Origin: Synechococcus sp. MIT S9220
GTDB taxonomy: Bacteria; Cyanobacteriota; Cyanobacteriia; PCC-6307; Cyanobiaceae
Assembly (NCBI RefSeq): GCF_014304815.1
Contig: NZ_CP047958.1
Location: 682,001-746,000, forward strand
DNA: 64,000 nucleotides
Reading direction: 5' to 3'
Part shown: in pieces, positions 1 through 64,000 of the stretch
Position numbering within the stretch: position 1 is the first letter of the stretch
How the letters are laid out: each line of letters begins with the position of its first letter
Translations under genes and position numbers: made by a program
The notes under the pieces: model-generated
The model's database searches: none
Seen by the model: only the letters and a program-made list of their open reading frames with translations
Told to the model about the DNA's origin: nothing

Positions 1-162
1 GGTCATGTCGCGAAACAGAGCCAGGCCGGTTTCCTTGTCCACGGTGGCCCTTTGGGCTGTCACCAGGGTTGAGAGCCGCTCTGCATGGGCCCCAAGCAAT
101 GACTGTCCGTCGGCGGAGGAGGCGCTGCGTGACTCTGTGCCGATTGCGATGTCCTGACCCAT
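1..162 (-). CDS. pdhA: Pyruvate dehydrogenase E1 alpha subunit, N-terminal fragment
   Basis: The reverse strand reads an open frame from ATG at 162 to the window edge (54 residues, MGQDIAIGTE... to ...TGLALFRDMT), so the gene is cut off by the window. The HAERL segment followed by a VDKETGLALFRDM segment resembles my recollection of the N-terminus of cyanobacterial pyruvate dehydrogenase E1 alpha, the thiamine-diphosphate subunit that decarboxylates pyruvate to feed acetyl-CoA synthesis. No catalytic motif lies inside the visible part, so the call rests on N-terminal resemblance only. It is divergent from ftn2, with about 100 bp between the likely starts. Confidence 0.6.
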   Translation of the reverse strand, partial: MGQDIAIGTESRSASSADGQSLLGAHAERLSTLVTAQRATVDKETGLALFRDMT

Positions 163-262
163 GGCACCACCTGTTTGACCACAGACTTTAAGGGTCCATG
201 GCGGATCGATGGGCAAAACCCCAGACACTGCCTACAGTCTGCAGCCAATAGCTGCAACGCTG

Positions 263-2329
263 GTGGACCTGCCCATCGACCATTTCCGTCTGCTGGGGGT
301 TAGTCCGACGGCGGAACCTGAGGCCGTGTTACGCACACTTCAGTTGCGCCTGGATCGCTGTCCCGATCAGGGGTTCACCCATGAGTCGCTCAATCAAAGA
401 GCTGAGCTGCTCCGCTTATCAGCAGACCTGCTCACGGACCCTGAACGCCGTGGCCAGTACGAAGCCACGCTGCTGGAACTCGGTCAGGACCATCCGGGCG
501 ACACGGCTGGTCTGGAACTGTCCTCCAACTTGGAGGTGGCCGGACTGATGCTCCTGTGGGAAGCGCATGCGCCCCATGAGGCTTTCCAGTTAGCCCGCCA
601 GGCCTTGCAGCCGCCTCAAGCTCCTGCGCTGGGCAGTGGCAGGGAGTCGGATCTGGCCTTGCTGGCGGCTCTAGCAGTACGCGACGCTGCCGATCAGGAC
701 CAGGAGCAGCGCCGCTACGAGTCAGCGGCCAACCTTCTGCAAGAGGGGATGCAGCTGCTTCAGCGGATGGGCAAGCTTCCCGAGCAGAGGCAGGTGCTGG
801 AAACCGATCTCTCCAGGCTTCGTCCATTCCGAATCCTGGATCTGCTCAGTCGTGATCTGGCTGAGCAATCGGCGCGTCATGAAGGATTGACGATGTTGGA
901 GAGCTTCATCAGCGATCGTGGTGGACTCGAAGGTCGTGCTCTCGAGGGGCTGGAGACAGCTGATCTGCCCGCCGGCATGGATCAGGGAGCCTTTGAGTTG
1001 TTTTTTCAGCAGATTCGCCGCTTCCTGACTGTGCAGGAGCAGGTGGATCTGTACGGACGCCTGCAGGACGCCGGCTCCGCCGATGCGTCCTTCCTGGTGG
1101 TGATGGCTCTTGCTGCTGCAGGTTTTTCCCAGCGCAAGCCTGAACGGGTTCAGGACGCCCGCACCCGTTTGGAGGAACTGAGTCTTGATGGCCTCGACAC
1201 CCAGCCGCTACTGGGATGTCTCGATCTGCTTCTTGGCGATGTGGATCGGGCCGAGCGTCATTTTGCAAGCAGTCCTGATCCTGCTCTCAAGACCTGGTTG
1301 ACAGCGCATCCTGGCGATGCCTTGGCTGCGCTCTGTGACTACTGCCGCACTTGGCTCGGACGAGATGTGCTGCCCGGCTATCGGGATGTGGATGCCGAAG
1401 CCATTGATTTGGAGGCTTGGTTTGCTGATCGCGATGTGCAGGCTTACGTCGAGAGGTTGGAGCGTCAGGCGCAACCAAGGGACTGGTCTTTCGGCGACTT
1501 GTCTCCTCTGACGGTGGATCCCGATGGAACACTTCCGCTGCCTTTGCTGGATTCCGAGTCTCCAATCGATGCCCCAGAGGACAGCGACGATGCGCCTGGA
1601 GGAGGTTTCGTCTGGCCGTCATTGCCTCGCCCAACACTGCCGTCTATGCCGCAGTTGCAATTCCCGCAGTTGCAATGGCCGGAGTTGCCACAGCCCAGTC
1701 GTTCGACCTGGATCGGATCCGGGGTGTTCCTGGCTGTGGTGCTGGTGATCGGGGTTTTCAGCGTGGTTGGTCTTCGCCGCGATGCCGAGCAGCCCCAGCT
1801 GGCCGGTGAACCATCGATTGATGCACCCGTGGATCAGCTGCCTCCAGCTGGGCAACAGCCGGGCTCTGCTGACAACTCCACCGAAGCGTCCGAGCAGGAG
1901 CCTGCTTCAGCTGCTCAGTCTGACGCTGATCCCGTGCTGCGTTCCGAGCGTCCCTCCGAAGCCCAGCTGGAGGCCTTGCTGCAGGCCTGGCTGGATCGCA
2001 AAGCGATGGTTTTGCGCGGTGATGGCTCAGCGGACGAACGTCTCCAACCCATTGCCAGAACAAGGCTGATCAACCAGGTGCGCCAGCAGAGATCTGCTGA
2101 TCAGTCAGAGGGTCTGACACAGAAGGTTGAGGCCACCATCGACTTTATGAGGGTCATCAGCCGAACTCCCCAGCGCATTGAGTTGCGTGCGGATGTCGAC
2201 TACAGCGATCAAACGCTGAACGCAGCTGGAACGGTGGTGAACAGCACTGCGCCGAGATCGCTCAAAGTCACCTACATCCTGGGTCGAGATGAGGATGGCT
2301 GGCGGCTGCAGGCCTATGCACCGGTCTGA
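263..2329 (+). CDS. ftn2: Cell division protein Ftn2/ZipN (ARC6 homologue)
   Basis: A J-domain-like N-terminus (DLPIDHFRLLGV, then LLTDPERRGQYE) leads into a long helical region. A single membrane segment follows at about residues 482-504 (FLAVVLVIGVFSVVGL), and a C-terminal IMS/ARC6-like domain ends the protein. This is the layout of cyanobacterial Ftn2/ZipN and plant ARC6, which anchor the FtsZ ring at the membrane. The frame is open from ATG 209, but I prefer GTG 263 because it places the start directly before the conserved DLPIDHFR segment, as I remember for relatives. An acidic Ser/Pro/Gln-rich linker follows the membrane helix. Confidence 0.8.
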   Translation: MDLPIDHFRLLGVSPTAEPEAVLRTLQLRLDRCPDQGFTHESLNQRAELLRLSADLLTDPERRGQYEATLLELGQDHPGDTAGLELSSNLEVAGLMLLWEAHAPHEAFQLARQALQPPQAPALGSGRESDLALLAALAVRDAADQDQEQRRYESAANLLQEGMQLLQRMGKLPEQRQVLETDLSRLRPFRILDLLSRDLAEQSARHEGLTMLESFISDRGGLEGRALEGLETADLPAGMDQGAFELFFQQIRRFLTVQEQVDLYGRLQDAGSADASFLVVMALAAAGFSQRKPERVQDARTRLEELSLDGLDTQPLLGCLDLLLGDVDRAERHFASSPDPALKTWLTAHPGDALAALCDYCRTWLGRDVLPGYRDVDAEAIDLEAWFADRDVQAYVERLERQAQPRDWSFGDLSPLTVDPDGTLPLPLLDSESPIDAPEDSDDAPGGGFVWPSLPRPTLPSMPQLQFPQLQWPELPQPSRSTWIGSGVFLAVVLVIGVFSVVGLRRDAEQPQLAGEPSIDAPVDQLPPAGQQPGSADNSTEASEQEPASAAQSDADPVLRSERPSEAQLEALLQAWLDRKAMVLRGDGSADERLQPIARTRLINQVRQQRSADQSEGLTQKVEATIDFMRVISRTPQRIELRADVDYSDQTLNAAGTVVNSTAPRSLKVTYILGRDEDGWRLQAYAPV

Positions 2330-2416
2330 TCGAGCGATCAGTGACGCGGACACGCAGATTGCACCGTCAGTCCCTGCCACTTTTACGATCAGAGAACTGA
2401 AACCGATGTCCGGCCG

Positions 2417-3886
2417 ATGTTCGATGAGCTGTCAGCCCGCTTTGAAGACGCCGTCAAAGGGCTGAGAGGCCAGGATCAGATCAGCGAAACCAATGTGGAG
2501 GGCGCGCTCAAGGATGTGCGCCGCGCTCTGCTTGAGGCGGATGTGAGTCTGCCGGTTGTTAAAGATTTCGTCGCCGAGGTGCGGGAAAAGGCAGTGGGCG
2601 CCGAGGTGGTGCGCGGGGTCTCTCCAGACCAGAAGTTCATTCAGGTGGTGCACGACCAGCTGGTGGAGGTGATGGGCGGCGACAACGCCCCCCTGGCCAA
2701 GGCTGAGCAGGCTCCAACGGTGGTGCTGATGGCCGGTCTGCAGGGGGCTGGTAAGACCACGGCAACAGCGAAGCTCGGACTCCACCTCAAGGACCAGGGT
2801 CGACGGGCGCTGATGGTGGGTGCTGATGTGTATCGACCTGCCGCGATTGAGCAGCTGAAGACGCTCGGTGCGCAAATCGATGTCGAGGTGTTCAGTCTTG
2901 GTGCTGACGCCAAACCGGAAGACATTGCGGCGGCAGGTCTTGCCAAGGCCAGGGAAGAAGGTTTCGACACGCTTCTGGTCGACACCGCCGGTCGCCTCCA
3001 GATCGACACCGACATGATGGAGGAGATGGTCCGGATCCGAACGGCCGTGCAGCCGGATGAGGTGCTGCTGGTGGTGGATTCGATGATCGGTCAGGAAGCG
3101 GCCGATCTCACCAGGGCTTTTCACGACCAGGTGGGGATCACCGGAGCCGTGCTCACCAAGCTTGATGGCGATTCCCGTGGTGGTGCCGCTCTGTCGATCC
3201 GCAAGGTGAGCGGTCAACCGATCAAGTTCATCGGCACAGGGGAGAAGGTGGAGGCCTTGCAGCCGTTCCACCCTGAGCGGATGGCAAGCCGCATCCTCGG
3301 GATGGGCGATGTGCTCACCCTTGTGGAGAAGGCCCAGAAAGAGGTGGAGCTCGCCGATGTCGAGCAGATGCAGAAGAAGCTGCAAGAAGCCACCTTCGAC
3401 TTCTCGGATTTCGTGAAGCAAATGCGCCTGATCAAGCGCATGGGATCGCTGGGGGGATTGATGAAGATGATCCCGGGCATGAACAAGATCGACGACGGCA
3501 TGCTCAAGCAGGGAGAGCAGCAGCTCAAGAAGATCGAAGCGATGATCGGCTCAATGACGCAGCAGGAGAGGGAGAACCCCGACCTGCTCGCCAGCGAGCC
3601 CTCACGTCGTCGGCGCATTGCCCGTGGCAGTGGCCACCAGCCCCCCGATGTCGACAAGGTGCTGGCTGATTTTCAGAAGATGCGCGGTTTCATGCAGCAG
3701 ATGTCCCAGGGGCAGATGCCTGGCATGGGCGGAATGCCTGGAATGGGTGGTATGCCTGGCATGGGCGGAATGCCCGGGATGGGTGGCATGCCTGGAATGC
3801 CAGGTGGCATGCCTTCACGTCGTGGCGGTGGTCCCCCGAGGCGGCAGCGACCGGTCAAGAAGAAGAAGGGCTTCGGAGAACTCTGA
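2417..3886 (+). CDS. ffh: Signal recognition particle protein Ffh (SRP54)
   Basis: The protein has 489 residues, normal for Ffh. The N domain is followed by a GTPase domain with P-loop GLQGAGKTT near residue 110, the DTAGR motif near 190 and TKLDGD near 248. A Met-rich M domain starts at about 300 and binds 4.5S RNA and signal sequences. Ffh delivers nascent membrane proteins to the translocon, or in phototrophs to the thylakoid, together with FtsY. The tail carries four tandem Met/Pro/Gly repeats and a basic end ([15 protein letters not shown]). The gene lies directly upstream of rpsP, a common bacterial arrangement. Confidence 0.97.
3716..3787 (+). repeat. Four 18-bp tandem repeats inside ffh
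   Basis: Four consecutive 18-base units encode MPGMGG four times in the M-domain tail of Ffh, followed by a partial unit (MPGMPGGM). The units differ mainly at third positions. The repeat stays in frame, so copy-number change would not break the gene. Confidence 0.85.
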
Positions 3887-3963
3887 CCGGCGGCAGGTTA
3901 AGTTGGTTGTTTGGCGCTTCTGTCAGCTGCGCCGAACAGTTCCAACCCACAGCCAGCGCCACG

Positions 3964-4371
3964 ATGATCAAGCTCCGCCTGAAGCGGTTCGGTAAGAAGC
4001 GGGAAGCAAGCTTCCGCCTCGTGGCCTGCAACAGCACTTCGCGCCGTGATGGTCGTCCTCTGCAGGAGCTGGGGTATTACAACCCCCGCACCAAAGAGAC
4101 CCGTCTTGATGCTGAAGCACTGCGTGAGCGTCTGAGCCAGGGCGCTCAGCCCACCGATGTTGTCCGCACCCTGCTTGAGAAGGGTGGTTTGATCGAGAAG
4201 AAGGTTCGTCCTGCAGAAGTGGTCGGTAAGGCCAAGCAGGCTCTCAAGCGTGAAGCTGATGCCAAGCAGGCGTCCAAGGATGCTGCTGAAGCCAAGGCCG
4301 CAGCTGAAGCTGAAGCTAAGGCTGCCGCTGAGGAATCTGCTGGCGATGACGCCGCTAGTGCTGAAGGCTGA
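3964..4371 (+). CDS. rpsP: 30S ribosomal protein S16
   Basis: [19 protein letters not shown] is the canonical S16 N-terminus, and the GYYNPRTKE and LLEKGGLI segments fit the family. S16 helps assemble the central and 5' domains of 16S rRNA. The start at ATG 3964 follows the family; the frame is open 19 codons further upstream. At 135 residues it is longer than the roughly 80-residue core. The last 50 residues or so form an Ala/Lys/Glu-rich helical extension. The gene is downstream of ffh and 8 bp ahead of phoH. Confidence 0.96.
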
Positions 4372-4379
4372 TCGACAGG

Positions 4380-5411
4380 ATGTCCGAAGCAACCTCACCT
4401 GGTCGCTTCGTCTTTGATCTCCCGCACACGGAAGCCGCGCTTGCACTAGCAGGTGGACCTTCCTCTCAAACCCTGCGTCAACTCGAGGCTCTGACGGGGA
4501 CCACTTTGGTTCTGCGTGGTCTTCAGCTCGAGATCAGTGGCCGGCCCAGTCAGCTTGAGCGCACAGCCGCTGTTGTTGAGCTGTTGCGCAAGTTTTGGGA
4601 AGAGGGTGAAACCATTTCACCTGTTGATCTTCAGACTGCGCTTCAGGCGCTAGATACTGGCCGTAACCATGAGCACGAAGCCATGGGTCAGCAGGTTCTG
4701 GCGCGCAATCAGCGCGGCAGTCTGCTGCGCCCGCGCACCCTGCGTCAGAAGGCGTATGTGGAGTCGATGGAGCGTCACGATCTCACTTTTGCGCTCGGTC
4801 CTGCCGGCACTGGTAAAACATTTTTGGCCACCGTTTTGGCCGTCCGCATGCTCACTGAGCGCAAGGTGGAGCGGCTGGTGCTGACCAGGCCTGCCGTTGA
4901 GGCGGGGGAGCGACTGGGGTTTTTGCCTGGTGATCTTCAGCAGAAAGTCGATCCCTATCTGCGACCGCTCTACGACGCCCTGCACATGTTGCTGGGCCAG
5001 GAGAAAACAGCAGCACTCCTTGAGAAGGGGGTGATTGAGGTGGCACCACTCGCCTATATGCGTGGCCGAACCCTGGCGGAATCCTTCGTGATCCTTGATG
5101 AGGCTCAGAACACCACGCCGGCACAGATGCGCATGGTGCTGACCCGTTTGGGAGAGCGTTCCCGCATGGTGGTGACTGGAGACATCACCCAGGTGGACCT
5201 GCCACCAGGCCAGCTCAGCGGTTTGGTGGAAGCGTCGGAGGTGCTGGATGGGGTCGACGGTGTGGCTGTCTGCCGTTTGACATCGGCTGATGTGGTCCGT
5301 CATCCGCTGGTGCAGCGCGTGGTGGATGCCTATGCACGGCGCGATAAGAGCCATCCGCGTCGCGATGCCAAACCGACGCGCCGTTCGATGGGGAGATCCG
5401 CACCGGGCTAA
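4380..5411 (+). CDS. phoH: PhoH-like ATPase
   Basis: The 343-residue protein has the PhoH P-loop GPAGTGKT near residue 140, the RPAVEAGERLGFLPGD signature near 171-186 and a DEAQN Walker B box near 240. It has a small N-terminal KH-like segment. PhoH-like proteins are cytoplasmic ATPases or helicase-like proteins tied to RNA metabolism; the exact role is unsettled. It starts 8 bp after rpsP and probably belongs to the same transcript. The C-terminal 25 residues are basic (RRDKSHPRRDAKPTRR), compatible with nucleic-acid contact. Confidence 0.92.
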   Translation: MSEATSPGRFVFDLPHTEAALALAGGPSSQTLRQLEALTGTTLVLRGLQLEISGRPSQLERTAAVVELLRKFWEEGETISPVDLQTALQALDTGRNHEHEAMGQQVLARNQRGSLLRPRTLRQKAYVESMERHDLTFALGPAGTGKTFLATVLAVRMLTERKVERLVLTRPAVEAGERLGFLPGDLQQKVDPYLRPLYDALHMLLGQEKTAALLEKGVIEVAPLAYMRGRTLAESFVILDEAQNTTPAQMRMVLTRLGERSRMVVTGDITQVDLPPGQLSGLVEASEVLDGVDGVAVCRLTSADVVRHPLVQRVVDAYARRDKSHPRRDAKPTRRSMGRSAPG

Positions 5412-5463
5412 AAGCCACAACCTTGTTGTAGCTGGCAAGATGTAGCAAGTGATCTGGGGCAAC

Positions 5464-6219
5464 ATGCCAGCCAGCAGCAACTTTCAAAACGCCATCCGCG
5501 AGGCGCAATCCAGCGCTCTGGTAGGCCCCAACGTGGTGAACAAAGCCCTCCCTTACGTGGGGGGTGGCATGGTTTTGACGGCTCTAGGGGTTCTTGGCGG
5601 GCTCTCGATGCAGCCCATGCCTTCCCTGGGTCAGGCAGGCAGCCCTCTGTTTTTTCCTTTGTTCATTGCTGCCTTTATCGGAGAGATTGTTCTCTTCTTC
5701 ATGGCAAGTAGTGCAGCGAACAATGCCAACAACGCCAAAGCACTGCCGTTGCTCGCCGCCTTCAGTTTGCTGACTGGCTTCACCCTCAGTGGAATTGTTG
5801 GACTTGCCTATCAAGTGGCGGGCATGGGTTCCATTGCCACTGCTGTGATCGCAACAGGCCTGACTTTTGTGATTGCTTCGGTTGTCGGCAAAAAAATGAG
5901 CGACAGCGTCGGGCAGGCTCTGTCCGGCGTGGTTGGTCTTGGCTTGATTGGCTTGATCATTGCCATGGTGGTGCAATTCATCGGTGGATTCTTTGCGCCG
6001 GAGATGTTCCAGCAAGGCACGTTCGAATTGATGATTGCCGGCTTTGGAACAGTCCTGTTTGTGGGCATGGCGTTCGTGGATTTCTACACAATGCCTCGCA
6101 CTTACAACGACGATCAGTATTTGGCCGGTGCTCTGGGGATGTATCTGACCTACATCAACCTGTTCGTCTTCATCTTGCGCCTGATCATTGCTCTTCAGGG
6201 CGGCGGCCGCCGCGACTGA
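5464..6219 (+). CDS. Bax inhibitor-1/YccA-like membrane protein
   Basis: This 251-residue protein has about seven hydrophobic helices and the C-terminal FVDFYTMPRTYNDDQYL-type loop followed by LYINLF-like and FILRLIIAL segments, as in the BI-1/YccA/TMBIM family. In other bacteria members act as pH-sensitive calcium leak channels or interact with FtsH; in this organism the role is unproven. I chose ATG 5464 (MPASSNF...); a GTG at 5449 is also in frame. A strong terminator follows 45 bp after the stop. Confidence 0.85.
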   Translation: MPASSNFQNAIREAQSSALVGPNVVNKALPYVGGGMVLTALGVLGGLSMQPMPSLGQAGSPLFFPLFIAAFIGEIVLFFMASSAANNANNAKALPLLAAFSLLTGFTLSGIVGLAYQVAGMGSIATAVIATGLTFVIASVVGKKMSDSVGQALSGVVGLGLIGLIIAMVVQFIGGFFAPEMFQQGTFELMIAGFGTVLFVGMAFVDFYTMPRTYNDDQYLAGALGMYLTYINLFVFILRLIIALQGGGRRD

Positions 6220-6264
6220 TTTTGATCACTGATTTCCGCAAGGATGAGTTTCTTTGCAGACCAA

Positions 6265-6288
6265 CCCCGGCAGTCGCCGGGGTTTTTT
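6265..6288 (+). terminator. Rho-independent terminator after the BI-1-like gene
   Basis: A perfect 7-bp GC stem (CCCCGGC / GCCGGGG) with an AGTC loop is followed by six T residues. Confidence 0.9.
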
Positions 6289-6379
6289 GATGGGCGAGAT
6301 CAGATCTCAGGGTGTGACATTGATCGGACAATTGCAGAATCTTTCGCTGAATTGAGATCACTGCTGCTGTCCTTCAGGC

Positions 6380-7783
6380 ATGCAACATCGCACTGCAGAC
6401 GATCAACAGCGGGTTTTCACAATCCTGAGTCTTGCGATCACTGCCGCACTGGGTGGTTTCCTGTTCGGCTATGACACCGCGGTGATCAATGGTGCGGTGA
6501 CCGCCATTGAGGCCACGTTTCAGACCTCTCCCTCTGCGCTGGGACTGACGGTGTCTTCGGCCCTGCTGGGGTCTGCAGCTGGAGCCTTGGGGGCCGGATG
6601 GCTGGCTGATCGTTTCGGACGTCGACCCAGCATGGTGCTCGCAGCCGTGCTGTTCATCCTCAGTGCCGTCGGTTCGGCTCTGTCGCCACGGCTGGTGGAC
6701 CTGGTGGTCTGGCGAGTGGTTGGTGGAGTTGCCGTGGGCTTCGCCAGTGTGCTCGCTCCGGCCTATATCGCTGAGGTCTCTCCAGCGGCGATGCGCGGAC
6801 GCACCGGATCTCTCCAGCAGCTGGCAATTGTGCTCGGCATCTTTATCTCGCTGCTGTTCAACTATCTGATCGTGTTGGTCACATCTGACCAGGAGCCCAC
6901 ATCGCTTGTGGGCCCGATGGCGGCCTGGCGCTGGATGTTGATGGCGGAGGTGGTTCCGGCTCTGCTGTATGGCTTTTTGGTTTTGAGGATTCCTGAAAGC
7001 CCTCGCTATTTGGTGCAGATCGGCGATCTGGATCAAGCCAGAGCAGTGATTCGCCGCACGATCGGTGAACCCACTCAAAAGGTGGTTGATCGCATTCAGG
7101 CCAGTCAACTCAAAGGTGGCGGCGGCTCGATTAGGGATCTGTTCAGCCGTCGATCCGGACTGCTGTCGATTGTGTGGACCGGCGTTCTGTTGGCGGTCTT
7201 CCAGCAGTTGGTTGGGATCAATGTGATCTTCTACTACTCCAGTGAGCTTTGGCAGTCGGTTGGCTTCAGCACGACCGACAGCCTCAGCGTCACCGTGGTC
7301 ACCGCGGTGACAAATGTGGTGACCACGTTTCTGGCGATCGCCACCATTGACCGCCTCGGTCGACGGCCGCTGCTGCTGCTGGGGTCGGTGGTCATCACGG
7401 TCAGCTTGGGGTTGATGAGCTGGACGTTCTCTGGAGCCCCTCTCGTGGATGGAATGCCTCAGTTGACAGGAGTTCCATCCCTGGTCGCGCTGATTTCAGC
7501 CAATGTGTTCGTGTTTGCCTTTGGATTCTCCTGGGGACCTGTGATGTGGGTCCTGCTGGGTGAGATGTTCAACAACCGCATCAGAGCCATGGCGCTGGGG
7601 TTGTCGGCCACGGTGAACTGGCTGACCAACTTCCTGATTTCCACCACGTTCCCGATGCTGTTGAAATCTTCGGGTCCAGCGCTCGCCTACGGCCTCTATG
7701 CCACAGCCGGTGCCGTCTCGTTCTTCTTCGTGCTGTTTTTGGTGAAGGAAACCCGTGGCAAGGAACTGGAGGAGATGGCCTGA
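6380..7783 (+). CDS. MFS sugar porter
   Basis: A 467-residue protein with 12 predicted membrane helices. Sugar-porter signatures are present: GYDTAVINGA in helix 1, LADRFGRRP between helices 2 and 3, PESPRYL before the central loop, DRLGRRPLLL in the second half, and a C-terminal KETRGKELEE in place of the usual PETKG box. QQLVGINVIFYYS in helix 7 is typical of hexose/H+ symporters. It probably imports a hexose or related sugar across the inner membrane. It lies alone between two terminators, so it is likely a single-gene unit. Confidence 0.9.
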   Translation: MQHRTADDQQRVFTILSLAITAALGGFLFGYDTAVINGAVTAIEATFQTSPSALGLTVSSALLGSAAGALGAGWLADRFGRRPSMVLAAVLFILSAVGSALSPRLVDLVVWRVVGGVAVGFASVLAPAYIAEVSPAAMRGRTGSLQQLAIVLGIFISLLFNYLIVLVTSDQEPTSLVGPMAAWRWMLMAEVVPALLYGFLVLRIPESPRYLVQIGDLDQARAVIRRTIGEPTQKVVDRIQASQLKGGGGSIRDLFSRRSGLLSIVWTGVLLAVFQQLVGINVIFYYSSELWQSVGFSTTDSLSVTVVTAVTNVVTTFLAIATIDRLGRRPLLLLGSVVITVSLGLMSWTFSGAPLVDGMPQLTGVPSLVALISANVFVFAFGFSWGPVMWVLLGEMFNNRIRAMALGLSATVNWLTNFLISTTFPMLLKSSGPALAYGLYATAGAVSFFFVLFLVKETRGKELEEMA

Positions 7784-7814
7784 ACCGAAGGCGTCCAGCC
7801 TGCGCGATCTCCAA

Positions 7815-7840
7815 TAAAAAACCCCGGATCAATCCGAGGT
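7815..7840 (-). terminator. Leftward terminator for the 8019-8546 gene
   Basis: Read on the minus strand, a 9-bp stem with one G-U pair (ACCTCGGAT / ATCCGGGGT) and a two-base loop is followed by a run of T. It lies about 180 bp beyond the stop of the leftward gene. Confidence 0.65.
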
Positions 7841-8018
7841 ATCGACATCGGTTGATCCCCATCACCCGGCCGATGGGGTTAACGGTACTCAGGATGCGAC
7901 GAAAGTTGTCTCAACTTCAGATTGCCCTAATAGTGTTGCAAGCAGATGCTTCATGGTTCGTCACGCCAGATCTGGTGCGGGCTGTGATCAAGCGGGCTGT
8001 TTGGGTGTTTGTCTGGGA

Positions 8019-8546
8019 TTACTCGGCAACGGCTTGCACGGCATCGCCGATGGCGCGCTTTTGGTGATCGTCATACCCCCAGCGTTCCAGAAAGGCCAGA
8101 TCTTCGCCTCGACTGTGGTTAGCAGCTTCCAGCAGGACCTCCAGTCGGTCTTTGACGCGCTGAGAATCAAGCTGGCGCAGCAGTTCGGAACAGCGTTGAT
8201 TCACGCGCTCTGATCCGGCGGCTTGCTCGTCGTCATTGTTGTTGCGGTGATGCACAGCCATGGCTGCGCTCATGGCCAGATTGCGGGCCGTGAGATCTAC
8301 TACGCCGTCGCCCGCTTCGCGCAGTTTGATCAGTAGGGCATCCGGAAGCCTGTCCATCAGGGCGCTGTCTCCCGCAAGACTCACCACAAAGAAGCCCCTG
8401 GCGCCATCGCGGCTGGCCACGAGTGCTCCGACTCGGTCGGCCATGACTTCATCGCTGATTTCGTCCTGGTCCCATTGCTTCATCCAGCCGGCGGCGATCT
8501 CCATGGCTTCCTGGAAGCTCGGCTCTCGCTGGGTCATGAACGGCAA
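8019..8546 (-). CDS. Conserved hypothetical protein, 175 aa
   Basis: A soluble, acidic protein with no signal peptide or membrane helix. The N-terminal half contains FQEAMEIAAGWMKQWDQDEISDEVMADRV, and the end has an EDLAFLERWGYDDHQKRAIGDAVQ helix. I recognise it only as a cyanobacterial-type hypothetical and cannot assign a function. An alternative ATG lies three codons inside (MTQREPS). It is transcribed divergently from era, with only a few tens of bases between the starts, so the two share a compact promoter region. Confidence 0.75.
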   Translation of the reverse strand: MPFMTQREPSFQEAMEIAAGWMKQWDQDEISDEVMADRVGALVASRDGARGFFVVSLAGDSALMDRLPDALLIKLREAGDGVVDLTARNLAMSAAMAVHHRNNNDDEQAAGSERVNQRCSELLRQLDSQRVKDRLEVLLEAANHSRGEDLAFLERWGYDDHQKRAIGDAVQAVAE

Positions 8547-8602
8547 CTGATTGGAATTCCAAGCCTATGGGCAGGGTGCAGTCTGCAGGCGATGCTGAAG
8601 GG

Positions 8603-9547
8603 ATGGATGCAGCTTCAACGTCGTTGTCTGACGGCTACCGCTCGGGCTTTGTCGCCCTGATCGGACGCCCCAATGTGGGCAAGTCAACGCTGGTGAATCA
8701 ACTGGTGGGCGACAAGGTGGCGATCACCTCTCCGGTGGCCCAGACCACACGCAATCGCCTCAGAGCGATTCTCACCACGCCAGCTGCTCAGCTGATCCTT
8801 GTTGATACTCCAGGCATTCACAAGCCGCATCACCTGCTGGGGGAGCGTCTGGTTCAGAGCGCGCGCTCTGCGATTGGGGAAGTGGATCAGGTGTTGCTGC
8901 TGCTCGAGGGCTGCGAACCGCCCGGCCGTGGTGACGCTTTCATCGTCAATCTTCTGCGTCAGCAGCGCTTACCGGTGCAGGTGGTGCTCAATAAATGGGA
9001 CATGGTCCCGGTCGATCGCAAGCCCGAGGCTGATGCGGCCTATCGCGAACTGCTGGGGGAGACCGAATGGCCTCTGCACCATTGCTCAGCCCTGAACGGT
9101 GCCGGCTGCCCGGAGCTTGTGAGCGCAGTCAGTGCTCTGATGCCCGAAGGGCCTCAGCTGTATCCAGCCGAGATGGTGAGTGATCAGCCCGAAAAGCTGC
9201 TGATGGCTGAGTTGATTCGCGAACAGGTGCTGATGAATACCCGCGAAGAGGTGCCTCATAGCGTGGCGGTGAGCATCGATCGGGTGGAGGACATGCCGGC
9301 GAGGGGTAAAGGGAAAGCTCGCACCGCCGTTTTGGCCACCGTGCTGGTGGAGCGCAAGAGCCAGAAGGGCATCCTGATCGGCAAAGGCGGAGCCATGCTC
9401 AAGACCATCGGTCAAGGTGCTCGCCTGCAGATGCAGAACCTGATCGATGGTCCCGTGTATCTAGAGCTGTTTGTGAAGGTGGTGCCTGACTGGCGCAGTA
9501 AGCCTCAGCGACTGGCAGAGCTCGGCTATGCCGAAGAGCGCATCTGA
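8603..9547 (+). CDS. era: GTPase Era
   Basis: G-motifs of Era are visible: GRPNVGKST (G1), TTRNR (G2 region), DTPGIHKP (G3) and NKWD (G4). The C-terminal KH domain carries IGKGGAMLKTIG. Era binds the 3' end of 16S rRNA and checks 30S maturation. I chose ATG 8603 (MDAASTS...), 22 residues before the GTPase fold; the frame is also open from ATG 8567. The gene is followed closely by the bilin-lyase-like gene, trmD and ispF on the same strand. Confidence 0.95.
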   Translation: MDAASTSLSDGYRSGFVALIGRPNVGKSTLVNQLVGDKVAITSPVAQTTRNRLRAILTTPAAQLILVDTPGIHKPHHLLGERLVQSARSAIGEVDQVLLLLEGCEPPGRGDAFIVNLLRQQRLPVQVVLNKWDMVPVDRKPEADAAYRELLGETEWPLHHCSALNGAGCPELVSAVSALMPEGPQLYPAEMVSDQPEKLLMAELIREQVLMNTREEVPHSVAVSIDRVEDMPARGKGKARTAVLATVLVERKSQKGILIGKGGAMLKTIGQGARLQMQNLIDGPVYLELFVKVVPDWRSKPQRLAELGYAEERI

Positions 9548-9596
9548 TGGATGGCCGAGCTGCTGGATCTGTTCCCTTCCCTGCGAAGATGGCTTG

Positions 9597-10064
9597 ATGG
9601 ATGAGACCGCTTTCCCTCCAGCTGATCTGAAGGCGTTCCTCGCACTGTGCGTGGGGTCCTGGATGAGCCTGCGCAGCCGCTTTGACCTCGGTGGCTCCGA
9701 GGATGACTGGCATACCAGTGACCGGGGTGAGGTGACCGTGAGCCTCAGTGATCAGGTCGCTGAGTCGGTCCTGTCGGTGCAGTCTGCGGATGGAGCCGCC
9801 AGCGAACTTCGCTTTGCCAGCGATGGTGATCTCGTGGTGATGGCTCAAGGGGAAGAGCGCAGCGGCCGCTGGCAGCTGCGTGACGATGCCAGCCTTGAAC
9901 TGGAACTCAAAGATGGCGACTCGGCGGCCACCGTGCTGGAGCGCATCTGGTTCATTAAGCCCAATCTGCGCCTGCGCAGCACCACGGCCATCGCCACGGA
10001 TGGAACCCCTCTTCAGGCGCGCTTTTGCTCCGAGATCCGGCGCGTGTCATCTCCTCAGGCCTGA
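9597..10064 (+). CDS. CpcS/CpeS-family phycobiliprotein lyase
   Basis: A 155-residue protein whose N-terminal LALCVGSWMSLRSRFDL segment and following beta-rich pattern (ATVLERIWFIKPNLRLRSTT) match the T-type/S-type lyase fold (CpcS/CpeS). These lipocalin-like enzymes attach phycobilins to Cys82-type sites of phycocyanin, allophycocyanin or phycoerythrin. Which subunit and bilin it serves cannot be told from sequence alone. The start is ATG 9597 (MDETAFPP), giving normal family length. It is wedged between era and trmD, away from the main rod-gene region. Confidence 0.75.
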   Translation: MDETAFPPADLKAFLALCVGSWMSLRSRFDLGGSEDDWHTSDRGEVTVSLSDQVAESVLSVQSADGAASELRFASDGDLVVMAQGEERSGRWQLRDDASLELELKDGDSAATVLERIWFIKPNLRLRSTTAIATDGTPLQARFCSEIRRVSSPQA

Positions 10065-10067
10065 GCT

Positions 10068-10796
10068 GTGACGCCCTATCGCCTGGATGTGATCAGCCTC
10101 GCGCCCCAGGCGTTTGCGCCGCTTGAGGAGCTTGGCGTGATCGGTAGAGCCTTCGCTGCTGGACGGGCCGAGCTGTATCTGCACAATCCTCGCGATCACG
10201 CCACGGATCGCTACCGCAAGGTTGACGATGAGCCCTATGGCGGTGGTGCGGGCATGGTTCTCAAGCCGGAGCCGGTGTTCGCTGCCTTCGAATCGATTCC
10301 GCTGAGCCCTAGGCGCAGGGTGCTGTTGATGACGCCTCAGGGCAGGCCTTTGGCACAGGCAGATCTTCAACGCTGGGCTGAGAATCATGACCAGTTGGTG
10401 CTGCTGTGCGGTCACTACGAAGGCTTTGACGAACGCATTCGCTCGCTGGCTGATGAGGAGGTGTCGCTTGGCGATTTCGTGCTCACCGGTGGGGAGCTGC
10501 CAGCCATGACGGTCATCAATGGCGTGGTGCGTTTATTACCCGGCACTGTGGGAACGGCGGCCTCGTTGGTGGAGGAAAGCCATAGCGACCTCTTGCTGGA
10601 ACATCCGCATTACACCCGTCCTGCCGACTTTCGGGGGATGACCGTGCCTGATGTGCTGCGCAGCGGAGACCATGGCGCCATTGCCCGATGGCGCCAGCAG
10701 CAACGTGAACAGCGCACCGCTGATCGACGCCCTGATCTGCTGGATCGTTGGAACCGACGCTCCAACGCCGAGAATGACAGCGACGGCACGACCTGA
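10068..10796 (+). CDS. trmD: tRNA (guanine-37-N1)-methyltransferase
   Basis: A 242-residue SPOUT methyltransferase starting at GTG 10068. Typical TrmD segments are seen: NPRDHATDRYRKVDDEPYGGGAGM, LCGHYEGFDERI, and the knot motif SLGDFVLTGGELPAM. The enzyme methylates G37 of tRNAs for Pro, Leu and Arg and prevents +1 frameshifting. It starts 3 bp after the preceding stop, indicating translational coupling. Confidence 0.97.
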   Translation: MTPYRLDVISLAPQAFAPLEELGVIGRAFAAGRAELYLHNPRDHATDRYRKVDDEPYGGGAGMVLKPEPVFAAFESIPLSPRRRVLLMTPQGRPLAQADLQRWAENHDQLVLLCGHYEGFDERIRSLADEEVSLGDFVLTGGELPAMTVINGVVRLLPGTVGTAASLVEESHSDLLLEHPHYTRPADFRGMTVPDVLRSGDHGAIARWRQQQREQRTADRRPDLLDRWNRRSNAENDSDGTT

Positions 10797-10808
10797 CCGC
10801 CAGCACCC

Positions 10809-11294
10809 ATGAACCTCCGCATTGGCAATGGCTACGACACGCACCGGTTGGTGGAGGGGCGTCCATTGATCCTGGGTGGTCAGCGCCTGGAGCATCCCGA
10901 TGGCCTGGGGCTGGATGGTCATAGCGATGCCGATGTGCTCGTCCATGCCGTGATGGATGCGCTGCTCGGAGCGCTGTCGCTCGGCGATATCGGCAAGTAT
11001 TTCCCTCCCACTGATCCCCGCTGGAAGGGTGCTGACAGCTTGGTGTTGCTGGAGCAGGTCGTGGCCCTGGTGAACGATCGGGGTTGGCAGATTGTGAATG
11101 TGGATTCCGTTGTGATTGCCGAACGGCCCAAGCTCAAGCCACACATCGAGGCCATGCGCGGGGCGATTGCCCTGCGCATGGGTCTGGACCCCGATCAGGT
11201 GGGTGTGAAGGCGACCACGAACGAGCGGCTTGGTCCCGAGGGTCGGGAAGAGGGGATGTCATGCCATGCCGTCGCGCTGCTGACCAGGCCATGA
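10809..11294 (+). CDS. ispF: 2-C-methyl-D-erythritol 2,4-cyclodiphosphate synthase
   Basis: A 161-residue protein with NGYDTHRL at the start and [14 protein letters not shown] around residues 35-47. D10, H12 and H46 are the expected zinc ligands. ATTNERLG and the CHAVALL end also fit IspF. It makes the cyclic diphosphate of the MEP isoprenoid pathway, upstream of carotenoids, chlorophyll side chains and quinones. The stop overlaps the next start by ATGA. Confidence 0.97.
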
Positions 11295-11737
11295 CCCTGC
11301 AGCAACTCAGCAGAGATCTCTTTACCGTGGTTGCTTCCTTTCTGGCGGCATTACTCCTGTTTTCCGGTCATCCCGATGTCAGCCTCGCCGCCTTTTCAGA
11401 CCCCGATGGCAGCTACGACGTTGCCGTGATCGAGCATCTGCGGATCCAGGTTCCAAGTCAGGGTCGCAAAGCCTGGCTGGATGCGGAACGCGGGAGCTGG
11501 GAGCCCTGGCTGGCTGGTCAGGATGGGTTTATTGGTCGTGATCTGCTTTGGGATCCAGAGACCGAAGAAGGCACCTTGCTGATTCGCTGGAGCAGTCGTG
11601 AAGCCTGGAAAGAGATCCCGGAGCGTGAAGTGGAAGCCGTTCAGGAACGTTTTGAGCAGCTTGCCCGCCAAGCCACCGGTCAGAAAGAGGGCAATCCTTT
11701 CCCGCTGGTGTTTGAAGGCGAGTTGTTGCCGCCGTGA
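11291..11737 (+). CDS. TIGR03792-type cyanobacterial protein, secreted or anchored
   Basis: The 148-residue product starts at ATG 11291, overlapping the ispF stop by four bases. A hydrophobic segment at about residues 11-32 ([16 protein letters not shown]) looks like a signal peptide or anchor. The mature part ([45 protein letters not shown]) resembles the uncharacterised family TIGR03792, a dimeric alpha/beta-barrel-like fold by appearance. No enzymatic function is known. The next gene also overlaps it by four bases, so it sits in the trmD-ispF-larB transcript. Confidence 0.65.
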
Positions 11738-12393
11738 CCGCTCAGGATTCACGCCTCGACCTCGAGCGTCGTCGTCGGCTTGGGATGGTCGAAGCCGTTT
11801 GGGGTGAACACAAGAGTGTTGATCAAATCGTGGCGATCCTGCTGGCGATGCAGGCTGCCGGTGAGCTCGCTCTGGTGACCAGGGTGGATGCAGACAAAGC
11901 GGCTGCGGTTCAGCAACGCTGGCCTGATGTTCAGGTTCATGGACAGGCGGCCTGTCTCACCCTCGGTGAACTTCCAGAGATTCGGCAAGCCGCGCAGGTG
12001 GCGGTGTTGAGTGGCGGGACCAGTGATCGTCGTGTGGCGGAGGAAGCATCTCTGGCTCTGAGCGTTCATGGGGTTTCCACCGCCTGCTTCCTGGATGTGG
12101 GGGTTGCTGGTCTTCACCGTCTGCTGGATGTGCTGCCAGAGCTCACAGCGATGTCGGTGCTGATTGCCTGTGCCGGTATGGAGGGCGCTCTGCCAACGGT
12201 GCTGGCCGGTCTGGTCCCTCAGCCGGTTATCGGTGTACCGGTGTCTGTGGGCTATGGGGTCAGCTCTGGAGGCCGGGCTGCACTCGATGGCATGCTCGCC
12301 AGCTGCGCTCCGGGACTCAGCGTCGTGAACATCGACAACGGCTATGGCGCTGCCATGGCTGCCCTGCGCATCCTCAAGGGTGCGGCTGTCTAG
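11734..12393 (+). CDS. larB: LarB-like AIR-carboxylase-family protein
   Basis: A 219-residue protein starting at GTG 11734. SGGTSDRRVAEEA and GMEGALPTVLAGLV are PurE/LarB-type signatures. LarB carboxylates and hydrolyses nicotinate adenine dinucleotide in the first step of the nickel-pincer cofactor pathway of lactate racemase. LarC and LarE are not in this window, so the cofactor pathway is an inference from the family. Confidence 0.85.
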   Translation: MTAQDSRLDLERRRRLGMVEAVWGEHKSVDQIVAILLAMQAAGELALVTRVDADKAAAVQQRWPDVQVHGQAACLTLGELPEIRQAAQVAVLSGGTSDRRVAEEASLALSVHGVSTACFLDVGVAGLHRLLDVLPELTAMSVLIACAGMEGALPTVLAGLVPQPVIGVPVSVGYGVSSGGRAALDGMLASCAPGLSVVNIDNGYGAAMAALRILKGAAV

Positions 12394-12544
12394 GCAGCAA
12401 CGGTTGAACCGGTTCACTGGGGTCGAGGTCCAGCATCGTTTCCACCCAGAGACGCATCGACCGTGGCAGCCGGTTTTGCTCGTAGCGATGCAGCGCTTCA
12501 ACCAACACGGTTGAGTTGACCCAATGAGGTGACCGAGCGCGCAT
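12374..12544 (-). CDS. Possible 56-residue protein overlapping the larB end
   Basis: A minus-strand ATG at 12544 opens a 56-codon frame (MRARSPHWVN... to ...LLPRQPHP) whose last 20 bases overlap the 3' end of larB. The composition is protein-like, with a helical EALHRYEQNRLPRSMRLWVE core and an acidic DLDPSEP tail. No clear ribosome-binding site is visible. It fills an otherwise empty gap between larB and the DUF1517 gene. It may be a small conserved gene or chance. Confidence 0.4.
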   Translation of the reverse strand: MRARSPHWVNSTVLVEALHRYEQNRLPRSMRLWVETMLDLDPSEPVQPLLPRQPHP

Positions 12545-12649
12545 CGTTGCTGAGCGACACGCGGAGGTTGGATGAAGCTCACCCTCTGAGCAAGAGGGGA
12601 CAATTCAGGTTCCGGATTGTGATCGGTTGAGTGCTGGCAGCAGCTTCAA

Positions 12650-13693
12650 TCAGAGGTGTTGGAGATTCGGATAAGCCGTGACCAGCTCATCGGCGCTGAG
12701 AACATCGCCAACGCCGTCTGGCTGCCAGATCACCTCAAGTGCCATCAGGTCGCTAGAGGCCGTGGAACCAAGGATGCGCAACGATTCCCGCAACTGTTCG
12801 CCGTTGTCGGCCTGTTTGAGCTTGACCACGCTGCGGCTGGCCACCAAAACGGTGACCACAATGAATTCACTGGTGGCGTCGGCATCACCGCGCGCCGTGA
12901 GGTCGCTGCCAGCCGATTGAACTCCACCCACATTGGTGGTCAGTTCTTCGCGCAATTTGCTGCGCTCTGTCATCGACAGTCGGTTGAAGGTGGATTCGGC
13001 CGCATTGAAGGGCACGCTGCCTGATTCCACGTTGGCGTAGACCCACAAATCGGGTTGACGCAGCAGTGCCAAGGTCGTGTCCTGCAGCACCCGCTGCAGA
13101 CCACTGGAGTTGCTGGTGTCGGCGCTGTTGGCGAGTTGGCGTAGGTCGCTCTGCAGATCCTTGGCGCTGGCCAGCAAACCGATCTGGAGTTGCAGCAGAG
13201 ACACCGGGCCCATCGCCATCTCACGGGGACGCTCGTAGCCGCCCATCGCCGGACTCCCAGCACCTGCCCCAGCGCCACGGAAGGCATTCACAAGCACTCC
13301 GACAAATGCCATCAGCACCATGAAGCCCAGGAGGCCGCCGCCACCGAATCCGAAGAACGGAATGATGAAGGGAAATCCAATGCCACCGCCGTAGCCGCGG
13401 TTGTAGCCGCCTCGCATGCCACCTCCCATCCCGCCGCCGCGGTAACCACCGGTGCGAGGCATGGAGGGTGCTCGGAAACTGCCGCCGCCGATTCGACCGC
13501 CTCGTGCCGCGTCACTCGGCAGCGGGTGGAAGACCAGCAGCCCCATCATCAGCACCGGCACCATCAGGCCGGAAAGCCAGCGTCGCAGCTGAACCAGGGC
13601 GGAACGATTCGGCAATTGGCCCAAAACGGCGTTGAAAACTGAGTGGATCCTAGGAACCCCCGCCAACGATGGTGACGATCTCGAGGCTGTCAC
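12650..13693 (-). CDS. DUF1517 protein, FLAP1-like
   Basis: The N-terminus has a basic stretch and a hydrophobic segment (LMVPVLMMGLLVF, about residues 42-54) resembling a signal anchor. An Arg/Gly-rich linker (GGRIGGGSFRAPS, then GGMGGGMRGGYNRGYGGG) precedes a second membrane helix (LLGFMVLMAFVGVLV) and a C-terminal DUF1517 domain with DATSEFIVVTVLVA. Plant FLAP1, of the same family, tunes photosynthesis in fluctuating light. The open frame overlaps thiS by 44 bp, so the true start may be downstream; ATG 13567 is the next methionine before the hydrophobic segment. Confidence 0.75.
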   Translation of the reverse strand: MTASRSSPSLAGVPRIHSVFNAVLGQLPNRSALVQLRRWLSGLMVPVLMMGLLVFHPLPSDAARGGRIGGGSFRAPSMPRTGGYRGGGMGGGMRGGYNRGYGGGIGFPFIIPFFGFGGGGLLGFMVLMAFVGVLVNAFRGAGAGAGSPAMGGYERPREMAMGPVSLLQLQIGLLASAKDLQSDLRQLANSADTSNSSGLQRVLQDTTLALLRQPDLWVYANVESGSVPFNAAESTFNRLSMTERSKLREELTTNVGGVQSAGSDLTARGDADATSEFIVVTVLVASRSVVKLKQADNGEQLRESLRILGSTASSDLMALEVIWQPDGVGDVLSADELVTAYPNLQHL

Positions 13694-13856
13694 CGTCCTT
13701 GACCTGCTGCTCGGCCCAGCGATCTGGGGTGAGGATCAGACCGTTGAATTCCACCACCACCAATTTGGGGTGATGGCCGAGCGCTTCAACCACTTGATCC
13801 AATCGTTTGACACCTGCTTTGAGCTGATGCTGTTCGCCGTTCACCGTGAGCTGCAT
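13650..13856 (-). CDS. thiS: Sulfur carrier protein ThiS
   Basis: This 68-residue ubiquitin-like protein begins MQLTVNGEQHQL and contains VVEFNGLILTPDRW and DSLEIVTIVGGGS. ThiS carries sulfur as a C-terminal thiocarboxylate for thiazole formation in thiamine synthesis. It is directly downstream of thiE on the same strand. The diglycine is followed here by one extra Gly/Ser, whereas the textbook form ends in GG. Confidence 0.9.
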   Translation of the reverse strand: MQLTVNGEQHQLKAGVKRLDQVVEALGHHPKLVVVEFNGLILTPDRWAEQQVKDGDSLEIVTIVGGGS

Positions 13857-13900
13857 GGGCTGAACCGAAGGAATGAAATCAAAGCGTCAATGATTGGCCC

Positions 13901-14962
13901 TCAGCTGAGCAGTTGCAGCAGTTGGCGACTGGCAGCAGCTGGGTCATCGGCTCCCATGATCGCGCTCACCACAGCCACACGCGATGCGCCCGCAGCCACA
14001 ACATCTGAAACGTTGGCGCTGTTGATGCCGCCGATGGCGAACCAGGGCACCTTTGCTGAATGCTCGGCTTGTCGCACCCAATCCAGACCGGCTGGAGTCC
14101 GATCCGCCTTGGTGGCGGTGGCATAGACCGGCCCCACCCCCAGATAGTCCGCACCGTCCTGCTGAGCTTCCAGGAGTTGTTCGAGCCGATGGGTGCTGCG
14201 GCCGATCAGCTTGTCGGGCCCCATCAGCTGCCGAGCCTCTGCATGGGGGAGGTCTTCCTGGCCGAGATGCACCCCGTCAGCATTCACGAGCAAGGCCAGA
14301 TCAATGCGGTCGTTGATGATCAGCAGTGCTTGGTGTGCCTCACACAGCTCGGCAAGCTGACGTGCTTCCTGCAGTCGCACTGCATCAGCTCCCTGCTTGC
14401 GCCGGTACTGCACGAGTGAGACGCCTGCTTGCAGCGCCAGTTCCACCTGATGGACCATCGCACCGCTTGCCTCGCTGTTCCCGGGATCGGTGATCAGGCA
14501 GAGGCGTGAGCGTTCCAGGCGCTGATGCCGTTGGTGCAGCCCGCAGGCCTCCAGGATGCGCACCTCATGGTCGTAAAGCGCATAACGAACGTTTGCAGCT
14601 GTCTGGGCCAGCTCGGAATCACCGGTGCGCGCGAATTCTTCAATCACCCGCAAGGCTTCTTGCACTCTGCTGGCATTGGCTTTCAACACCTGGGTGCTGT
14701 CGGTGCGGCTCTGCTGAGCGGGATGAGTGAGCCCCGCAGCGGTATCGGTCGCCGTGGAACGGGCTTGCCTGTAACAGTCCGCGTGCAGCTGTCCCAGCTG
14801 CTGTCGCCAGTCTTTGAGGGGGACCACCAGGTCTTGTCGGTCCAGCCCGAAGCGACACCAGTCCTCGATCACCCGCAGCCCCTCACGGGCGCGGTCGAGG
14901 TTGGCATCGATCAGCCTGGCAATACGCGTGTCAGTGCAAGGGGCGATGGGCATCCATTCCAT
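13901..14962 (-). CDS. thiE: Thiamine-phosphate synthase with N-terminal extension
   Basis: The C-terminal 200 residues form the TIM-barrel ThiE: LCLITDP, VQYRRKQGAD, LLIINDRIDLAL, VHLGQEDLP, IGRSTH and YLGVGPVYAT. The enzyme joins HMP-PP and thiazole phosphate to thiamine phosphate. The first 140 residues (LIDANLDRAREGLRVIEDWCRF and a second ANASRVQEALRVIEEFAR) are a helical domain found on cyanobacterial ThiE proteins. The gene is followed by thiS with a short gap, so the two likely share a transcript. Confidence 0.94.
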   Translation of the reverse strand: MEWMPIAPCTDTRIARLIDANLDRAREGLRVIEDWCRFGLDRQDLVVPLKDWRQQLGQLHADCYRQARSTATDTAAGLTHPAQQSRTDSTQVLKANASRVQEALRVIEEFARTGDSELAQTAANVRYALYDHEVRILEACGLHQRHQRLERSRLCLITDPGNSEASGAMVHQVELALQAGVSLVQYRRKQGADAVRLQEARQLAELCEAHQALLIINDRIDLALLVNADGVHLGQEDLPHAEARQLMGPDKLIGRSTHRLEQLLEAQQDGADYLGVGPVYATATKADRTPAGLDWVRQAEHSAKVPWFAIGGINSANVSDVVAAGASRVAVVSAIMGADDPAAASRQLLQLLS

Positions 14963-14997
14963 GGCACTGTGGGCAGGATCTCATGTCTGGTGTGGCG

Positions 14998-15117
14998 ATG
15001 GAGAACGGTGGATCAGAAAGCACGATGCACGTTTTGGTGTGGGGCATCGGTCTTCTCGGTGGCATCGGCGTTTTCATCGTGTGGGGCCTGACCAACGCCT
15101 ATCCGGCGGTGTCCTGA
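14998..15117 (+). CDS. 39-residue membrane miniprotein
   Basis: ATG 14998 opens a 40-codon frame (MENGGSESTM, then HVLVWGIGLLGGIGVFIVWG, then LTNAYPAVS and stop). It has one clear membrane helix with small-residue GxxxG-like spacing and a short polar tail. It fills the space between thiE and ribF, and its last 19 bases overlap the convergent ribF stop. Photosystem and cytochrome b6f accessory subunits often look like this, but I do not recognise it as any named one. Confidence 0.6.
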   Translation: MENGGSESTMHVLVWGIGLLGGIGVFIVWGLTNAYPAVS

Positions 15118-16037
15118 AGCCGCGCTCTGGCCTGCTGAGCATCACGATTGATCTGGGCACTGAGTTCCTCCAGGCCTGAGAAACGCTGCTGGCCGCGCAG
15201 TCGTTCCACCGGCTCCACCCTCAGAATCCGGCCCACCAGTTCCCGGCGTGTGTCGAGCAGATGCACCTCCACCGCTGAAGGCGAGTCGGGATCGACGGTG
15301 GGTTGGGGCCCGAGATTCATCACGGCCGGAAGCGCAAGCGTCTCGTTGTCGACCCAGGCCCGCGCGGCATACACCCCCAGGCCAGGCAGGAATTTTCTGC
15401 CATCCACTTGCAGGTTGGCAGTGGGCCATCCCAGTTGCCTGCCAAGGCCGCGGCCTTGGACCACCTCGCCCTGGAAGCAGTAAGGCCGTTGCAGAAGGTC
15501 ACTGGCTGTCGTGAGGTCGCCCTCAGAGAGGGCTTCACGGATGCGACTACTGCTCATGCGGCCCACCGGATCTTCCAGAATCGGCAGCACGCTCACCTTC
15601 ACGCCAGCTGCCTCCGCCAGGCTGCGCAGCGTGTCGGCGCCACCTTCGCGACCACGCCCGAAGCGGAAGTTGGCGCCGATGGCGATGTGACGTGCCTGCA
15701 ACGTGCCAATCAGAATCTGATCAACAAATTCAGCCGCACTGAACTGGGCCAGCTGGCGGTCGAAGGGCACCAGCACTAACTGCTGGATGCCAAGTGGTTC
15801 GAGCAAATGCAGCTTTTCGTCGGGGAGGTCCAGGCGAAGTCTTGGTTCGCCATGCAACACCTCGCGTGGGTGTGGCCAGAAGCTCACCACCGTGGGGATG
15901 CCGCCTGCAGGCTGTTGGCACACGGCTTCGATCACCCGCCGGTGTCCGGCATGCAGCCCATCAAAGCTGCCCAGCGCCAGGGCGGTGGGCATGCGGGCCT
16001 CCTCAGGGGAGCAGAGAGGAATCAACGGGCCGTGCAC
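15099..16037 (-). CDS. ribF: Bifunctional riboflavin kinase/FAD synthetase
   Basis: A 312-residue protein starting at GTG 16037. The FAD synthetase domain shows LGSFDGLHAGHRRVI, FWPHPREVL, IGANFRFGRGREG and MSSSRIREAL. The kinase domain has RPYCFQGEVVQGRGLGRQLGWPTAN and PAVMNLGPQPTV. It converts riboflavin to FMN and FAD. ribD, an upstream step of the same pathway, lies 37 kb away at 53028. Confidence 0.96.
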   Translation of the reverse strand: MHGPLIPLCSPEEARMPTALALGSFDGLHAGHRRVIEAVCQQPAGGIPTVVSFWPHPREVLHGEPRLRLDLPDEKLHLLEPLGIQQLVLVPFDRQLAQFSAAEFVDQILIGTLQARHIAIGANFRFGRGREGGADTLRSLAEAAGVKVSVLPILEDPVGRMSSSRIREALSEGDLTTASDLLQRPYCFQGEVVQGRGLGRQLGWPTANLQVDGRKFLPGLGVYAARAWVDNETLALPAVMNLGPQPTVDPDSPSAVEVHLLDTRRELVGRILRVEPVERLRGQQRFSGLEELSAQINRDAQQARARLQDTAG

Positions 16038-16084
16038 GGTGCAGTGGTTGATGGCAAGTTTGGACGACAGACCTCCTCGCCCGC

Positions 16085-16645
16085 ATGGCTGATCGGCTCG
16101 ACTTCCAGCTGCTGGCCCTTGGCCTGCGGCGCACTGCCTGGATCCGCTTCTGGATTCAGACCGCTCTCGGTGTGGTGGTGGTGGGGGTGCTGATGTTCAA
16201 CAACATCGGCGGCAGCCTGTCCCGCAATGCTGATCGGGCCGTTGGGCTCAGTCCGGGCCTGTCGCTGACCACGCTCTCGTTTTTCGTGCTGTTGTTCAGC
16301 CTCTGGCAGGGATGGTTGATCGTGCGTCTCGGCCGTGCGCTCGATAGTGGCGCTCGCCCCAGTCGCGGTGAGGCCAGCCGTTTGCTCAAACGCGGAATCC
16401 TTGCCGACCTGCTGGGGTTGGTGTTCGCGTCGATCGGGTATCAGTCATTGGCCGGAGCCCTGTTTGTGCAGGCGTCTTCGCAGACCCCTGGCATCGCCAT
16501 CGGCGGTGCGGGTGCTGCCGAAAACCTGGCGATCACGTCGCTGGAAATGCTCTCGGTGCTGAGCAACACCCAGGTGCTGTTCGCCCATCTGCTCGGCTTG
16601 CTGTTTTCGCTCTGGATGCTGCAGCGGATCTACCGGACCCGTTGA
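16085..16645 (+). CDS. DUF3611 membrane protein (Tic21/PIC1-like)
   Basis: A 186-residue protein with four hydrophobic helices and the segments [33 protein letters not shown] and [16 protein letters not shown], typical of DUF3611. The plant relative Tic21/PIC1 sits in the chloroplast inner envelope and has been linked to iron uptake or protein import. The cyanobacterial role is unsettled. The 3' end overlaps the convergent surE by 16 bp. Confidence 0.8.
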
Positions 16646-17439
16646 CCATCAAGTTCAACCTGGGGCAGGCCACTCAGTGATCCACGCCAGAACAGTTCGG
16701 GTTGAATCGGTGTGAGCGAGGGGGAATTGGTTCCGATCTGGGCCACGTCCGTTGGCCAGTCGCGGGGACCATCTCCACCCGACTCCAGGTCTTCGACCAC
16801 TTTCCCTGCCAGCCAGTAGTAGGAACGACCCTGAGGATCGGTTCGAGGACTGAACTGTTCCCTGTAACGACGCACCGACAGCCGTGTCCAGCGCATGGCT
16901 CCCATGGCCTCAGGTTTGCAGGGTGGCAGGTTCAGGTTGAGCAGCAGATTGTCGGGCCATCCCTGCCTCAGCGCGGATTCGGCCGTATCCATGGCGATCA
17001 CAGCAGCCCCTTCGAATTCCCGCCACTTGAAGCAAGCACTGCTCACGGCCATGGCCGGACGGCATTCCAGGGTGCCTTCCATCGCCGCTGCAACGGTGCC
17101 GGAGCAGAACACATCGGTGCCGAGATTTGGGCCGTGATTGATGCCTGACAGCACCAGGTCTGGCGGCGTCTCCAGCAGTTCACAGATGGCCAGTTTCACG
17201 CAATCGGCAGGGGTCCCACTGCAGGCCCAGGCGGTGATGCCCTGGCCGAACAGCTGGTCGGCCCGCTCCGCTCGGATCGGTTGCTGAAGGGTGAGGCCAT
17301 GGCCGGTTGCCGAGCGCTCCTTGTCGGGGCAGACCACGGCCACCTGATGGCCGCGGGCGGCGGCGGCTAGGGCCAGGGCTTTGATTCCATCGGCGAAGAT
17401 GCCGTCGTCATTACTGATCAGAATCCGCAGCGGGGCCAT
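16630..17439 (-). CDS. surE: 5'/3'-nucleotidase SurE
   Basis: A 269-residue enzyme from ATG 17439 ([14 protein letters not shown]). The SNDDG metal site, SGTPADCV and [13 protein letters not shown] segments are diagnostic for SurE. It dephosphorylates nucleoside monophosphates, using a divalent metal. An in-frame methionine 13 codons upstream would extend it beyond family norms, so I took the internal start. It is divergent from pheS. Confidence 0.94.
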
Positions 17440-17510
17440 GGGGTTGTGTACCTGTGGGGCGAACCTAGTCGTGATCACTGCTTACAGTCAGCTGTCGTGA
17501 TGTCAAAGCC

Positions 17511-18518
17511 TTGAGCGCCACCGTCTCCCTGCAGCAGCTCACTGACCAGCTGGAAGCGCTTGAAGCTGAGGCTGCTGAAGCGATCTCTGCGGCCGTTGAT
17601 GCCGATGCGCTGGAGCAGCTTCGGATTGGATTGCTCGGCAAAAAGGGGCGACTCTCCGGCGTGCTGGGGGCGATGGGCAAGTTGCCCGGTGATGAACGAC
17701 CGCTGGTGGGGCAGCGCGCCAATGTGCTCAAAACCCAGGTACAGACACTTCTGAGTGATCGCCTGCAGGCGGTAAAGCAGGCGGCGATGGAAGCCCGAAT
17801 CGCCTCTGAGACCCTGGATGTGACAGCGCCTGCCCAGGGAATTTTCATGGGCCATCGCCACCCTCTGATCACCACCACCGAGGAGATCGTTGATCTCTTC
17901 TGCGGTCTTGGGTACCAGGTTGAGGAGGGCCCTGAGGTGGAGACCGATCACCACAATTTCACTGCCTTGAACATCCCGCCGGACCATCCGGCACGGGACA
18001 TGCAGGACACGTTCTATCTCAAAGACAATCTGCTGCTGCGTACACACACTTCACCGGTGCAAATACGCCATCTCGAGACCCATGCACCACCGGTGAGGAT
18101 CGTGGCTCCAGGCCGTGTTTATCGCCGCGATGCAGTGGATGCCACCCATTCGCCGGTGTTTCATCAGGTGGAGGTGCTGGCGATCGATGAAGGGCTTGAT
18201 TTCAGCCATCTGCGCGGCACGGTGATGGCATTCCTCAAGGCATTTTTCGGGGATCTGCCCGTGCGCTTCCGCGCCAGTTACTTCCCATTTACCGAGCCGT
18301 CAGCCGAAGTGGATGTGCAGTGGCGCGGCCGCTGGCTGGAAGTGATGGGCTGCGGCATGGTCGACCCAGCAGTGCTGGAGGGTCTGGGTTTGGATCCTGA
18401 GAGTTACAGCGGTTTTGCCGCCGGCTTGGGGGTGGAGCGGTTCTGCATGGTGCGCCATGGCATCGACGACATCCGCCGTCTTTACACCAGTGATCTGAGA
18501 TTTTTGGAGCAGTTCTGA
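17511..18518 (+). CDS. pheS: Phenylalanine-tRNA ligase alpha subunit
   Basis: A 335-residue protein beginning at TTG 17511 (SATVSLQQL); no ATG or GTG suits the family alignment. Class II synthetase motifs are visible: [62 protein letters not shown] and [14 protein letters not shown]. It charges tRNA-Phe together with PheT, which is not next to it here. The unusual start codon may lower translation. Confidence 0.95.
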
Positions 18519-18686
18519 GCCGTTTGCTCTTGATGGTCTCTCTCGCCAAACAGCAGCTTCTGCGCAAGGTGAGTGAACCACTCTCAACATCGCGATCCTG
18601 TTCGCTCTCTGATCAAAAAGTCTCTGCGTGTGTGTCAGAGCCGGATCCTTCTCATAAAGTGAGAACGATGTTGCCTGCTGCGATCG

Positions 18687-19595
18687 GTGCCCCGTGTCGG
18701 ACTGATCGTCAATGACGGCAAGCAGCTGGCGGTTGATACCGCGAGCACGATTCAGTCGCGTCTGGAGCGGGGCGGTCACGAGGTCATCCGCGCCAGCAGC
18801 TCAGGCGGGATGGTGGGTTTCGCCAATCCTGATCAGCACCTGCGCATGCTCGGGTACAACGCCTGCGTGCCGGAGGGGTTTGATCAATCGATGGTGCTGG
18901 CCATCGTGCTGGGTGGCGATGGCACGGTGTTGTCCGCAGCGCGTCAAACCGCTCCTGTGGGAGTGCCGATTCTCACCATCAATACAGGCCATCTCGGCTT
19001 CCTGGCCGAGGCCTATCTCGATGATCTGGATCATGCCCTGGAGCAGGTGCTCACCCAGCAGTGGACGATCGAAGAGCGGGCCAATCTGGTGGTGAGTGTG
19101 ATGCGCGGCGATCAGCGTCGCTGGGAAGCGTTGTCACTCAATGAGATGGCGTTGCACCGAGAACCGCTCACAAGCATGTGTCACTTCGAGATCGCCATCG
19201 GACGCCATGCTCCGGTGGATATCTCCGCCGATGGGGTGATTCTGTCGACCCCAACGGGTTCCACGGCCTATGCCCTGAGTGCCGGTGGTCCGGTGATCAC
19301 ACCGGATTGTCCGGTGCTGCAGCTCACGCCGATCGCTCCCCATTCCCTGGCGTCCAGAGCGCTGGTGTTCAGTGATGCTGAGCCAGTCACTGTCTTTCCG
19401 GCCACACCGGAACGCCTGATGATGGTGGTGGATGGCTGTGCAGGTTGTTATGTGTGGCCGGAGGATCGCGTGTTGATTCGCCGCAGTGATCATCCCGTTC
19501 GCTTTGTGCGTCTCAGGGACCATGAGTTTTTCCAGGTTCTGCGCAACAAGCTGGGCTGGGGGCTGCCCCATGTGGCTAAACCCGACCGGCCATGA
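18687..19595 (+). CDS. nadK: NAD kinase
   Basis: A 302-residue protein from GTG 18687. [11 protein letters not shown] (phosphate-binding), [18 protein letters not shown] and [15 protein letters not shown] are the NAD kinase signatures. It phosphorylates NAD+ to NADP+, the electron acceptor of photosynthetic electron transport. The stop overlaps the next gene's ATG by four bases, so the kinase and the regulator are translationally linked. Confidence 0.95.
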
Positions 19596-20311
19596 CCGCT
19601 ACGTATGGCTCCATGGCAGGCAGCGTTGATGATGCTGTTGTGTTGCTGGTTGGCGGCGAGGCAGCAGCACTGGCGGAACGCCTGAGGGCTTCGGGATACG
19701 CCCCGATCGACTGGACCGGTGGTGAGGAAAGCGGTCTGGCTGCTGGCTCCAATCGAGCTCCGGTTGCAGCGATCCTGGCCAGCGACCAGGGATCAACGGT
19801 TCTCGAGCTGCGCTCTTGTTTTGGTTCTCTGCCGATTCTGATCGGAGTGAGCGAAGACAGCATTGCCGCCCGAGAGTTGGTGTTGGCTTCTGGTGCAGAT
19901 GATTTCTGGTTCACCCGCAGTGCACCAAGCGATTTGCTGCAGCGGTTGCGCTTGCATCTCTCGATTCAATCCCGTAGTTCATTAAGACCTCCGCTTCTGC
20001 AGCTCGCTGATCTCAGCGTGGATCTCAGTTGCAGGCAGGTGCGTCGAGGTGCGCGCTCACTGCTCCTCACGGCCAGAGAATATGCGCTGTTGGTGCTGCT
20101 GCTCGAGGAGCGGGGCAGGGTTGTCAGCAGAGAACGCATCCTTCGAGATGTCTGGAAGGATGAACAGGGTTCCTCCAGCAACGTGATCGAGGTGTATGTG
20201 CGTTATCTGCGCCAGAAACTCGAGGAAGATGGCGAGCCTCGTTTGATTCATACGATCCGCGGTCGTGGCTATTGCCTCAACGACGGGGTGCCGAGCCTGC
20301 GGTCGAGTTGA
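19592..20311 (+). CDS. OmpR-like winged-helix regulator with degenerate receiver
   Basis: A 239-residue protein. The C-terminal half is a normal OmpR/PhoB winged helix ([20 protein letters not shown], then [17 protein letters not shown] and [11 protein letters not shown]). The N-terminal half keeps the receiver outline ([12 protein letters not shown]) but has lost the phosphorylation pocket. The acidic pair becomes GG at 21-22, the phospho-acceptor Asp aligns with A63, and the conserved Lys aligns with T108. It therefore probably works without phosphorylation. It overlaps nadK by ATGA and touches the DUF192 gene. Confidence 0.88.
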
Positions 20312-20751
20312 TGGACCAGCCACCACTGCCTCCCCAGACCTTGCCGATCGAAGCGCGTTGGTGCCTTGACCAGCATCCTCAGCCTTGTATCGCTCTTGAG
20401 GTTGCTGACCAGCCTGATGAGCAGCAGCGGGGCTTGATGCAACGCCCAGCCCTGCCGCCGCTGCGAGGTATGTGGTTTCCGGCCCGACCCTCTCGGCCGA
20501 TGCGTTTCTGGATGCTGCACACGCTCGCGCCTTTGGACATGCTGTTTATCCGTGACGGCAGGGTGCTCGATATCGCAGCCAATGTGCCGGTGTGCGCGGC
20601 ATTGCCCTGTCCCTCTTACTGGGCTGACGCAGATGGCAATGGCCGCGCTGACTTTGTTGATGGCGTGATTGAGCTTGGTGCGGGGGAAGCTCTGCGCTTA
20701 GAGATTCAACCCGGTGATCCAGCCACAATTGAATCAAACGTTGCAAAATAA
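20311..20751 (+). CDS. DUF192 protein
   Basis: A 146-residue protein with VADQPDEQQRGLMQRPALPP, MWFPARPSRPMRFWMLHTLAPLD, FIRDGRV and VIELGAGEALRL. These segments define DUF192, a small beta-rich family. No obvious signal peptide is present, although many relatives are exported. Function is unknown. It begins inside the stop codon of the preceding regulator (TGATG), so the three genes nadK, regulator and DUF192 are a coupled unit. Confidence 0.85.
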   Translation: MDQPPLPPQTLPIEARWCLDQHPQPCIALEVADQPDEQQRGLMQRPALPPLRGMWFPARPSRPMRFWMLHTLAPLDMLFIRDGRVLDIAANVPVCAALPCPSYWADADGNGRADFVDGVIELGAGEALRLEIQPGDPATIESNVAK

Positions 20752-20967
20752 CATCGTGGTTTTGAAGTCGACTTTTCAAAGCTGTGCAAAGTGATGAACT
20801 ATGTGTTGCTCTGAATTGTTGATTGATGATTACTTGGTGAGGTGTTGATGATCTTGCTGATTGTTCTTCGCTTAAGCAGGATCCGATCAATCGCCTGTGC
20901 TTTTGTTTTTAGATTGTGCGGCTTTGGCCGTGCAAGGCTATGTTGAATTGATCAAGAGTCGTATAAA

Positions 20968-21315
20968 ATGATCTCCTGTTATCTGCAGAAGCTTGTTGGT
21001 CAAGTCAGGTTAAAACCCAATGAAGAGTGGCTTCGACTCAAGGATGTGATTGAGTTTGGTGGTGATGCTGGATTAGAAGTCTGGCTCAAGGAAGTCGCAT
21101 CTCTCGCCTCTGATCTTGAAAGTAATTTTGAATTTGCATCCAAAGGGAAGAAAACCAAGTATTGCCTCAAAAAAGTTCAAGCCCTTGAAGACCGCTATCG
21201 AAGACAGGCTGCTGCTTATAAAAAGGCAATCGATGTTGGCCTGATTCATGACAACAAGTTGCCAAGGCTTTACAGCTCAAATATGACCTGGCTGATCAAT
21301 CGTTACGCGCTCTAG
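20968..21315 (+). CDS. Hypothetical protein, 115 aa
   Basis: Not recognised. The product is soluble and helical, with a basic second half (FASKGKKTKYCLKKVQALEDRYRRQAAAYKKAI) suggestive of a coiled coil. The local sequence is visibly richer in A and T than the upstream core genes. It is the first gene of the small-gene strip between the DUF192 gene and cobL. Confidence 0.55.
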   Translation: MISCYLQKLVGQVRLKPNEEWLRLKDVIEFGGDAGLEVWLKEVASLASDLESNFEFASKGKKTKYCLKKVQALEDRYRRQAAAYKKAIDVGLIHDNKLPRLYSSNMTWLINRYAL

Positions 21316-21453
21316 CGATGGTGTGCTTTGTCGATCGACACCTTGATTGATCGCAATTAAAGGCAGGACTGCTTCATGTGATCTGGTCTGTTGTGATAAA
21401 TCATGCCAGCGAGGCTTGCCGTCCGAGCAAGTATCTGCCAAAGCGACAAAGTT

Positions 21454-21648
21454 ATGACATCTCCTGTGTCATCCTTTTTCTACGAAGCAGATGATCGTTA
21501 TTGTCGTGAAGTTGAGCAATGGTGGCAAGAAAGGATTCGATATTTGATCAGCAACGGTCAGGCTTATGACGCTGCAGCTCTCTTTGAGGATTTTGAGCTT
21601 GAGCGGAAATTGACCATTGTGAAGCCTGAGAGTGATGAAGTCAGGTGA
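21454..21648 (+). CDS. Hypothetical protein, 64 aa
   Basis: From ATG 21454 the product reads MTSPVSSFFYEADDRYCREVEQ and continues through a helical, acidic body (YLISNGQAYDAAALFEDFELERK). The frame is open from ATG 21403, but the added residues look random. I recognise no family. The composition and codon pattern look coding. Confidence 0.55.
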   Translation: MTSPVSSFFYEADDRYCREVEQWWQERIRYLISNGQAYDAAALFEDFELERKLTIVKPESDEVR

Positions 21649-21696
21649 TTATTCCATGTTGAATGATTGATGATTCCGATTGAGATCGTTTGCGGG

Positions 21697-21948
21697 TCAG
21701 GGGATCTCTTCTGCTCCGCCATTGCAGAAGTTGACTGATCGGTTCATCAGCTCTGTAGGGCTTATGCCTTCGCGCCAACCTTTGAGCTGATGGAAGCGAT
21801 TGTCCACGCAGTGATTCCACACCCTGGCTTGTTGAGTGATTGAGCCCATCTGAAGCAGGAACACGGCGCCACCCAAAGCAGCCAAGGTCTTGAAGACGGG
21901 CAGTTGGGGCATGGTCCCGGTCACGATCCCAATTTCCTTGCGTTCCAC
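21697..21948 (-). CDS. Hypothetical protein with N-terminal anchor, 83 aa
   Basis: A hydrophobic stretch at residues 18-35 (PVFKTLAALGGAVFLLQMG) resembles a signal anchor or signal peptide. It is followed by a polar part with two cysteines (HCVDNRFHQLKGWREGISP, then NRSVNFCNGG). MPQLPVF at residue 13 is a possible later start. I cannot name a family. It lies just downstream of the DUF1651 gene on the same strand. Confidence 0.55.
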   Translation of the reverse strand: MERKEIGIVTGTMPQLPVFKTLAALGGAVFLLQMGSITQQARVWNHCVDNRFHQLKGWREGISPTELMNRSVNFCNGGAEEIP

Positions 21949-21965
21949 AGGCGTCCTTCACTGGT

Positions 21966-22193
21966 TTACCAGGCTGGCTCAGTGGCGGTCCAGCCGTACT
22001 CCTTGAGCTGGAACCACAGGGCAACAGCGTCCTCGTATCGCATGCTTCGTCGGCTCTTCAGAAGCGCCGCCTCGTCGCCTGGCATGGGTCTGCCGTTGTC
22101 AACAACCACTCCTGCGTTGAGTGCCCAGGCCTTTGGGTCTCTGCGAAATCTTGCATACCAGTATCCCTTTGGATCCTTCAGCCATCCATCCAT
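21966..22193 (-). CDS. DUF1651 protein, copy 1
   Basis: A 75-residue protein of the picocyanobacterial DUF1651 family. It starts with WLKDPKGYWYARF, has a central VVVDNGRPMPGDEAALLKSR, and the hallmark KSRRSMRYEDAVALWFQL before a GWT end. It shares this pattern with the copy at 59335. Function is unknown; the basic KSRRxMRYEDA helix could bind nucleic acid or membrane lipid. A LexA-box-like site lies 37-50 bp upstream. Confidence 0.8.
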   Translation of the reverse strand: MDGWLKDPKGYWYARFRRDPKAWALNAGVVVDNGRPMPGDEAALLKSRRSMRYEDAVALWFQLKEYGWTATEPAW

Positions 22194-22835
22194 CGCTCGA
22201 CTTTGCCAGCACTGAGAACCAAGCCTAGTAGTGCATGCGTACTATGCCAAGTCGTTGCCGGCTATTCAGGGGTGTAGATGCGCCCTAGGAGGATCCTGGA
22301 CGCCAATTTGACTCGAAAAGAATCAGTCCAGTGGCCTTTGTCAGCCATCGAGATGACCTCTTTGATGAAATGGGTGTTTGCCTCTCTCTTTGTCATCTCT
22401 GCTGCTGCAGCTCACATTCGTCTTACACGAGGTTCTGTTGCGTCTTCAAGGGCTAGATCTCAATGTTGTTCTTGTTGTGCTTTAAGGGGGCCTGTGCGGA
22501 CTCATAGCAATCTTCCAAGGCCACGAAAAGATCCTTGTAGAGGTTAAACAGGGTTCAGAAGACAAAGAACTTCATCAACTCATCGTCGCTCTTTGATCCA
22601 TGGCGGTTCTAGTCCTCGTTGGCTGAGCAAGCGATTCACTGAAAAGCTGAGTTGCCTTGTTAGTCCTTGGCTAACAGCGCAATTCAGCGGGTTTCATCCA
22701 AAGAATGCCTTGCATGTTCCGTCGTCTTTCAGCATTCACTGCAGCAACGCTCGCTGTCCTGCCAGGGGACTGTGCCTCCGGCTCGGCATTGATCGCAAGA
22801 CGCGCTATGAAAGGGAGAATGCACAGATTCTGCGA
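22194..22835. other. Gap with scrambled, apparently broken coding remnants
   Basis: No intact gene is convincing in these 642 bp. A frame from 22344 starts with a signal-like MTSLMKWVFASLFVISAAAA. A shifted frame then reads LLRLQGLDLNVVLVVL, a TAA stop, and continues as GLIAIFQGHEKILVEVKQGS and a short tail to a stop near 22593. Further on, a signal-like MFRRLSAFTAATLAVLPG begins near 22714 but has no sensible continuation. This looks like decayed small genes. Confidence 0.4.
22230..22243 (-). promoter_or_regulatory. Possible LexA-box-like site upstream of DUF1651 copy 1
   Basis: On the minus strand the 14 bases read AGTACGCATGCACT. This differs at one position from the cyanobacterial LexA consensus as I remember it (RGTACNNNDGTWCB). 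It could be chance. Confidence 0.2.
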
Positions 22836-23234
22836 ATGGCTAAACAGCAAAAACCAGCTCCGAAGTGGTTGGTCTGGGAGAACTATCCAAATGTTCTGAA
22901 CTATGTCATCGCAATATTGTTCATAGCATTCGCGGTCGTAGCGTTTGTCCCAAATGGTGTTGATTGGAGCTTCATCCCATTTCTAGTTCTTATGGCAGTC
23001 ATCTTTATCAAAAGAGGGATCGATAAAAAGGCATGGGAGTTGGGAGACAAGTTAGTGATGCCTGTCCTTTGCTTCACCTTTGTCGTTGGTTTTATTGATG
23101 GGTTGATGACGAATGCTGGCGCTTCAACGCTTTGGTACAATGGAGGATTGGCAGCATTATGTGTCTCGCTAAGTGTTAATGAGCTTTACTTAAAGCCTAG
23201 GCGTTCTGCCTTGAAGGGAGAATTGGATCGGTAA
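22836..23234 (+). CDS. Hypothetical integral membrane protein, 132 aa
   Basis: From ATG 22836 (MAKQQKPAPKWLVWENYP) the product has four hydrophobic helices: VIAILFIAFAVVAFV, FIPFLVLMAVIFI, VMPVLCFTFVVGFI and LAALCVSLSVNELYL. The frame is open far upstream, but that part does not look like protein. No family recognised. It stands alone in the AT-richer strip. Confidence 0.6.
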   Translation: MAKQQKPAPKWLVWENYPNVLNYVIAILFIAFAVVAFVPNGVDWSFIPFLVLMAVIFIKRGIDKKAWELGDKLVMPVLCFTFVVGFIDGLMTNAGASTLWYNGGLAALCVSLSVNELYLKPRRSALKGELDR

Positions 23235-23445
23235 AGCCATCAAGGATCTCAGAGCGCTTTTGCTGATGACAGTTTGCTTTCGGGTTTCGCATGCGTGTGT
23301 CTAGTAGGCGACAATATTAGCCGAATTATTTTGTATCAATGAAATTGTAGTGTATTAAGTTGTCGTGCCGTCTGGTGTCGTTGCTGGCACCATTCAATCT
23401 ACAGAAGAGCGGCTAGAGCATGCAGCAAAATGCTGGCTTGATGCA

Positions 23446-23913
23446 TCAGCTCTCAGGTTCATTCAGAGCCTTTTCAAACACTGAACCATCCACATCCACG
23501 CAATTCCCTTGTATATCAATCTCAGTTGAAATCATTCCAAATGCAATGGCTGAGACCTTGGATCTCAATTGACCTGCTGGTTGAAACTCAAGATTAATCT
23601 CTCCATTGGCTTCCAAAGCCTCGTTTTTATCGAGCATCTTTGCGCTTAGGACACCGCCAGAGATGGTTGCTTTATCCCACTTGTAATCTCGTTTGTTTGA
23701 AGAAGCTTTGTATGACATAAATCGATTGCCATTTTGATCGATTTTTAAGTAAACAGTCTCTGATTTGGTCTCGCCATCATTGAGAGTTTTTCCCGTGCTG
23801 ATCTCGGTGGAAGTCAGCGTCATTTCATTATCGCATTTTAAATAAATAAACTTATCGGCGAGTACTGGAGACGCTGAAAGGAGCAGAGCGCCAAGTGCTA
23901 GGAGAGATTTCAC
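23446..23913 (-). CDS. Secreted hypothetical protein, 155 aa
   Basis: A signal peptide is clear (MKSLLALGALLLSASPVLA, cleavage after ALA). The mature part is beta-rich, with one Cys early (YLKCDNEMTLTSTE) and one late (QGNCVDVDG), which could form a disulfide in the periplasm. No family is recognised. Base composition is AT-richer than the flanking core genes. Confidence 0.7.
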   Translation of the reverse strand: MKSLLALGALLLSASPVLADKFIYLKCDNEMTLTSTEISTGKTLNDGETKSETVYLKIDQNGNRFMSYKASSNKRDYKWDKATISGGVLSAKMLDKNEALEANGEINLEFQPAGQLRSKVSAIAFGMISTEIDIQGNCVDVDGSVFEKALNEPES

Positions 23914-24016
23914 GGATAGATGCTTTATTTCTAAACGCTAGCAATATCTCGAATTCGTACCAGTAAGGCTCTGCCTTCTTTTGCAGATTAACGCTGCCAC
24001 TATATGTGCGCTGTTT

Positions 24017-24139
24017 TCATCCAAAGAATCCCTTGGATTGCAAAAACAGCCCGACGGCCAGCAGAGGACCGAATCCAGCGATCAGCAGCGTGATTTTCAT
24101 CCGCAGGGGTGACACCTGCTTCTCCTTCTGCACCGGCAT
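24017..24139 (-). CDS. 40-residue membrane miniprotein upstream of nothing obvious
   Basis: Minus-strand ATG 24139 opens a 41-codon frame: MPVQKEKQVSPLRMK, a membrane helix ITLLIAGFGPLLAVGLFL, then QSKGFFG. A basic cytoplasmic head followed by one helix and a short tail is a typical small thylakoid or inner-membrane protein. It lies immediately downstream of cobL on the same strand, with a gap of 33 bp. The family is not recognised. Confidence 0.6.
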   Translation of the reverse strand: MPVQKEKQVSPLRMKITLLIAGFGPLLAVGLFLQSKGFFG

Positions 24140-24172
24140 TGATCAAGATCGGAATTGCCTTGATTCTGCAGG

Positions 24173-25423
24173 TCAGCCTTGGGCTTTGGTGCCACTGAGA
24201 ATGAAGACTGGGTTCATCGGTGCCAACCGGGTGCCATCAGCAAGAGGTTGGCCTCGATAGGCCTGTTGCTGACTGATCTGGATCGACCAGCTGGCGTTGT
24301 CCAGAAGTGGTCGCAACTCCGCCAGTGCTTCCACGTTGGCCATGGGAATCACCACCACCCCGCCCGGGTTCATGCGATCGATCACAGCCTGGAGCAGCTG
24401 AGCTCGTTGCCGACCGCCGCCGCCAAGCAGCACGCGATCAGGTGTCGGCATCTGATCAAGAACAGACAGGGCTTTGGCTTCGATCACATCTGCGGGCTTC
24501 ACACCCAAGCGCCTGGCATTGGCTTGAATCAGCGTGCCGCCGCCGCTTCGTTGTTCCACCGCAAACAATTGCAGTTGCGGTCTCAGCCGCAAGGCTTCCA
24601 GGCCCACGCTGCCGGTGCCGGCTCCTAGATCCCAGAGAACTCCTTGTTGCGGCAGCCGGAGATCAGCCAGCAGCTGGATTCTCACTTCTCGCTTGGTCAT
24701 CAGCCCAGGACGGTCCTGATGTTGCAGAAACAGGCCGTCGTCCAGTCCGAACAGGGGCAAAAGGTCTTGAGTCGGATCGCTGGGAGGCTCCGCCAACAGC
24801 ACAACCAGGTGCAACGGATTGAGATCTGTGGGCACCGGCTTGGCTGAACTCAGGCATTGGACGCGCTCATCACCATGGCCCAGTGCTTCAAACAGCCAGA
24901 GCGCATAACTGGCCTCCAGCCCGCTGCTTCTGAGGATGCCTCGTACGTCGTCGACGCCGCCGCGGCTGGGATCCGTGAGTACAGCCAGGGCTGATGGGCG
25001 TTGCTGCAGCCGTTGGATCAGTGGAGCTGAATCGCGCCCATGCAGGCTGATCCATTCCGCGTTCTGCCAGGGCCTACCCAGCCGTGCAAAAGCCAGTTGC
25101 AGTGACGAAGGGCCGGGATGAAAGCGCAGATTCTCTCGCCCCAGGCGTTCGATCAGGACCCTGCCGACGCCGAACCAGAGCGGATCGCCACTGGCAAGCA
25201 CCACGCCCCGTTGGTTGGAGTTGAGATCGCTCAGGCGTTTGCAGAGGCTGATCGGATCGTCGCTGTTGATGCACCTTGTTGAGCAGCGACCCTCTAGCCA
25301 CTGCTGCAGTGTCGGTTGCATCCTTTGCGGTGCAGCGACTAGATCGGCTTGTCGCACCAAGGCCTGGAGGGCTTCAGGGAGTGAGGCAGGGGCACCGGCG
25401 TCGGTGCCGATCACATCAATCAT
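24173..25423 (-). CDS. cobL: Precorrin-6Y C5,15-methyltransferase (CbiE-CbiT fusion)
   Basis: A 416-residue two-domain protein. Residues 1 to about 190 form the CbiE tetrapyrrole methylase part (GTDAGAPASLPEAL, VVLASGDPLWFGVGR, FHPGPSSLQLAFARLG, HGRD). From about 230 the CbiT part begins, with SAM motif LWDLGAGTGSVGLEA and PDRVLLGGGG. It methylates C5 and C15 and decarboxylates the acetate chain in cobalamin or pseudocobalamin synthesis. No other corrin gene is in this window. Confidence 0.93.
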   Translation of the reverse strand: MIDVIGTDAGAPASLPEALQALVRQADLVAAPQRMQPTLQQWLEGRCSTRCINSDDPISLCKRLSDLNSNQRGVVLASGDPLWFGVGRVLIERLGRENLRFHPGPSSLQLAFARLGRPWQNAEWISLHGRDSAPLIQRLQQRPSALAVLTDPSRGGVDDVRGILRSSGLEASYALWLFEALGHGDERVQCLSSAKPVPTDLNPLHLVVLLAEPPSDPTQDLLPLFGLDDGLFLQHQDRPGLMTKREVRIQLLADLRLPQQGVLWDLGAGTGSVGLEALRLRPQLQLFAVEQRSGGGTLIQANARRLGVKPADVIEAKALSVLDQMPTPDRVLLGGGGRQRAQLLQAVIDRMNPGGVVVIPMANVEALAELRPLLDNASWSIQISQQQAYRGQPLADGTRLAPMNPVFILSGTKAQG

Positions 25424-25723
25424 GGTGTCATTCTCACTCCAGCACCAAGCTCTGGCCTAGGTGAGCGTCACAGGCCCAAGCTTTTGAGATCATTTCGCTG
25501 AGATCTGTCAGGTCCGTGTGATCTCTAATGGTGTTCTGTTATCTCGTGGTCTCCAGAACCACGAATCCGATCGTCAAAACAGCGTATTGCGGCTGATTTT
25601 TATGGTTTAGGGGAGCAAATACTCAATCACTTCTCCCAGATACATTTTGGGCTTCTAGCCAGCAACAATTGATCAGGGTTGACACAAAGTTGCCTGCATC
25701 ATCGTCCCAGATTTTGTGGCGCA
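25424..25723. other. 300-bp gap between cobL and small genes
   Basis: No convincing gene. A perfect 7-bp hairpin lies at 25544-25564 (TCGTGGT / ACCACGA) without a T run. A minus-strand frame at 25623-25826 overlaps the small plus-strand gene and does not look like protein. Confidence 0.5.
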
Positions 25724-25912
25724 ATGGATCTGAGATTAATTCAATTCCTGTCTGAATGTCGCGATGAAGAGCACGAAGCGATTGATCGTTGGTTGTCGCA
25801 TGCTTTTCAGCCCGTCTCAACGACAATGGCAGCAGTGATCAGTGTTGCAAGGGGTACGACACGGCTGGCTGAGTTTCTGGGGACGACGGAATCTGCTGCC
25901 CGTCGTGCTTGA
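25724..25912 (+). CDS. Possible small protein, 62 aa
   Basis: ATG 25724 gives MDLRLIQFLSECRDEEHEAI and a helical body ending GTTRLAEFLGTTESAARRA. Acidic and Arg residues alternate as in small soluble proteins. A few bases of purine-rich sequence precede it, but there is no strong ribosome-binding site. No family recognised; it may be chance. Confidence 0.4.
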   Translation: MDLRLIQFLSECRDEEHEAIDRWLSHAFQPVSTTMAAVISVARGTTRLAEFLGTTESAARRA

Positions 25913-26085
25913 TCTTTGATTATGTGATGAATGAAAGTTGATGACTTGATAGTTGTTTGCTGAGCCACGCCTCTGGAGGTTAATTGTGGCTCTATTCTTT
26001 GCATCAATCACTACTCGCGATCGATTCATCCAATTTGGGGGCAATGCCCTGAATCCTTAAGGTCATCATTTGCGATGGACCTCGA

Positions 26086-26307
26086 ATGACCACGAGTCGG
26101 GTCGATCGGATTTCCAGCGTTCACTGGTGGTTGCCTCACAAGGATATTGGAGTGATGTTGAGACAAGCTCACTCCACGTTTAGTGATGATTTTCAGGGTG
26201 AAGAAATTCAAGACATGATGGAACAGTGGGTTGACAATGTCTGCCGACTGTCGGAAAGAGATATGCGTGATCTTCTCAGCCTGGTGAAAGAATTCACTCT
26301 GGATTAA
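26086..26307 (+). CDS. Hypothetical protein, 73 aa
   Basis: A small acidic soluble protein: MTTSRVDRISSVHWWLPHKD, then GEEIQDMMEQWVDNVCRLSE and RDMRDLLSLVKEFTLD. The helical, amphipathic C-terminal half looks like genuine protein. The family is not recognised. It stands alone between two intergenic stretches just before the DUF1254 cluster. Confidence 0.5.
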   Translation: MTTSRVDRISSVHWWLPHKDIGVMLRQAHSTFSDDFQGEEIQDMMEQWVDNVCRLSERDMRDLLSLVKEFTLD

Positions 26308-26441
26308 AAGGATTTGTTGTGGCTCATCTTTGAAGTTCAATCAGAAGGAACAAAACGTTTGATGACTTCTCAAGTGAGGCCTTGTATGGCCGGGTCTGCA
26401 AGGCATTGCTAGTCAGTCCTTAGTACATACAACAACGGTCT

Positions 26442-27554
26442 GTGAGTAAGTCATTGAGCCAGGGAGCCTCTCTTCTTTTTGCTTCAGCGATGGGATGCGC
26501 TGCCTTGACGGGTCTCAACGGCAGAGCCGACACTTTCAGGCTGGCATCGAGTGGCCAGAGCTGCCCGCAAGCGGCGATTGAGCAGACCGCCACGGCGGTG
26601 ACACCAGTTACCAAGGCCAACTATGCCTTTGCTGAAACTGAGGTGATCCTTGCTGACTACGTTCGCAAGATTGCCAAAGGCACCTGTAGTGATGGCGTGG
26701 GTGTTTTCCTTCACCAAAAGACTGCCATGGACCCTAAAGAGCGGTCCATCCTGCGCCCGAATTTCGACACGCTGTATTCCTTTGCGGTGCTGGATCTCAA
26801 CAGTCCAGCCACTGTGGTGTTGCCCGACACCGATCGCTATCAGATTCTCGAGGTCGTGGACGATGAGCACTGGATTCCGCTGATCAGTGACAAGCCCGGG
26901 AGCTACAGCCTCACTCAAGACTCCATGGGCAGTCGTTATGTGTTTGCTTTCGTGAGAACTCAGGTGAACATGCAGGATCCTGAGGATCTCAAGAAAGCAG
27001 CGGCTGTGCAGGACCAGATCAAGCTTGAGCAGAGCGAGAAGGGGGCTTTTGTTGTGGGGCACAAGTACGACATGAAACAAATTCTGGCGTTGCGTGCTGA
27101 CTACAACGCGCGACGGCAGCCGGAGGGGATCACCTCGGAAATGGCTTTTGGCAAGAAAGGTCAAATCAGCTCTGAGATGCGCAACTTCGGGGTTGCCATT
27201 GGCTGGGGTGGTCTTCCTAAGGAAGGCGCTGTTTATCCATTCCCCAAGGTTGTTGATTCGACAGAGCCTCAGACGCTGACTCTGAGAAACGTTCCGATTG
27301 ATCCGCGGGCGTTCTGGTCAGTCACTGTTTACGATAAAGATGGGTTCTCTGTCGGAGAAAAATATAATATTAACAGTGCTTTTGCCAAGAAAAATGAGCA
27401 AGGCGACTATGTGATCCATCTCGGTGGCGATAAAAGCCAGGACAATTATCTCGATATTTATCCGGGCTGGAATGCCGCTATTCGCATCTACTCGCCAACG
27501 AAGGCTTACTTTGATGGTTCTTGGACTTCTCCTCAGTTTCAACCGGAAAAGTGA
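26442..27554 (+). CDS. Exported DUF1254/DUF1214 protein, 370 aa
   Basis: Starts at GTG 26442 with a signal-like segment (LLFASAMGCAALTGLNGRA). The N-terminal part (AETEVILADYVRKIA, RPNFDTLYSFAVLDLNSP, VLPDTDRYQILEVVDDEHW) matches DUF1254. The C-terminal part (IDPRAFWSVTVYDKDGFSV, GWNAAIRIYSPTKAYFDGSW) matches DUF1214. These domains occur together in beta-rich, mostly exported proteins of unsettled function. This copy is shorter than, and clearly diverged from, the tandem pair that follows. A terminator about 100 bp downstream suggests a separate unit. Confidence 0.8.
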   Translation: MSKSLSQGASLLFASAMGCAALTGLNGRADTFRLASSGQSCPQAAIEQTATAVTPVTKANYAFAETEVILADYVRKIAKGTCSDGVGVFLHQKTAMDPKERSILRPNFDTLYSFAVLDLNSPATVVLPDTDRYQILEVVDDEHWIPLISDKPGSYSLTQDSMGSRYVFAFVRTQVNMQDPEDLKKAAAVQDQIKLEQSEKGAFVVGHKYDMKQILALRADYNARRQPEGITSEMAFGKKGQISSEMRNFGVAIGWGGLPKEGAVYPFPKVVDSTEPQTLTLRNVPIDPRAFWSVTVYDKDGFSVGEKYNINSAFAKKNEQGDYVIHLGGDKSQDNYLDIYPGWNAAIRIYSPTKAYFDGSWTSPQFQPEK

Positions 27555-27652
27555 TTGGAGTCGTAGGAGTTTGGGTTAGGTCTCTTTCTCAAGCTCCACG
27601 CTGTTTCGTCTGAGTTGGCTCCGGATTGTTCTCGGTGGAAATCAGTGGATTG

Positions 27653-27685
27653 AACGCGTGTGAGTGATGTCCGCACGCGTTTTTT
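27653..27685 (+). terminator. Rho-independent terminator after the first DUF1254 gene
   Basis: An 8-bp perfect stem (AACGCGTG / CACGCGTT) with a 13-base loop is followed by five or more T residues. Confidence 0.8.
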
Positions 27686-27815
27686 GTGGCTGTTTGCAAG
27701 CGGCTGAAAAGCGGCGGAGATCTGCCTGATCCCATTTGGGCGAATTTCATTTGGCTGCGCAGTCGCATCGTTTGATTTTCTTTAAACAAAAAAAGAACGC
27801 TCCGTACGGCAGTCA

Positions 27816-29393
27816 ATGAAAGGATTTGCGAGCAGTCTGCGCAAAAGGTCTTCCGCTGTTTTTCTTGCCTCAGCTTTCGCTGCCAGTTTGTGTGCGCCAG
27901 TTCTGGCGCAGAGCACGGCCAACACCTCCGGCCCTGTCCCCAAGGGTTACACCACGCCAATTCCTGCTGAGCTGTTCACGCCTGATCAGGTGGACACCAG
28001 TGCAGGCACGTTTCGCTTTTTCGACGGCATGCCGGATGCCGCCACGGTTGATGCCAGTTTTGACTACCTCAAATTCATCCGCGCTTATGAGACGTTTCTC
28101 ACGCTGATGCCGGCTGCCAGCATCGAGATGATGCGTGTCGGTCATGCGCAGCAGGGGGTCGACGACTACACGAAGGTCATGTTGATGGCCCCGCTGAATT
28201 CCAACCCGCTCTTCCTGACAGGAAACACCGACACGGTGTACGGCTCCGCCTTCTTCAATCTGAAGGACACGGGGCCGATGGTGATTGAAATCCCAGCTGG
28301 CCTCGGTCCTGGCACGATCAATGACGCCTACTTCAGATTTGTGGCCGATACAGGTGCTCCCGGCCCAGATCGGGGCAAAGGCGGCAAGTATCTGATCCTG
28401 GGGCCCGACGATGCAGAGCCCGCGAACACCGAGGGATACTTCGTATTTCGTTCACCCAGTTACTCCAACTGGTTGATCATGCGTGCTTTTCTCGATGATC
28501 AAGGCAAGCCTGATCAGGCGGTTGCCAATTATGAAAACGGCGTACGTCTTTATCCCCTCTCGCGGAAAGACAACCCTCCGGCGATGACTTTTGTGCAAGG
28601 AGGCGATCTCGTCTTCAACACGGTGCATGCCAATAACTTCCACTTCTTCGAGGAGCTGAACACGGTGATTCAGCGTGAACCGGTCGATCTGTTTGACCCA
28701 GAACTGCTCGGACTGGCTTCGGCGATCGGACTTGAAAAAGGCAAACCTTTCAACCCCAGTGCTGAGGATCGCAGGATTCTCGAGGAAGCTGTGCAGGTGG
28801 GAGTTGCTTATGTGCGCTCCGACATGGGTAAGCCTCGGAATCGCGACGTCTACTTCTATGAGGACAAGCAGTGGTTCAGTCCTTTTGCCGGCGGAAGCCA
28901 TGAATGGCTGATCGATGGCGGTAGGGGTGGCAGAAATCTTGATGCCAGAAGCAATTTTTTCTGGGGTTACACCGTCAACACTCCTGCCATGGTGCTGAAG
29001 ATGGTCGGTGCCGGATCTCAGTACGGCGTTGTGGCCACTGATGCCGATGGCGTCTTTCTCGATGGCAGTAAGACCTACAAGTTCACGGTGGATGCCAACG
29101 TGCCTGCCAAGGATTTCTGGTCGATGGTGGTTTACGACCCCCAGACGCGTTCTGAATTGCAAACGCCCCAGATGCTGCCCAGCAAAAACAGCAAGCGCAA
29201 CAAAGACATGGTGGTGAACGCCAATGGCAGCATTGATCTCTACTTCGGTCCCACTGCGCCGCAGGGCAAGGAAGCTAACTGGATTCAGACCATTCCCGGT
29301 AAGGGATGGTTTGGAATTTTCCGTTTTTACGGACCGCTGGAGCCTTGGTTCGACAAGACCTGGCAGCTCAACGACATTCAGCCTCTCGGTTGA
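27816..29393 (+). CDS. Exported DUF1254/DUF1214 protein, tandem copy A
   Basis: A 525-residue protein with a Sec signal peptide (RSSAVFLASAFAASLCAPVLAQ). DUF1254 comprises TGNTDTVYGSAFFNLKDTGP, VIEIPAGLGPGTINDAYFRF and the GPDRGKGGKYLIL segment. The end has DUF1214 ([59 protein letters not shown]). It is probably periplasmic. The gene after it is a clear paralogue, 37 bp away, so a tandem duplication is evident. Close relatives are common beside sulfatases and barrel transporters in other bacteria, to my recollection. Confidence 0.88.
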   Translation: MKGFASSLRKRSSAVFLASAFAASLCAPVLAQSTANTSGPVPKGYTTPIPAELFTPDQVDTSAGTFRFFDGMPDAATVDASFDYLKFIRAYETFLTLMPAASIEMMRVGHAQQGVDDYTKVMLMAPLNSNPLFLTGNTDTVYGSAFFNLKDTGPMVIEIPAGLGPGTINDAYFRFVADTGAPGPDRGKGGKYLILGPDDAEPANTEGYFVFRSPSYSNWLIMRAFLDDQGKPDQAVANYENGVRLYPLSRKDNPPAMTFVQGGDLVFNTVHANNFHFFEELNTVIQREPVDLFDPELLGLASAIGLEKGKPFNPSAEDRRILEEAVQVGVAYVRSDMGKPRNRDVYFYEDKQWFSPFAGGSHEWLIDGGRGGRNLDARSNFFWGYTVNTPAMVLKMVGAGSQYGVVATDADGVFLDGSKTYKFTVDANVPAKDFWSMVVYDPQTRSELQTPQMLPSKNSKRNKDMVVNANGSIDLYFGPTAPQGKEANWIQTIPGKGWFGIFRFYGPLEPWFDKTWQLNDIQPLG

Positions 29394-29430
29394 GACCTGA
29401 ACCCATCAACACCACGATTCATTCTCAACC

Positions 29431-31450
<2,020 letters not shown>

Positions 31451-31466
31451 GGCACGGCAGTGCTGA

Positions 31467-32609
31467 TCAATCAAACAGCCAGCGCAGGCCGAAGTTGATA
31501 CCGCTCTGAGCGGAGGTGTATCCATTACCGGATCCGCCCCCGGCATAGTCGAGCCCGAAATACTTGTAAGAAAGCGAGGCTTGCGCTGAATTGCCCAGGG
31601 CGTAAGCGATTCCTGCCTGTGCTGTTCCGGTGAGGTCCCGTTCTCCTGCCAATCCGAAACCACCGGCATCGAGATAAGCAAAAGCCTGCCAGTCTTCGCT
31701 GATGGCATAGGTGGCGAGCATGCCGATCAGTGGTTGGACCCAGGTGTTAGCCCAGGTATCACTTGCTGAATTTTCAAATTCCTTGGTTTGTGTTCTGCTG
31801 AAATTTTTTCCATTGGCGGAAAGTGTGGTATCTCCTTCAACATCAAGAGTTGTAGTCATCCAACCATCAATGAATCTGGCACCAACGAAGCCGACAAAAC
31901 TAGTACTTCCTTGTTTCATCTTTGGCTTTTGAATGGCTCCAGCGCGGTAACGAACTGCCAGATCATAAATAAATTGGCTTGTCTCTACAGTGGCATCAAT
32001 TTTTCCTTTGGAATTCACTTTGATCCGATCAGAGGTAATCCCAAGTTTCTTTCGGAGTGGATTGGTCGTTTTCCAGCTCACCGCATTGTCTGATTGATAA
32101 GCAGCGCCATAGTTGACCCCTGAGTAGATACCGAAACGTCCATATTCGGCAGATGCTTTAAAGGTTAATCCCATTCTGGTGCTCGCCAAGACATCCGCTA
32201 GGGATGAATGTGCATCCACTGGATTGCCGCCGTTCAGTTGGGTTGTTGTATTGGTTGAGAGGGGTGCAAAGGCATACAAGTCAAGATAAACGCGCCAGGA
32301 ATCTTCCTCGTCTTGTTCGTCTTCGCTTTCAGAAGCACTTTCGTTGGATTGGCTCAGGATCAAGGGTTCCATCACACCCGCAGCGTCGGAGTCGTTCCCT
32401 TCGTTGATCTCAGCATTCAGAATTTGTGGCTCAGATTGATCGGCTGAATCAGCTCCGCCGACTTGGGCTTGGCTGTTGTTTTTAGCCAGTGCAGCAACGT
32501 CTGAGTGGTCGATTTGAATCTCAATAGACTTGTCCTGAGGTTGTGCTACGGCCTCCGCGCATAGGGCGCTTAGTGGTGTAAGGAGTGCGAGGGGTAGATA
32601 ACGAACCAC
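31467..32609 (-). CDS. Outer-membrane beta-barrel-like protein, 380 aa
   Basis: A signal peptide (MVRYLPLALLTPLSALCAEAVA) precedes an acidic, low-complexity stretch (ESASESEDEQDEEDSW). The C-terminal 270 residues alternate polar and hydrophobic positions like a porin barrel, with aromatic belts (VRYRAGAI, FVGFVGARFIDGWMTTTLDV, QAFAYLDAGGFGLAGERDLTG) and end in LRWLFD. It resembles uncharacterised exported proteins seen beside sulfatase loci. The product is likely in the outer membrane, perhaps as a pore. It is convergent with the oxidase remnant. Confidence 0.65.
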   Translation of the reverse strand: MVRYLPLALLTPLSALCAEAVAQPQDKSIEIQIDHSDVAALAKNNSQAQVGGADSADQSEPQILNAEINEGNDSDAAGVMEPLILSQSNESASESEDEQDEEDSWRVYLDLYAFAPLSTNTTTQLNGGNPVDAHSSLADVLASTRMGLTFKASAEYGRFGIYSGVNYGAAYQSDNAVSWKTTNPLRKKLGITSDRIKVNSKGKIDATVETSQFIYDLAVRYRAGAIQKPKMKQGSTSFVGFVGARFIDGWMTTTLDVEGDTTLSANGKNFSRTQTKEFENSASDTWANTWVQPLIGMLATYAISEDWQAFAYLDAGGFGLAGERDLTGTAQAGIAYALGNSAQASLSYKYFGLDYAGGGSGNGYTSAQSGINFGLRWLFD

Positions 32610-32734
32610 GAAGACAATGGAGACTGGCCGAACCGTAGGAGCATGATTGAAGTCGTGCAGCTTGATCTGATCCCAATCGTGCGGATTTTTTGAGAACAGT
32701 CTTGGCCTAATTGCGAAAAGGTATTTAATATCGC

Positions 32735-33760
32735 ATGTTTTTAAATTTGCTGATGGGCTCGCTTTTTCGTCAAAGTTTTCGTTTCATCGGCTTGTGGAGC
32801 TTTGCCGCCCTTCTGCTCCCCTTGGCTGTTGAAGCGCGAGAACCGTCGGAGTTTTTAGTTGATGAGAACGTTGAATTTGATTTCACGCCGCTCGTCTTAG
32901 GCGACTTTGCACAGGCACCAGCTAGCTCACAAGAGCCTGGTACTGACAATCAGCCGGTCACGGTGACTCCTGGTGAATCAGCCTCTGCAGAGGATGCCTC
33001 GTTGGCGAAAGCGGCGCAGAACCCGATTGCAAGTTTGATCAGTCTGCCGATTCAGTGGAATAGCACTCCGAGCAGCCAATGGGCTCCGAATGTTATTGAT
33101 CCGGATGCCAAGCACAATCAGACTCAGAATGTTGTCAACGTGCAACCCGTTGTTCCCTTCAAGGTAAGTGAAGGGCTAACGCTGGTGACCCGAACGATTG
33201 TTCCGTTCATCTCTCAGCCATCGGCTCGTGGCACCAGCATCCAGGGCTTGGGTGACATCAATCCTTCGGTCTTTTTTGTGCCGACTTTGAAGGGAAATTT
33301 CACCGTCGGGGTGGGTCCAACATTGATTATTCCCTCTGCAACCGATTCAGGGCTGGGCTCGGGACGCTGGAGTGCTGGTCCTACAGGGGTTCTGGTTTAC
33401 AGCAAAGGAAAAGTTGTTGCCGGTGGTTTGATTAATAATGTTTGGTCATTCGCCGGTGGTGGTAAAAAAGATGTCAATACGATGTTGATTCAGCCGTTTT
33501 TGAATTACAACCTTCCCAAGGGGTGGTACCTCACAAGTTCTCCAATTATTACCGCCAATTGGATGAATGAAGACAATAAAGGTTGGATGGTTCCAGTTGG
33601 TGCTGGTGTTGGACGTGTTTTTAAACTTGGAACTCAGCCCATCAATGCTTCCCTCAGCGCTTATTACAATCTTGTCAAGCCTGAGATTTCTGGTGAAACG
33701 CTTGCCGGAGACTGGACATTCCGGCTTCAGGCCCAATTCCTGTTCCCGACAGGGGGCTGA
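32735..33760 (+). CDS. Outer-membrane transporter of the MetA/phenol-degradation type
   Basis: A signal peptide (WSFAALLLPLAVEA) is followed by a Pro/Ser/Glu-rich linker and a 230-residue barrel-like domain: NVVNVQPVVPFKVSEGLTLV, VGVGPTLIIPSATD, GRWSAGPTGVLVYSKGKVV, LIQPFLNYNLPKGWYL, FRLQAQFLFPTGG. This pattern is that of PF13557 (putative MetA-pathway of phenol degradation), a family of outer-membrane channels. It could pass aromatic or sulfated compounds. A strong terminator follows directly. The 5' region is AT-rich. Confidence 0.7.
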   Translation: MFLNLLMGSLFRQSFRFIGLWSFAALLLPLAVEAREPSEFLVDENVEFDFTPLVLGDFAQAPASSQEPGTDNQPVTVTPGESASAEDASLAKAAQNPIASLISLPIQWNSTPSSQWAPNVIDPDAKHNQTQNVVNVQPVVPFKVSEGLTLVTRTIVPFISQPSARGTSIQGLGDINPSVFFVPTLKGNFTVGVGPTLIIPSATDSGLGSGRWSAGPTGVLVYSKGKVVAGGLINNVWSFAGGGKKDVNTMLIQPFLNYNLPKGWYLTSSPIITANWMNEDNKGWMVPVGAGVGRVFKLGTQPINASLSAYYNLVKPEISGETLAGDWTFRLQAQFLFPTGG

Positions 33761-33792
33761 ATCAGTCTGAAAGACTTGATTCCCTCCTGGTG

Positions 33793-33836
33793 AAGCACCT
33801 TGCTTAAGTCGTTTTGACTCAAGCAAGGTGCTTTTT
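33793..33836 (+). terminator. Rho-independent terminator after the barrel transporter
   Basis: A long stem (AAGCACCTTGCTT / AAGCAAGGTGCTT with a short inner stem AGTC/GACT) ends in a T run. Confidence 0.9.
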
Positions 33837-33939
33837 CTTTGAAGACGTTTCATGTCTGCTCACAAATTGTGATCTTTGCAGCTCTCTCATCTTCGCTTCA
33901 ATACCCTGAATTCATTGATTAATTGATTGATTCATTGAC

Positions 33940-34788
33940 ATGGCTGACCGACGCGATCAGATGATCACGATCCCTGCAGGTAACTATTCGATTGGATCTG
34001 ATTCTTTTTATCCGGAGGAGGCCCCAGTTCGTTCAATTGAGATCCGCTCATTCTTGATCGATGCCGCTCCGGTGACCAATGCCGAGTTTGCGCGTTTCGT
34101 CTCGGAGACCGGCTACGTCACCGTTTCGGAAAAGCCACCCGATCCTGTGCTGTATCCGAATCTTCCACCGGACCAGCAGAATCCAGAGTCGGCGGTGTTC
34201 ATTCCGCCTCCGCCTTCGGTCGATCGCAATCAACCGATGTCTTGGTGGGCCTTGATTGAGGGAGCCGATTGGAAGCATCCCCAGGGGCCTGATTCAGGAA
34301 TCGACGACTTGATGGATCACCCTGTGGTGCATCTCGCCTACGACGATGTGCTGGCCTATGCCCAGTGGGTCGGCAAACGTCTGCCGACCGCTGAAGAGTG
34401 GGAGGTGGCTGCCAGAGGTGGTCTGGAGGAGCAGAACTACTCCTGGGGTGAAGAGATGACGCCCGATGGTCAGTGGCTGGCCAATGTTTGGCAGGGGCAG
34501 TTCCCCTGGACAAACGAACAAACGGATGGATGGTTCTGGACGTCTCCCGTGGGGACATTCCCGCCCAACGGCTATGGACTGATCGACATGTGCGGCAATG
34601 TGTGGGAGTGGACCTCCACATTGTTCCCCGTTGCCAAGGGTGAACAGGAGCGGAGGATCATCAAGGGCGGATCATTTCTGTGCGCCGAGAACTATTGCCA
34701 TCGCTTCAGGCCGGCAGCCTTGATGGGGCAGACCACCGACACGGCAACCTGCCATATGGGCTTCCGTTGTGCGGCTGATTCAGCCTGA
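33940..34788 (+). CDS. Formylglycine-generating enzyme (sulfatase modifying factor)
   Basis: A 282-residue SUMF1/FGE-domain protein starting MADRRDQMITIPAGNYSIGS. The core motifs are DAAPVTNAEFARFV, HPVVHLAYDDVLAYAQWVGK, LPTAEEWEVAARGG, GYGLIDMCGNVWEWTS and GGSFLCAENYCHRFRP. The last holds the two cysteines expected to bind copper (C248 and C253), and the end GFRCAAD matches human FGE. It should oxidise the CxPxR cysteine of sulfatases to formylglycine. No signal peptide, so it acts on unfolded cytoplasmic substrates. It stands one small gene away from a Cys-type sulfatase. Confidence 0.9.
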   Translation: MADRRDQMITIPAGNYSIGSDSFYPEEAPVRSIEIRSFLIDAAPVTNAEFARFVSETGYVTVSEKPPDPVLYPNLPPDQQNPESAVFIPPPPSVDRNQPMSWWALIEGADWKHPQGPDSGIDDLMDHPVVHLAYDDVLAYAQWVGKRLPTAEEWEVAARGGLEEQNYSWGEEMTPDGQWLANVWQGQFPWTNEQTDGWFWTSPVGTFPPNGYGLIDMCGNVWEWTSTLFPVAKGEQERRIIKGGSFLCAENYCHRFRPAALMGQTTDTATCHMGFRCAADSA

Positions 34789-35148
34789 GATATGGGCGAA
34801 CTGGTCACGAACCATCAGTCCGCCAAGAACTATGTGAATAAGGGCACCGGTCCAGACCGCAGCCCCGCCTGATAGCTGCTGAGAGCTCAGGGTGATGAGC
34901 AGCACTGCGGCGCTGCAGTTGTAAAGCAGCAGCCCCCGTTTTGCGGGTAACGCACAGGGGGATTCCCAGCAGGCCACGCCAAGTCCGAGCAGCGCCAGGC
35001 CATAGAGCTGCATGAGACGTTCGGCTGCGGCAGAGGATTCTGCGTTGAACAGCAAGGGCATCACCACAGAAGGCAGCAACAGCAGAGTGATGCCTGTGAT
35101 CAGTTCAATGGCACTGGCTAAGCGGTAAAGCGTGGAGCGAGTAGGCAA
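34780..35148 (-). CDS. Small integral membrane protein, 122 aa
   Basis: Three to four hydrophobic helices (LITGITLLLLPSVVMPLLF, LYGLALLGLGVACWE, LLLYNCSAAVLLITL, WTGALIHIVLGGLMV). The 3' end overlaps that of the FGE gene by 9 bp. No family recognised. It is divergent from the sulfatase downstream. Confidence 0.6.
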   Translation of the reverse strand: MPTRSTLYRLASAIELITGITLLLLPSVVMPLLFNAESSAAAERLMQLYGLALLGLGVACWESPCALPAKRGLLLYNCSAAVLLITLSSQQLSGGAAVWTGALIHIVLGGLMVRDQFAHISG

Positions 35149-35415
35149 GGCATTCTCCTCAAGCAGCTCTCATTCAGAAAGCTAGGTCTGCTGTTCGGCT
35201 CGGACCGGATGGTTGGTCCCAATTGGGCAGATCTAAGCAATGTCTCATTCGCCAGTCAGCACCTGCAGCTAGCAGAAGGTGATGTCTCTTATCCCTTGGC
35301 CTTGTTGAGAATCATGCCTCTTGAGAGGGTCCTCTAACCGGCAGTGCCTGCTGAGTTGAATGCGAGGCCTTCCTTGGCCCGTACGTCTGTTCACTTCTTC
35401 ATTCGCTTTATCAGC

Positions 35416-37839
35416 ATGCTTGATCAAGTCAATGTGTCCAAGCTGATCCGCCATCTCGCTGTGGGTAGTGGATTGCTGTTGCTCGCAAGCCTTTCCACCT
35501 CCTGTACGGATCAGAAGCAGGCCTTGGGTGGAAACCTGGATCGGACCAATTTGCCGATTGCCGAGCCAAAGCCTGAAAAGGTCACCAAGGCTCTCCCTTC
35601 TGAGGTCCCATTGCCTCCACAGTTTGAGGTGACGGCACCCAAGGATGCCCCCAATGTGGTGATCATTCTTCTCGATGATGTGGGTTTTGCCGCACCCTCT
35701 GCCTTTGGCGGTGCGGTGAACATGCCGACGGCGGAAAAGCTGGCTGATAATGGCCTGCGCTACAACAAATTCCACACCACAGCTCTCTGTGCGCCGACCA
35801 GGGCGGCTTTGAAATCCGGACGCAATCACCACAAGGTGAATATGGGCTCGATCCCAGAGATCGCAACCGGTTATGCGGGTAATTCCACCGTGGTGCCGGA
35901 TTATGCCCAGCCGGTTGCTGAGATTCTCCGATTGAACGGCTACAACACTGGTGCCTTCGGCAAGTGGCATGAAACGCCAGGCAGGGAGACCACGGCAGCC
36001 GGCCCCCAGACCCGTTGGCCAACGCGCCAGGGATTCGAGAAGTTCTACGGCTTTGTTGGGGCGGAAGACAACATGTGGGATCCAACGATCCACGATGGTG
36101 TCACCGTTGTGGATGCACCGAAGAAAGAGGGGTATCACTTCACTGCAGACATGACCGATCAGGCGATCGGTTGGATGCGGCAGCAGAAATCGATCAAACC
36201 GGATAAACCATTTTTCATCTATTACTCATCCGCCGGTTCTCACTCCCCTCACCATGTGAGCAAGGAATGGATTGCCAAATACAAAGGCAAGTTCGACGAA
36301 GGCTGGGATGTTCTGCGCGAGCGCAATCTTCAGAATCAGATCAAGGCAGGGATTGTTCCTGAAGGCACTCAGATGGCCAAGGCGCCAGACAGCATTCCCA
36401 AATGGGACAGCCTCACGCCACAACAACAGAAAATCTATGCACGTCAGGCCGAAGTTTTTGCTGCCTTCACGGAGTATTCAGATTATGAAGCTGGCCGTTT
36501 GATCCAGGCGATTGAGGATCTTGGCGAGCTTGATAACACGTTGGTGATTTATATCACTGGTGATAATGGCGCCAGCCCCGAAGGGGATAGAACTGGTCAG
36601 TGGAATTGGAACCACTACCTCAATGGCGTTGCAGAAACGCCTGACGAACAGGAGGCCAAGCTTGAGGAGTGGGGTGGTCCCACCACCTATCCCATGTATC
36701 ACATGGGCTGGGCGATCGCCTTCAATTCACCCTTTGCTCTCTCCAAGCAAGTCGCAGGTGATTTCGGTGGAACACGCAACGGTACGGTGATTCATTGGCC
36801 GAAACGCATTCAACAAGGTGGTGGTCTACGCACACAGTTCTCGCATGTGAATGATGTGGCCCCAACAATTCTTGAGGCGGCCAATCTGCCGATGCCCAAC
36901 ACAATCAATGGCATTGATCAGATCCCAATGCAAGGAACCAGTCTGATTTATACCTTTGACAATCCAGACGCCAAAGAAAAGCACAATACGCAGTATTTTG
37001 AGATTATTGGTAATCGAGGCATCTATCACAACGGCTGGATGGCGCGCACAACAGTGATGTATCCCTGGATGGCGCCGAAAAGAATGAATCCGGTTGCTGC
37101 AGATTCTGGTTGGCAGCTGTTTGACACAACCAAGGATTTCAGCCTCTCGAATGATCTCGCCGATCAGGAACCGGACCGCCTTGTTGCCATGAAGAAGAAG
37201 TTCATGGAAGAGGCCATTGCAAATCAGGTGTTGCCGCTGGATGATCGTCTGCTCGAGCGTCTTGTTCCTTCTGTTGCTGGTCGGCCGACACTTTTGGGTG
37301 ATCGGACGTCCATGGATTTGTATCCCTATGCCTGGAACATGGTCGAGGACTCGATCCTCAACGTGAAGAACACCTCCAGCAGCATTACGGCTCAGTTGGA
37401 TGTGAAGCCAGGCCAGAAAGAGAATGGAGTGATCTTCTCCCAGGGCGGTCGCTTTGGTGGTTGGTCTCTGTATGTGGAGAACAATGTGCCTGCTTACACC
37501 TACAACTACATGGGTAAGTTGTATACTTTCACCAGCAATCAGTCTTTGCCAGTCGGCCAATCTCAGCTTCGTTTTGAGATCGACTACGACGGTGGCGGTG
37601 TTGGTAAAGGTGCCGATGTGCGGATGAAGATCAATGATCAAGTGGTTGCACTTGGTCGCATTGATCAGACCATCGCGTCTCGATTCTCCATTGATGAAGG
37701 CGCTGATGTTGGTCTCGATCGTGGCTCGGCGGTCACGGTCAAGACGATTGGTCCTCGTCGTTACAGCGCCTATGGCGGACTGATTGACAAGGTCACTCTT
37801 GAGATTTACCCCAAGGAGACGGATGCCAAGAAGAGCTGA
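35416..37839 (+). CDS. Cys-type sulfatase, predicted lipoprotein
   Basis: From ATG 35416 the 807-residue product has a lipoprotein-like signal (LLLLASLSTSC, Cys30). The alkaline-phosphatase fold follows: NVVIILLDDVGFAAPSA with metal Asp pair near 87-88, and the sulfatase signature CAPTR at C125 to R129. FGKWHETP, DNLLVIYITGDNGAS-like and FGGTRNGTVIHWPKRI segments complete the core. C125 should become formylglycine. The C-terminal 200 residues form a beta domain. It is likely anchored facing the periplasm. Frame is open 24 codons further upstream (GTG/ATG at 35344), but that lacks a sensible signal. Confidence 0.92.
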   Translation: MLDQVNVSKLIRHLAVGSGLLLLASLSTSCTDQKQALGGNLDRTNLPIAEPKPEKVTKALPSEVPLPPQFEVTAPKDAPNVVIILLDDVGFAAPSAFGGAVNMPTAEKLADNGLRYNKFHTTALCAPTRAALKSGRNHHKVNMGSIPEIATGYAGNSTVVPDYAQPVAEILRLNGYNTGAFGKWHETPGRETTAAGPQTRWPTRQGFEKFYGFVGAEDNMWDPTIHDGVTVVDAPKKEGYHFTADMTDQAIGWMRQQKSIKPDKPFFIYYSSAGSHSPHHVSKEWIAKYKGKFDEGWDVLRERNLQNQIKAGIVPEGTQMAKAPDSIPKWDSLTPQQQKIYARQAEVFAAFTEYSDYEAGRLIQAIEDLGELDNTLVIYITGDNGASPEGDRTGQWNWNHYLNGVAETPDEQEAKLEEWGGPTTYPMYHMGWAIAFNSPFALSKQVAGDFGGTRNGTVIHWPKRIQQGGGLRTQFSHVNDVAPTILEAANLPMPNTINGIDQIPMQGTSLIYTFDNPDAKEKHNTQYFEIIGNRGIYHNGWMARTTVMYPWMAPKRMNPVAADSGWQLFDTTKDFSLSNDLADQEPDRLVAMKKKFMEEAIANQVLPLDDRLLERLVPSVAGRPTLLGDRTSMDLYPYAWNMVEDSILNVKNTSSSITAQLDVKPGQKENGVIFSQGGRFGGWSLYVENNVPAYTYNYMGKLYTFTSNQSLPVGQSQLRFEIDYDGGGVGKGADVRMKINDQVVALGRIDQTIASRFSIDEGADVGLDRGSAVTVKTIGPRRYSAYGGLIDKVTLEIYPKETDAKKS

Positions 37840-37868
37840 TTGAATTGATTCATCAGCTTTTGGATGTT

Positions 37869-37901
37869 GATGTTGCTCTTCGGAGCAGCATCACCTTTTT
37901 T
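37869..37901 (+). terminator. Rho-independent terminator after the first sulfatase
   Basis: A 10-bp stem (GATGTTGCTC / GAGCAGCATC, one G-U pair) capped by a UUCG tetraloop is followed by a T run. Confidence 0.9.
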
Positions 37902-37919
37902 GATGCGCTTTGGATTGGA

Positions 37920-38528
37920 TTAATGCGGTTGATTGCGTTGGTAGGTTTTCAAGCGATGACTGATCCAACCAGGTCCAACCAGGCCGAGAATGATGATGGT
38001 TAGTGATGTGGTGAGCCTGCTGGAGAGTGTGCGTGCTTCTTCAAGGCCATTGAATACAAAAGCAATCGCTACTAAAACACCAAACACTCCGGTGAATGTT
38101 CCGCTGAGCGACCTGAGCAGGTCTCCGATTGATCGGCCTTCAACAGCGTCGGGGGTGATGCCCACACGACGACCAGCAAACACGCCCGTGATTCCCAGTA
38201 AGACGACAAGGCATAGTCGTTCCCAAGGTGAGTGTGCAGCTGCTGCCGCACTTCCTTGCTGCATCTCGTTCACCATCGAGGCCGCTGTTCCAAGAAAACT
38301 TCCTGAGCAGAGCCCGATACTTCCCCACCATTGCGCTGGTGTTTTCAAGCGATTGCGTAGTCGGCTCAGCAAAATCAAAACGATGCAGCTGACCGTGACG
38401 TCTGCGAGCAGCGGTATGTTCAGATTGATGGCGTAGCCGACTACAGCTCCCAGCAGCAAGGAAGCCACGTCGGCTCCGTTGCGAGGATTCTGTTTCAGCA
38501 AATGCTCCTGATCAGATGGGGTTTTCAT
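37920..38528 (-). CDS. Hypothetical integral membrane protein, 202 aa
   Basis: About five hydrophobic helices (SLLLGAVVGYAINLNIP, VTVSCIVLILLS, LCLVVLLGITGVFAG, GVFGVLVAIAFVF, TIIILGLVGPGWI). No family recognised. It lies 9 bp downstream of the BASS-type transporter on the same strand and is presumably co-expressed with it. Confidence 0.6.
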   Translation of the reverse strand: MKTPSDQEHLLKQNPRNGADVASLLLGAVVGYAINLNIPLLADVTVSCIVLILLSRLRNRLKTPAQWWGSIGLCSGSFLGTAASMVNEMQQGSAAAAAHSPWERLCLVVLLGITGVFAGRRVGITPDAVEGRSIGDLLRSLSGTFTGVFGVLVAIAFVFNGLEEARTLSSRLTTSLTIIILGLVGPGWISHRLKTYQRNQPH

Positions 38529-38537
38529 AGATTCGGT

Positions 38538-39410
38538 CTAAGCGTCTCCTGTGATCTGTTCCTGGCTTGCACTGGCCTGGCGCCATTTCATGAACGGTGC
38601 TGTACCCACTGCCGTCACGACGACGTACCCCACCGCTGCAGCTTTGAGGTCAATCGCGTTAGGAGCCATGCCTTGAATGATGAGCAGGGCAAGACCTGGA
38701 TTACGCATAGAAACCACCAAAGGAAGTGTGCTGCGTTCGTCGTGGTCGTCACCTGCAATGACATATCCCAGCCCAATGCCGATCCAGGTGAGGACGAACA
38801 TCAGCAAGGCTCCTCTGAGGTTGCCAATCAACATCGGCGTCACCTTCGGCAACGCCAAGATCAGGATCAGGGCCAGCAGTACCAGCAAGAGGATGCTCGC
38901 GCCTTTCTGAAACACCGGATTCCAGCGCTCAGACCATTCCGCACACCAGCGCCGCAATGACACGCCCACAAGCAGCGGAATCAGTTGCACGGTGAAGACC
39001 TGGAAGGCAACGTCCTTCGAGGCAACGCTCCAGATGGTCTCCCCCGCTTCCAATGGCAGCTGAGTGACCCATAACGGCACACTGATAATGGCGGCACAGG
39101 CAGACCAGAACTGCAATCGTGTTGCCAGCTCTGGATTTTCCGCCAACTTCCTGCTCTTCAGAGCGATCATCGGCGCGCTCGGACAGATCGCCATCAGCAT
39201 CACCGCTGTTGTGATGGCAGGAGACAGACCTTGGCCGAGTGGGGTTCGCAGCAGCAGCAAAGCCGCCAGTGGCAAGACCACGCAGGTTGCCAACAAGACG
39301 CGCAAGATCAGTGCTGGTCTGTGTTTCAGCAAGTTGAACTGCAGACTGGGCAGATTCAGGCCCAGAGACACCATGATGAAAAACAGGGCCAGAGAAATCA
39401 GGATTGACAT
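38538..39410 (-). CDS. BASS-family (bile acid:sodium symporter-like) transporter
   Basis: A 290-residue protein with about nine membrane helices and the BASS-like features: FFIMVSLGLNL at the start, MLMAICPSAPMIALKSRK in the core, VQLIPLLVGVSLRRW and LPLVVSMRNPGLALLII. The family moves organic anions with sodium (bile acids, pyruvate, sulfonates or others). Its place between two sulfatases suggests an anionic, perhaps sulfated, substrate. The substrate cannot be told from sequence. Confidence 0.75.
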   Translation of the reverse strand: MSILISLALFFIMVSLGLNLPSLQFNLLKHRPALILRVLLATCVVLPLAALLLLRTPLGQGLSPAITTAVMLMAICPSAPMIALKSRKLAENPELATRLQFWSACAAIISVPLWVTQLPLEAGETIWSVASKDVAFQVFTVQLIPLLVGVSLRRWCAEWSERWNPVFQKGASILLLVLLALILILALPKVTPMLIGNLRGALLMFVLTWIGIGLGYVIAGDDHDERSTLPLVVSMRNPGLALLIIQGMAPNAIDLKAAAVGYVVVTAVGTAPFMKWRQASASQEQITGDA

Positions 39411-39455
39411 CAGACCAGAGGAAGATTCGGAAGTGGACTGGAAAGGGCTTGGAGC

Positions 39456-39836
39456 TCAGATAAAGCCAGACAGCAGCAGCAGAAAGGCAATTACACCAAT
39501 CACCAGCACAGCTGTTGCGGTGGCAATCGAGAGCGATGGCTCATCGCGGTAGAGGTACTGGTCATTGCGCAAGCGCACCAGTTCACGTTTGTGCTGCCTT
39601 ATGGCAATCAGCAAAGTGAAAATGCCCACCCCGATGAATCCCATCGACATCAGCTGCACGCCGACGTCGTTACCGCTGTTGGCCTCGCCTCCAGCATCGC
39701 GGATGGCGCTGAGGATTTTGTCGAGACCGAATCCAAAACTGATCAGAGCCAGGGCTGTTCGGATCCAGGCCAGGGTTGTGCGCTCCGCCGCGGCGCGATT
39801 TCGGGTTTTGGCCAGCTCCGTATTGGTATTGCTCAT
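39456..39836 (-). CDS. YidH/DUF202 membrane protein
   Basis: From ATG 39836 (MSNTNTELAKTRNRAAAERT) the 126-residue product has the DUF202 signature (AAERTTLAWIRTALALISFGFGL) and three helices. DUF202 proteins are small inner-membrane proteins of unknown function. The frame is open to 39992, but the extra residues are not family-like. It lies upstream of, and 45 bp from, the BASS-type gene, same strand. Confidence 0.85.
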   Translation of the reverse strand: MSNTNTELAKTRNRAAAERTTLAWIRTALALISFGFGLDKILSAIRDAGGEANSGNDVGVQLMSMGFIGVGIFTLLIAIRQHKRELVRLRNDQYLYRDEPSLSIATATAVLVIGVIAFLLLLSGFI

Positions 39837-39998
39837 CCGTGTGGAAGGGCTGACCGCTGTCGACAGCGTAGAAATCGCTATAGATGACGTCATCCTGAAC
39901 TGCTCCCAATCGTGCTTGATTGCAGCGTTTTGCTGTTGAGCAACTGGTGATCGTTGTCTTTGCCATTCACAATCACCCCAAACTGCAAGCAATCATTG

Positions 39999-40358
39999 AT
40001 GGAATGGTCTGAACATCTGCTGACGCATTCAGCCGAAGCATTGCGCTTGATTCTTGAGTACCTGTCCGTGCTTTCTGTTGCGGTTGGCTTGATTGCGGTA
40101 TTCAGTCGCGGCGGGCCTTTGCGTCTAAGGGCCATTCCACCGCATCTCATGCGGCGGGGACCACTGACTGCAGCACGCCTGACCTTCGGTGGATGGGTGG
40201 CTCTGGCGCTGGAGTTTCAGCTGGGTGCTGATGTGGTCCAAACCACCATCAGCCGCGAACCATCGGCGTTGATTCAGCTGGGAGCAGTGGCATTGGTGCG
40301 CACATTCCTGAATTACTTTTTGAGCTTGGAGCTCAAAGAAAAAGAGCAGACTCCTTAA
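39999..40358 (+). CDS. DUF1622 membrane protein
   Basis: From ATG 39999 (MEWSEHLLTHSAEALRLILE) the 119-residue product carries two to three helices and the DUF1622 pattern (RLTFGGWVALALEFQLGADVV, LGAVALVRTFLNYFLSLEL). Function unknown. It is divergent from the YidH-like gene and its last bases contain a leftward terminator for the sulfatase gene beyond. Confidence 0.8.
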   Translation: MEWSEHLLTHSAEALRLILEYLSVLSVAVGLIAVFSRGGPLRLRAIPPHLMRRGPLTAARLTFGGWVALALEFQLGADVVQTTISREPSALIQLGAVALVRTFLNYFLSLELKEKEQTP

Positions 40359-40369
40359 GAAATCTGCTC
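40335..40369 (-). terminator. Leftward terminator after the second sulfatase
   Basis: On the minus strand a 7-bp stem (GAGCAGA / TCTGCTC) is followed by TTTTTCTTT. It overlaps the 3' end of the DUF1622 gene. Confidence 0.75.
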
Positions 40370-40412
40370 CAGAGATAAGGGTTCGTGCCAATGATTTTGG
40401 CCAACTGACTTG

Positions 40413-42728
40413 TTAGAGGTACTCCACATTCATGGTGTGGATTGTGCCGTCGAACTTGAACGGCGCACGCTCGCGGTACTCCATTGAAACCGGAGATCCC
40501 AGTGCCTGGCCAACATCAAGGCAATCATTGGCCGTGAAGATCAAAGCTGCTGGTCTTGGCACAATGCCCTCGATCAGCAGATTGCCATTGAGGGTGCACT
40601 TGATTGACAGTGGTCCCCTTGGGTTGTCGTCAGTGTGTTGGGTCAGGATTTCCAGTTGGTGTCGCCCTGCCGCAAGTGGCTCAGAGGAACGCAGCTTGAC
40701 GCGTTCAATGATGAACAGGTTGTATTCATAGGTGAGAATCCCCTGATCCATGAACACCGTGAGGCCGCCCGAATTAGCACCAAGCTTGTAAAGCACGCCA
40801 CTGGCATTCTCCGGGATTTCCATGTCAATCAAGACCTTGTTGTCGAGCGCGCCGAGACGTGGTGCACAGGGCTCTGGAATTCTGGTGATGGTGCCCGGTA
40901 ATTCCCACGATGTTGCTTCCGGTGCCACCTTCATCTCGGGGTGGAAGATGATGGTCCAGAGGCCGCCGCCAATCGGAAGATTTTTGTATTTGGCCGATTC
41001 CACCAGGAACAGATTTTTGAGCATCTGCAATTTTTCGGGATGCTGATCTGCGATGTTCCTGCTCTGACTCCAATCCTCCTCGAGGTTGTAGAGCTCCCAG
41101 TCGTCGGTGTCGGGGGACCAGGTGAGGATGTCGGGGTCGACTCCCTGCACCCAGGGCAGGCGAGGTCCTACGGCACCAGCGATCCAGCCATCGTGGTAAA
41201 CGGAGCGTGACCCAAAGATGTCGAAGAACTGGGTCTTCAGCTGGCCAGGAGCATCAGGGGCATTGAAGGCATAGGCAAAACTGGTGCCGTGCACGGGATC
41301 CTGCGTGACACCGTTGACCATCTTGGGTGGAGTGATTCCCACCAGCTCGTAGATTGTTGGCACCAGATCGTTGCAGTGGTGGAACTGGGCGCGAGGCTTG
41401 GGATCAGGCTTGATTCCCTTGGGCCACTTAATGGCCATCGGGTTGCGGGTGCCTCCGAAGTAAGCCCCCATCAATTTCAGACCTTGATACGGCGTGCTGC
41501 CGGCCCAGGCCCAGCCTGCGTGATACATGTTGTCGACCAGCGGGGAGCCAATGGCATCTAGTCCGCCGAGGTCATCGAGCACCTTGATGTGCTCGTCGAT
41601 CTCCGTGGCAATGGCGTTCTGAGCAAGCAGCTCAGAGATGGTGCCATCCTGGCCTTCTCCAGAGGAGCCATTGTCACCCCAGATGTAGACCACCAGGGTG
41701 TTTTCCTCATAGCCGAGCCGTTTAACTTCGGAGAGGATTCGACCAACCTGATGATCAGTGTGCTCAGCAAAGCCAGCCAGCACTTCCATCAGACGCGACT
41801 GGAAGGGCTTCTGGTGATCAGGAATGGAGTCCCAAGCTGCCATCCGCGGGTGGCGTGGTGTGAGCTGGGCGTTCTCCGGAATCCAGCCTTTAGCTTTGGC
41901 GTTCTTGAAGGCGCGTTCGCGGTAGGCATCCCAGCCATCGTCGAACTTGCCCTTGTATTTATCGGCCCACTCTTTGTTCACATGGTGAGGACCATGCAGG
42001 GCTCCGGAGGCCCAATACATGTAGAAGGGCTTATCGGGGCGGAGGGCCTTGTGGGTCTGCAGCCAGTTGATGGCGTCGTCAGCCAGGTCTTCACTGATGT
42101 GGTAGCCCTCCTCTGGGCTGCTCGGTGGCATCACCACTGTGGTGTTGCGCACCAGATGCGGCTCATATTGGGAAGCTTCACCTGCCAGGAAGCCATAAAA
42201 GTATTCGAATCCCAGGCCGGTTGGCCAGTTGTCGAAAGGGCCAGCAGCAGTGATTTCCGTGGCTGGTGTGTTGTGCCACTTGCCCCACGCCGCTGTTGCG
42301 TAGCCGTAGTTGCGCAGAACATCGGCTTGCAGTGCACAGCTTTTTGGAATCTTGCCTGAATAGCCATCCCAGTCGTTGGCTAATTCACAAATCTGGCCAT
42401 TGCCCACAAAGGTGTGATTGCGACCAGTCAACAGAGATGCTCGTGTCGGTGAACACATCGCTGTGGTGTGGAAGCGATTGAAACCCACGCCCGCGTCTTT
42501 CACAGCCTGAAGATTCGGCGTGTGCACATCACCACCAAGACAATCCGGCAGCGCAGGGCCGGCATCGTCAATCAGTACAACAAGAATGTTGGGTGCATCG
42601 TCCGGAAGGTACTTGGGAGCAGGAAGTGGACTGTATGTTGATTCCTGCATCGTCGTTCCAGCCTTACTTCCCGACGGCCTGGAGGGAAACGGCAGGATTG
42701 AACCATCAATGTGTTGGCTAATGCTCAT
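40413..42728 (-). CDS. Cys-type sulfatase without signal peptide
   Basis: From ATG 42728 (MSISQHIDGS) the 771-residue product has NILVVLIDDAGPALPD (metal Asp pair), the signature CSPTR at C92 to R96 followed by ASLLTGRNH, AAWGKWHNTP, VVYIWGDNGSSGEG and YFGGTRNPMAIKWPKGI. It is a type I sulfatase needing formylglycine at C92. No signal peptide is visible, so it may be cytoplasmic. It is clearly related to, but distinct from, the sulfatase at 35416. Beta-rich C-terminal region includes EILTQHTDDNPRG. The AraC gene is upstream on the same strand. Confidence 0.9.
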   Translation of the reverse strand: MSISQHIDGSILPFPSRPSGSKAGTTMQESTYSPLPAPKYLPDDAPNILVVLIDDAGPALPDCLGGDVHTPNLQAVKDAGVGFNRFHTTAMCSPTRASLLTGRNHTFVGNGQICELANDWDGYSGKIPKSCALQADVLRNYGYATAAWGKWHNTPATEITAAGPFDNWPTGLGFEYFYGFLAGEASQYEPHLVRNTTVVMPPSSPEEGYHISEDLADDAINWLQTHKALRPDKPFYMYWASGALHGPHHVNKEWADKYKGKFDDGWDAYRERAFKNAKAKGWIPENAQLTPRHPRMAAWDSIPDHQKPFQSRLMEVLAGFAEHTDHQVGRILSEVKRLGYEENTLVVYIWGDNGSSGEGQDGTISELLAQNAIATEIDEHIKVLDDLGGLDAIGSPLVDNMYHAGWAWAGSTPYQGLKLMGAYFGGTRNPMAIKWPKGIKPDPKPRAQFHHCNDLVPTIYELVGITPPKMVNGVTQDPVHGTSFAYAFNAPDAPGQLKTQFFDIFGSRSVYHDGWIAGAVGPRLPWVQGVDPDILTWSPDTDDWELYNLEEDWSQSRNIADQHPEKLQMLKNLFLVESAKYKNLPIGGGLWTIIFHPEMKVAPEATSWELPGTITRIPEPCAPRLGALDNKVLIDMEIPENASGVLYKLGANSGGLTVFMDQGILTYEYNLFIIERVKLRSSEPLAAGRHQLEILTQHTDDNPRGPLSIKCTLNGNLLIEGIVPRPAALIFTANDCLDVGQALGSPVSMEYRERAPFKFDGTIHTMNVEYL

Positions 42729-42837
42729 GGAAGAAAGGGGTGCAGTATCAGTGCCATCCTTCCGTTGGTAGCCAACATGCTTTCGCCAGCCATTGGTTTG
42801 CTGGTCAGGTGCGCACAAATGGGACCTGAAACAATTG

Positions 42838-43857
42838 CTACTGGTTCGCTGATTTCAACCAGGTTTCACTTGGGCTTTCAGCAAAAACTTGCTGATATGC
42901 CTTGGCAAAATGTCCACGGCTTTGAAATTTGTAGTGCTGGGCGATTTCAGTGATCGTCCTGAAGTTTTTTTCTGCACGTGCATTTGGCGAGCGCAGAATC
43001 CAATTCACTTGCTCGAGTCGCACCCTTTTCATCATCTCCATCGGACCCATGCCAAATGATTCCTTGGTCCCTTGGATCAAAGTTCGCCTAGATGAGAAGA
43101 GGGATTCACTGATTTGGTCAAGATTGAAGTCTTGCTCTGAATTCTTGAAGCCCCAAGCTACGAACTCTCTAACGAGTCTTTGTCTGGGTGAGGGATTATA
43201 GGGTAAATACATATGCTCTTCTTTGTTGGAGATTGCATCTAAGAACGATCTGTAAAGGTGATTTGTTGTCTGTCTGCGTTGTTGGCATGTGGCGGGCTGG
43301 TGCTCGAGAAAATATTGAAATCTTTGGCGAAATTGCGCATGCACTGAAGGAGAGACTTGCATTGCATTGTTCGTTTTCAGATGATCAATGAGATCTTCTG
43401 AGTCCCAATGTCTTAGAAATGCATTGAAGTGAGTGGTTGATAAGACCGCCAGATAAGTTGTGGTGTGGGCTGAGAGTTGAAAATGTGCTTCGATCTGCCC
43501 TTGGCGAAAGCCATTGAGGGAATATGTCGCGATCGGAATATTGAACAGCCGATGCTCGTCGGCTAATCCTGTGGCCTCGAAGCAAAAACTCATGCAGTCG
43601 GGACCCCTCTCTCCATTCAGCAGTAAGTGTTGATTGGTTGTCAGCTCAATAAGAACAATGCTGCCGAGGTTGGCGACCTTGAATCGCCCCTGCAGCCGCC
43701 CATGGCTGAGTTGAACGGCGTCAAAGGATTTGCCGATCAGCTTGAACAGTTGCTTGAGCTCGCTGGCGGAGTGGAAGGGTGAGTCCATGCTCTGTTGTGA
43801 CTGGGCGTCCGCTGCCAGCTGGCTGGAATGTCCAGTGGTGGCAGAGGTCTTGGTCAC
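42838..43857 (-). CDS. AraC-family transcriptional regulator
   Basis: A 339-residue protein with an N-terminal sensor-like domain and a C-terminal double HTH: FNLDQISESLFSSRRTLIQG for helix-turn-helix one and ITEIAQHYKFQSRGHFAKAY, with QQVFAESPSETW at the end, for the second. It lies directly upstream of the second sulfatase (same strand) and is divergent from a sulfotransferase. It is the best candidate regulator of the sulfate-ester genes. The sensed ligand is unknown. Confidence 0.9.
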   Translation of the reverse strand: MTKTSATTGHSSQLAADAQSQQSMDSPFHSASELKQLFKLIGKSFDAVQLSHGRLQGRFKVANLGSIVLIELTTNQHLLLNGERGPDCMSFCFEATGLADEHRLFNIPIATYSLNGFRQGQIEAHFQLSAHTTTYLAVLSTTHFNAFLRHWDSEDLIDHLKTNNAMQVSPSVHAQFRQRFQYFLEHQPATCQQRRQTTNHLYRSFLDAISNKEEHMYLPYNPSPRQRLVREFVAWGFKNSEQDFNLDQISESLFSSRRTLIQGTKESFGMGPMEMMKRVRLEQVNWILRSPNARAEKNFRTITEIAQHYKFQSRGHFAKAYQQVFAESPSETWLKSANQ

Positions 43858-43935
43858 AGAAGGTCTCAGAAGAAATGCACGATATGTGTTTTTCCGCCAC
43901 TTAGCATAAATTTTTAAAAAGAACGCGCATCAATT

Positions 43936-45024
43936 GTGAAAATCCAGCGCTGCGTCGACCGGCAGGTGGCAGGTGGGTGTATCCCACCTGCCACCTTGGT
44001 TGCAGCTCTGGCCATGACCCGGCCTGCACCCAATCGATTGTTTCGAGGCCTGCAGCTTTGTTTGGGTGGTTTTTTGCTTCAGCCCTTCGCCTGGTTGCAG
44101 TCTCTGATTTGGGGCCGAGCTTTGACACGCCTTGAGCTGCCTGACGACCCTGTGATCGTGATCGGTCACTGGCGCAGTGGCACCACCTATCTGCATCAGT
44201 TGATGGCGGCGGACCCCGGCGCAGCCACGGCCAGGAACGCTCTCACTGTGGCTCCGCAGGCTGCTCTTGTGCTGAAGCCATTGATCATTGCTGTTCTCAA
44301 TCGCTTGATGACAGCGACACGTCCGATCGATGCAGTGCCTTGGAGCGCTCTGGATCCGCAGGAAGATGAAATTGGTTTAGCTCGGCTCACCATGGATTCC
44401 CACATGGCTGGAGTGGCTTTCCCGCAGGATTACCTCAGGCATTTCCAGCGATGCACGTTATCAACCACCCGAGAATTTCAGCGGCAGCTGCTTCACTTCA
44501 CTCGGATCACGTGGTTGCATGATGGCGACAGCAAGCATCACTTGTTGATCAAAAATCCAGCGCATTCAGCGCGGGTGCCCTTGTTGTTAAAGCTGTTCCC
44601 CAAGGCACGTTTTGTCTTGATGAAACGAGACCCTGCCGATGCAGTCCGTTCTCTGACGTTGGTGAAGCAGAAACTGGCGGATCTCATCGGCCTGCAGCCG
44701 GCTCCTGATCAGCAGCGGCAGGTGGAGGAAACGGCAATGGCGCACCGTTTGTTGCTTGAAGCGTTTGAATCAGCGCGACCCATGATTCCTGCCGGTCAGC
44801 TGGTGGAAGTGGACTACGCCGATCTGGTTCGATCACCAACGGCCACTGTTGCGAGGATCTATCGGGACCTCTCCATTGAGGGTTGGGATCAAGCTTGTGA
44901 TGCTATCCAAGCCCGAGTAGATCGAGCGCAAACCTACAACGCTTGTCCGGTGCAGTTGGAGCCCCAGGCCGAGAGGCGTTTGCAGGAGCTGATGGCACCC
45001 GCAAACCCCTCAACCATCGACTAA
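43936..45024 (+). CDS. Sulfotransferase family protein
   Basis: The product has the 5'-phosphosulfate loop VIGHWRSGTTYLHQLM and the later FPKARFVLMKRDPADAVRS motif that contacts the 3'-phosphate of PAPS, as in the PF13469 sulfotransferases. The frame opens at GTG/ATG 43936 and MTRPAPN at 44014 is an alternative start. It should transfer sulfate from PAPS to a carbohydrate or lipid-like acceptor. It stands divergent from the AraC gene, the opposite chemistry of the sulfatases. Confidence 0.85.
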   Translation: MKIQRCVDRQVAGGCIPPATLVAALAMTRPAPNRLFRGLQLCLGGFLLQPFAWLQSLIWGRALTRLELPDDPVIVIGHWRSGTTYLHQLMAADPGAATARNALTVAPQAALVLKPLIIAVLNRLMTATRPIDAVPWSALDPQEDEIGLARLTMDSHMAGVAFPQDYLRHFQRCTLSTTREFQRQLLHFTRITWLHDGDSKHHLLIKNPAHSARVPLLLKLFPKARFVLMKRDPADAVRSLTLVKQKLADLIGLQPAPDQQRQVEETAMAHRLLLEAFESARPMIPAGQLVEVDYADLVRSPTATVARIYRDLSIEGWDQACDAIQARVDRAQTYNACPVQLEPQAERRLQELMAPANPSTID

Positions 45025-45027
45025 GCC

Positions 45028-45954
45028 TTATCCACCAAAGGCCACCTGACAGGCTGCATTGAGTAGCTGGGCTTCGTTGCCGTTGTTGGGCGTTCCACCG
45101 TTGATGGTTCCTTGCCGGCAATCGGCATAGAACCTTGCTGTGGAGTCGCCGTCATCGGCTTCGAACGTCACTGTGTCACCGGTGGCGGTGACGCTGGGGT
45201 AATAGAGGGAGTACTCCGAGTCGGGCACAACGATGTAACTCACCTCGTTGCTCTGGGCAGTATTGACCAGGCTGTTGATCACTCCGAAGGTCGCCATGGT
45301 TGCCACACCCCATGCCGCTGCCCGACCTGGGTACCAACCCCAGTTGTTGTAGTAGGAGCCGCCGTACCAACCGCTGTTCCAAGGGCGGTTGTTGTACCAG
45401 TTGTTTCCGCTGTACCAACCGTTGCCGAAGCGATCCCAGTTGTTGATGGCATCGCGACGTGTATCAGAGCGGGTATTGACCCGATCGGTGCGGTTGTTCT
45501 GGCGTGAGTTGACGCGGTCGGTGCGATTGTTCTGGCGATTGGCGCTGTTGTTCCGCACTTGGTCCTGGCGGTCACTCCTGTTGCTCTGCCTGTTCCCTTG
45601 GCGGTTGGAGCTGTTAGTGCGTGCCTGACCTTGGCGGTTGCTCAGCGTGGTCTGCCTGGTGCTCTGACGACTGCTCGAACGGCTACCTGAGTGACTGCCG
45701 CTGTAGTTGCTGAATCCAGTGCGGCCACCACTTCTGGAGCTGCTACGGGAACTGCTGCGTGAGCCGCGTGAACTGCTGCGTGAGCCGCTGCCACCGCCGC
45801 GGCGTTGTGCCAGATGGATGTCCTCAATGGAGCTAGGTGTGACTGCTGATTCAGTCCCGATGGCGGCCAGACTTGCCGCCGGTTGCAGTGCGAGAACCAG
45901 ACCCAGCAGGCCGGCGAGACGACGTCTGGAGGATCGGCGAGTGTTGATTGTCAT
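45028..45954 (-). CDS. Secreted Arg/Ser/Asn-rich low-complexity protein
   Basis: A signal peptide (LAGLLGLVLALQPAASLA) leads into roughly 130 residues of Ser/Arg then Asn/Arg repeats (for example SSRGSRSSSRSSSRSGG and NRQGNRQSNRSDRQDQ). A Trp/Tyr/Asn/Gly-rich patch (GWYSGNNWYNNRPWNSGWYG) and a more ordinary C-terminal domain with two Cys follow. This resembles a cell-surface or matrix protein. It overlaps the next gene upstream by ATGA. Start at ATG 45954. Confidence 0.7.
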   Translation of the reverse strand: MTINTRRSSRRRLAGLLGLVLALQPAASLAAIGTESAVTPSSIEDIHLAQRRGGGSGSRSSSRGSRSSSRSSSRSGGRTGFSNYSGSHSGSRSSSRQSTRQTTLSNRQGQARTNSSNRQGNRQSNRSDRQDQVRNNSANRQNNRTDRVNSRQNNRTDRVNTRSDTRRDAINNWDRFGNGWYSGNNWYNNRPWNSGWYGGSYYNNWGWYPGRAAAWGVATMATFGVINSLVNTAQSNEVSYIVVPDSEYSLYYPSVTATGDTVTFEADDGDSTARFYADCRQGTINGGTPNNGNEAQLLNAACQVAFGG

Positions 45955-46448
45955 TGCCTGATGGCCTCCTTCAGTCGATCACAGCCGTTGTCGAAACACG
46001 CCACATCCACGCGGCCATTCGCAGCGAAGACCATGCCCACCTTGGTGCGGCCTTGCATGGCATCACCGCTGCCCACCAACACGTCAGCGAGATATTTGGT
46101 GTTTTTCACGCAGAAGGCTTGGTTGTTGAAACAGAGCTCCTCTGCTTTGAAATCGATCGTGGCGTTCTTGACCGAGCTCCATGGTGTCGTGTTGCTGGCT
46201 CGGCCTTCGATACGCACATAGGGATCATCGATCACGCGATAACTCACGGTCTGAGATCCAAAGGTGTGGACGTATTCAGTGGTGTCGTCGACATCGGATG
46301 CCACGACAGTGCAGGAGTGGGTTTGACCTGCGCTTCTGCAGGTGGTTTCCAGGGTGTAAAGCTCCTGGGCCACCGCTGCGGATGCGCTGAGGCTGCCGAG
46401 CAAGACCGTCAGGCCCGTCAGCACCCTGCAGCGAAAGAAGCTGTGCAT
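45951..46448 (-). CDS. Secreted protein, probable partner of the Arg/Ser-rich protein
   Basis: From ATG 46448 (MHSFFRCRVL) a signal peptide (LTGLTVLLGSLSASAAVAQ) precedes about 140 residues with at least six Cys (TTCRSAGQTHSCTV, ELCFNNQAFCVKN, ACFDNGCDRL). Pairwise disulfides in the periplasm are likely. Family unknown. Its stop overlaps the start of the Arg/Ser-rich gene, so the two are translated together. Confidence 0.7.
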   Translation of the reverse strand: MHSFFRCRVLTGLTVLLGSLSASAAVAQELYTLETTCRSAGQTHSCTVVASDVDDTTEYVHTFGSQTVSYRVIDDPYVRIEGRASNTTPWSSVKNATIDFKAEELCFNNQAFCVKNTKYLADVLVGSGDAMQGRTKVGMVFAANGRVDVACFDNGCDRLKEAIRQ

Positions 46449-46571
46449 GGGTGTAGGGGGTCGCGGAGGATTGCAATCCTCCATTTCGACACCATGACCA
46501 TGAATGGCTCGCTAGGCCGTGGTTCTGCCTGATCGGGATCAGGTCGGCTGTTCAGAGGTACCTTGGCGTTA

Positions 46572-46856
46572 ATGAATCGTCCTTCTGTTGTGCTCCGCCC
46601 CGTCGTTGTTGCGTTGGTGCTTTTGCTCTCGTCTGCCGGTTCTGTTCATGCCCTGGAGGACTGCAGCCTGATCAAGAGGCTGATGAACACACTCGGTGCC
46701 TCAATGGCCAGCAATCGGATCTTGATTGCTTCCTCGCAACAGACGGGTGACAACAAAGCCCAGGCCGAGCAAGCGAGTGAATTGCTGTCGCGTCAGACCA
46801 GCAATTACAGGGATTTAAGGGAGGACTATGAACGCAACCGGTGTGGACTTGACTAG
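46572..46856 (+). CDS. Secreted small protein, 94 aa
   Basis: From ATG 46572 (MNRPSVVLRPVVVALVLLLS) a signal peptide ends at VHA, leaving a short helical, Arg/Gln-rich mature part (LIKRLMNTLGASMASNRILI, LSRQTSNYRDLREDYERN). Two Cys are present. Unknown family. Its 3' end overlaps the next gene by 29 bp. Confidence 0.55.
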   Translation: MNRPSVVLRPVVVALVLLLSSAGSVHALEDCSLIKRLMNTLGASMASNRILIASSQQTGDNKAQAEQASELLSRQTSNYRDLREDYERNRCGLD

Positions 46857-47121
46857 GAATGATGCACAGGCAGAGCGCCGTCAGCGACTGCATGAGCTGC
46901 TGCTTGCCCTGATCGCTCGCCACGAGGACATTGAGCTGATGGATGCCGACGGACCCTCCGGCTTCACCAGCTCTGGCGCGGGTGAGGGCCCAGCGGAAGC
47001 AGCACGCTGGTTGGACCGCAACCGGCGTGTGCTGCAGCACTATCAATCACTGGTGCGCACGGCAGTGACCCTCGACGCCTTGCTGGATGCTGAGCAGGTT
47101 CTTCCCTCCCGGGAGATTTAG
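46828..47121 (+). CDS. Hypothetical protein, 97 aa
   Basis: A soluble helical protein (MNATGVDLTRNDAQAERRQR, LLLALIARHEDIELMDADGP, ARWLDRNRRVLQHYQSLVRT). No family recognised. It overlaps the preceding secreted gene and precedes the GH116 gene. Confidence 0.55.
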   Translation: MNATGVDLTRNDAQAERRQRLHELLLALIARHEDIELMDADGPSGFTSSGAGEGPAEAARWLDRNRRVLQHYQSLVRTAVTLDALLDAEQVLPSREI

Positions 47122-47215
47122 CCGCCACCCTGCTGTGGCTATTCCGGCATGTTCCCTCTGGTGATGAGCGCAGACCGTTCAGGTCTGGCAGGCTGGGTCG
47201 ACTCTCTGCCTCTGC

Positions 47216-49714
47216 ATGGCTCGGTTTGGACTGACTGCTCTGCGTTCGCTGCTGCGCCGTAGTCCCCGTTCTGAAGCCTGGTGTGCTCCGCAAGCCAGCT
47301 GGAGCAGGCCCTTTGGGCTGACCTGGGATCAGCCCTACACGGTCCGTTATGCCAGCAATCTCGACGACGGTCCCAACCACGGCATGCCGCTGGGTGGCTT
47401 CGGGGCTGGCTGCATCGGTCGGGCTCCCGATGGCAATATCAACCTCTGGCATCTCGATGGCGGTGAGCACTGGTTCGGAGTGCTTCCCGACTGTCAGTTC
47501 GCTTTGTTTGAAGACAACGGCAGCAGCCGGCGCGCCCATGCCCTGGCGGTGAAGCCGCAGGCTGATGCCTCCAGACCGGAGGCGGCTGATCCACTTCAGG
47601 CCTGGGACTGGTACCCCGCAAGCACGCAGGAGCGCAGCACGGGAACCTACGCCGCCCGCTATCCGCTCAGTTGGACGCATTACGACGGCGTTTATGACGC
47701 CGATGTGCGTTGTGAAGCCTTCAGCCCGATTCTTCCTGGCGATTACCAGCGCACCAGCTACCCCGTGGCGGTGTTCGTTTGGACCTTGCGCAACCCCACC
47801 AAGAAGCCGCTCAATCTTTCGCTGATGCTGAGCTGGCGCAACAGCTGCGGTTGGTTCACCAACACCGATGCCTCGGCTGAAGTGCATTTCCGCGATGACG
47901 GCAGCCCTGAGCACAACTACGCCCCGGCGATCGGACATACAGAGGGGCAGCGCAACCGCTATGTCGACGATGGAACGTTGCGGGGACTGCTGCTGGAGGG
48001 CAATGTCTCCGCTCCGATTGCTGAAGGCGATGGGCAGTGGTGCATTGCAACAGTCGAGCAACCTGCTGTGAGCATTCAACGCTGCAGCCGCTGGAACCCT
48101 TCAGGTGATGGCAGTGAGCTGTGGAACAGCTTCAGCGACGACGGTTCGATCCCCAACAGCAACAACGATCGCCGCAGTGGCAGCGATGATCCATTGAGTG
48201 CCGCCCTGGCGGTTCGCTGTCAGCTCGCTCCCGGGGAGATCATCGAGATCCCTGTGGTGATCAGCTGGGATCTACCGGTAACGGCATTCGCAACCGGCAG
48301 TCAAGCTCTGCGCCGTTACACCGATTTCTTTGGCACTGGTGGTAACCAGGCTGCGGCGATTGCCGCCGAAGCACTGCGCGACTGGAAGCAGTGGAGGGAG
48401 CAGATCGAAGCCTGGCAGCAGCCGGTGCTGCAGCGCAGTGAGTTGCCCGAGCCGTTAAGGATGGCACTGTTCAATGAGCTCTACGACCTCTGCAGTGGAG
48501 GCAGCCTCTGGAGTGCGGCATCACCGGAGGATCCCCACGGTCGTTTCGGCGTACTGGAGTGCCTCGACTACGCCTGGTATGAAAGCTTGGACGTGCGCCT
48601 CTATGGCTCCTTTGCCTTGCTGCAGCTCTGGCCGGAGCTGGATAAATCGGTGTTGCGTAGCTTCGCGCGTGCCATCCCTGCGGCCGATGCAACTCAGCGA
48701 CCGATTGGTTGGTATTTCACCCAGGGCAAGGGCCGGGTGGAAGCTGATCGCAAGGTGAAGGGCGCAACCCCGCATGATCTCGGCGCTCCCAATGAGCAGC
48801 CCTGGGATGCCACCAACTACACCGCCTACCAAGACTGCAACCTCTGGAAGGATCTCGGCAGCGATTTCGTGTTGCAGGTGTGGCGCACCTACAAGCTGGC
48901 CCCCAGCGGCGAAGATCTGAGTTTTCTGGCGGAGTGCTGGCCAGCTGCCGTTGAAGCGCTGCGCTACCTGAAAACCTTTGATGTGAACAATGATGGTCTG
49001 CCGGATAACGGCGGAGCGCCGGATCAGACCTTCGACGATTGGCCTTTGAAAGGTGTGAGTGCCTATTGCGGTGCACTCTGGATCGCTGCTTTGGAGGCGG
49101 CGTTGGCGATCGCCCAGACGCTGCAGCTCAAAACCGGATTGGAGACCTCCTCCGAGCAGCACGAGTTCGGCTGCTGGTTGGAGCAATCACGCAGCAATTT
49201 CGACAAGCTGCTTTGGAACGGCGAGTTCTACGACATTGATGCCGAGAGTGGCACGCCGGTTGTGATGGCGGATCAGCTCTGCGGTGATTTCTATGCCCGC
49301 TTGCTCGGGCTGGAGCCTGTGGTGAGCGAAGCCAACAGCCGCAGCACCCTCAAAGCGGTGAAAGACGCCTGCTTTGAAAAATTCGAAGGCGGAACGTTGG
49401 GTATGGCTAATGGTCTGCGCCGTGATGGCACACCACTGGACCCCAATGGCACCCATCCGCTTGAGGTGTGGACTGGCATCAACTTCGGCATCGCCAGCTA
49501 TTTCCAGCTGATGGGCGAAGCGCATACAGCGGAAGCAATTTGCTCAGCGGTGGTGAACCAGGTGTACTCGGGTGGGCTGCAGTTCCGCACGCCCGAAGCG
49601 ATCACTGCTGTGAACACCTTCCGCGCTTGCCATTACCTCAGGGCGATGGCGATCTGGGGGCTCTGGGCGACCCAAACTAATTGGGAATTGATTCCCGGTT
49701 CAGAAAAAATCTAG
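47216..49714 (+). CDS. GH116 (GBA2-like) beta-glucosidase family protein
   Basis: An 832-residue protein with the GH116/DUF608 outline: GMPLGGFGAGCIGRAPDGNI, a beta-rich N-terminal half, and an (alpha/alpha)6 C-terminal half. FGVLECLDYAWYESLDVRLY around E448 (expected nucleophile) and APDQTFDDWPLKGVSAYCG (DQTFDDW at 603-609, expected acid/base) match GBA2 and bacterial GH116 enzymes. It should cleave beta-glucosides or similar from glycolipids or oligosaccharides. No signal peptide is obvious, so it is probably cytoplasmic. Confidence 0.9.
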   Translation: MARFGLTALRSLLRRSPRSEAWCAPQASWSRPFGLTWDQPYTVRYASNLDDGPNHGMPLGGFGAGCIGRAPDGNINLWHLDGGEHWFGVLPDCQFALFEDNGSSRRAHALAVKPQADASRPEAADPLQAWDWYPASTQERSTGTYAARYPLSWTHYDGVYDADVRCEAFSPILPGDYQRTSYPVAVFVWTLRNPTKKPLNLSLMLSWRNSCGWFTNTDASAEVHFRDDGSPEHNYAPAIGHTEGQRNRYVDDGTLRGLLLEGNVSAPIAEGDGQWCIATVEQPAVSIQRCSRWNPSGDGSELWNSFSDDGSIPNSNNDRRSGSDDPLSAALAVRCQLAPGEIIEIPVVISWDLPVTAFATGSQALRRYTDFFGTGGNQAAAIAAEALRDWKQWREQIEAWQQPVLQRSELPEPLRMALFNELYDLCSGGSLWSAASPEDPHGRFGVLECLDYAWYESLDVRLYGSFALLQLWPELDKSVLRSFARAIPAADATQRPIGWYFTQGKGRVEADRKVKGATPHDLGAPNEQPWDATNYTAYQDCNLWKDLGSDFVLQVWRTYKLAPSGEDLSFLAECWPAAVEALRYLKTFDVNNDGLPDNGGAPDQTFDDWPLKGVSAYCGALWIAALEAALAIAQTLQLKTGLETSSEQHEFGCWLEQSRSNFDKLLWNGEFYDIDAESGTPVVMADQLCGDFYARLLGLEPVVSEANSRSTLKAVKDACFEKFEGGTLGMANGLRRDGTPLDPNGTHPLEVWTGINFGIASYFQLMGEAHTAEAICSAVVNQVYSGGLQFRTPEAITAVNTFRACHYLRAMAIWGLWATQTNWELIPGSEKI

Positions 49715-49905
49715 ATGGTGGAAGTGATATTGGTGAAAAAAAACTGATCTAGTGATTCGTCTTTCAATATTTTATTGTTCGACCAGGTATCGCCACGTGG
49801 TGATCCCAAAAGTGCGAACTCTTTCCAAGGACCGCTTTAAGCCTTCACTAGCAGTTGATCTTTTTAGGCTTATCGTTAGGATTTTCAATAGCCTTTCTAG
49901 AACAA

Positions 49906-51831
49906 GTGAATAAGACCGTCACCGTAAATACTGCCAGCCTGTCGCTTGGGTTGGTGCTGTCTTTTGCTGGTTGTTTAAGTCTAAGCGCAAAAGCGGCCAA
50001 CTATTTTCAAATTATTGAATATGATGGTAAAGAGTATTGTGTTAAGAGTGGAACTGGTTCTTATTATTTTGCCGGCACTAATGTCGATGCTGCGAACTTA
50101 AACCCGCCAAATAATACGACAAATGGACGTGCTCTATATTCTGAAGTAATACCAACCAACACTGCTACAAACAATAAAGGCACTCAGGGAGCAGTTACTA
50201 ATAAAAATCATTGGAGCGCTGCCAGTTCAGCCGTGTCGCCATGGGGGTTCGCGGAGTATCAAACTGGCAATAAGAATAAGTTTGCTCAATCTGTTTCCGA
50301 GCAAATACCAAATCTAAGGGTCGCTAGTGGCGTTGGGGGCTCAAATAGATTGAGAGGTTATTTTGAAGGCATATATCAAGATCACGTTAGCGATAACCTG
50401 GTAAAAGAATACAAAGTAAAAAATACCGCTTTTGTTGTTGGGATGAGCAACTGCGTTGATGATGAAGGCTCAGATGATATCGGAGAAATAATCGTTGAAT
50501 TAAATTCTGAAGATCCCAGTCTGGTGGATGCTTTGATGGATAAGCTTGCTGGCTCTAGCGTGGCTGAGCGACGAGAACTCTTGGGTGATGCCACTAGTTC
50601 ATTGCTGATTCCCCGAAATGTAATTGCTGCAGGAGGATTGGTTACGCAGGCCTTCAGTAATGATCTCGCTGACACAATTCTGGAACGTTTGCCGACTCGT
50701 TCTCTTGTGGAAGTTGACGAGGTTGTTGTTGAGACTGAAGAAGTGGAAGAGGAGAATGATCCTTCTGTTGAGCCAGTACGCGGACTGTGGATGAAGGATG
50801 GTGAGCTTGATGATCAAGAGGCTTCGGCTTACTTGGATGATACTTTGATTGCCTCTACTGAGCGATTGGAGGTCGGAGGAATCAGCTATGTTGAAGATGC
50901 GGATCCAAGAAGTGTTTTTCTTGATGACGGGATGCGGGCCTGGGTGAGAAGTTTTGCTGGCAGTATGTCTCCGTTCAGAACCGGCGGTCTTGAAAAGAAC
51001 GGTATTTATTATCCCGGCGTTTACAACGATTTTTATTCAACCCATGGCGGGGTTATTGTGGGTGTTGATGCCCCTGTAGCCGATAAGTTGCAATTGGGTG
51101 TTTTTGGTCATTACGGCAGAATCTCACTCAATCAGTTTGCTGGTGAAAATACCGGTAAAGGTTCTTGGAATCCATCAGGCTTGGGTGGAGGTTTTTCAGC
51201 CTCTTATGTAGATCAAGGTTTTTACGTGCAAGGGCTTTTTGGAGCGACTGCATTTTCAGGAGACAACAAGCGACAGGTTTTTCTTTCTGGAGTGATTGAT
51301 GAGACCTATACAGCAACAAAGAATACGACGTCTTTTGTCGGCGCTTTGCGTGTGGGCGCTCCCTTGATGTGGGGTAACGCCATTGTTGAGCCACAGTTGA
51401 CGATAATATGGAATGGCAATAACGACTCTGCATACACAGAAAAAGGGCGCTATGACGCGTTGGCGTTGAAGCTTGATTCTTATTCAGACAATTTTCTGCG
51501 TACATCTCTCGGTTCCAAATTTGCCTGGCCGATTGCCTACGATAATGGCAATATGTTTACCCCTTCAGTGCGCGTTGCTTGGTTGGCAGATTGGAACACT
51601 GGTAATGGCGATGTTTCTTACAAGCGTGCCAATACAGACAACCCAGTCACAGCAAAAATTCCATCCAATCAAGAGATGGAAAACGGAGTTTTGCTTGAGG
51701 CAGGAGTTGATTATTCGATTTTCAGCAGTGAATCATCTTCTTGGATGATTTATGGCAAAGGTGGAGCCAAGATTTGGTTCAATAAATCACCGGACTGGCG
51801 CGCCAGTGGAGGATTGACCTTCCGCTTCTGA
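49906..51831 (+). CDS. Autotransporter-domain-like outer membrane protein
   Basis: From GTG 49906 (NKTVTVNTASLSLGLVLSFA) a signal peptide ends near SAKAA. The N-terminal 300 residues lack a recognised domain. From about 360 to 641 the pattern is an autotransporter-like beta barrel (GGVIVGVDAPVADKLQLGVF, GLGGGFSASYVDQGFYVQGL, LLEAGVDYSIFSSESSSWMI, WRASGGLTFRF with terminal Phe). An acidic Val/Glu linker (VVVETEEVEEENDPSVEP) separates the parts. The gene is markedly AT-richer than its neighbours. TTG 49855 is an alternative start. Confidence 0.7.
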   Translation: MNKTVTVNTASLSLGLVLSFAGCLSLSAKAANYFQIIEYDGKEYCVKSGTGSYYFAGTNVDAANLNPPNNTTNGRALYSEVIPTNTATNNKGTQGAVTNKNHWSAASSAVSPWGFAEYQTGNKNKFAQSVSEQIPNLRVASGVGGSNRLRGYFEGIYQDHVSDNLVKEYKVKNTAFVVGMSNCVDDEGSDDIGEIIVELNSEDPSLVDALMDKLAGSSVAERRELLGDATSSLLIPRNVIAAGGLVTQAFSNDLADTILERLPTRSLVEVDEVVVETEEVEEENDPSVEPVRGLWMKDGELDDQEASAYLDDTLIASTERLEVGGISYVEDADPRSVFLDDGMRAWVRSFAGSMSPFRTGGLEKNGIYYPGVYNDFYSTHGGVIVGVDAPVADKLQLGVFGHYGRISLNQFAGENTGKGSWNPSGLGGGFSASYVDQGFYVQGLFGATAFSGDNKRQVFLSGVIDETYTATKNTTSFVGALRVGAPLMWGNAIVEPQLTIIWNGNNDSAYTEKGRYDALALKLDSYSDNFLRTSLGSKFAWPIAYDNGNMFTPSVRVAWLADWNTGNGDVSYKRANTDNPVTAKIPSNQEMENGVLLEAGVDYSIFSSESSSWMIYGKGGAKIWFNKSPDWRASGGLTFRF

Positions 51832-51895
51832 CTCAAGCTAAGTAGGGACTGAAAGCACAACAGTTTCTCATCAGGCGAGCGATTTGATAGCCGAT

Positions 51896-52021
51896 TTGGA
51901 TTCGGTATTAGCTATTGCCCAGATGTTGCAGCTCAAAACCAGAGCAGCTCTAAACCAGATTGGAGACTTCTGCTGAGAAGAATGAGTTCAGCGGCTGGTT
52001 GGAGCAATCGCACATCAATTT
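51896..52021 (+). pseudogene. Decayed fragment of the GH116 gene
   Basis: These bases resemble 49092-49201 of the GH116 gene. Shared runs include GCCCAGA, TTGCAGCTCAAAACC-like, GATTGGAGAC and GGCTGGTTGGAGCAATC. The copy has in-frame stops, an insertion of about 16 bases and many substitutions. It lies on the far side of the autotransporter gene. It is a non-coding relic of a second GH116 copy or of a partial duplication. Confidence 0.7.
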
Positions 52022-52026
52022 GTGGA

Positions 52027-52506
52027 TCAGCTGAGATCAATGTGCAGTGATTTGCTGAGCGGTAGCGTTTTGTGATCGCTCTGGTTGGTGTCTGCCAGTT
52101 CAAGGTTGAAAAACAATGCAGACGGGGCTTCGAAGAGGGGGCCCGCATGCCAGGTGCCCAGGTGCAACTTGATGCCCTCGCAGGGATTCACTTTTAACAA
52201 CCATGCGGCTGAGGCATCGAGCACGGGCCCTTGGGTCTCCGGTGCTGCCAACAGCATCCAGAACGGCCGGCCTTCGGCAGAGCTCAGGCATTGTGTCGCT
52301 TGCTTGTGGCATGTCATCGCTGTGATCGGTTGCGGGCGACGTCGAATGCGCATCACGTAGTAACGCAGCTGGCCTGGGCCGAATCTCAGCTCAGCATCCT
52401 GGTCACCAGTTGGGGTCATGTCGTCGACTTCACGCAGGCCTGTGCCGCAGGCTTCAAGCCGCGGATCCAGCAAGCACGCCGCTTTGAGTGGTTCATGACT
52501 AATCAT
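52027..52506 (-). CDS. Ureidoglycolate lyase-like protein
   Basis: From ATG 52506 (MISHEPLKAACLLDPRLEAC) the 159-residue product has FGPGQLRYYVMRIRRRPQPI, MTCHKQATQCLSSAEGRPFW and KLHLGTWHAGPLFEAPSALF. The GTWH segment and cupin-like pattern fit ureidoglycolate lyase (AllA), which releases urea and glyoxylate in purine/allantoin use. No other allantoin gene is in this window, so the substrate may differ. It is divergent from the DUF3122 gene. Confidence 0.65.
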   Translation of the reverse strand: MISHEPLKAACLLDPRLEACGTGLREVDDMTPTGDQDAELRFGPGQLRYYVMRIRRRPQPITAMTCHKQATQCLSSAEGRPFWMLLAAPETQGPVLDASAAWLLKVNPCEGIKLHLGTWHAGPLFEAPSALFFNLELADTNQSDHKTLPLSKSLHIDLS

Positions 52507-52530
52507 GGACACACCATCCATGCTCTGTTC

Positions 52531-53028
52531 ATGCTCGCGCTGCGCCGTTTGTTCTGCACTTTGCTGGTTGCCGTGATGCTGCTGCTGCTCACCCCGGCAG
52601 CGGCCAGTGCACAGGTGCATGAGCATCAAGATGAAAATGGTGCTCCGATGCTGCGCAGCCTGGAAAGCTTGCGAGATCTCGATTATCAGAGTTGGCAGGC
52701 TGTGGCCTATCGGGTAGGCAAGCCGGGTAATCCAGTGGTGCTGCGCATTGTTGGCTACCCGGGCAAGATGCGCCTCGATCACCCCACGTCATTGTTGGTG
52801 CAGGCCGGCGTGAAGGAATGGCAGCTCGACGACATCACCCTTGATAACCCTGTTCTGGCCAGCGACGGCCGCGAGGCAGCTGTGGAATTTGCCCTTGATC
52901 CATTGCTGAATGACCTCACCAACAAGCGACCGTTACGCCTCTTCTTGCCCGGTGTGTTCAATGAAATGCCCGTGCCTCCCTACGTGGTGGCTGAGTGGCG
53001 TGATGTGCAGACCGAGCCGCTGAGCTGA
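52531..53028 (+). CDS. DUF3122 protein, exported
   Basis: From ATG 52531 (MLALRRLFCTLLVAVMLLLL) a signal peptide ends at ASA, leaving about 137 residues (HEHQDENGAPMLRSLESLRD, SWQAVAYRVGKPGNPVVLRI, AEWRDVQTEP). The features fit the cyanobacterial DUF3122 family, of unknown function. The stop and the ribD start share TGATG, so the two are translated together. Confidence 0.8.
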   Translation: MLALRRLFCTLLVAVMLLLLTPAAASAQVHEHQDENGAPMLRSLESLRDLDYQSWQAVAYRVGKPGNPVVLRIVGYPGKMRLDHPTSLLVQAGVKEWQLDDITLDNPVLASDGREAAVEFALDPLLNDLTNKRPLRLFLPGVFNEMPVPPYVVAEWRDVQTEPLS

Positions 53029-54158
53029 TGGCGGGTCTGGCCCAACCGGAGCAGCGTTGGATTCCCTGGATGCGCCGGGCTCTACAGCTGGCGGCTCTGG
53101 CGGAAGGCCGCACAAGTCCCAACCCGCTGGTGGGAGCGGTTGTGCTGGATTCAGACGGCCGCTTGGTGGGTGAAGGTTTCCATGCGCGCGCCGGTCAGCC
53201 CCATGCCGAACCTGGAGCCCTCAAGCAGGCTGGCGAAGCCGCCCGTGGCGGCACGATCGTGGTCACGCTCGAGCCCTGCTGTCACCAGGGCAGAACACCT
53301 CCTTGCACTGAGGCGATCCTTGCCGCTGGCATCCAGCGGGTTGTGGTGGCGCTCACTGACCCTGATCCGCGCGTAGCCGGTGGTGGCTTGCAACGTCTGC
53401 GTGATGCCGGTTTGGAGGTGATCAGCGGAATCCTGGAGTCAGAAGCCGCCCATCAGAACCGGGCCTTTGTGCATCGGGTGTGCACGGGTCGTCCCTGGGG
53501 GGTGCTCAAGTGGGCGATGAGCCTGGATGGGCGCACGGCGCTGCCGAATGGCGCCAGTCAGTGGATCAGTGGTCCGCCGGCGCGGGCCTGGGTGCATCAA
53601 CTCAGAGCGCAGTGCGACGCGGTGATCGTGGGTGGTGGCACCGTGCGTGCCGACGATCCGCTGCTCACCAGCCGAGGTCGCCGCACGCCCGAACCGCTGC
53701 GAGTTGTGCTCAGCCGCAGTCTTGATTTACCTGAGGCCGCACAGCTGTGGCAGCAGGATGTTGCTTCCACCTTGGTGGTCCACGCATTCTCCGAAACGGT
53801 GGAGCCCCAGGCCAACAGATTGGCTGCTTTGCAAGCTCAGGGGGTGGAGCTGCAGAGCCTCGATCGCAGTGAGCCTGAATTCCTGCTGAATGAACTTGCA
53901 CGCCGTGGTTGCAATCGGGTGCTGTGGGAATGCGGTCCGGGTCTGGCGTCAGCGGCGTTGCAACAGGGTTGTGTGCAAGAGATTGCCGCCGTGATTGCTC
54001 CCAAGCTGCTGGGTGGAGAGTTGGCGCGAACGCCTCTAGGCGATCTGGGCTTCACGGCGATGGATCAGGTGCTGAGTTTGAACTGTGAGCCAGGGCTGAG
54101 CCTGGGTCACGACCTGCTGCTGAAAGCGCAACTCAGTTCTTGCGCAGCTCCGAACTGA
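53028..54158 (+). CDS. ribD: Bifunctional riboflavin deaminase/reductase
   Basis: A 376-residue protein. The deaminase domain has the HAEPGAL zinc motif and EPCCHQGRTPPC; the reductase domain has VLKWAMSLDGRTALP, QWISGPPARAWVHQLRAQCD and GGGTVRADDPLLTSR. It makes 5-amino-6-ribitylamino-uracil phosphate from the GTP-derived pyrimidine, an early riboflavin step. It overlaps the DUF3122 stop and its 3' end overlaps the ion channel gene by 26 bp. Confidence 0.96.
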   Translation: MAGLAQPEQRWIPWMRRALQLAALAEGRTSPNPLVGAVVLDSDGRLVGEGFHARAGQPHAEPGALKQAGEAARGGTIVVTLEPCCHQGRTPPCTEAILAAGIQRVVVALTDPDPRVAGGGLQRLRDAGLEVISGILESEAAHQNRAFVHRVCTGRPWGVLKWAMSLDGRTALPNGASQWISGPPARAWVHQLRAQCDAVIVGGGTVRADDPLLTSRGRRTPEPLRVVLSRSLDLPEAAQLWQQDVASTLVVHAFSETVEPQANRLAALQAQGVELQSLDRSEPEFLLNELARRGCNRVLWECGPGLASAALQQGCVQEIAAVIAPKLLGGELARTPLGDLGFTAMDQVLSLNCEPGLSLGHDLLLKAQLSSCAAPN

Positions 54159-54888
54159 ACCGGCCGATCAGGATTCCCATCACCACAGCCAGATACAGCT
54201 GGCCCACCACTCCTGTGCTGACCGCCAGCATGCGAGCTAAAGGGTGAACCGGAGTGATGTCGCCGAATCCCAGTGTCGTGAGACAGATGAACGCGAAATA
54301 GTTGATCTGCGCAAATGCTGGAGTGAAATGCAGCACGCTGGAATTGCCCACCACATCGACCCCTGGAAGGGCGACTGGCTCGAAGCTGCCGGGCTGAATC
54401 GTTTCGACACCACTCATCACCAAACCAGAGGTCAGCCCAAGCAGGAGGTAACCAGCGGCTGCTCCCATGAGCACTTGTGTGTTCACGCGTTGTTCGCTGG
54501 CCAGTCGTTTCACGAGGCGTACCACGCTCCAGCCCACCAGCAGGCTCCAGCTCACCACCAGTGGGATGGCACTGAGGCGCCAGTGAACAGGCGTCAATAA
54601 CCACCAAAGCTGAGTGAGCAGCGCAATGACCCCCAGCGCCTGATACATCCGGTCGTGCAGTCTCAGCACGTGTTTGCGCAGCATCACCAGCTGGGTGAGC
54701 AGCAGCGCGATCAAGGCATAACCCAGGTTGCCTAGCCAGGTGATGCGAGGGAAGGCGAAGCTCGCCATCACCAGTAGGCAGAGCAGCAGTAACAACTGAT
54801 AGATCGCTTCCTTTCTCTGAGTGCGACCGCGTTCCGATTCCACTGTGATTGATTCGCTTACGACGAGGATGCCGAGGTTTGCAGGCAC
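54133..54888 (-). CDS. Potassium channel-like protein
   Basis: A 251-residue protein with about six helices. The pore region reads NYFAFICLTTLGFGDITPVH, where TTLGFGD is a slightly altered TxGYGD selectivity filter (Phe in place of Tyr). The C-terminal AVSTGVVGQLYLAVVMGILIG is the last helix. A two-TM or six-TM K+ channel is likely, located in the inner membrane. Its end overlaps ribD by 26 bp, convergent. Confidence 0.75.
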   Translation of the reverse strand: MPANLGILVVSESITVESERGRTQRKEAIYQLLLLLCLLVMASFAFPRITWLGNLGYALIALLLTQLVMLRKHVLRLHDRMYQALGVIALLTQLWWLLTPVHWRLSAIPLVVSWSLLVGWSVVRLVKRLASEQRVNTQVLMGAAAGYLLLGLTSGLVMSGVETIQPGSFEPVALPGVDVVGNSSVLHFTPAFAQINYFAFICLTTLGFGDITPVHPLARMLAVSTGVVGQLYLAVVMGILIGRFSSELRKN

Positions 54889-54992
54889 AGGCGAGCATCA
54901 GCGCAATGATGCGTCGTTCGGTTCTCCGCCATCGCGCTGCGACCAGGCTTGGGATCTCGGCTTTAGCCTGACCGCAGCACAGGACGTGATTT

Positions 54993-56870
54993 ATGCCGAT
55001 CCGCGAGGACGACAACCGCCCCAACCGCCGCTTTGGAATCCTCAACCTGGTGCTGATCGGTTTTGGAGTGTTGCTGCTGATTAGCAGCTTCATTCCCAAT
55101 CAGGGCATGCAGCAGGTTCCACGCGTGCCTTACTCCCTGTTTATTGATCAGGTGAACGACGGTGCTGTGAAGCGCGCTTACATCACTCAGGATCAGATTC
55201 GTTACGAGCTCTCTGAAGCCGAAGAGGGAGCGCCGTCGGTGCTGGCTACGACGCCGATCTTTGACATGGATCTGCCTCAGCGCCTGGAGACCAAGGGCGT
55301 TGAGTTCGCCGCGGCACCGCCGAAGAAGCCCAATATTTTCACCACGATTCTCAGCTGGGTGGTTCCCCCGCTGATTTTCATCCTCGTGCTCCAGTTCTTT
55401 GCACGCCGCTCCATGGGAGGTGGTGGAGCCCAGGGAGCCCTGAATTTCACCAAGAGCAAGGCCAAGGTCTACGTGCCCGACGAGCAGTCGCGGGTCACCT
55501 TTGCCGATGTGGCCGGTGTTGATGAGGCCAAGGACGAACTGGCTGAGATCGTTGATTTCCTCAAGTCGTCGGATCGCTACACCGAGATCGGTGCCCGGAT
55601 TCCCAAAGGTGTGCTCTTGGTTGGCCCTCCCGGAACTGGTAAGACGCTGCTTTCCAAAGCAGTCGCTGGAGAGGCGGGTGTGCCCTTCTTCATCATCAGC
55701 GGTTCGGAATTCGTTGAGCTGTTCGTTGGTGCTGGTGCCGCTCGCGTCCGCGATTTGTTTGAGCAGGCCAAGAAGAACGCTCCTTGCATCATTTTCATCG
55801 ACGAATTGGATGCCATCGGTAAAAGCCGTTCCGGCTCGATGGGTGTTGTGGGCGGCAACGATGAGCGGGAGCAAACCCTCAACCAGCTGCTCACCGAGAT
55901 GGATGGCTTTGCCTCCAAGGACAAGCCGGTGATCGTGTTGGCAGCCACCAACCAACCGGAAGTGTTGGACGCCGCTCTGCTGCGTCCCGGCCGCTTCGAT
56001 CGCCAGGTGCTGGTGGATCGTCCCGATCTCTCTGGCCGTAAGACCATCCTGGAGATCTACGCCAAGAAAGTGAAGCTGGCCGACGAGGTCGATCTCGACC
56101 GTATTGCTCAGGCCACCAGTGGCTTTGCCGGGGCAGACCTCGCCAACCTCGTGAACGAGGCCGCACTCTTGGCTGCCCGTGCCATGCGCACCAAGGTGGA
56201 GCAGCAGGATCTCGGTGAGGCGATTGAACGCGTCGTTGCCGGTCTGGAGAAGAAGAGCCGTGTCCTCCAGGACGATGAAAAGAAGGTGGTGGCCTATCAC
56301 GAGGTGGGTCACGCCATCGTCGGTCACCTGATGCCTGGTGGCAGCAAGGTGGCCAAGATCTCGATCGTGCCCCGTGGCATGAGTGCACTGGGCTACACAT
56401 TGCAGCTCCCCACCGAAGAACGCTTCCTCAACTCCAGGGAAGAACTCCAAGGCCAGATCGCCACACTGCTGGGTGGTCGCTCAGCCGAGGAGGTGGTGTT
56501 CGGAAAGGTCACCACCGGTGCATCCAACGATCTGCAGCGAGCCACAGACATCGCCGAGCAGATGGTGGGCACCTACGGCATGAGTGAAACCCTCGGACCA
56601 TTGGCCTACGACAAGCAGGGAGGTGGGCGTTTCCTTGGCGGCAACAACAACCCTCGCCGCACAGTCAGTGATGCCACGGCTCAGGCCATCGACAAAGAAG
56701 TGCGAGCTCTTGTCGACACCGCCCATGATCAGGCCCTCACGATCCTGCGTCAGAACATGGCTCTGCTGGAGACCATCTCTCAGAAGATTCTCGAGAAGGA
56801 AGTGATTGAAGGCGACGAGCTCAAAGAGATGCTTGATGCCAGCGTCATGCCTGAGGCAATTGCCGCCTGA
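54993..56870 (+). CDS. ftsH: ATP-dependent zinc metalloprotease FtsH
   Basis: A 625-residue protein. An N-terminal membrane helix ([16 protein letters not shown]) and a second ([16 protein letters not shown]) flank a periplasmic or lumenal part. The AAA domain has [31 protein letters not shown] and [25 protein letters not shown] at residues 436-440 is the zinc site. It degrades damaged membrane proteins, including photosystem II D1. The clone belongs to the thylakoid-type FtsHs by appearance, but I cannot assign a specific paralogue number. Confidence 0.97.
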
Positions 56871-56922
56871 GGCTTGACGGATTCACTGTTTGTCCCCGAT
56901 AACGTTCCTTTGAAGTCAGTCC

Positions 56923-57879
56923 ATGACGTCCGCCACCACCAGCGTTGCTGCCGTCCTCTCAGCATTGAGCGGCAAAGACTTCTTGTCGTCGGCGGATACC
57001 ACAGCTGAGCAGACAACGGCACTGCTCGAGCTGGCAAGTCAGCTCAAGAGTGGTGACCGCCGGATTGATCTCGGCAACCGCGTGCTGGGCCTGATCTTCA
57101 CCAAAGCCTCCACTCGGACGCGTGTGAGTTTCCAGGTGGCGATGGCCAGGCTTGGCGGCCAGACCGTCGACCTCAATCCTCAGGTCACCCAGCTGGGCCG
57201 CGGTGAGCCCTTGGAAGACACCGCCAGAGTGCTGAGTCGCTTCTGCGATGTGCTTGCGGTGCGCACCTATGCCCAGCAAGAACTTGCCGATTACGCCTAC
57301 TGGGCCTCGATTCCGGTAATCAACGCTCTCACCGATCTGGAGCATCCTTGCCAGGCCCTGGCCGACTTTCTCACCATGCAGGAAGCGTTTGGCGAGCTTC
57401 AAGGTCAGACGTTGACTTACGTGGGCGATGGCAACAACGTGGCCCACTCCTTGATGCTCTGTGGCGCTCTGTTGGGCGTCAATGTGCGCATCGCCTGCCC
57501 TGATGGATTTGAGCCACTACCAGGCGTGCTTGACCAAGCCCGTTCCCTCGCTGTTGGCGGTGCTGAAATCAGTGTTAGCAGTGATGCTGCTGCTGCTGTT
57601 GCCGGTGCGCAGGCGCTTTACACCGATGTCTGGGCTTCCATGGGCCAAGAACAGGAGCAACTCGAACGCCAACAGGCTTTCCAGGGGTTCTGCGTGAATG
57701 AAGAGCTCTTGGCCAAAGCCGACTCGCGCGCCATCGTGTTGCACTGCCTGCCTGCCCATCGCGGTGAAGAGATCAGTGCGGAGGTGATGGAGGGCTCCGC
57801 CAGCCGGATCTTTGATCAGGCGGAAAATCGCTTGCATGCCCAACAAGCTTTGCTGGCTGCCTTGCTAGGCGGTCTCTGA
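56923..57879 (+). CDS. argF: Ornithine carbamoyltransferase
   Basis: A 318-residue protein with STRTRVSFQVAMARLGG (carbamoyl phosphate), DVLAVRTYAQQELADYA, EHPCQALADFLTM, LTYVGDGNNVAHSLM and HCLPAHRGEEIS, the ornithine-loop Cys motif. It makes citrulline from ornithine and carbamoyl phosphate in arginine synthesis. It starts about 50 bp after ftsH. A terminator follows. Confidence 0.97.
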   Translation: MTSATTSVAAVLSALSGKDFLSSADTTAEQTTALLELASQLKSGDRRIDLGNRVLGLIFTKASTRTRVSFQVAMARLGGQTVDLNPQVTQLGRGEPLEDTARVLSRFCDVLAVRTYAQQELADYAYWASIPVINALTDLEHPCQALADFLTMQEAFGELQGQTLTYVGDGNNVAHSLMLCGALLGVNVRIACPDGFEPLPGVLDQARSLAVGGAEISVSSDAAAAVAGAQALYTDVWASMGQEQEQLERQQAFQGFCVNEELLAKADSRAIVLHCLPAHRGEEISAEVMEGSASRIFDQAENRLHAQQALLAALLGGL

Positions 57880-57917
57880 TCACCGCATCAACGAAGTGAC
57901 TTAGGTCAATAACAAAT

Positions 57918-57948
57918 AACAGAGGCTGGTTTGCTCCAGCCTCTGTTT
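57918..57948 (+). terminator. Rho-independent terminator after argF
   Basis: An 11-12 bp stem (ACAGAGGCTGG / CCAGCCTCTGT) with a six-base loop is followed by TT and a short T-rich tract. Confidence 0.85.
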
Positions 57949-58013
57949 AATCTTGCTCGAATGTGATCGTCTTAAAAAAAGACCACAGTCATCAGGATCT
58001 AGTCCTCAATCAA

Positions 58014-58214
58014 TCAGCTGAAGAAGTTCAGAAGACCCGAGAAATCGATTCCTTTGGTGGATTCGTTGAACCCCCAAACCTGCTGGATGATTCCTTTTCC
58101 GGTGACGGCTTCAACGGCAAGACCGATGATCAGGCCCAACATGGCTGCGCGACCGTTGAGCTTTTCGCTGAAAACCTTTTGAGGATCAGGGGTGTTGGGG
58201 GATGAAGACGTCAT
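58014..58214 (-). CDS. hli: High-light-inducible protein (Hli/SCP)
   Basis: A 66-residue one-helix protein with the Hli/LHC signature EKLNGRAAMLGLIIGLAVEA followed by VTGKGIIQQVWGF. Hli proteins bind chlorophyll and carotenoid and protect photosystem assembly under excess light. The start is ATG 58214. The gene is convergent with argF and its terminator. Confidence 0.92.
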   Translation of the reverse strand: MTSSSPNTPDPQKVFSEKLNGRAAMLGLIIGLAVEAVTGKGIIQQVWGFNESTKGIDFSGLLNFFS

Positions 58215-58504
58215 GACAGGACAAATGTTTTGCAGATGTTAACGAAAGTAACGAAGTGTTGACGAACGTTGCCTGGTGCTTTGTCTGCAACATTTGATGC
58301 CTTGTAGTGCTGGCGGAGGAGGTCAGCCCCGGAGCCTGGGAGCATGCGCTGGCCCCAGCGTCCATCACTGAAAAAGTTCAAGACGACGGCTCCCTGGGAT
58401 GGAATTAAGTCAGTTGATGTCGTCGCGTGATGGAAAGCACAAACAGGAGCTGACATGCCCTCTGGTCGTGGTTATCACGCCAGTGTTGCGAAACAACTTT
58501 GACT

Positions 58505-58678
58505 GTGATCTGTACGGCTTCGGCCCAGTCAATCGGCACAGAAATTGCAGACGGCAAGCGCCTGCCCTATCGAGCACCGGCTTGTTCTTTGCGAGCCCTC
58601 GACTACGACGAGTCGCAAATGAAAGAAAGCGATCACATCAGGCGTGAACAGCAGTCGGAGTTGATCTACGACTGTTGA
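58505..58678 (+). CDS. Possible 57-residue protein
   Basis: GTG 58505 opens a 58-codon frame (VICTASAQSIGTEIADGKRL then PYRAPACSLRALDYDESQ and a charged end REQQSELIYDC). The charged composition and helical end look protein-like. A different frame at 58399-58647 overlaps it and looks less natural. The rest of 58215-58504 holds nothing I can support. Confidence 0.35.
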   Translation: MICTASAQSIGTEIADGKRLPYRAPACSLRALDYDESQMKESDHIRREQQSELIYDC

Positions 58679-58705
58679 TCAAGTCAATTCACGATGCGCA
58701 CCTGC

Positions 58706-58939
58706 TCAGAGCAGCCACCATCCCAGTAGCAGGCCGATGATCAGGCCCTTGAGCCAGACCAGGGCTGCCATCTGATAGTTGCTGAGGCCAAGTTTTTTCT
58801 GAATCCAGTTAAATGCCTGCTCATCTGCGAAGAAGACGGCACGAATAGGACGGACAATCCATTCCATGGAGAGACTCTCGTTCGTCCCATCGTCATTGCT
58901 GGCATCGAGGTGCGGCAAGTGATGGTCTTGAGTCGTCAC
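58706..58939 (-). CDS. Small membrane protein, 77 aa
   Basis: The product has a polar N-terminal 50 residues (MEWIVRPIRAVFFADEQAFN, WIQKKLGLSNYQMAALVWLK) and a C-terminal helix (GLIIGLLLGWWLL). MEWIVRPI at residue 25 may be the true start, giving a 53-residue protein. Family not recognised. Confidence 0.55.
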   Translation of the reverse strand: MTTQDHHLPHLDASNDDGTNESLSMEWIVRPIRAVFFADEQAFNWIQKKLGLSNYQMAALVWLKGLIIGLLLGWWLL

Positions 58940-59093
58940 GCCATAGCTGCCTGTGAAGGCGGAGCGGAGTTCTGATCAGGCTGGTGCAGCTTTCTTGAAG
59001 TGGCTGGTTTGCTCTGCCAGTGATCAAATTCATTGCACTGCTGGGCTTCACCGCTCTGTCACGACTTCCTTGTGCTCCCAGGAGAGGAACGTC

Positions 59094-59180
59094 ATGACGT
59101 CGTGGAATGGTCCTGATCGGGCAGGTTTTGAACTTGATGTCTGCGTTGCCCTGTTGTTGGCTGTTGAACAACAGCACTAG
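59094..59180 (+). CDS. Possible 28-residue protein with strong ribosome-binding site
   Basis: ATG 59094 is preceded by AGGAGAGGA at a normal spacing and opens MTSWNGPDRAGFELDVCVAL to LLAVEQQH and a stop at 59180. A shorter frame starting at GTG 59020 (VIKFIALLGFTALSRL...) ends by overlapping this ATG (TCATGA). The pair could be coupled leader and peptide, or chance. The rest of 58940-59334 contains nothing else I can support. Confidence 0.3.
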   Translation: MTSWNGPDRAGFELDVCVALLLAVEQQH

Positions 59181-59334
59181 TTCTGGTGTGTTTGAGGCTT
59201 ATTTCCGTGTTTTCTCTAGATATGGTGCTTATAGGGAGTTTGAAGCTGGCTATTGAGAACCGTTCTTGCAGTTACAAACTCAAGCACCAGCACTGAGCAC
59301 TCGTTAGACATCAAGTCCGCTGAACAATCAACTG

Positions 59335-59565
59335 ATGACGGACGGTTGGCTCAAGGATCCACAAAAGTTCTGGGCTGTGAGGTTTCACAGGGAGCCGCAA
59401 AGTGGCCATAAAGATGTTCGTGTTCTCGTCGATCACGGCAGGAAGTTGTCTCGGGATCAGCCTGCACTGTTGAAGTCGCGTCGCAACATGCGCTATGAGG
59501 ATGCGATTTCGTTGTACAAGGAGCTGCAGCACATTGGCTGGACTCATTGTGAAGCGGTTTGGTGA
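59335..59565 (+). CDS. DUF1651 protein, copy 2
   Basis: A 76-residue paralogue of the copy at 21966: WLKDPQKFWAVRFHREPQ, VLVDHGRKLSRDQPALLKSR and KSRRNMRYEDAISLYKEL, ending GWTHCEAVW. The same positions are conserved, so both are likely functional. Function unknown. Unlike copy 1, no LexA-like box is evident upstream. Confidence 0.8.
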   Translation: MTDGWLKDPQKFWAVRFHREPQSGHKDVRVLVDHGRKLSRDQPALLKSRRNMRYEDAISLYKELQHIGWTHCEAVW

Positions 59566-59629
59566 TCGTTCTTGTTGAGTGAGTGTCGTCAGAACTTTCG
59601 TTCCGTCTTTAGCGATTCCTGTGCTGATC

Positions 59630-59893
59630 TCACTCCAGTACCAGTTTCTGGACCGTTGCGTAGTCAAGAGATTTTGACGCTCTTTTGAAGTATTTGCTGA
59701 TCTTCCAGTTGAGGACGCTGGCTGCAATATTAAATCCTTTGTTGTATTGATGGCATTTGCATTGGATGATTAAGTGGCCCATCTGAGTGCCGTTATTAAC
59801 GACTTTAAAATCAACTGCTTCGATATCCCCTATTCTTTCGTTTTTTTGTATTTTGCTGAATTGCAGTAAGTAGTCCAGGCCGGAATTTGCCAT
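59630..59893 (-). CDS. Hypothetical protein, 87 aa
   Basis: A soluble basic protein (MANSGLDYLLQFSKIQKNER, HLIIQCKCHQYNKGFNIAAS, KISKYFKRASKSLDYATVQK). No family recognised. It is AT-richer than neighbours. It is convergent with DUF1651 copy 2. Confidence 0.5.
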   Translation of the reverse strand: MANSGLDYLLQFSKIQKNERIGDIEAVDFKVVNNGTQMGHLIIQCKCHQYNKGFNIAASVLNWKISKYFKRASKSLDYATVQKLVLE

Positions 59894-59979
59894 CTCAAGT
59901 TGTCAATTGCTTGAAGCCTAATCTCGATTTTGTGTTGCCGCGCAGAGCTCGCTGATTTGATGATTCACGAGGTCAGTCT

Positions 59980-60420
59980 TTAATTAAGCACTTCGATCTC
60001 CACGGCTGTCTTGCCGTCGTCGTCAACGTCGAGTGCTGTGGCTGAGCCGTGGGCAAGGTCAATCACTGTGCCTGGCTTGAACGGTTTGCGGTCATTGATG
60101 ACAACCGTCACGCTTTTGTTGTTGTCGAGGCGCGTGACTTTGACTTTGGTTCCCATCGGCAGGCTGCTGTGGGCTGCTGTCATCGTTCCTTTTTTGAGAA
60201 CCTCACCGCTCGTGGTCTTGTTGCCGTAGAGCCCTGGCCCGTACCAGGAGGCCTGGCCCTGCACGGCCTCGGATGTTGGCTTGTTGTCTGTTGGCGCACT
60301 CTCTGAAGGCACGGCTTGGTCGTTGCCGGCTTTGTCTGTTACAGCTTCTTTGCCGCAGCCAATGGCGCTGAAGATCAGCAGGATTGAGGCGAGCTTGATC
60401 AGTCGTTGCATGAATGACAT
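59980..60420 (-). CDS. RlpA-like lipoprotein
   Basis: From ATG 60420 (MSFMQRLIKLASILLIFSAI) the lipobox FSAIGC marks a lipoprotein. After a Ser/Pro/Thr-rich linker the C-terminal double-psi barrel reads GQASWYGPGLYGNKTTSGEV, TMTAAHSSLPMGTKVKVTRL, VVINDRKPFKPGTVIDLAHG. RlpA family proteins bind or cleave denuded peptidoglycan and act near the septum. The catalytic Asp of the ND(R) motif is present (INDRKPF). No SPOR domain is seen. Confidence 0.85.
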   Translation of the reverse strand: MSFMQRLIKLASILLIFSAIGCGKEAVTDKAGNDQAVPSESAPTDNKPTSEAVQGQASWYGPGLYGNKTTSGEVLKKGTMTAAHSSLPMGTKVKVTRLDNNKSVTVVINDRKPFKPGTVIDLAHGSATALDVDDDGKTAVEIEVLN

Positions 60421-60523
60421 CTGCAGCTGATAACCCTTTGTTGGAGATAGCAAGGCTGATCGCCTCTGTCATCGCTGCTTTTGGCCCTGGGAGTGATGTC
60501 GTTGGTTCTGCTGATGGAGCCTG

Positions 60524-61306
60524 ATGGGTTCGCCAGAATCCTGGCAATGCACCGGTGCCGCTGAGTTGATCGCAGCTTCTCCTGAACCTTTCTCCATGCA
60601 GGGTGGGCCAATCACCGTTGTTCTCTTGCATGGCTACACCGGGGCCCCAGCGGAGCTGTTTCTATTGGCTGAGGCGTTGCATGCCCAGGGCTTTGGTGTG
60701 GAAGCGCCTCTGCTTGTCGGCCATGGAACCTGCCTTGAGGATTTGATGCCTGTTCAACCCCACCAGTGGTTGGAGCAGGTTGATGGCGTCGTTGACCGAC
60801 TTCTAGATCAAGGCCAACGCGTTGTCGTTGCTGGCTTGTCTTTGGGTTCAATCCTCGCGATTCAGGCCGGAATGCGGCGTCCGCGTGTTGAAGCTGTGAT
60901 TGCTTATTCCCCACCGATTGTGAGTGGCGATCCTCGAGCCCTGATTGCGCCGCTTTTGTCTCTACTGTTACCTTCGGTGCCTCGTCCTGCCGACGATTTC
61001 GTCGATCCTGCAACAGCTGAGCGTCTTTGGAAGTATCCGCGTTGGCCCAGTCGCTGCAGCGTGCGCGTGTTGGGTCTCATTGCCGCCACAAGGAGGCAGT
61101 TGGGGAATCTGCATCAACCCTTGCTGGTGATGGCCAGCACGCTCGACAACGTGATCACGCGTCGAGGTGTGGAGTTACTTCAGCAGCGAGCCAGATCTGA
61201 ACGTGTGGAGGTGCACTGGTTGGAGGGCAGTGGCCACGTGATTACCGCAGATGCTGAGTGGAAAACGGTGGCTGATCAAACCCTGATTTTTTTGAAAGAC
61301 CTTTAG
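60524..61306 (+). CDS. Alpha/beta-hydrolase, carboxylesterase-like
   Basis: A 260-residue hydrolase with LLHGYTGAPAELFLLAEAL (oxyanion region), the nucleophile elbow VVVAGLSLGSILAIQAG, and later DNVITRRG and EGSGHVITAD holding the Asp and His of the triad. It resembles Est30-type carboxylesterases. The substrate is unknown. It heads a tight cluster of small genes leading to lexA. Confidence 0.8.
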   Translation: MGSPESWQCTGAAELIAASPEPFSMQGGPITVVLLHGYTGAPAELFLLAEALHAQGFGVEAPLLVGHGTCLEDLMPVQPHQWLEQVDGVVDRLLDQGQRVVVAGLSLGSILAIQAGMRRPRVEAVIAYSPPIVSGDPRALIAPLLSLLLPSVPRPADDFVDPATAERLWKYPRWPSRCSVRVLGLIAATRRQLGNLHQPLLVMASTLDNVITRRGVELLQQRARSERVEVHWLEGSGHVITADAEWKTVADQTLIFLKDL

Positions 61307-61331
61307 TGTCAACGCACTCCAAATTTCACCA

Positions 61332-61478
61332 ATGGACCAGCAGGAACGAGACAATTGGCAAAAGGTTCTCGACTCCCTAGAAGCCGCCGGCGACACCGAA
61401 AGTGCCTTCTACGTTCGTGCTCGAGCCATTTGTAGTGGTGATCCCGATCCGATGCTCACTTGGGAGGCTGGATCTTGA
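61332..61478 (+). CDS. 48-residue hypothetical protein
   Basis: ATG 61332 opens MDQQERDNWQKVLDSLEAAG, then DTESAFYVRARAICSGDPDP and a short end. The composition is protein-like and acidic. Its stop overlaps the next start (TTGA), so the two are coupled. Family not recognised; the gene lies in a string of tightly linked small genes. Confidence 0.55.
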   Translation: MDQQERDNWQKVLDSLEAAGDTESAFYVRARAICSGDPDPMLTWEAGS

Positions 61479-61732
61479 GCATCGATCCTCTTCAGCAAGG
61501 CCTGGAGCAGTCGTTTGAAACAGAACGATGGGGGCGGCTCATTCGTGATTGCGACGACATCGAAACTCTCAGGCAAACAGCTCTTTCTTTGCTGCAGCAA
61601 GTCACGCAAATGAAGGTCGCCAGTACCTGGATGGCATCGAGAGCTTCGGAGTCTGAAAACGCCAAGTTGGAAATCTTGGCGAAACTGATCAAGGAACGAT
61701 CCGAGCGCCCTCAGGAGCAGACAGAACAGTGA
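61475..61732 (+). CDS. Hypothetical helical protein, 85 aa
   Basis: Started at TTG 61475 (SIDPLQQGLEQSFETERWGR). The product is a helical, charged protein (IRDCDDIETLRQTALSLLQQ, MKVASTWMASRASESENAKL). I think I have seen it as a conserved cyanobacterial hypothetical, but cannot name a family. The overlap with the previous stop fixes the start; a TTG at 61460 is possible but less likely. Confidence 0.6.
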   Translation: MSIDPLQQGLEQSFETERWGRLIRDCDDIETLRQTALSLLQQVTQMKVASTWMASRASESENAKLEILAKLIKERSERPQEQTEQ

Positions 61733-62163
61733 GCAACCTGGTTCGATTGAGCACCCTCGCCCTGGCCCTTGCGCTTGGGAGTGCAGCTGCGAACGCTGAA
61801 GACTGGTCACCGTCTCCAGAACCGCCGTTCTGGTCGCAAACCCGCCAGACGCTCCAGGCTTCGGGTCAATTAACTCAGCGAACCTGGTTGTTTATGGAAG
61901 CGATGGATTCACCAAGCCTGAAAGCTGGCGAATACCTCAGTAATCCTGTGCGGACGTCACTCGGTGTGGAATTCGATGCTGCAGTGCTCATGCAGCGACA
62001 GGGGCAGGACGCCTGGAAGGTGCGCGAATTGCGAATGAGAGCACTCTGTAATCAGCAAAGGTTGCAGCGCAGTAGCGCTCAGGGTCAATGGCTTGATTAC
62101 GTCGGGCGGCAAGACACTTCGGTAAAGGTTCATTGGATTTGCTCGTTGCAAGCACCTGACTGA
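61729..62163 (+). CDS. Secreted hypothetical protein, 144 aa
   Basis: GTG 61729 overlaps the preceding stop (GTGA). Signal peptide: LSTLALALALGSAAANA. The mature part has two Cys (ALCNQQRL and HWICSLQ) that may form a disulfide. No family recognised. It ends 53 bp before the lexA start, so lexA may have its own promoter. Confidence 0.65.
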   Translation: MSNLVRLSTLALALALGSAAANAEDWSPSPEPPFWSQTRQTLQASGQLTQRTWLFMEAMDSPSLKAGEYLSNPVRTSLGVEFDAAVLMQRQGQDAWKVRELRMRALCNQQRLQRSSAQGQWLDYVGRQDTSVKVHWICSLQAPD

Positions 62164-62188
62164 GCTCTTGCCATCTTGAGTAATGACC

Positions 62189-62202
62189 GGTACACATGTA
62201 TT
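62189..62202 (+). promoter_or_regulatory. LexA-box-like site before lexA
   Basis: GGTACACATGTATT differs at one position from the cyanobacterial LexA-binding consensus as I remember it (RGTACNNNDGTWCB). It lies 15 bp before the lexA start, consistent with autoregulation. Confidence 0.6.
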
Positions 62203-62216
62203 GACGAACATATGAA

Positions 62217-62840
62217 TTGCCGGTGTCTGCTGGATCCCCCGAGCCGCTCACAACTGCTCAGCAAGAGCTCTACGACTGGCTTGCCGACTACATCAGTTGC
62301 AACCATCACAGCCCCTCGATTCGTCAGATGATGCAGGCCATGGGCCTGCGTTCACCAGCCCCTGTTCAGAGTCGTTTGCGCCATCTTCAGCAGAAAGGTT
62401 GGATCACCTGGCAGGAGGGTCAGGCGCGCACCCTTCAGTTGCTGGGAGGAATTGCTTCGGGTATCCCGGTACTTGGGGCTGTTGCGGCAGGTGGTCTGGT
62501 TGAGACCTTTGATGACGTTCAAGATCGATTGGATCTTGCTCCTGTTCTTGAAACCCGTGGTTTGTTCGCGCTCACGGTGAATGGTGACTCCATGGTGGAT
62601 GCCCATATCGCTGACGGTGATGTGGTCCTGATGGAACCAGTCGTCGATGCTGCTCGTCTGCGCCAAGGAACGATCGTTAGTGCTTTGGTTCCGGGCAGTG
62701 GAACTACGCTGAAACATTTTCATTGCGACGGGCTCACGGTTCGGCTGGAAGCCGCGAACCCTGCCTACGAGCCGATCGAGTTGCCTGCTGATCAGGTGCA
62801 GGTTCAAGGGAAACTCGCAGCCGTATGGCGACAGATGTAG
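62217..62840 (+). CDS. lexA: LexA repressor
   Basis: A 207-residue protein starting at TTG 62217; GTG 62223 is an alternative start. The N-terminal HTH (SPSIRQMMQAMGLRSPAPVQ) is followed by the cleavage site Ala-Gly in VLGAVAAGGLVE and the Ser/Lys dyad GDSMVDAHI and TTLKHF. LexA represses DNA-damage genes and, in cyanobacteria, also unrelated metabolic genes. A nearby upstream box suggests it represses itself. Confidence 0.94.
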   Translation: MPVSAGSPEPLTTAQQELYDWLADYISCNHHSPSIRQMMQAMGLRSPAPVQSRLRHLQQKGWITWQEGQARTLQLLGGIASGIPVLGAVAAGGLVETFDDVQDRLDLAPVLETRGLFALTVNGDSMVDAHIADGDVVLMEPVVDAARLRQGTIVSALVPGSGTTLKHFHCDGLTVRLEAANPAYEPIELPADQVQVQGKLAAVWRQM

Positions 62841-62929
62841 GCACGGGTTTCCTGGAGGGTTCGCAGCGGCCGTTGCCGTTGTAAGCTTCGACACGACAAA
62901 GGCAGGTTCTACACCTCGTCTGCGTTTTT

Positions 62930-63002
62930 GGGGCCATAGCTCAGCTGGTAGAGCACCTGCATGGCATGCAGGGGGTCAGGAGTTCGAGTCTCCTTGGCTC
63001 CA
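62930..63002 (+). tRNA. tRNA-Ala (anticodon GGC)
   Basis: A 73-base cloverleaf. The acceptor stem GGGGCCA / TGGCTCC has one G-U pair, the D arm has GCTC-AGCTGGTAGAGC, the anticodon stem CCTGC / GCAGG encloses loop ATGGCAT with anticodon GGC, and the T arm has GGTTCGAGTCC-like sequence. Discriminator A at 63002; CCA is not encoded. Confidence 0.97.
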
Positions 63003-63284
63003 TTGATTGAATCCCAGTCACTGAAAGAGTTGTGGCGGAATCTGCCCTCAACTATTGGGGCGAGATTCATGTACTTGGTGTGAACTCTGGTGTGATTCTG
63101 GATCTGCTCGTGCTGCTCCCAGCAGCTAAGTGCTTGCGCCAGCTGTCAGTAGCTCGTATGTTCTAGTCAACGTTGCGAGTGGCTAGCCGTTACTGGCACC
63201 ACTCCTGTCCTTCCGACAGCACGATTCCATCCTTGTGGTGGTCTAACGGCGATTCAACGGTTTCCGCCTTTGTAAGTAATTGGC
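63003..63284. other. Post-tRNA gap with one weak short ORF
   Basis: No gene is convincing. A 44-codon frame at 63032-63166 (VAESALNYWGEIHVLGVNSG...) looks mildly protein-like but has no ribosome-binding site. Its position directly after the tRNA fits the attachment edge of an inserted element. Confidence 0.35.
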
Positions 63285-63653
63285 GTGCGCAAGAACCGTC
63301 TCGCATCACCACCGAAGACCATTATCAATGGTCAGTACGTTTTCGTTTCCGCGAAACGTGGTCCTGAAGAACTTCCTGTTGAAGTGATTGAAGACTTGTT
63401 GACCACTGACAACGCGTCCGTGGATGACAAGTGGCAAGGGGAGTTACGCCCCTGTGATCGCATTTGGCAGAAGTATCAGGAGCGTGGTGGCAGGGAAGGA
63501 CGCTGGATGTTTAGGAACGTCAGTACGACGTTGCCTAATGGCATCACCGTTCACACTCGCGGTGAACGGTACTGGGGTGTTGAACCGAATCCGTTTGACG
63601 CCCTAACGGAACCTCATTTGCGCGCGGCATTGAAAGCAAAGGGATACCTCTAA
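63285..63653 (+). CDS. Hypothetical protein, island or phage-like, 122 aa
   Basis: From GTG 63285 (RKNRLASPPKTIINGQYVFV) the product is soluble and basic, with WQGELRPCDRIWQKYQERGG and TTLPNGITVHTRGERYWGVE. I recognise no family. It is not like neighbouring core genes and lies just after tRNA-Ala. Confidence 0.5.
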   Translation: MRKNRLASPPKTIINGQYVFVSAKRGPEELPVEVIEDLLTTDNASVDDKWQGELRPCDRIWQKYQERGGREGRWMFRNVSTTLPNGITVHTRGERYWGVEPNPFDALTEPHLRAALKAKGYL

Positions 63654-63665
63654 GGAATCCTTTCG

Positions 63666-63881
63666 ATGAACTTGCCAACACGAGCAGCGGCCGCGGCTTT
63701 GGGTCGTTCGCCTGATTATTTGAAGCGTCTACGAGAAAGCCACGGTGGCTTTCTGGAACAGGGTGTTCATTACTGGCTTGGACACAGCTCCAATGCACCG
63801 ATCACTTGGGACATTGATGCAGTGCAAGAGGCGATCGCCAAACGCGGCATGCAAGTTCGCGCTCGCAGAGGGGCCGGTTGA
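63666..63881 (+). CDS. Small HTH/excisionase-like protein, 71 aa
   Basis: ATG 63666 gives MNLPTRAAAAALGRSPDYLK and RLRESHGGFLEQGVHYWLGH, then SSNAPITWDIDAVQEAIAKR. The TRAAAAALGRSPDYLKRLRE stretch looks like the recognition helices of an excisionase or MerR-like DNA-binding protein of a mobile element. It is 12 bp after the previous gene and 3 bp before the next frame. Confidence 0.5.
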   Translation: MNLPTRAAAAALGRSPDYLKRLRESHGGFLEQGVHYWLGHSSNAPITWDIDAVQEAIAKRGMQVRARRGAG

Positions 63882-63884
63882 GCA

Positions 63885-64000
63885 GTGAGACATCTCATTA
63901 AAGATCTAAAGCTGTGCGTTGAAGCGAAAAAGCGGCTGCTGAAGCCAGCCGAGTTATGTGAGCTTTGGCGAAATGCCTCTTGTCGGCTCGCCTTCAATGA
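63885..64000 (+). CDS. N-terminal fragment of an unknown gene, cut by the window edge
   Basis: GTG 63885 opens a frame to the edge (VRHLIKDLKLCVEAKKRLLK, PAELCELWRNASCRLAFN). Too short to identify. Given the position after an excisionase-like gene and tRNA, an integrase or replication protein is possible, but not shown. Confidence 0.4.
   Translation, partial: MRHLIKDLKLCVEAKKRLLKPAELCELWRNASCRLAFN

Follow-up and report, generated by a model that had tools for sequence, protein, structure and literature searches.

An OmpR-type regulator encoded between nadK and a DUF192 gene in Synechococcus lacks the receiver phosphorylation site and appears to descend from NblR

How does a response regulator work if its receiver has lost the residues at which it would be phosphorylated? 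This question is raised by a gene of Synechococcus sp. MIT S9220 (2.42 Mb genome, single contig), which is located in the window, i.e. the whole stretch of 64,000 nucleotides that was analysed. The gene encodes a protein of 239 amino acids (ATG at 19592, TGA at 20309-20311), whose closest named relatives are found in Synechococcus and Cyanobium. Its start overlaps the stop of nadK by four bases (ATGA, 19592-19595) and its stop overlaps the start of a DUF192 gene by one base (TGATG, 20309-20313), as expected from an earlier note on this DNA, which described the regulator as translationally linked to both neighbours. By a little better than an even chance, we regard the gene as the version of nblR that is present in this family, i.e. 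an OmpR-type regulator whose receiver has been turned into a non-catalytic dimerisation and docking domain. The features of the locus are as follows:

18687..19595, + strand: nadK (NAD kinase), upstream partner of the overlapping gene set (NF002732, 568.4 bits, cut-off 348; PF20143 and PF01513)
19592..20311, + strand: NblR-lineage regulator, 239 amino acids (PF00486, 92.1 bits; NF045914, 138.6 bits, below its cut-off of 300)
19631..19972, + strand: remodelled pseudo-receiver, residues 14-127 (no PF00072 match; alignment; model)
19652..19657, + strand: Gly21-Gly22 replacing the acidic pair (Gly at the first position in 76/77 family rows)
19775..19780, + strand: residues 62-63, site of the five-residue shortening of the Asp-bearing beta3-alpha3 loop (17 versus 22 residues; Asp or Glu at 63 in 0/67 rows)
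19847..19849, + strand: Val86 replacing the switch Thr (Val, Ile or Leu in 75/77 family rows)
19913..19915, + strand: Thr108 replacing the Lys (Ser or Thr in 68/77 family rows)
19856..19957, + strand: retained alpha4-beta5-alpha5 face, residues 89-122, with R94, D104, D114, R118 and R120 (conservation)
19997..20281, + strand: OmpR-type winged-helix DNA-binding domain, residues 136-230 (PF00486; median dN/dS 0.29)
20311..20751, + strand: DUF192 gene, downstream partner (PF02643, 91.6 bits)

The arrangement is common to the family: nadK shares the strand of the regulator in 75 of 77 loci, the remaining two being located at contig starts, and DUF192 is found in all 77. The ATGA motif is present at the end of nadK in 59 of 75 family loci, and 54 of 75 have the in-frame ATG of the regulator there. 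In L010, L012, L040 and L044 (probably two genomes, each represented twice as L010/L040 and L012/L044), DUF192 lies 985 bases past the regulator and is not adjacent to it, so something has been inserted between the two genes.

The phosphorylation pocket

A Pfam scan of the window protein (E up to 1) gave Trans_reg_C as the sole match (92.1 bits versus a cut-off of 26.2); the OmpR-type helix-turn-helix (PF00486) is therefore intact, as described earlier. A search for receivers in the same genome (E 0.001) returned 12 places, and the regulator gene was not among them. Of the 77 family rows, 50 were scanned (E 0.01): none matched PF00072 and all matched PF00486, and one also gave a weak match to GlnR_1st (E 0.0017). 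In a control, PF00072 was found above its cut-off in five of five NblR-lineage proteins of other cyanobacteria, including all four scanned that score over the NblR cut-off.

The pocket was analysed in an alignment of the family rows with seven response regulators of the same genome, 48 NblR proteins over the NCBI cut-off and 19 other cyanobacterial regulators below it. The 77 family rows include the window protein, and some genomes are represented twice (L009 is identical to L034). Eight of the 12 receiver places were taken as loci for the genome's own regulators; L005 had no BLASTP match at the threshold and was dropped, leaving seven. In the order acidic pair, Asp, Thr and Lys, the quintets of these seven regulators read DDDTK, DDDSK, EDDSK or EDDTK. 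In the window protein, G21 and G22 stand for the acidic pair, the Asp is deleted, and V86 and T108 take the places of the Thr and the Lys; none of the five phosphorylation residues is thus kept. Gly-Gly in place of the acidic pair and T108 in place of the Lys had been claimed in the earlier note and were recovered in the alignment; the loss of the Thr is an addition, since the note had left it out. The note had further placed A63 at the position of the phospho-acceptor Asp. The Asp is indeed gone, but A63 results from a gapless count from P57, and a deletion of five residues between beta3 and alpha3 describes the change better. The stretch from P57 to L73 comprises 17 residues in 67/77 family rows compared to 22 residues in 44/48 NblR proteins and 7/7 own regulators. 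The beta2-alpha2-beta3 segment has 21 residues in all 48 NblR proteins and between 12 and 54 in 76 family rows, with one row gapped.

The same losses are found in the relatives, where the earlier note had suggested looking for them. The phosphorylatable Asp is kept in none of the 77 family rows of the alignment, but in 46/48 NblR proteins and in all seven own regulators. The first acidic position is Gly in 76/77 family rows, and the second is variable (Glu in 11 and Asp in four of the 77). The slot of the Thr is occupied by Val, Ile or Leu in 75/77 rows, and that of the Lys by Ser or Thr in 68/77. A better alignment could in principle have placed an Asp in the acidic pocket; however, Asp or Glu is found at position 63 in none of the 67 rows whose loop has 17 residues. 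An acidic residue does occur somewhere within residues 62-66 in 49 of these rows, but its place is not fixed (residue 65 is Asp in 30 and Glu in 12). A canonical receiver hidden by misalignment was ruled out, the Asp slot having no conserved acidic residue. On the sequence, nothing is left of the usual phosphorylation site or of its five residues. With its Asp absent, the window protein is an aspartate-less pseudo-receiver, and the idea that it is beyond control by phosphorylation of the usual Asp is supported by the missing pocket residues in the window and the absence of the Asp throughout the family rows.

The retained face and the emptied pocket

Conservation is concentrated elsewhere in the domain: 16 of the 34 positions from residue 89 to 122 are conserved in at least 90% of the rows compared to 13 of 75 positions from residue 14 to 88 (Fisher P 0.002). 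R94, D104, R118 and R120 are invariant in 77/77 rows, and D114 is Asp in 76/77. By our own alignment mapping, D104, D114 and R118 would correspond to Asp97 (we take this to be its number), Glu107 and Arg111 of KdpE. The Asp-Arg pair is presumably equivalent to the two charged residues in the centre of the PhoB interface. These two residues show absolute conservation, and the dimerisation of PhoB depends crucially on them, according to the available part of PMC2586830; the Arg111-Glu107 pair of KdpE is described in that of PMC4773095. The position of the dimer-face residue Arg118 is occupied by Leu in 39/48 NblR proteins (rows L053-L082 and L146-L163), whereas the family keeps Arg, as do other OmpR-type regulators; the aromatic switch residue is Phe in 75/77 family rows and Tyr in NblR. 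The median dN/dS, calculated over 1950 pairs that are not independent of each other, was 0.29 for the DNA-binding domain and 0.43 for the receiver, of which residues 14-88 by themselves gave 0.55. On the sequence data, purifying selection has thus preserved both the winged helix and the alpha4-beta5-alpha5 face.

An AlphaFold2 model built from 12 sequences (mean pLDDT 81.4, pTM 0.71) contains five strands and the helices alpha1, alpha3, alpha4 and alpha5, but no alpha2, and residues 46-48 and 50-52 are of low confidence. Ordinary OmpR-type regulators were retrieved in a fold search of the PDB, the best of which was PrrA (1ys6_A, Z 16.8, rmsd 4.9, 212 aligned residues); no other fold stood out in this search. 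One of the matches was RitR of Streptococcus pneumoniae (5vfa_B, Z 15.4, rmsd 5.2, 205 aligned residues), which is likewise an OmpR-type pseudo-receiver; however, RitR is switched by a disulfide of a linker cysteine (PMC12632262, available part), and the family regulator has no conserved cysteine. ChxR, HP1043 and other pseudo-receiver regulators of the OmpR type have been described as dimerising without phosphorylation (available parts of PMC12632262 and PMC3960148), although their gene context is unrelated.

The retained alpha4-beta5-alpha5 face would also suit a regulator that depends on a partner, i.e. one that acts as a heterodimer with a regulator that can be phosphorylated, e.g., RpaB. 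Among regulators with a pseudo-receiver, WhiI, which pairs with BldM, is known to work in this way (PMC12632262, available part). For the family regulator, we consider this unlikely.

Redox or NADP-related control had been suggested in the earlier note from the neighbourhood of nadK. A sensor of this kind would bind NADP(H) in the emptied pocket or read the redox state by other means, and co-production with NAD kinase would couple the NADP pool to transcription. The gene overlap with nadK and the conserved Gly at the first acidic position are in line with such a sensor, and ligand binding as well as cysteine redox switches are known from other pseudo-receivers (PMC12632262, available part). 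However, the neighbourhood of nadK is shared with NblR proteins that keep the Asp, and adjacency therefore says little about the signal. Cys69 and Cys96 are named in the title of a study of NblR by Espinosa et al. 2012 (as listed among the references of PMC4390884), and the NblR protein L053 (228 residues) has its two cysteine columns at 69 and 96. The Cys69 column contains Cys in 0/77 family rows, the Cys96 column, which marks NblR, is occupied by Val97 in the window protein, and no Cys is found among the positions conserved in at least 90% of the rows. A cysteine redox switch was therefore rejected, and the fold search also gave nothing beyond ordinary OmpR-type regulators. Control by NADP or redox state, for which gene adjacency had been the basis, is not supported, and the sensor is improbable.

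Alternatively, the pocket may have been rebuilt as a new site for a small molecule, e.g., NADP(H), a bilin or a different metabolite linked to the antenna, which would be compatible with the conserved Gly, the excised phospho-loop and the missing alpha2 of the model. Known cyanobacterial pseudo-receivers to which the protein can be likened by description are those of CikA and KaiA; these, however, are clock proteins that bind quinones and not winged-helix regulators (PMC12632262, available part). We give the rebuilt pocket little probability. If it were true, a regulator translated in step with NAD kinase would tie the expression of antenna genes directly to a metabolite without any kinase.

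Relationship to NblR

Among the NCBIfam models, the best match of the window protein is NblR (NF045914, 138.6 bits; next model 104.7). NblR is also the best model for all four further family members scored singly, and it matches 50/50 family members. The equivalog cut-off of 300 bits was, however, not reached by the window protein or by these four (117 to 154 bits). Pseudo-receivers are said to be computationally identified as receivers (PMC12632262, available part), which Pfam fails to do here (0/50). The Pfam receiver model does not recognise any of the 50 members scanned, and the singly scored members stay below the NblR cut-off; surveys of pseudo-receivers based on PF00072 may therefore overlook this clade.

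Gene order points in the same direction as the profile. In the 48 NblR loci, of which about 1.5 kb were seen on each side, nadK is present in 29, DUF192 in 32, either of them in 42 and neither in six; neither gene is found beside 17 of the 19 regulators below the NblR cut-off. The NblR genes are mostly separated from nadK by tens to hundreds of bases. Two trees were calculated, the first from 70 rows (20 of the 77 family rows, 24 of the 48 NblR rows, 19 under the cut-off and seven own regulators) and the second from 71 rows (17 family, 26 NblR-side including L172 and L180, 17 under the cut-off, four own and seven from other phyla; three long own rows were omitted). The family forms one clade with a support of 100/100 in both trees, and the branch that separates family and NblR from the rest is supported by 91/75 in the first tree and 100/100 in the second. 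The stem branch of the family amounts to about two changes per column in both trees, which could distort its placement. The column of Cys96 contains Cys in 46/48 NblR proteins and 60/77 family rows and Gly in 16/19 regulators under the cut-off and 5/7 own regulators. Raw identity does not favour NblR: the medians towards NblR and towards the group under the cut-off are 0.47 and 0.49 for the DNA-binding domain and 0.26 and 0.27 for the receiver. Reading the DNA-binding specificity from the recognition helix was abandoned, as it does not tell the two groups apart (median identity 0.71 to either).

Hence, the regulator appears to descend from NblR, the known regulator of the breakdown of the light antenna; as it misses the NblR cut-off and raw identity does not favour NblR, we refer to it as NblR-lineage rather than NblR. 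Another OmpR-type regulator could instead have replaced nblR between nadK and DUF192, and this would explain the long stem in both trees, the presence of Arg118 as in other regulators and a raw identity that is no nearer to NblR than to those. An Anaerolineales regulator (L015) is 42% identical to the window protein, which is similar to the local identity of the NblR rows (32 to 42%). Replacement is nevertheless rather improbable, considering that the gene order is the same as that of nblR, that NblR is the best profile match, that the Cys96 column contains Cys in most family rows, although not in the window protein, and that the tree support against regulators of other phyla and other regulators is 100/100.

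Part of the pocket is already missing from NblR itself. An acidic residue at the second position of the pair is found in none of the 48 NblR proteins and Ser in the Thr slot in one; the Asp is kept in 46 and the Lys in 43. The family regulator and NblR of S. elongatus and other cyanobacteria have in common the nadK/DUF192 order in many genomes, the OmpR-type winged helix, a pseudo-receiver, the best profile match and, in most family members, the Cys of the Cys96 column. They differ in that NblR mostly has the Asp, the Lys and full loops and, where scanned, a PF00072 match, none of which is found in the window protein, and in that the latter keeps Arg118, which is mostly Leu in NblR, and scores under the NblR cut-off. 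The family regulator is thus a more extreme form of the known NblR condition. A second lineage on the NblR side with a lost pocket is represented by L172 (G518) and L180 (G384), whose quintets read ASETS and VGATP. Both are placed with NblR in the trees, adjoin DUF192 and score below the NblR cut-off, and L172 is still matched by PF00072.

Distribution, antenna genes and a possible mode of action

The regulator is matched at E 1e-20 in 178 of 300 family genomes. A strong homologue (2.2e-38 or better) is present in 164 of these; the 14 weak matches (2.3e-27 or worse), which are probably other regulators or fragments, were set aside. Strong homologues were found in 163 of 185 genomes with at least three matches to phycobilisome linkers compared to one of 115 with fewer (G244, two linkers), a comparison from which relatedness was not removed. 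The Fisher test yields 8e-59, but this value should not be read as a true probability: judging by size and linkers, most of the linker-poor genomes probably belong to a single clade, Prochlorococcus, and the co-occurrence therefore rests on few independent events. Twenty-two genomes have linkers but no strong homologue; ten of them belong to one genus (g9), and in two (G295 and G227) the contig breaks off at nadK or shortly behind it. The gene is therefore dispensable for antenna life. In G034 (L089 / L184), a regulator remnant of 35 residues (74% identity) is located just after nadK and is followed by DUF192; this looks like a gene loss inside the same genus. The presence of the gene together with phycobilisome linker genes points to control of the antenna or of light stress.

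That the gene is decaying and heading for loss is hardly credible: it has been lost from some linker genomes, with the remnant in G034 beside nadK, and dN/dS is higher in the receiver than in the DNA-binding domain, but strong homologues in 164/300 family genomes, a dN/dS well below 1 in both domains and the invariant residues of the receiver speak against decay, and a pseudogene was rejected on the distribution and dN/dS.

Classical nblA, the known target of NblR, is rare in the family, which speaks against the proposed NblR-like role: the Pfam NblA model was matched in 5/300 genomes at E 0.001, with two matches above the cut-off, one of which (L083, G279) is on a contig of phage-like appearance, as judged by eye. 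The genome of the window gave weak matches alone (E 0.038 and 1.2). The better of these belongs to a small multi-copy family, which was matched in 23 of 31 chosen genomes and at five places in the window's genome; a short stretch of the window (61493-61624, + strand) shows a weak similarity (E 9.2e-4) to an NblA-like small protein with five matching places in this genome. The NblA-like family was considered as a linked target and rejected, as it is matched in G034, G008, G025, G049 and G010, which have no strong regulator homologue, and unmatched in G181 and G045, which have the regulator.

NblR of S. elongatus acts without phosphorylation (PMC12632262, available part), and a non-phosphorylated switch, as proposed in the earlier note, is therefore largely known biology. 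NblR is required for the derepression of nblA, and its role has been called enigmatic (PMC4390884, available part). The options listed for pseudo-receivers in general are a constitutive activity that depends on availability, binding of a partner, covalent modification, the multimeric state and binding of a ligand (PMC12632262, available part). Availability and partner binding would best fit the anatomy deduced for the family regulator, since it has no pocket chemistry, a kept dimer face, no conserved Cys and a start that overlaps nadK. If the gene is the family's version of nblR, the protein would bind DNA as a dimer without phosphorylation, and its targets would be genes of the phycobilisome antenna and of light or nutrient stress, as for NblR in S. 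elongatus. The output may be set by the amount made, through coupling of translation to nadK, and by partner proteins instead of a kinase; this is the weakest step of the proposal.

The complete remodelling of the receiver in this family, the retained dimer face and the co-occurrence with phycobilisome linkers are apparently new. No title or abstract start describing the clade or the linkage of nadK and nblR was found in a literature search, a weak negative given that few subscription papers were covered. In a 2025 review, the way in which pseudo-receivers are switched on and off was described as a mystery (PMC12632262, available part). With its pocket deleted and its dimer face and DNA-binding domain kept, the regulator separates the parts of a response regulator that serve chemistry from those that serve output. 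If it controls antenna genes, the role of an NblR-like regulator would become a direct question in genomes in which the Pfam nblA model finds almost nothing.
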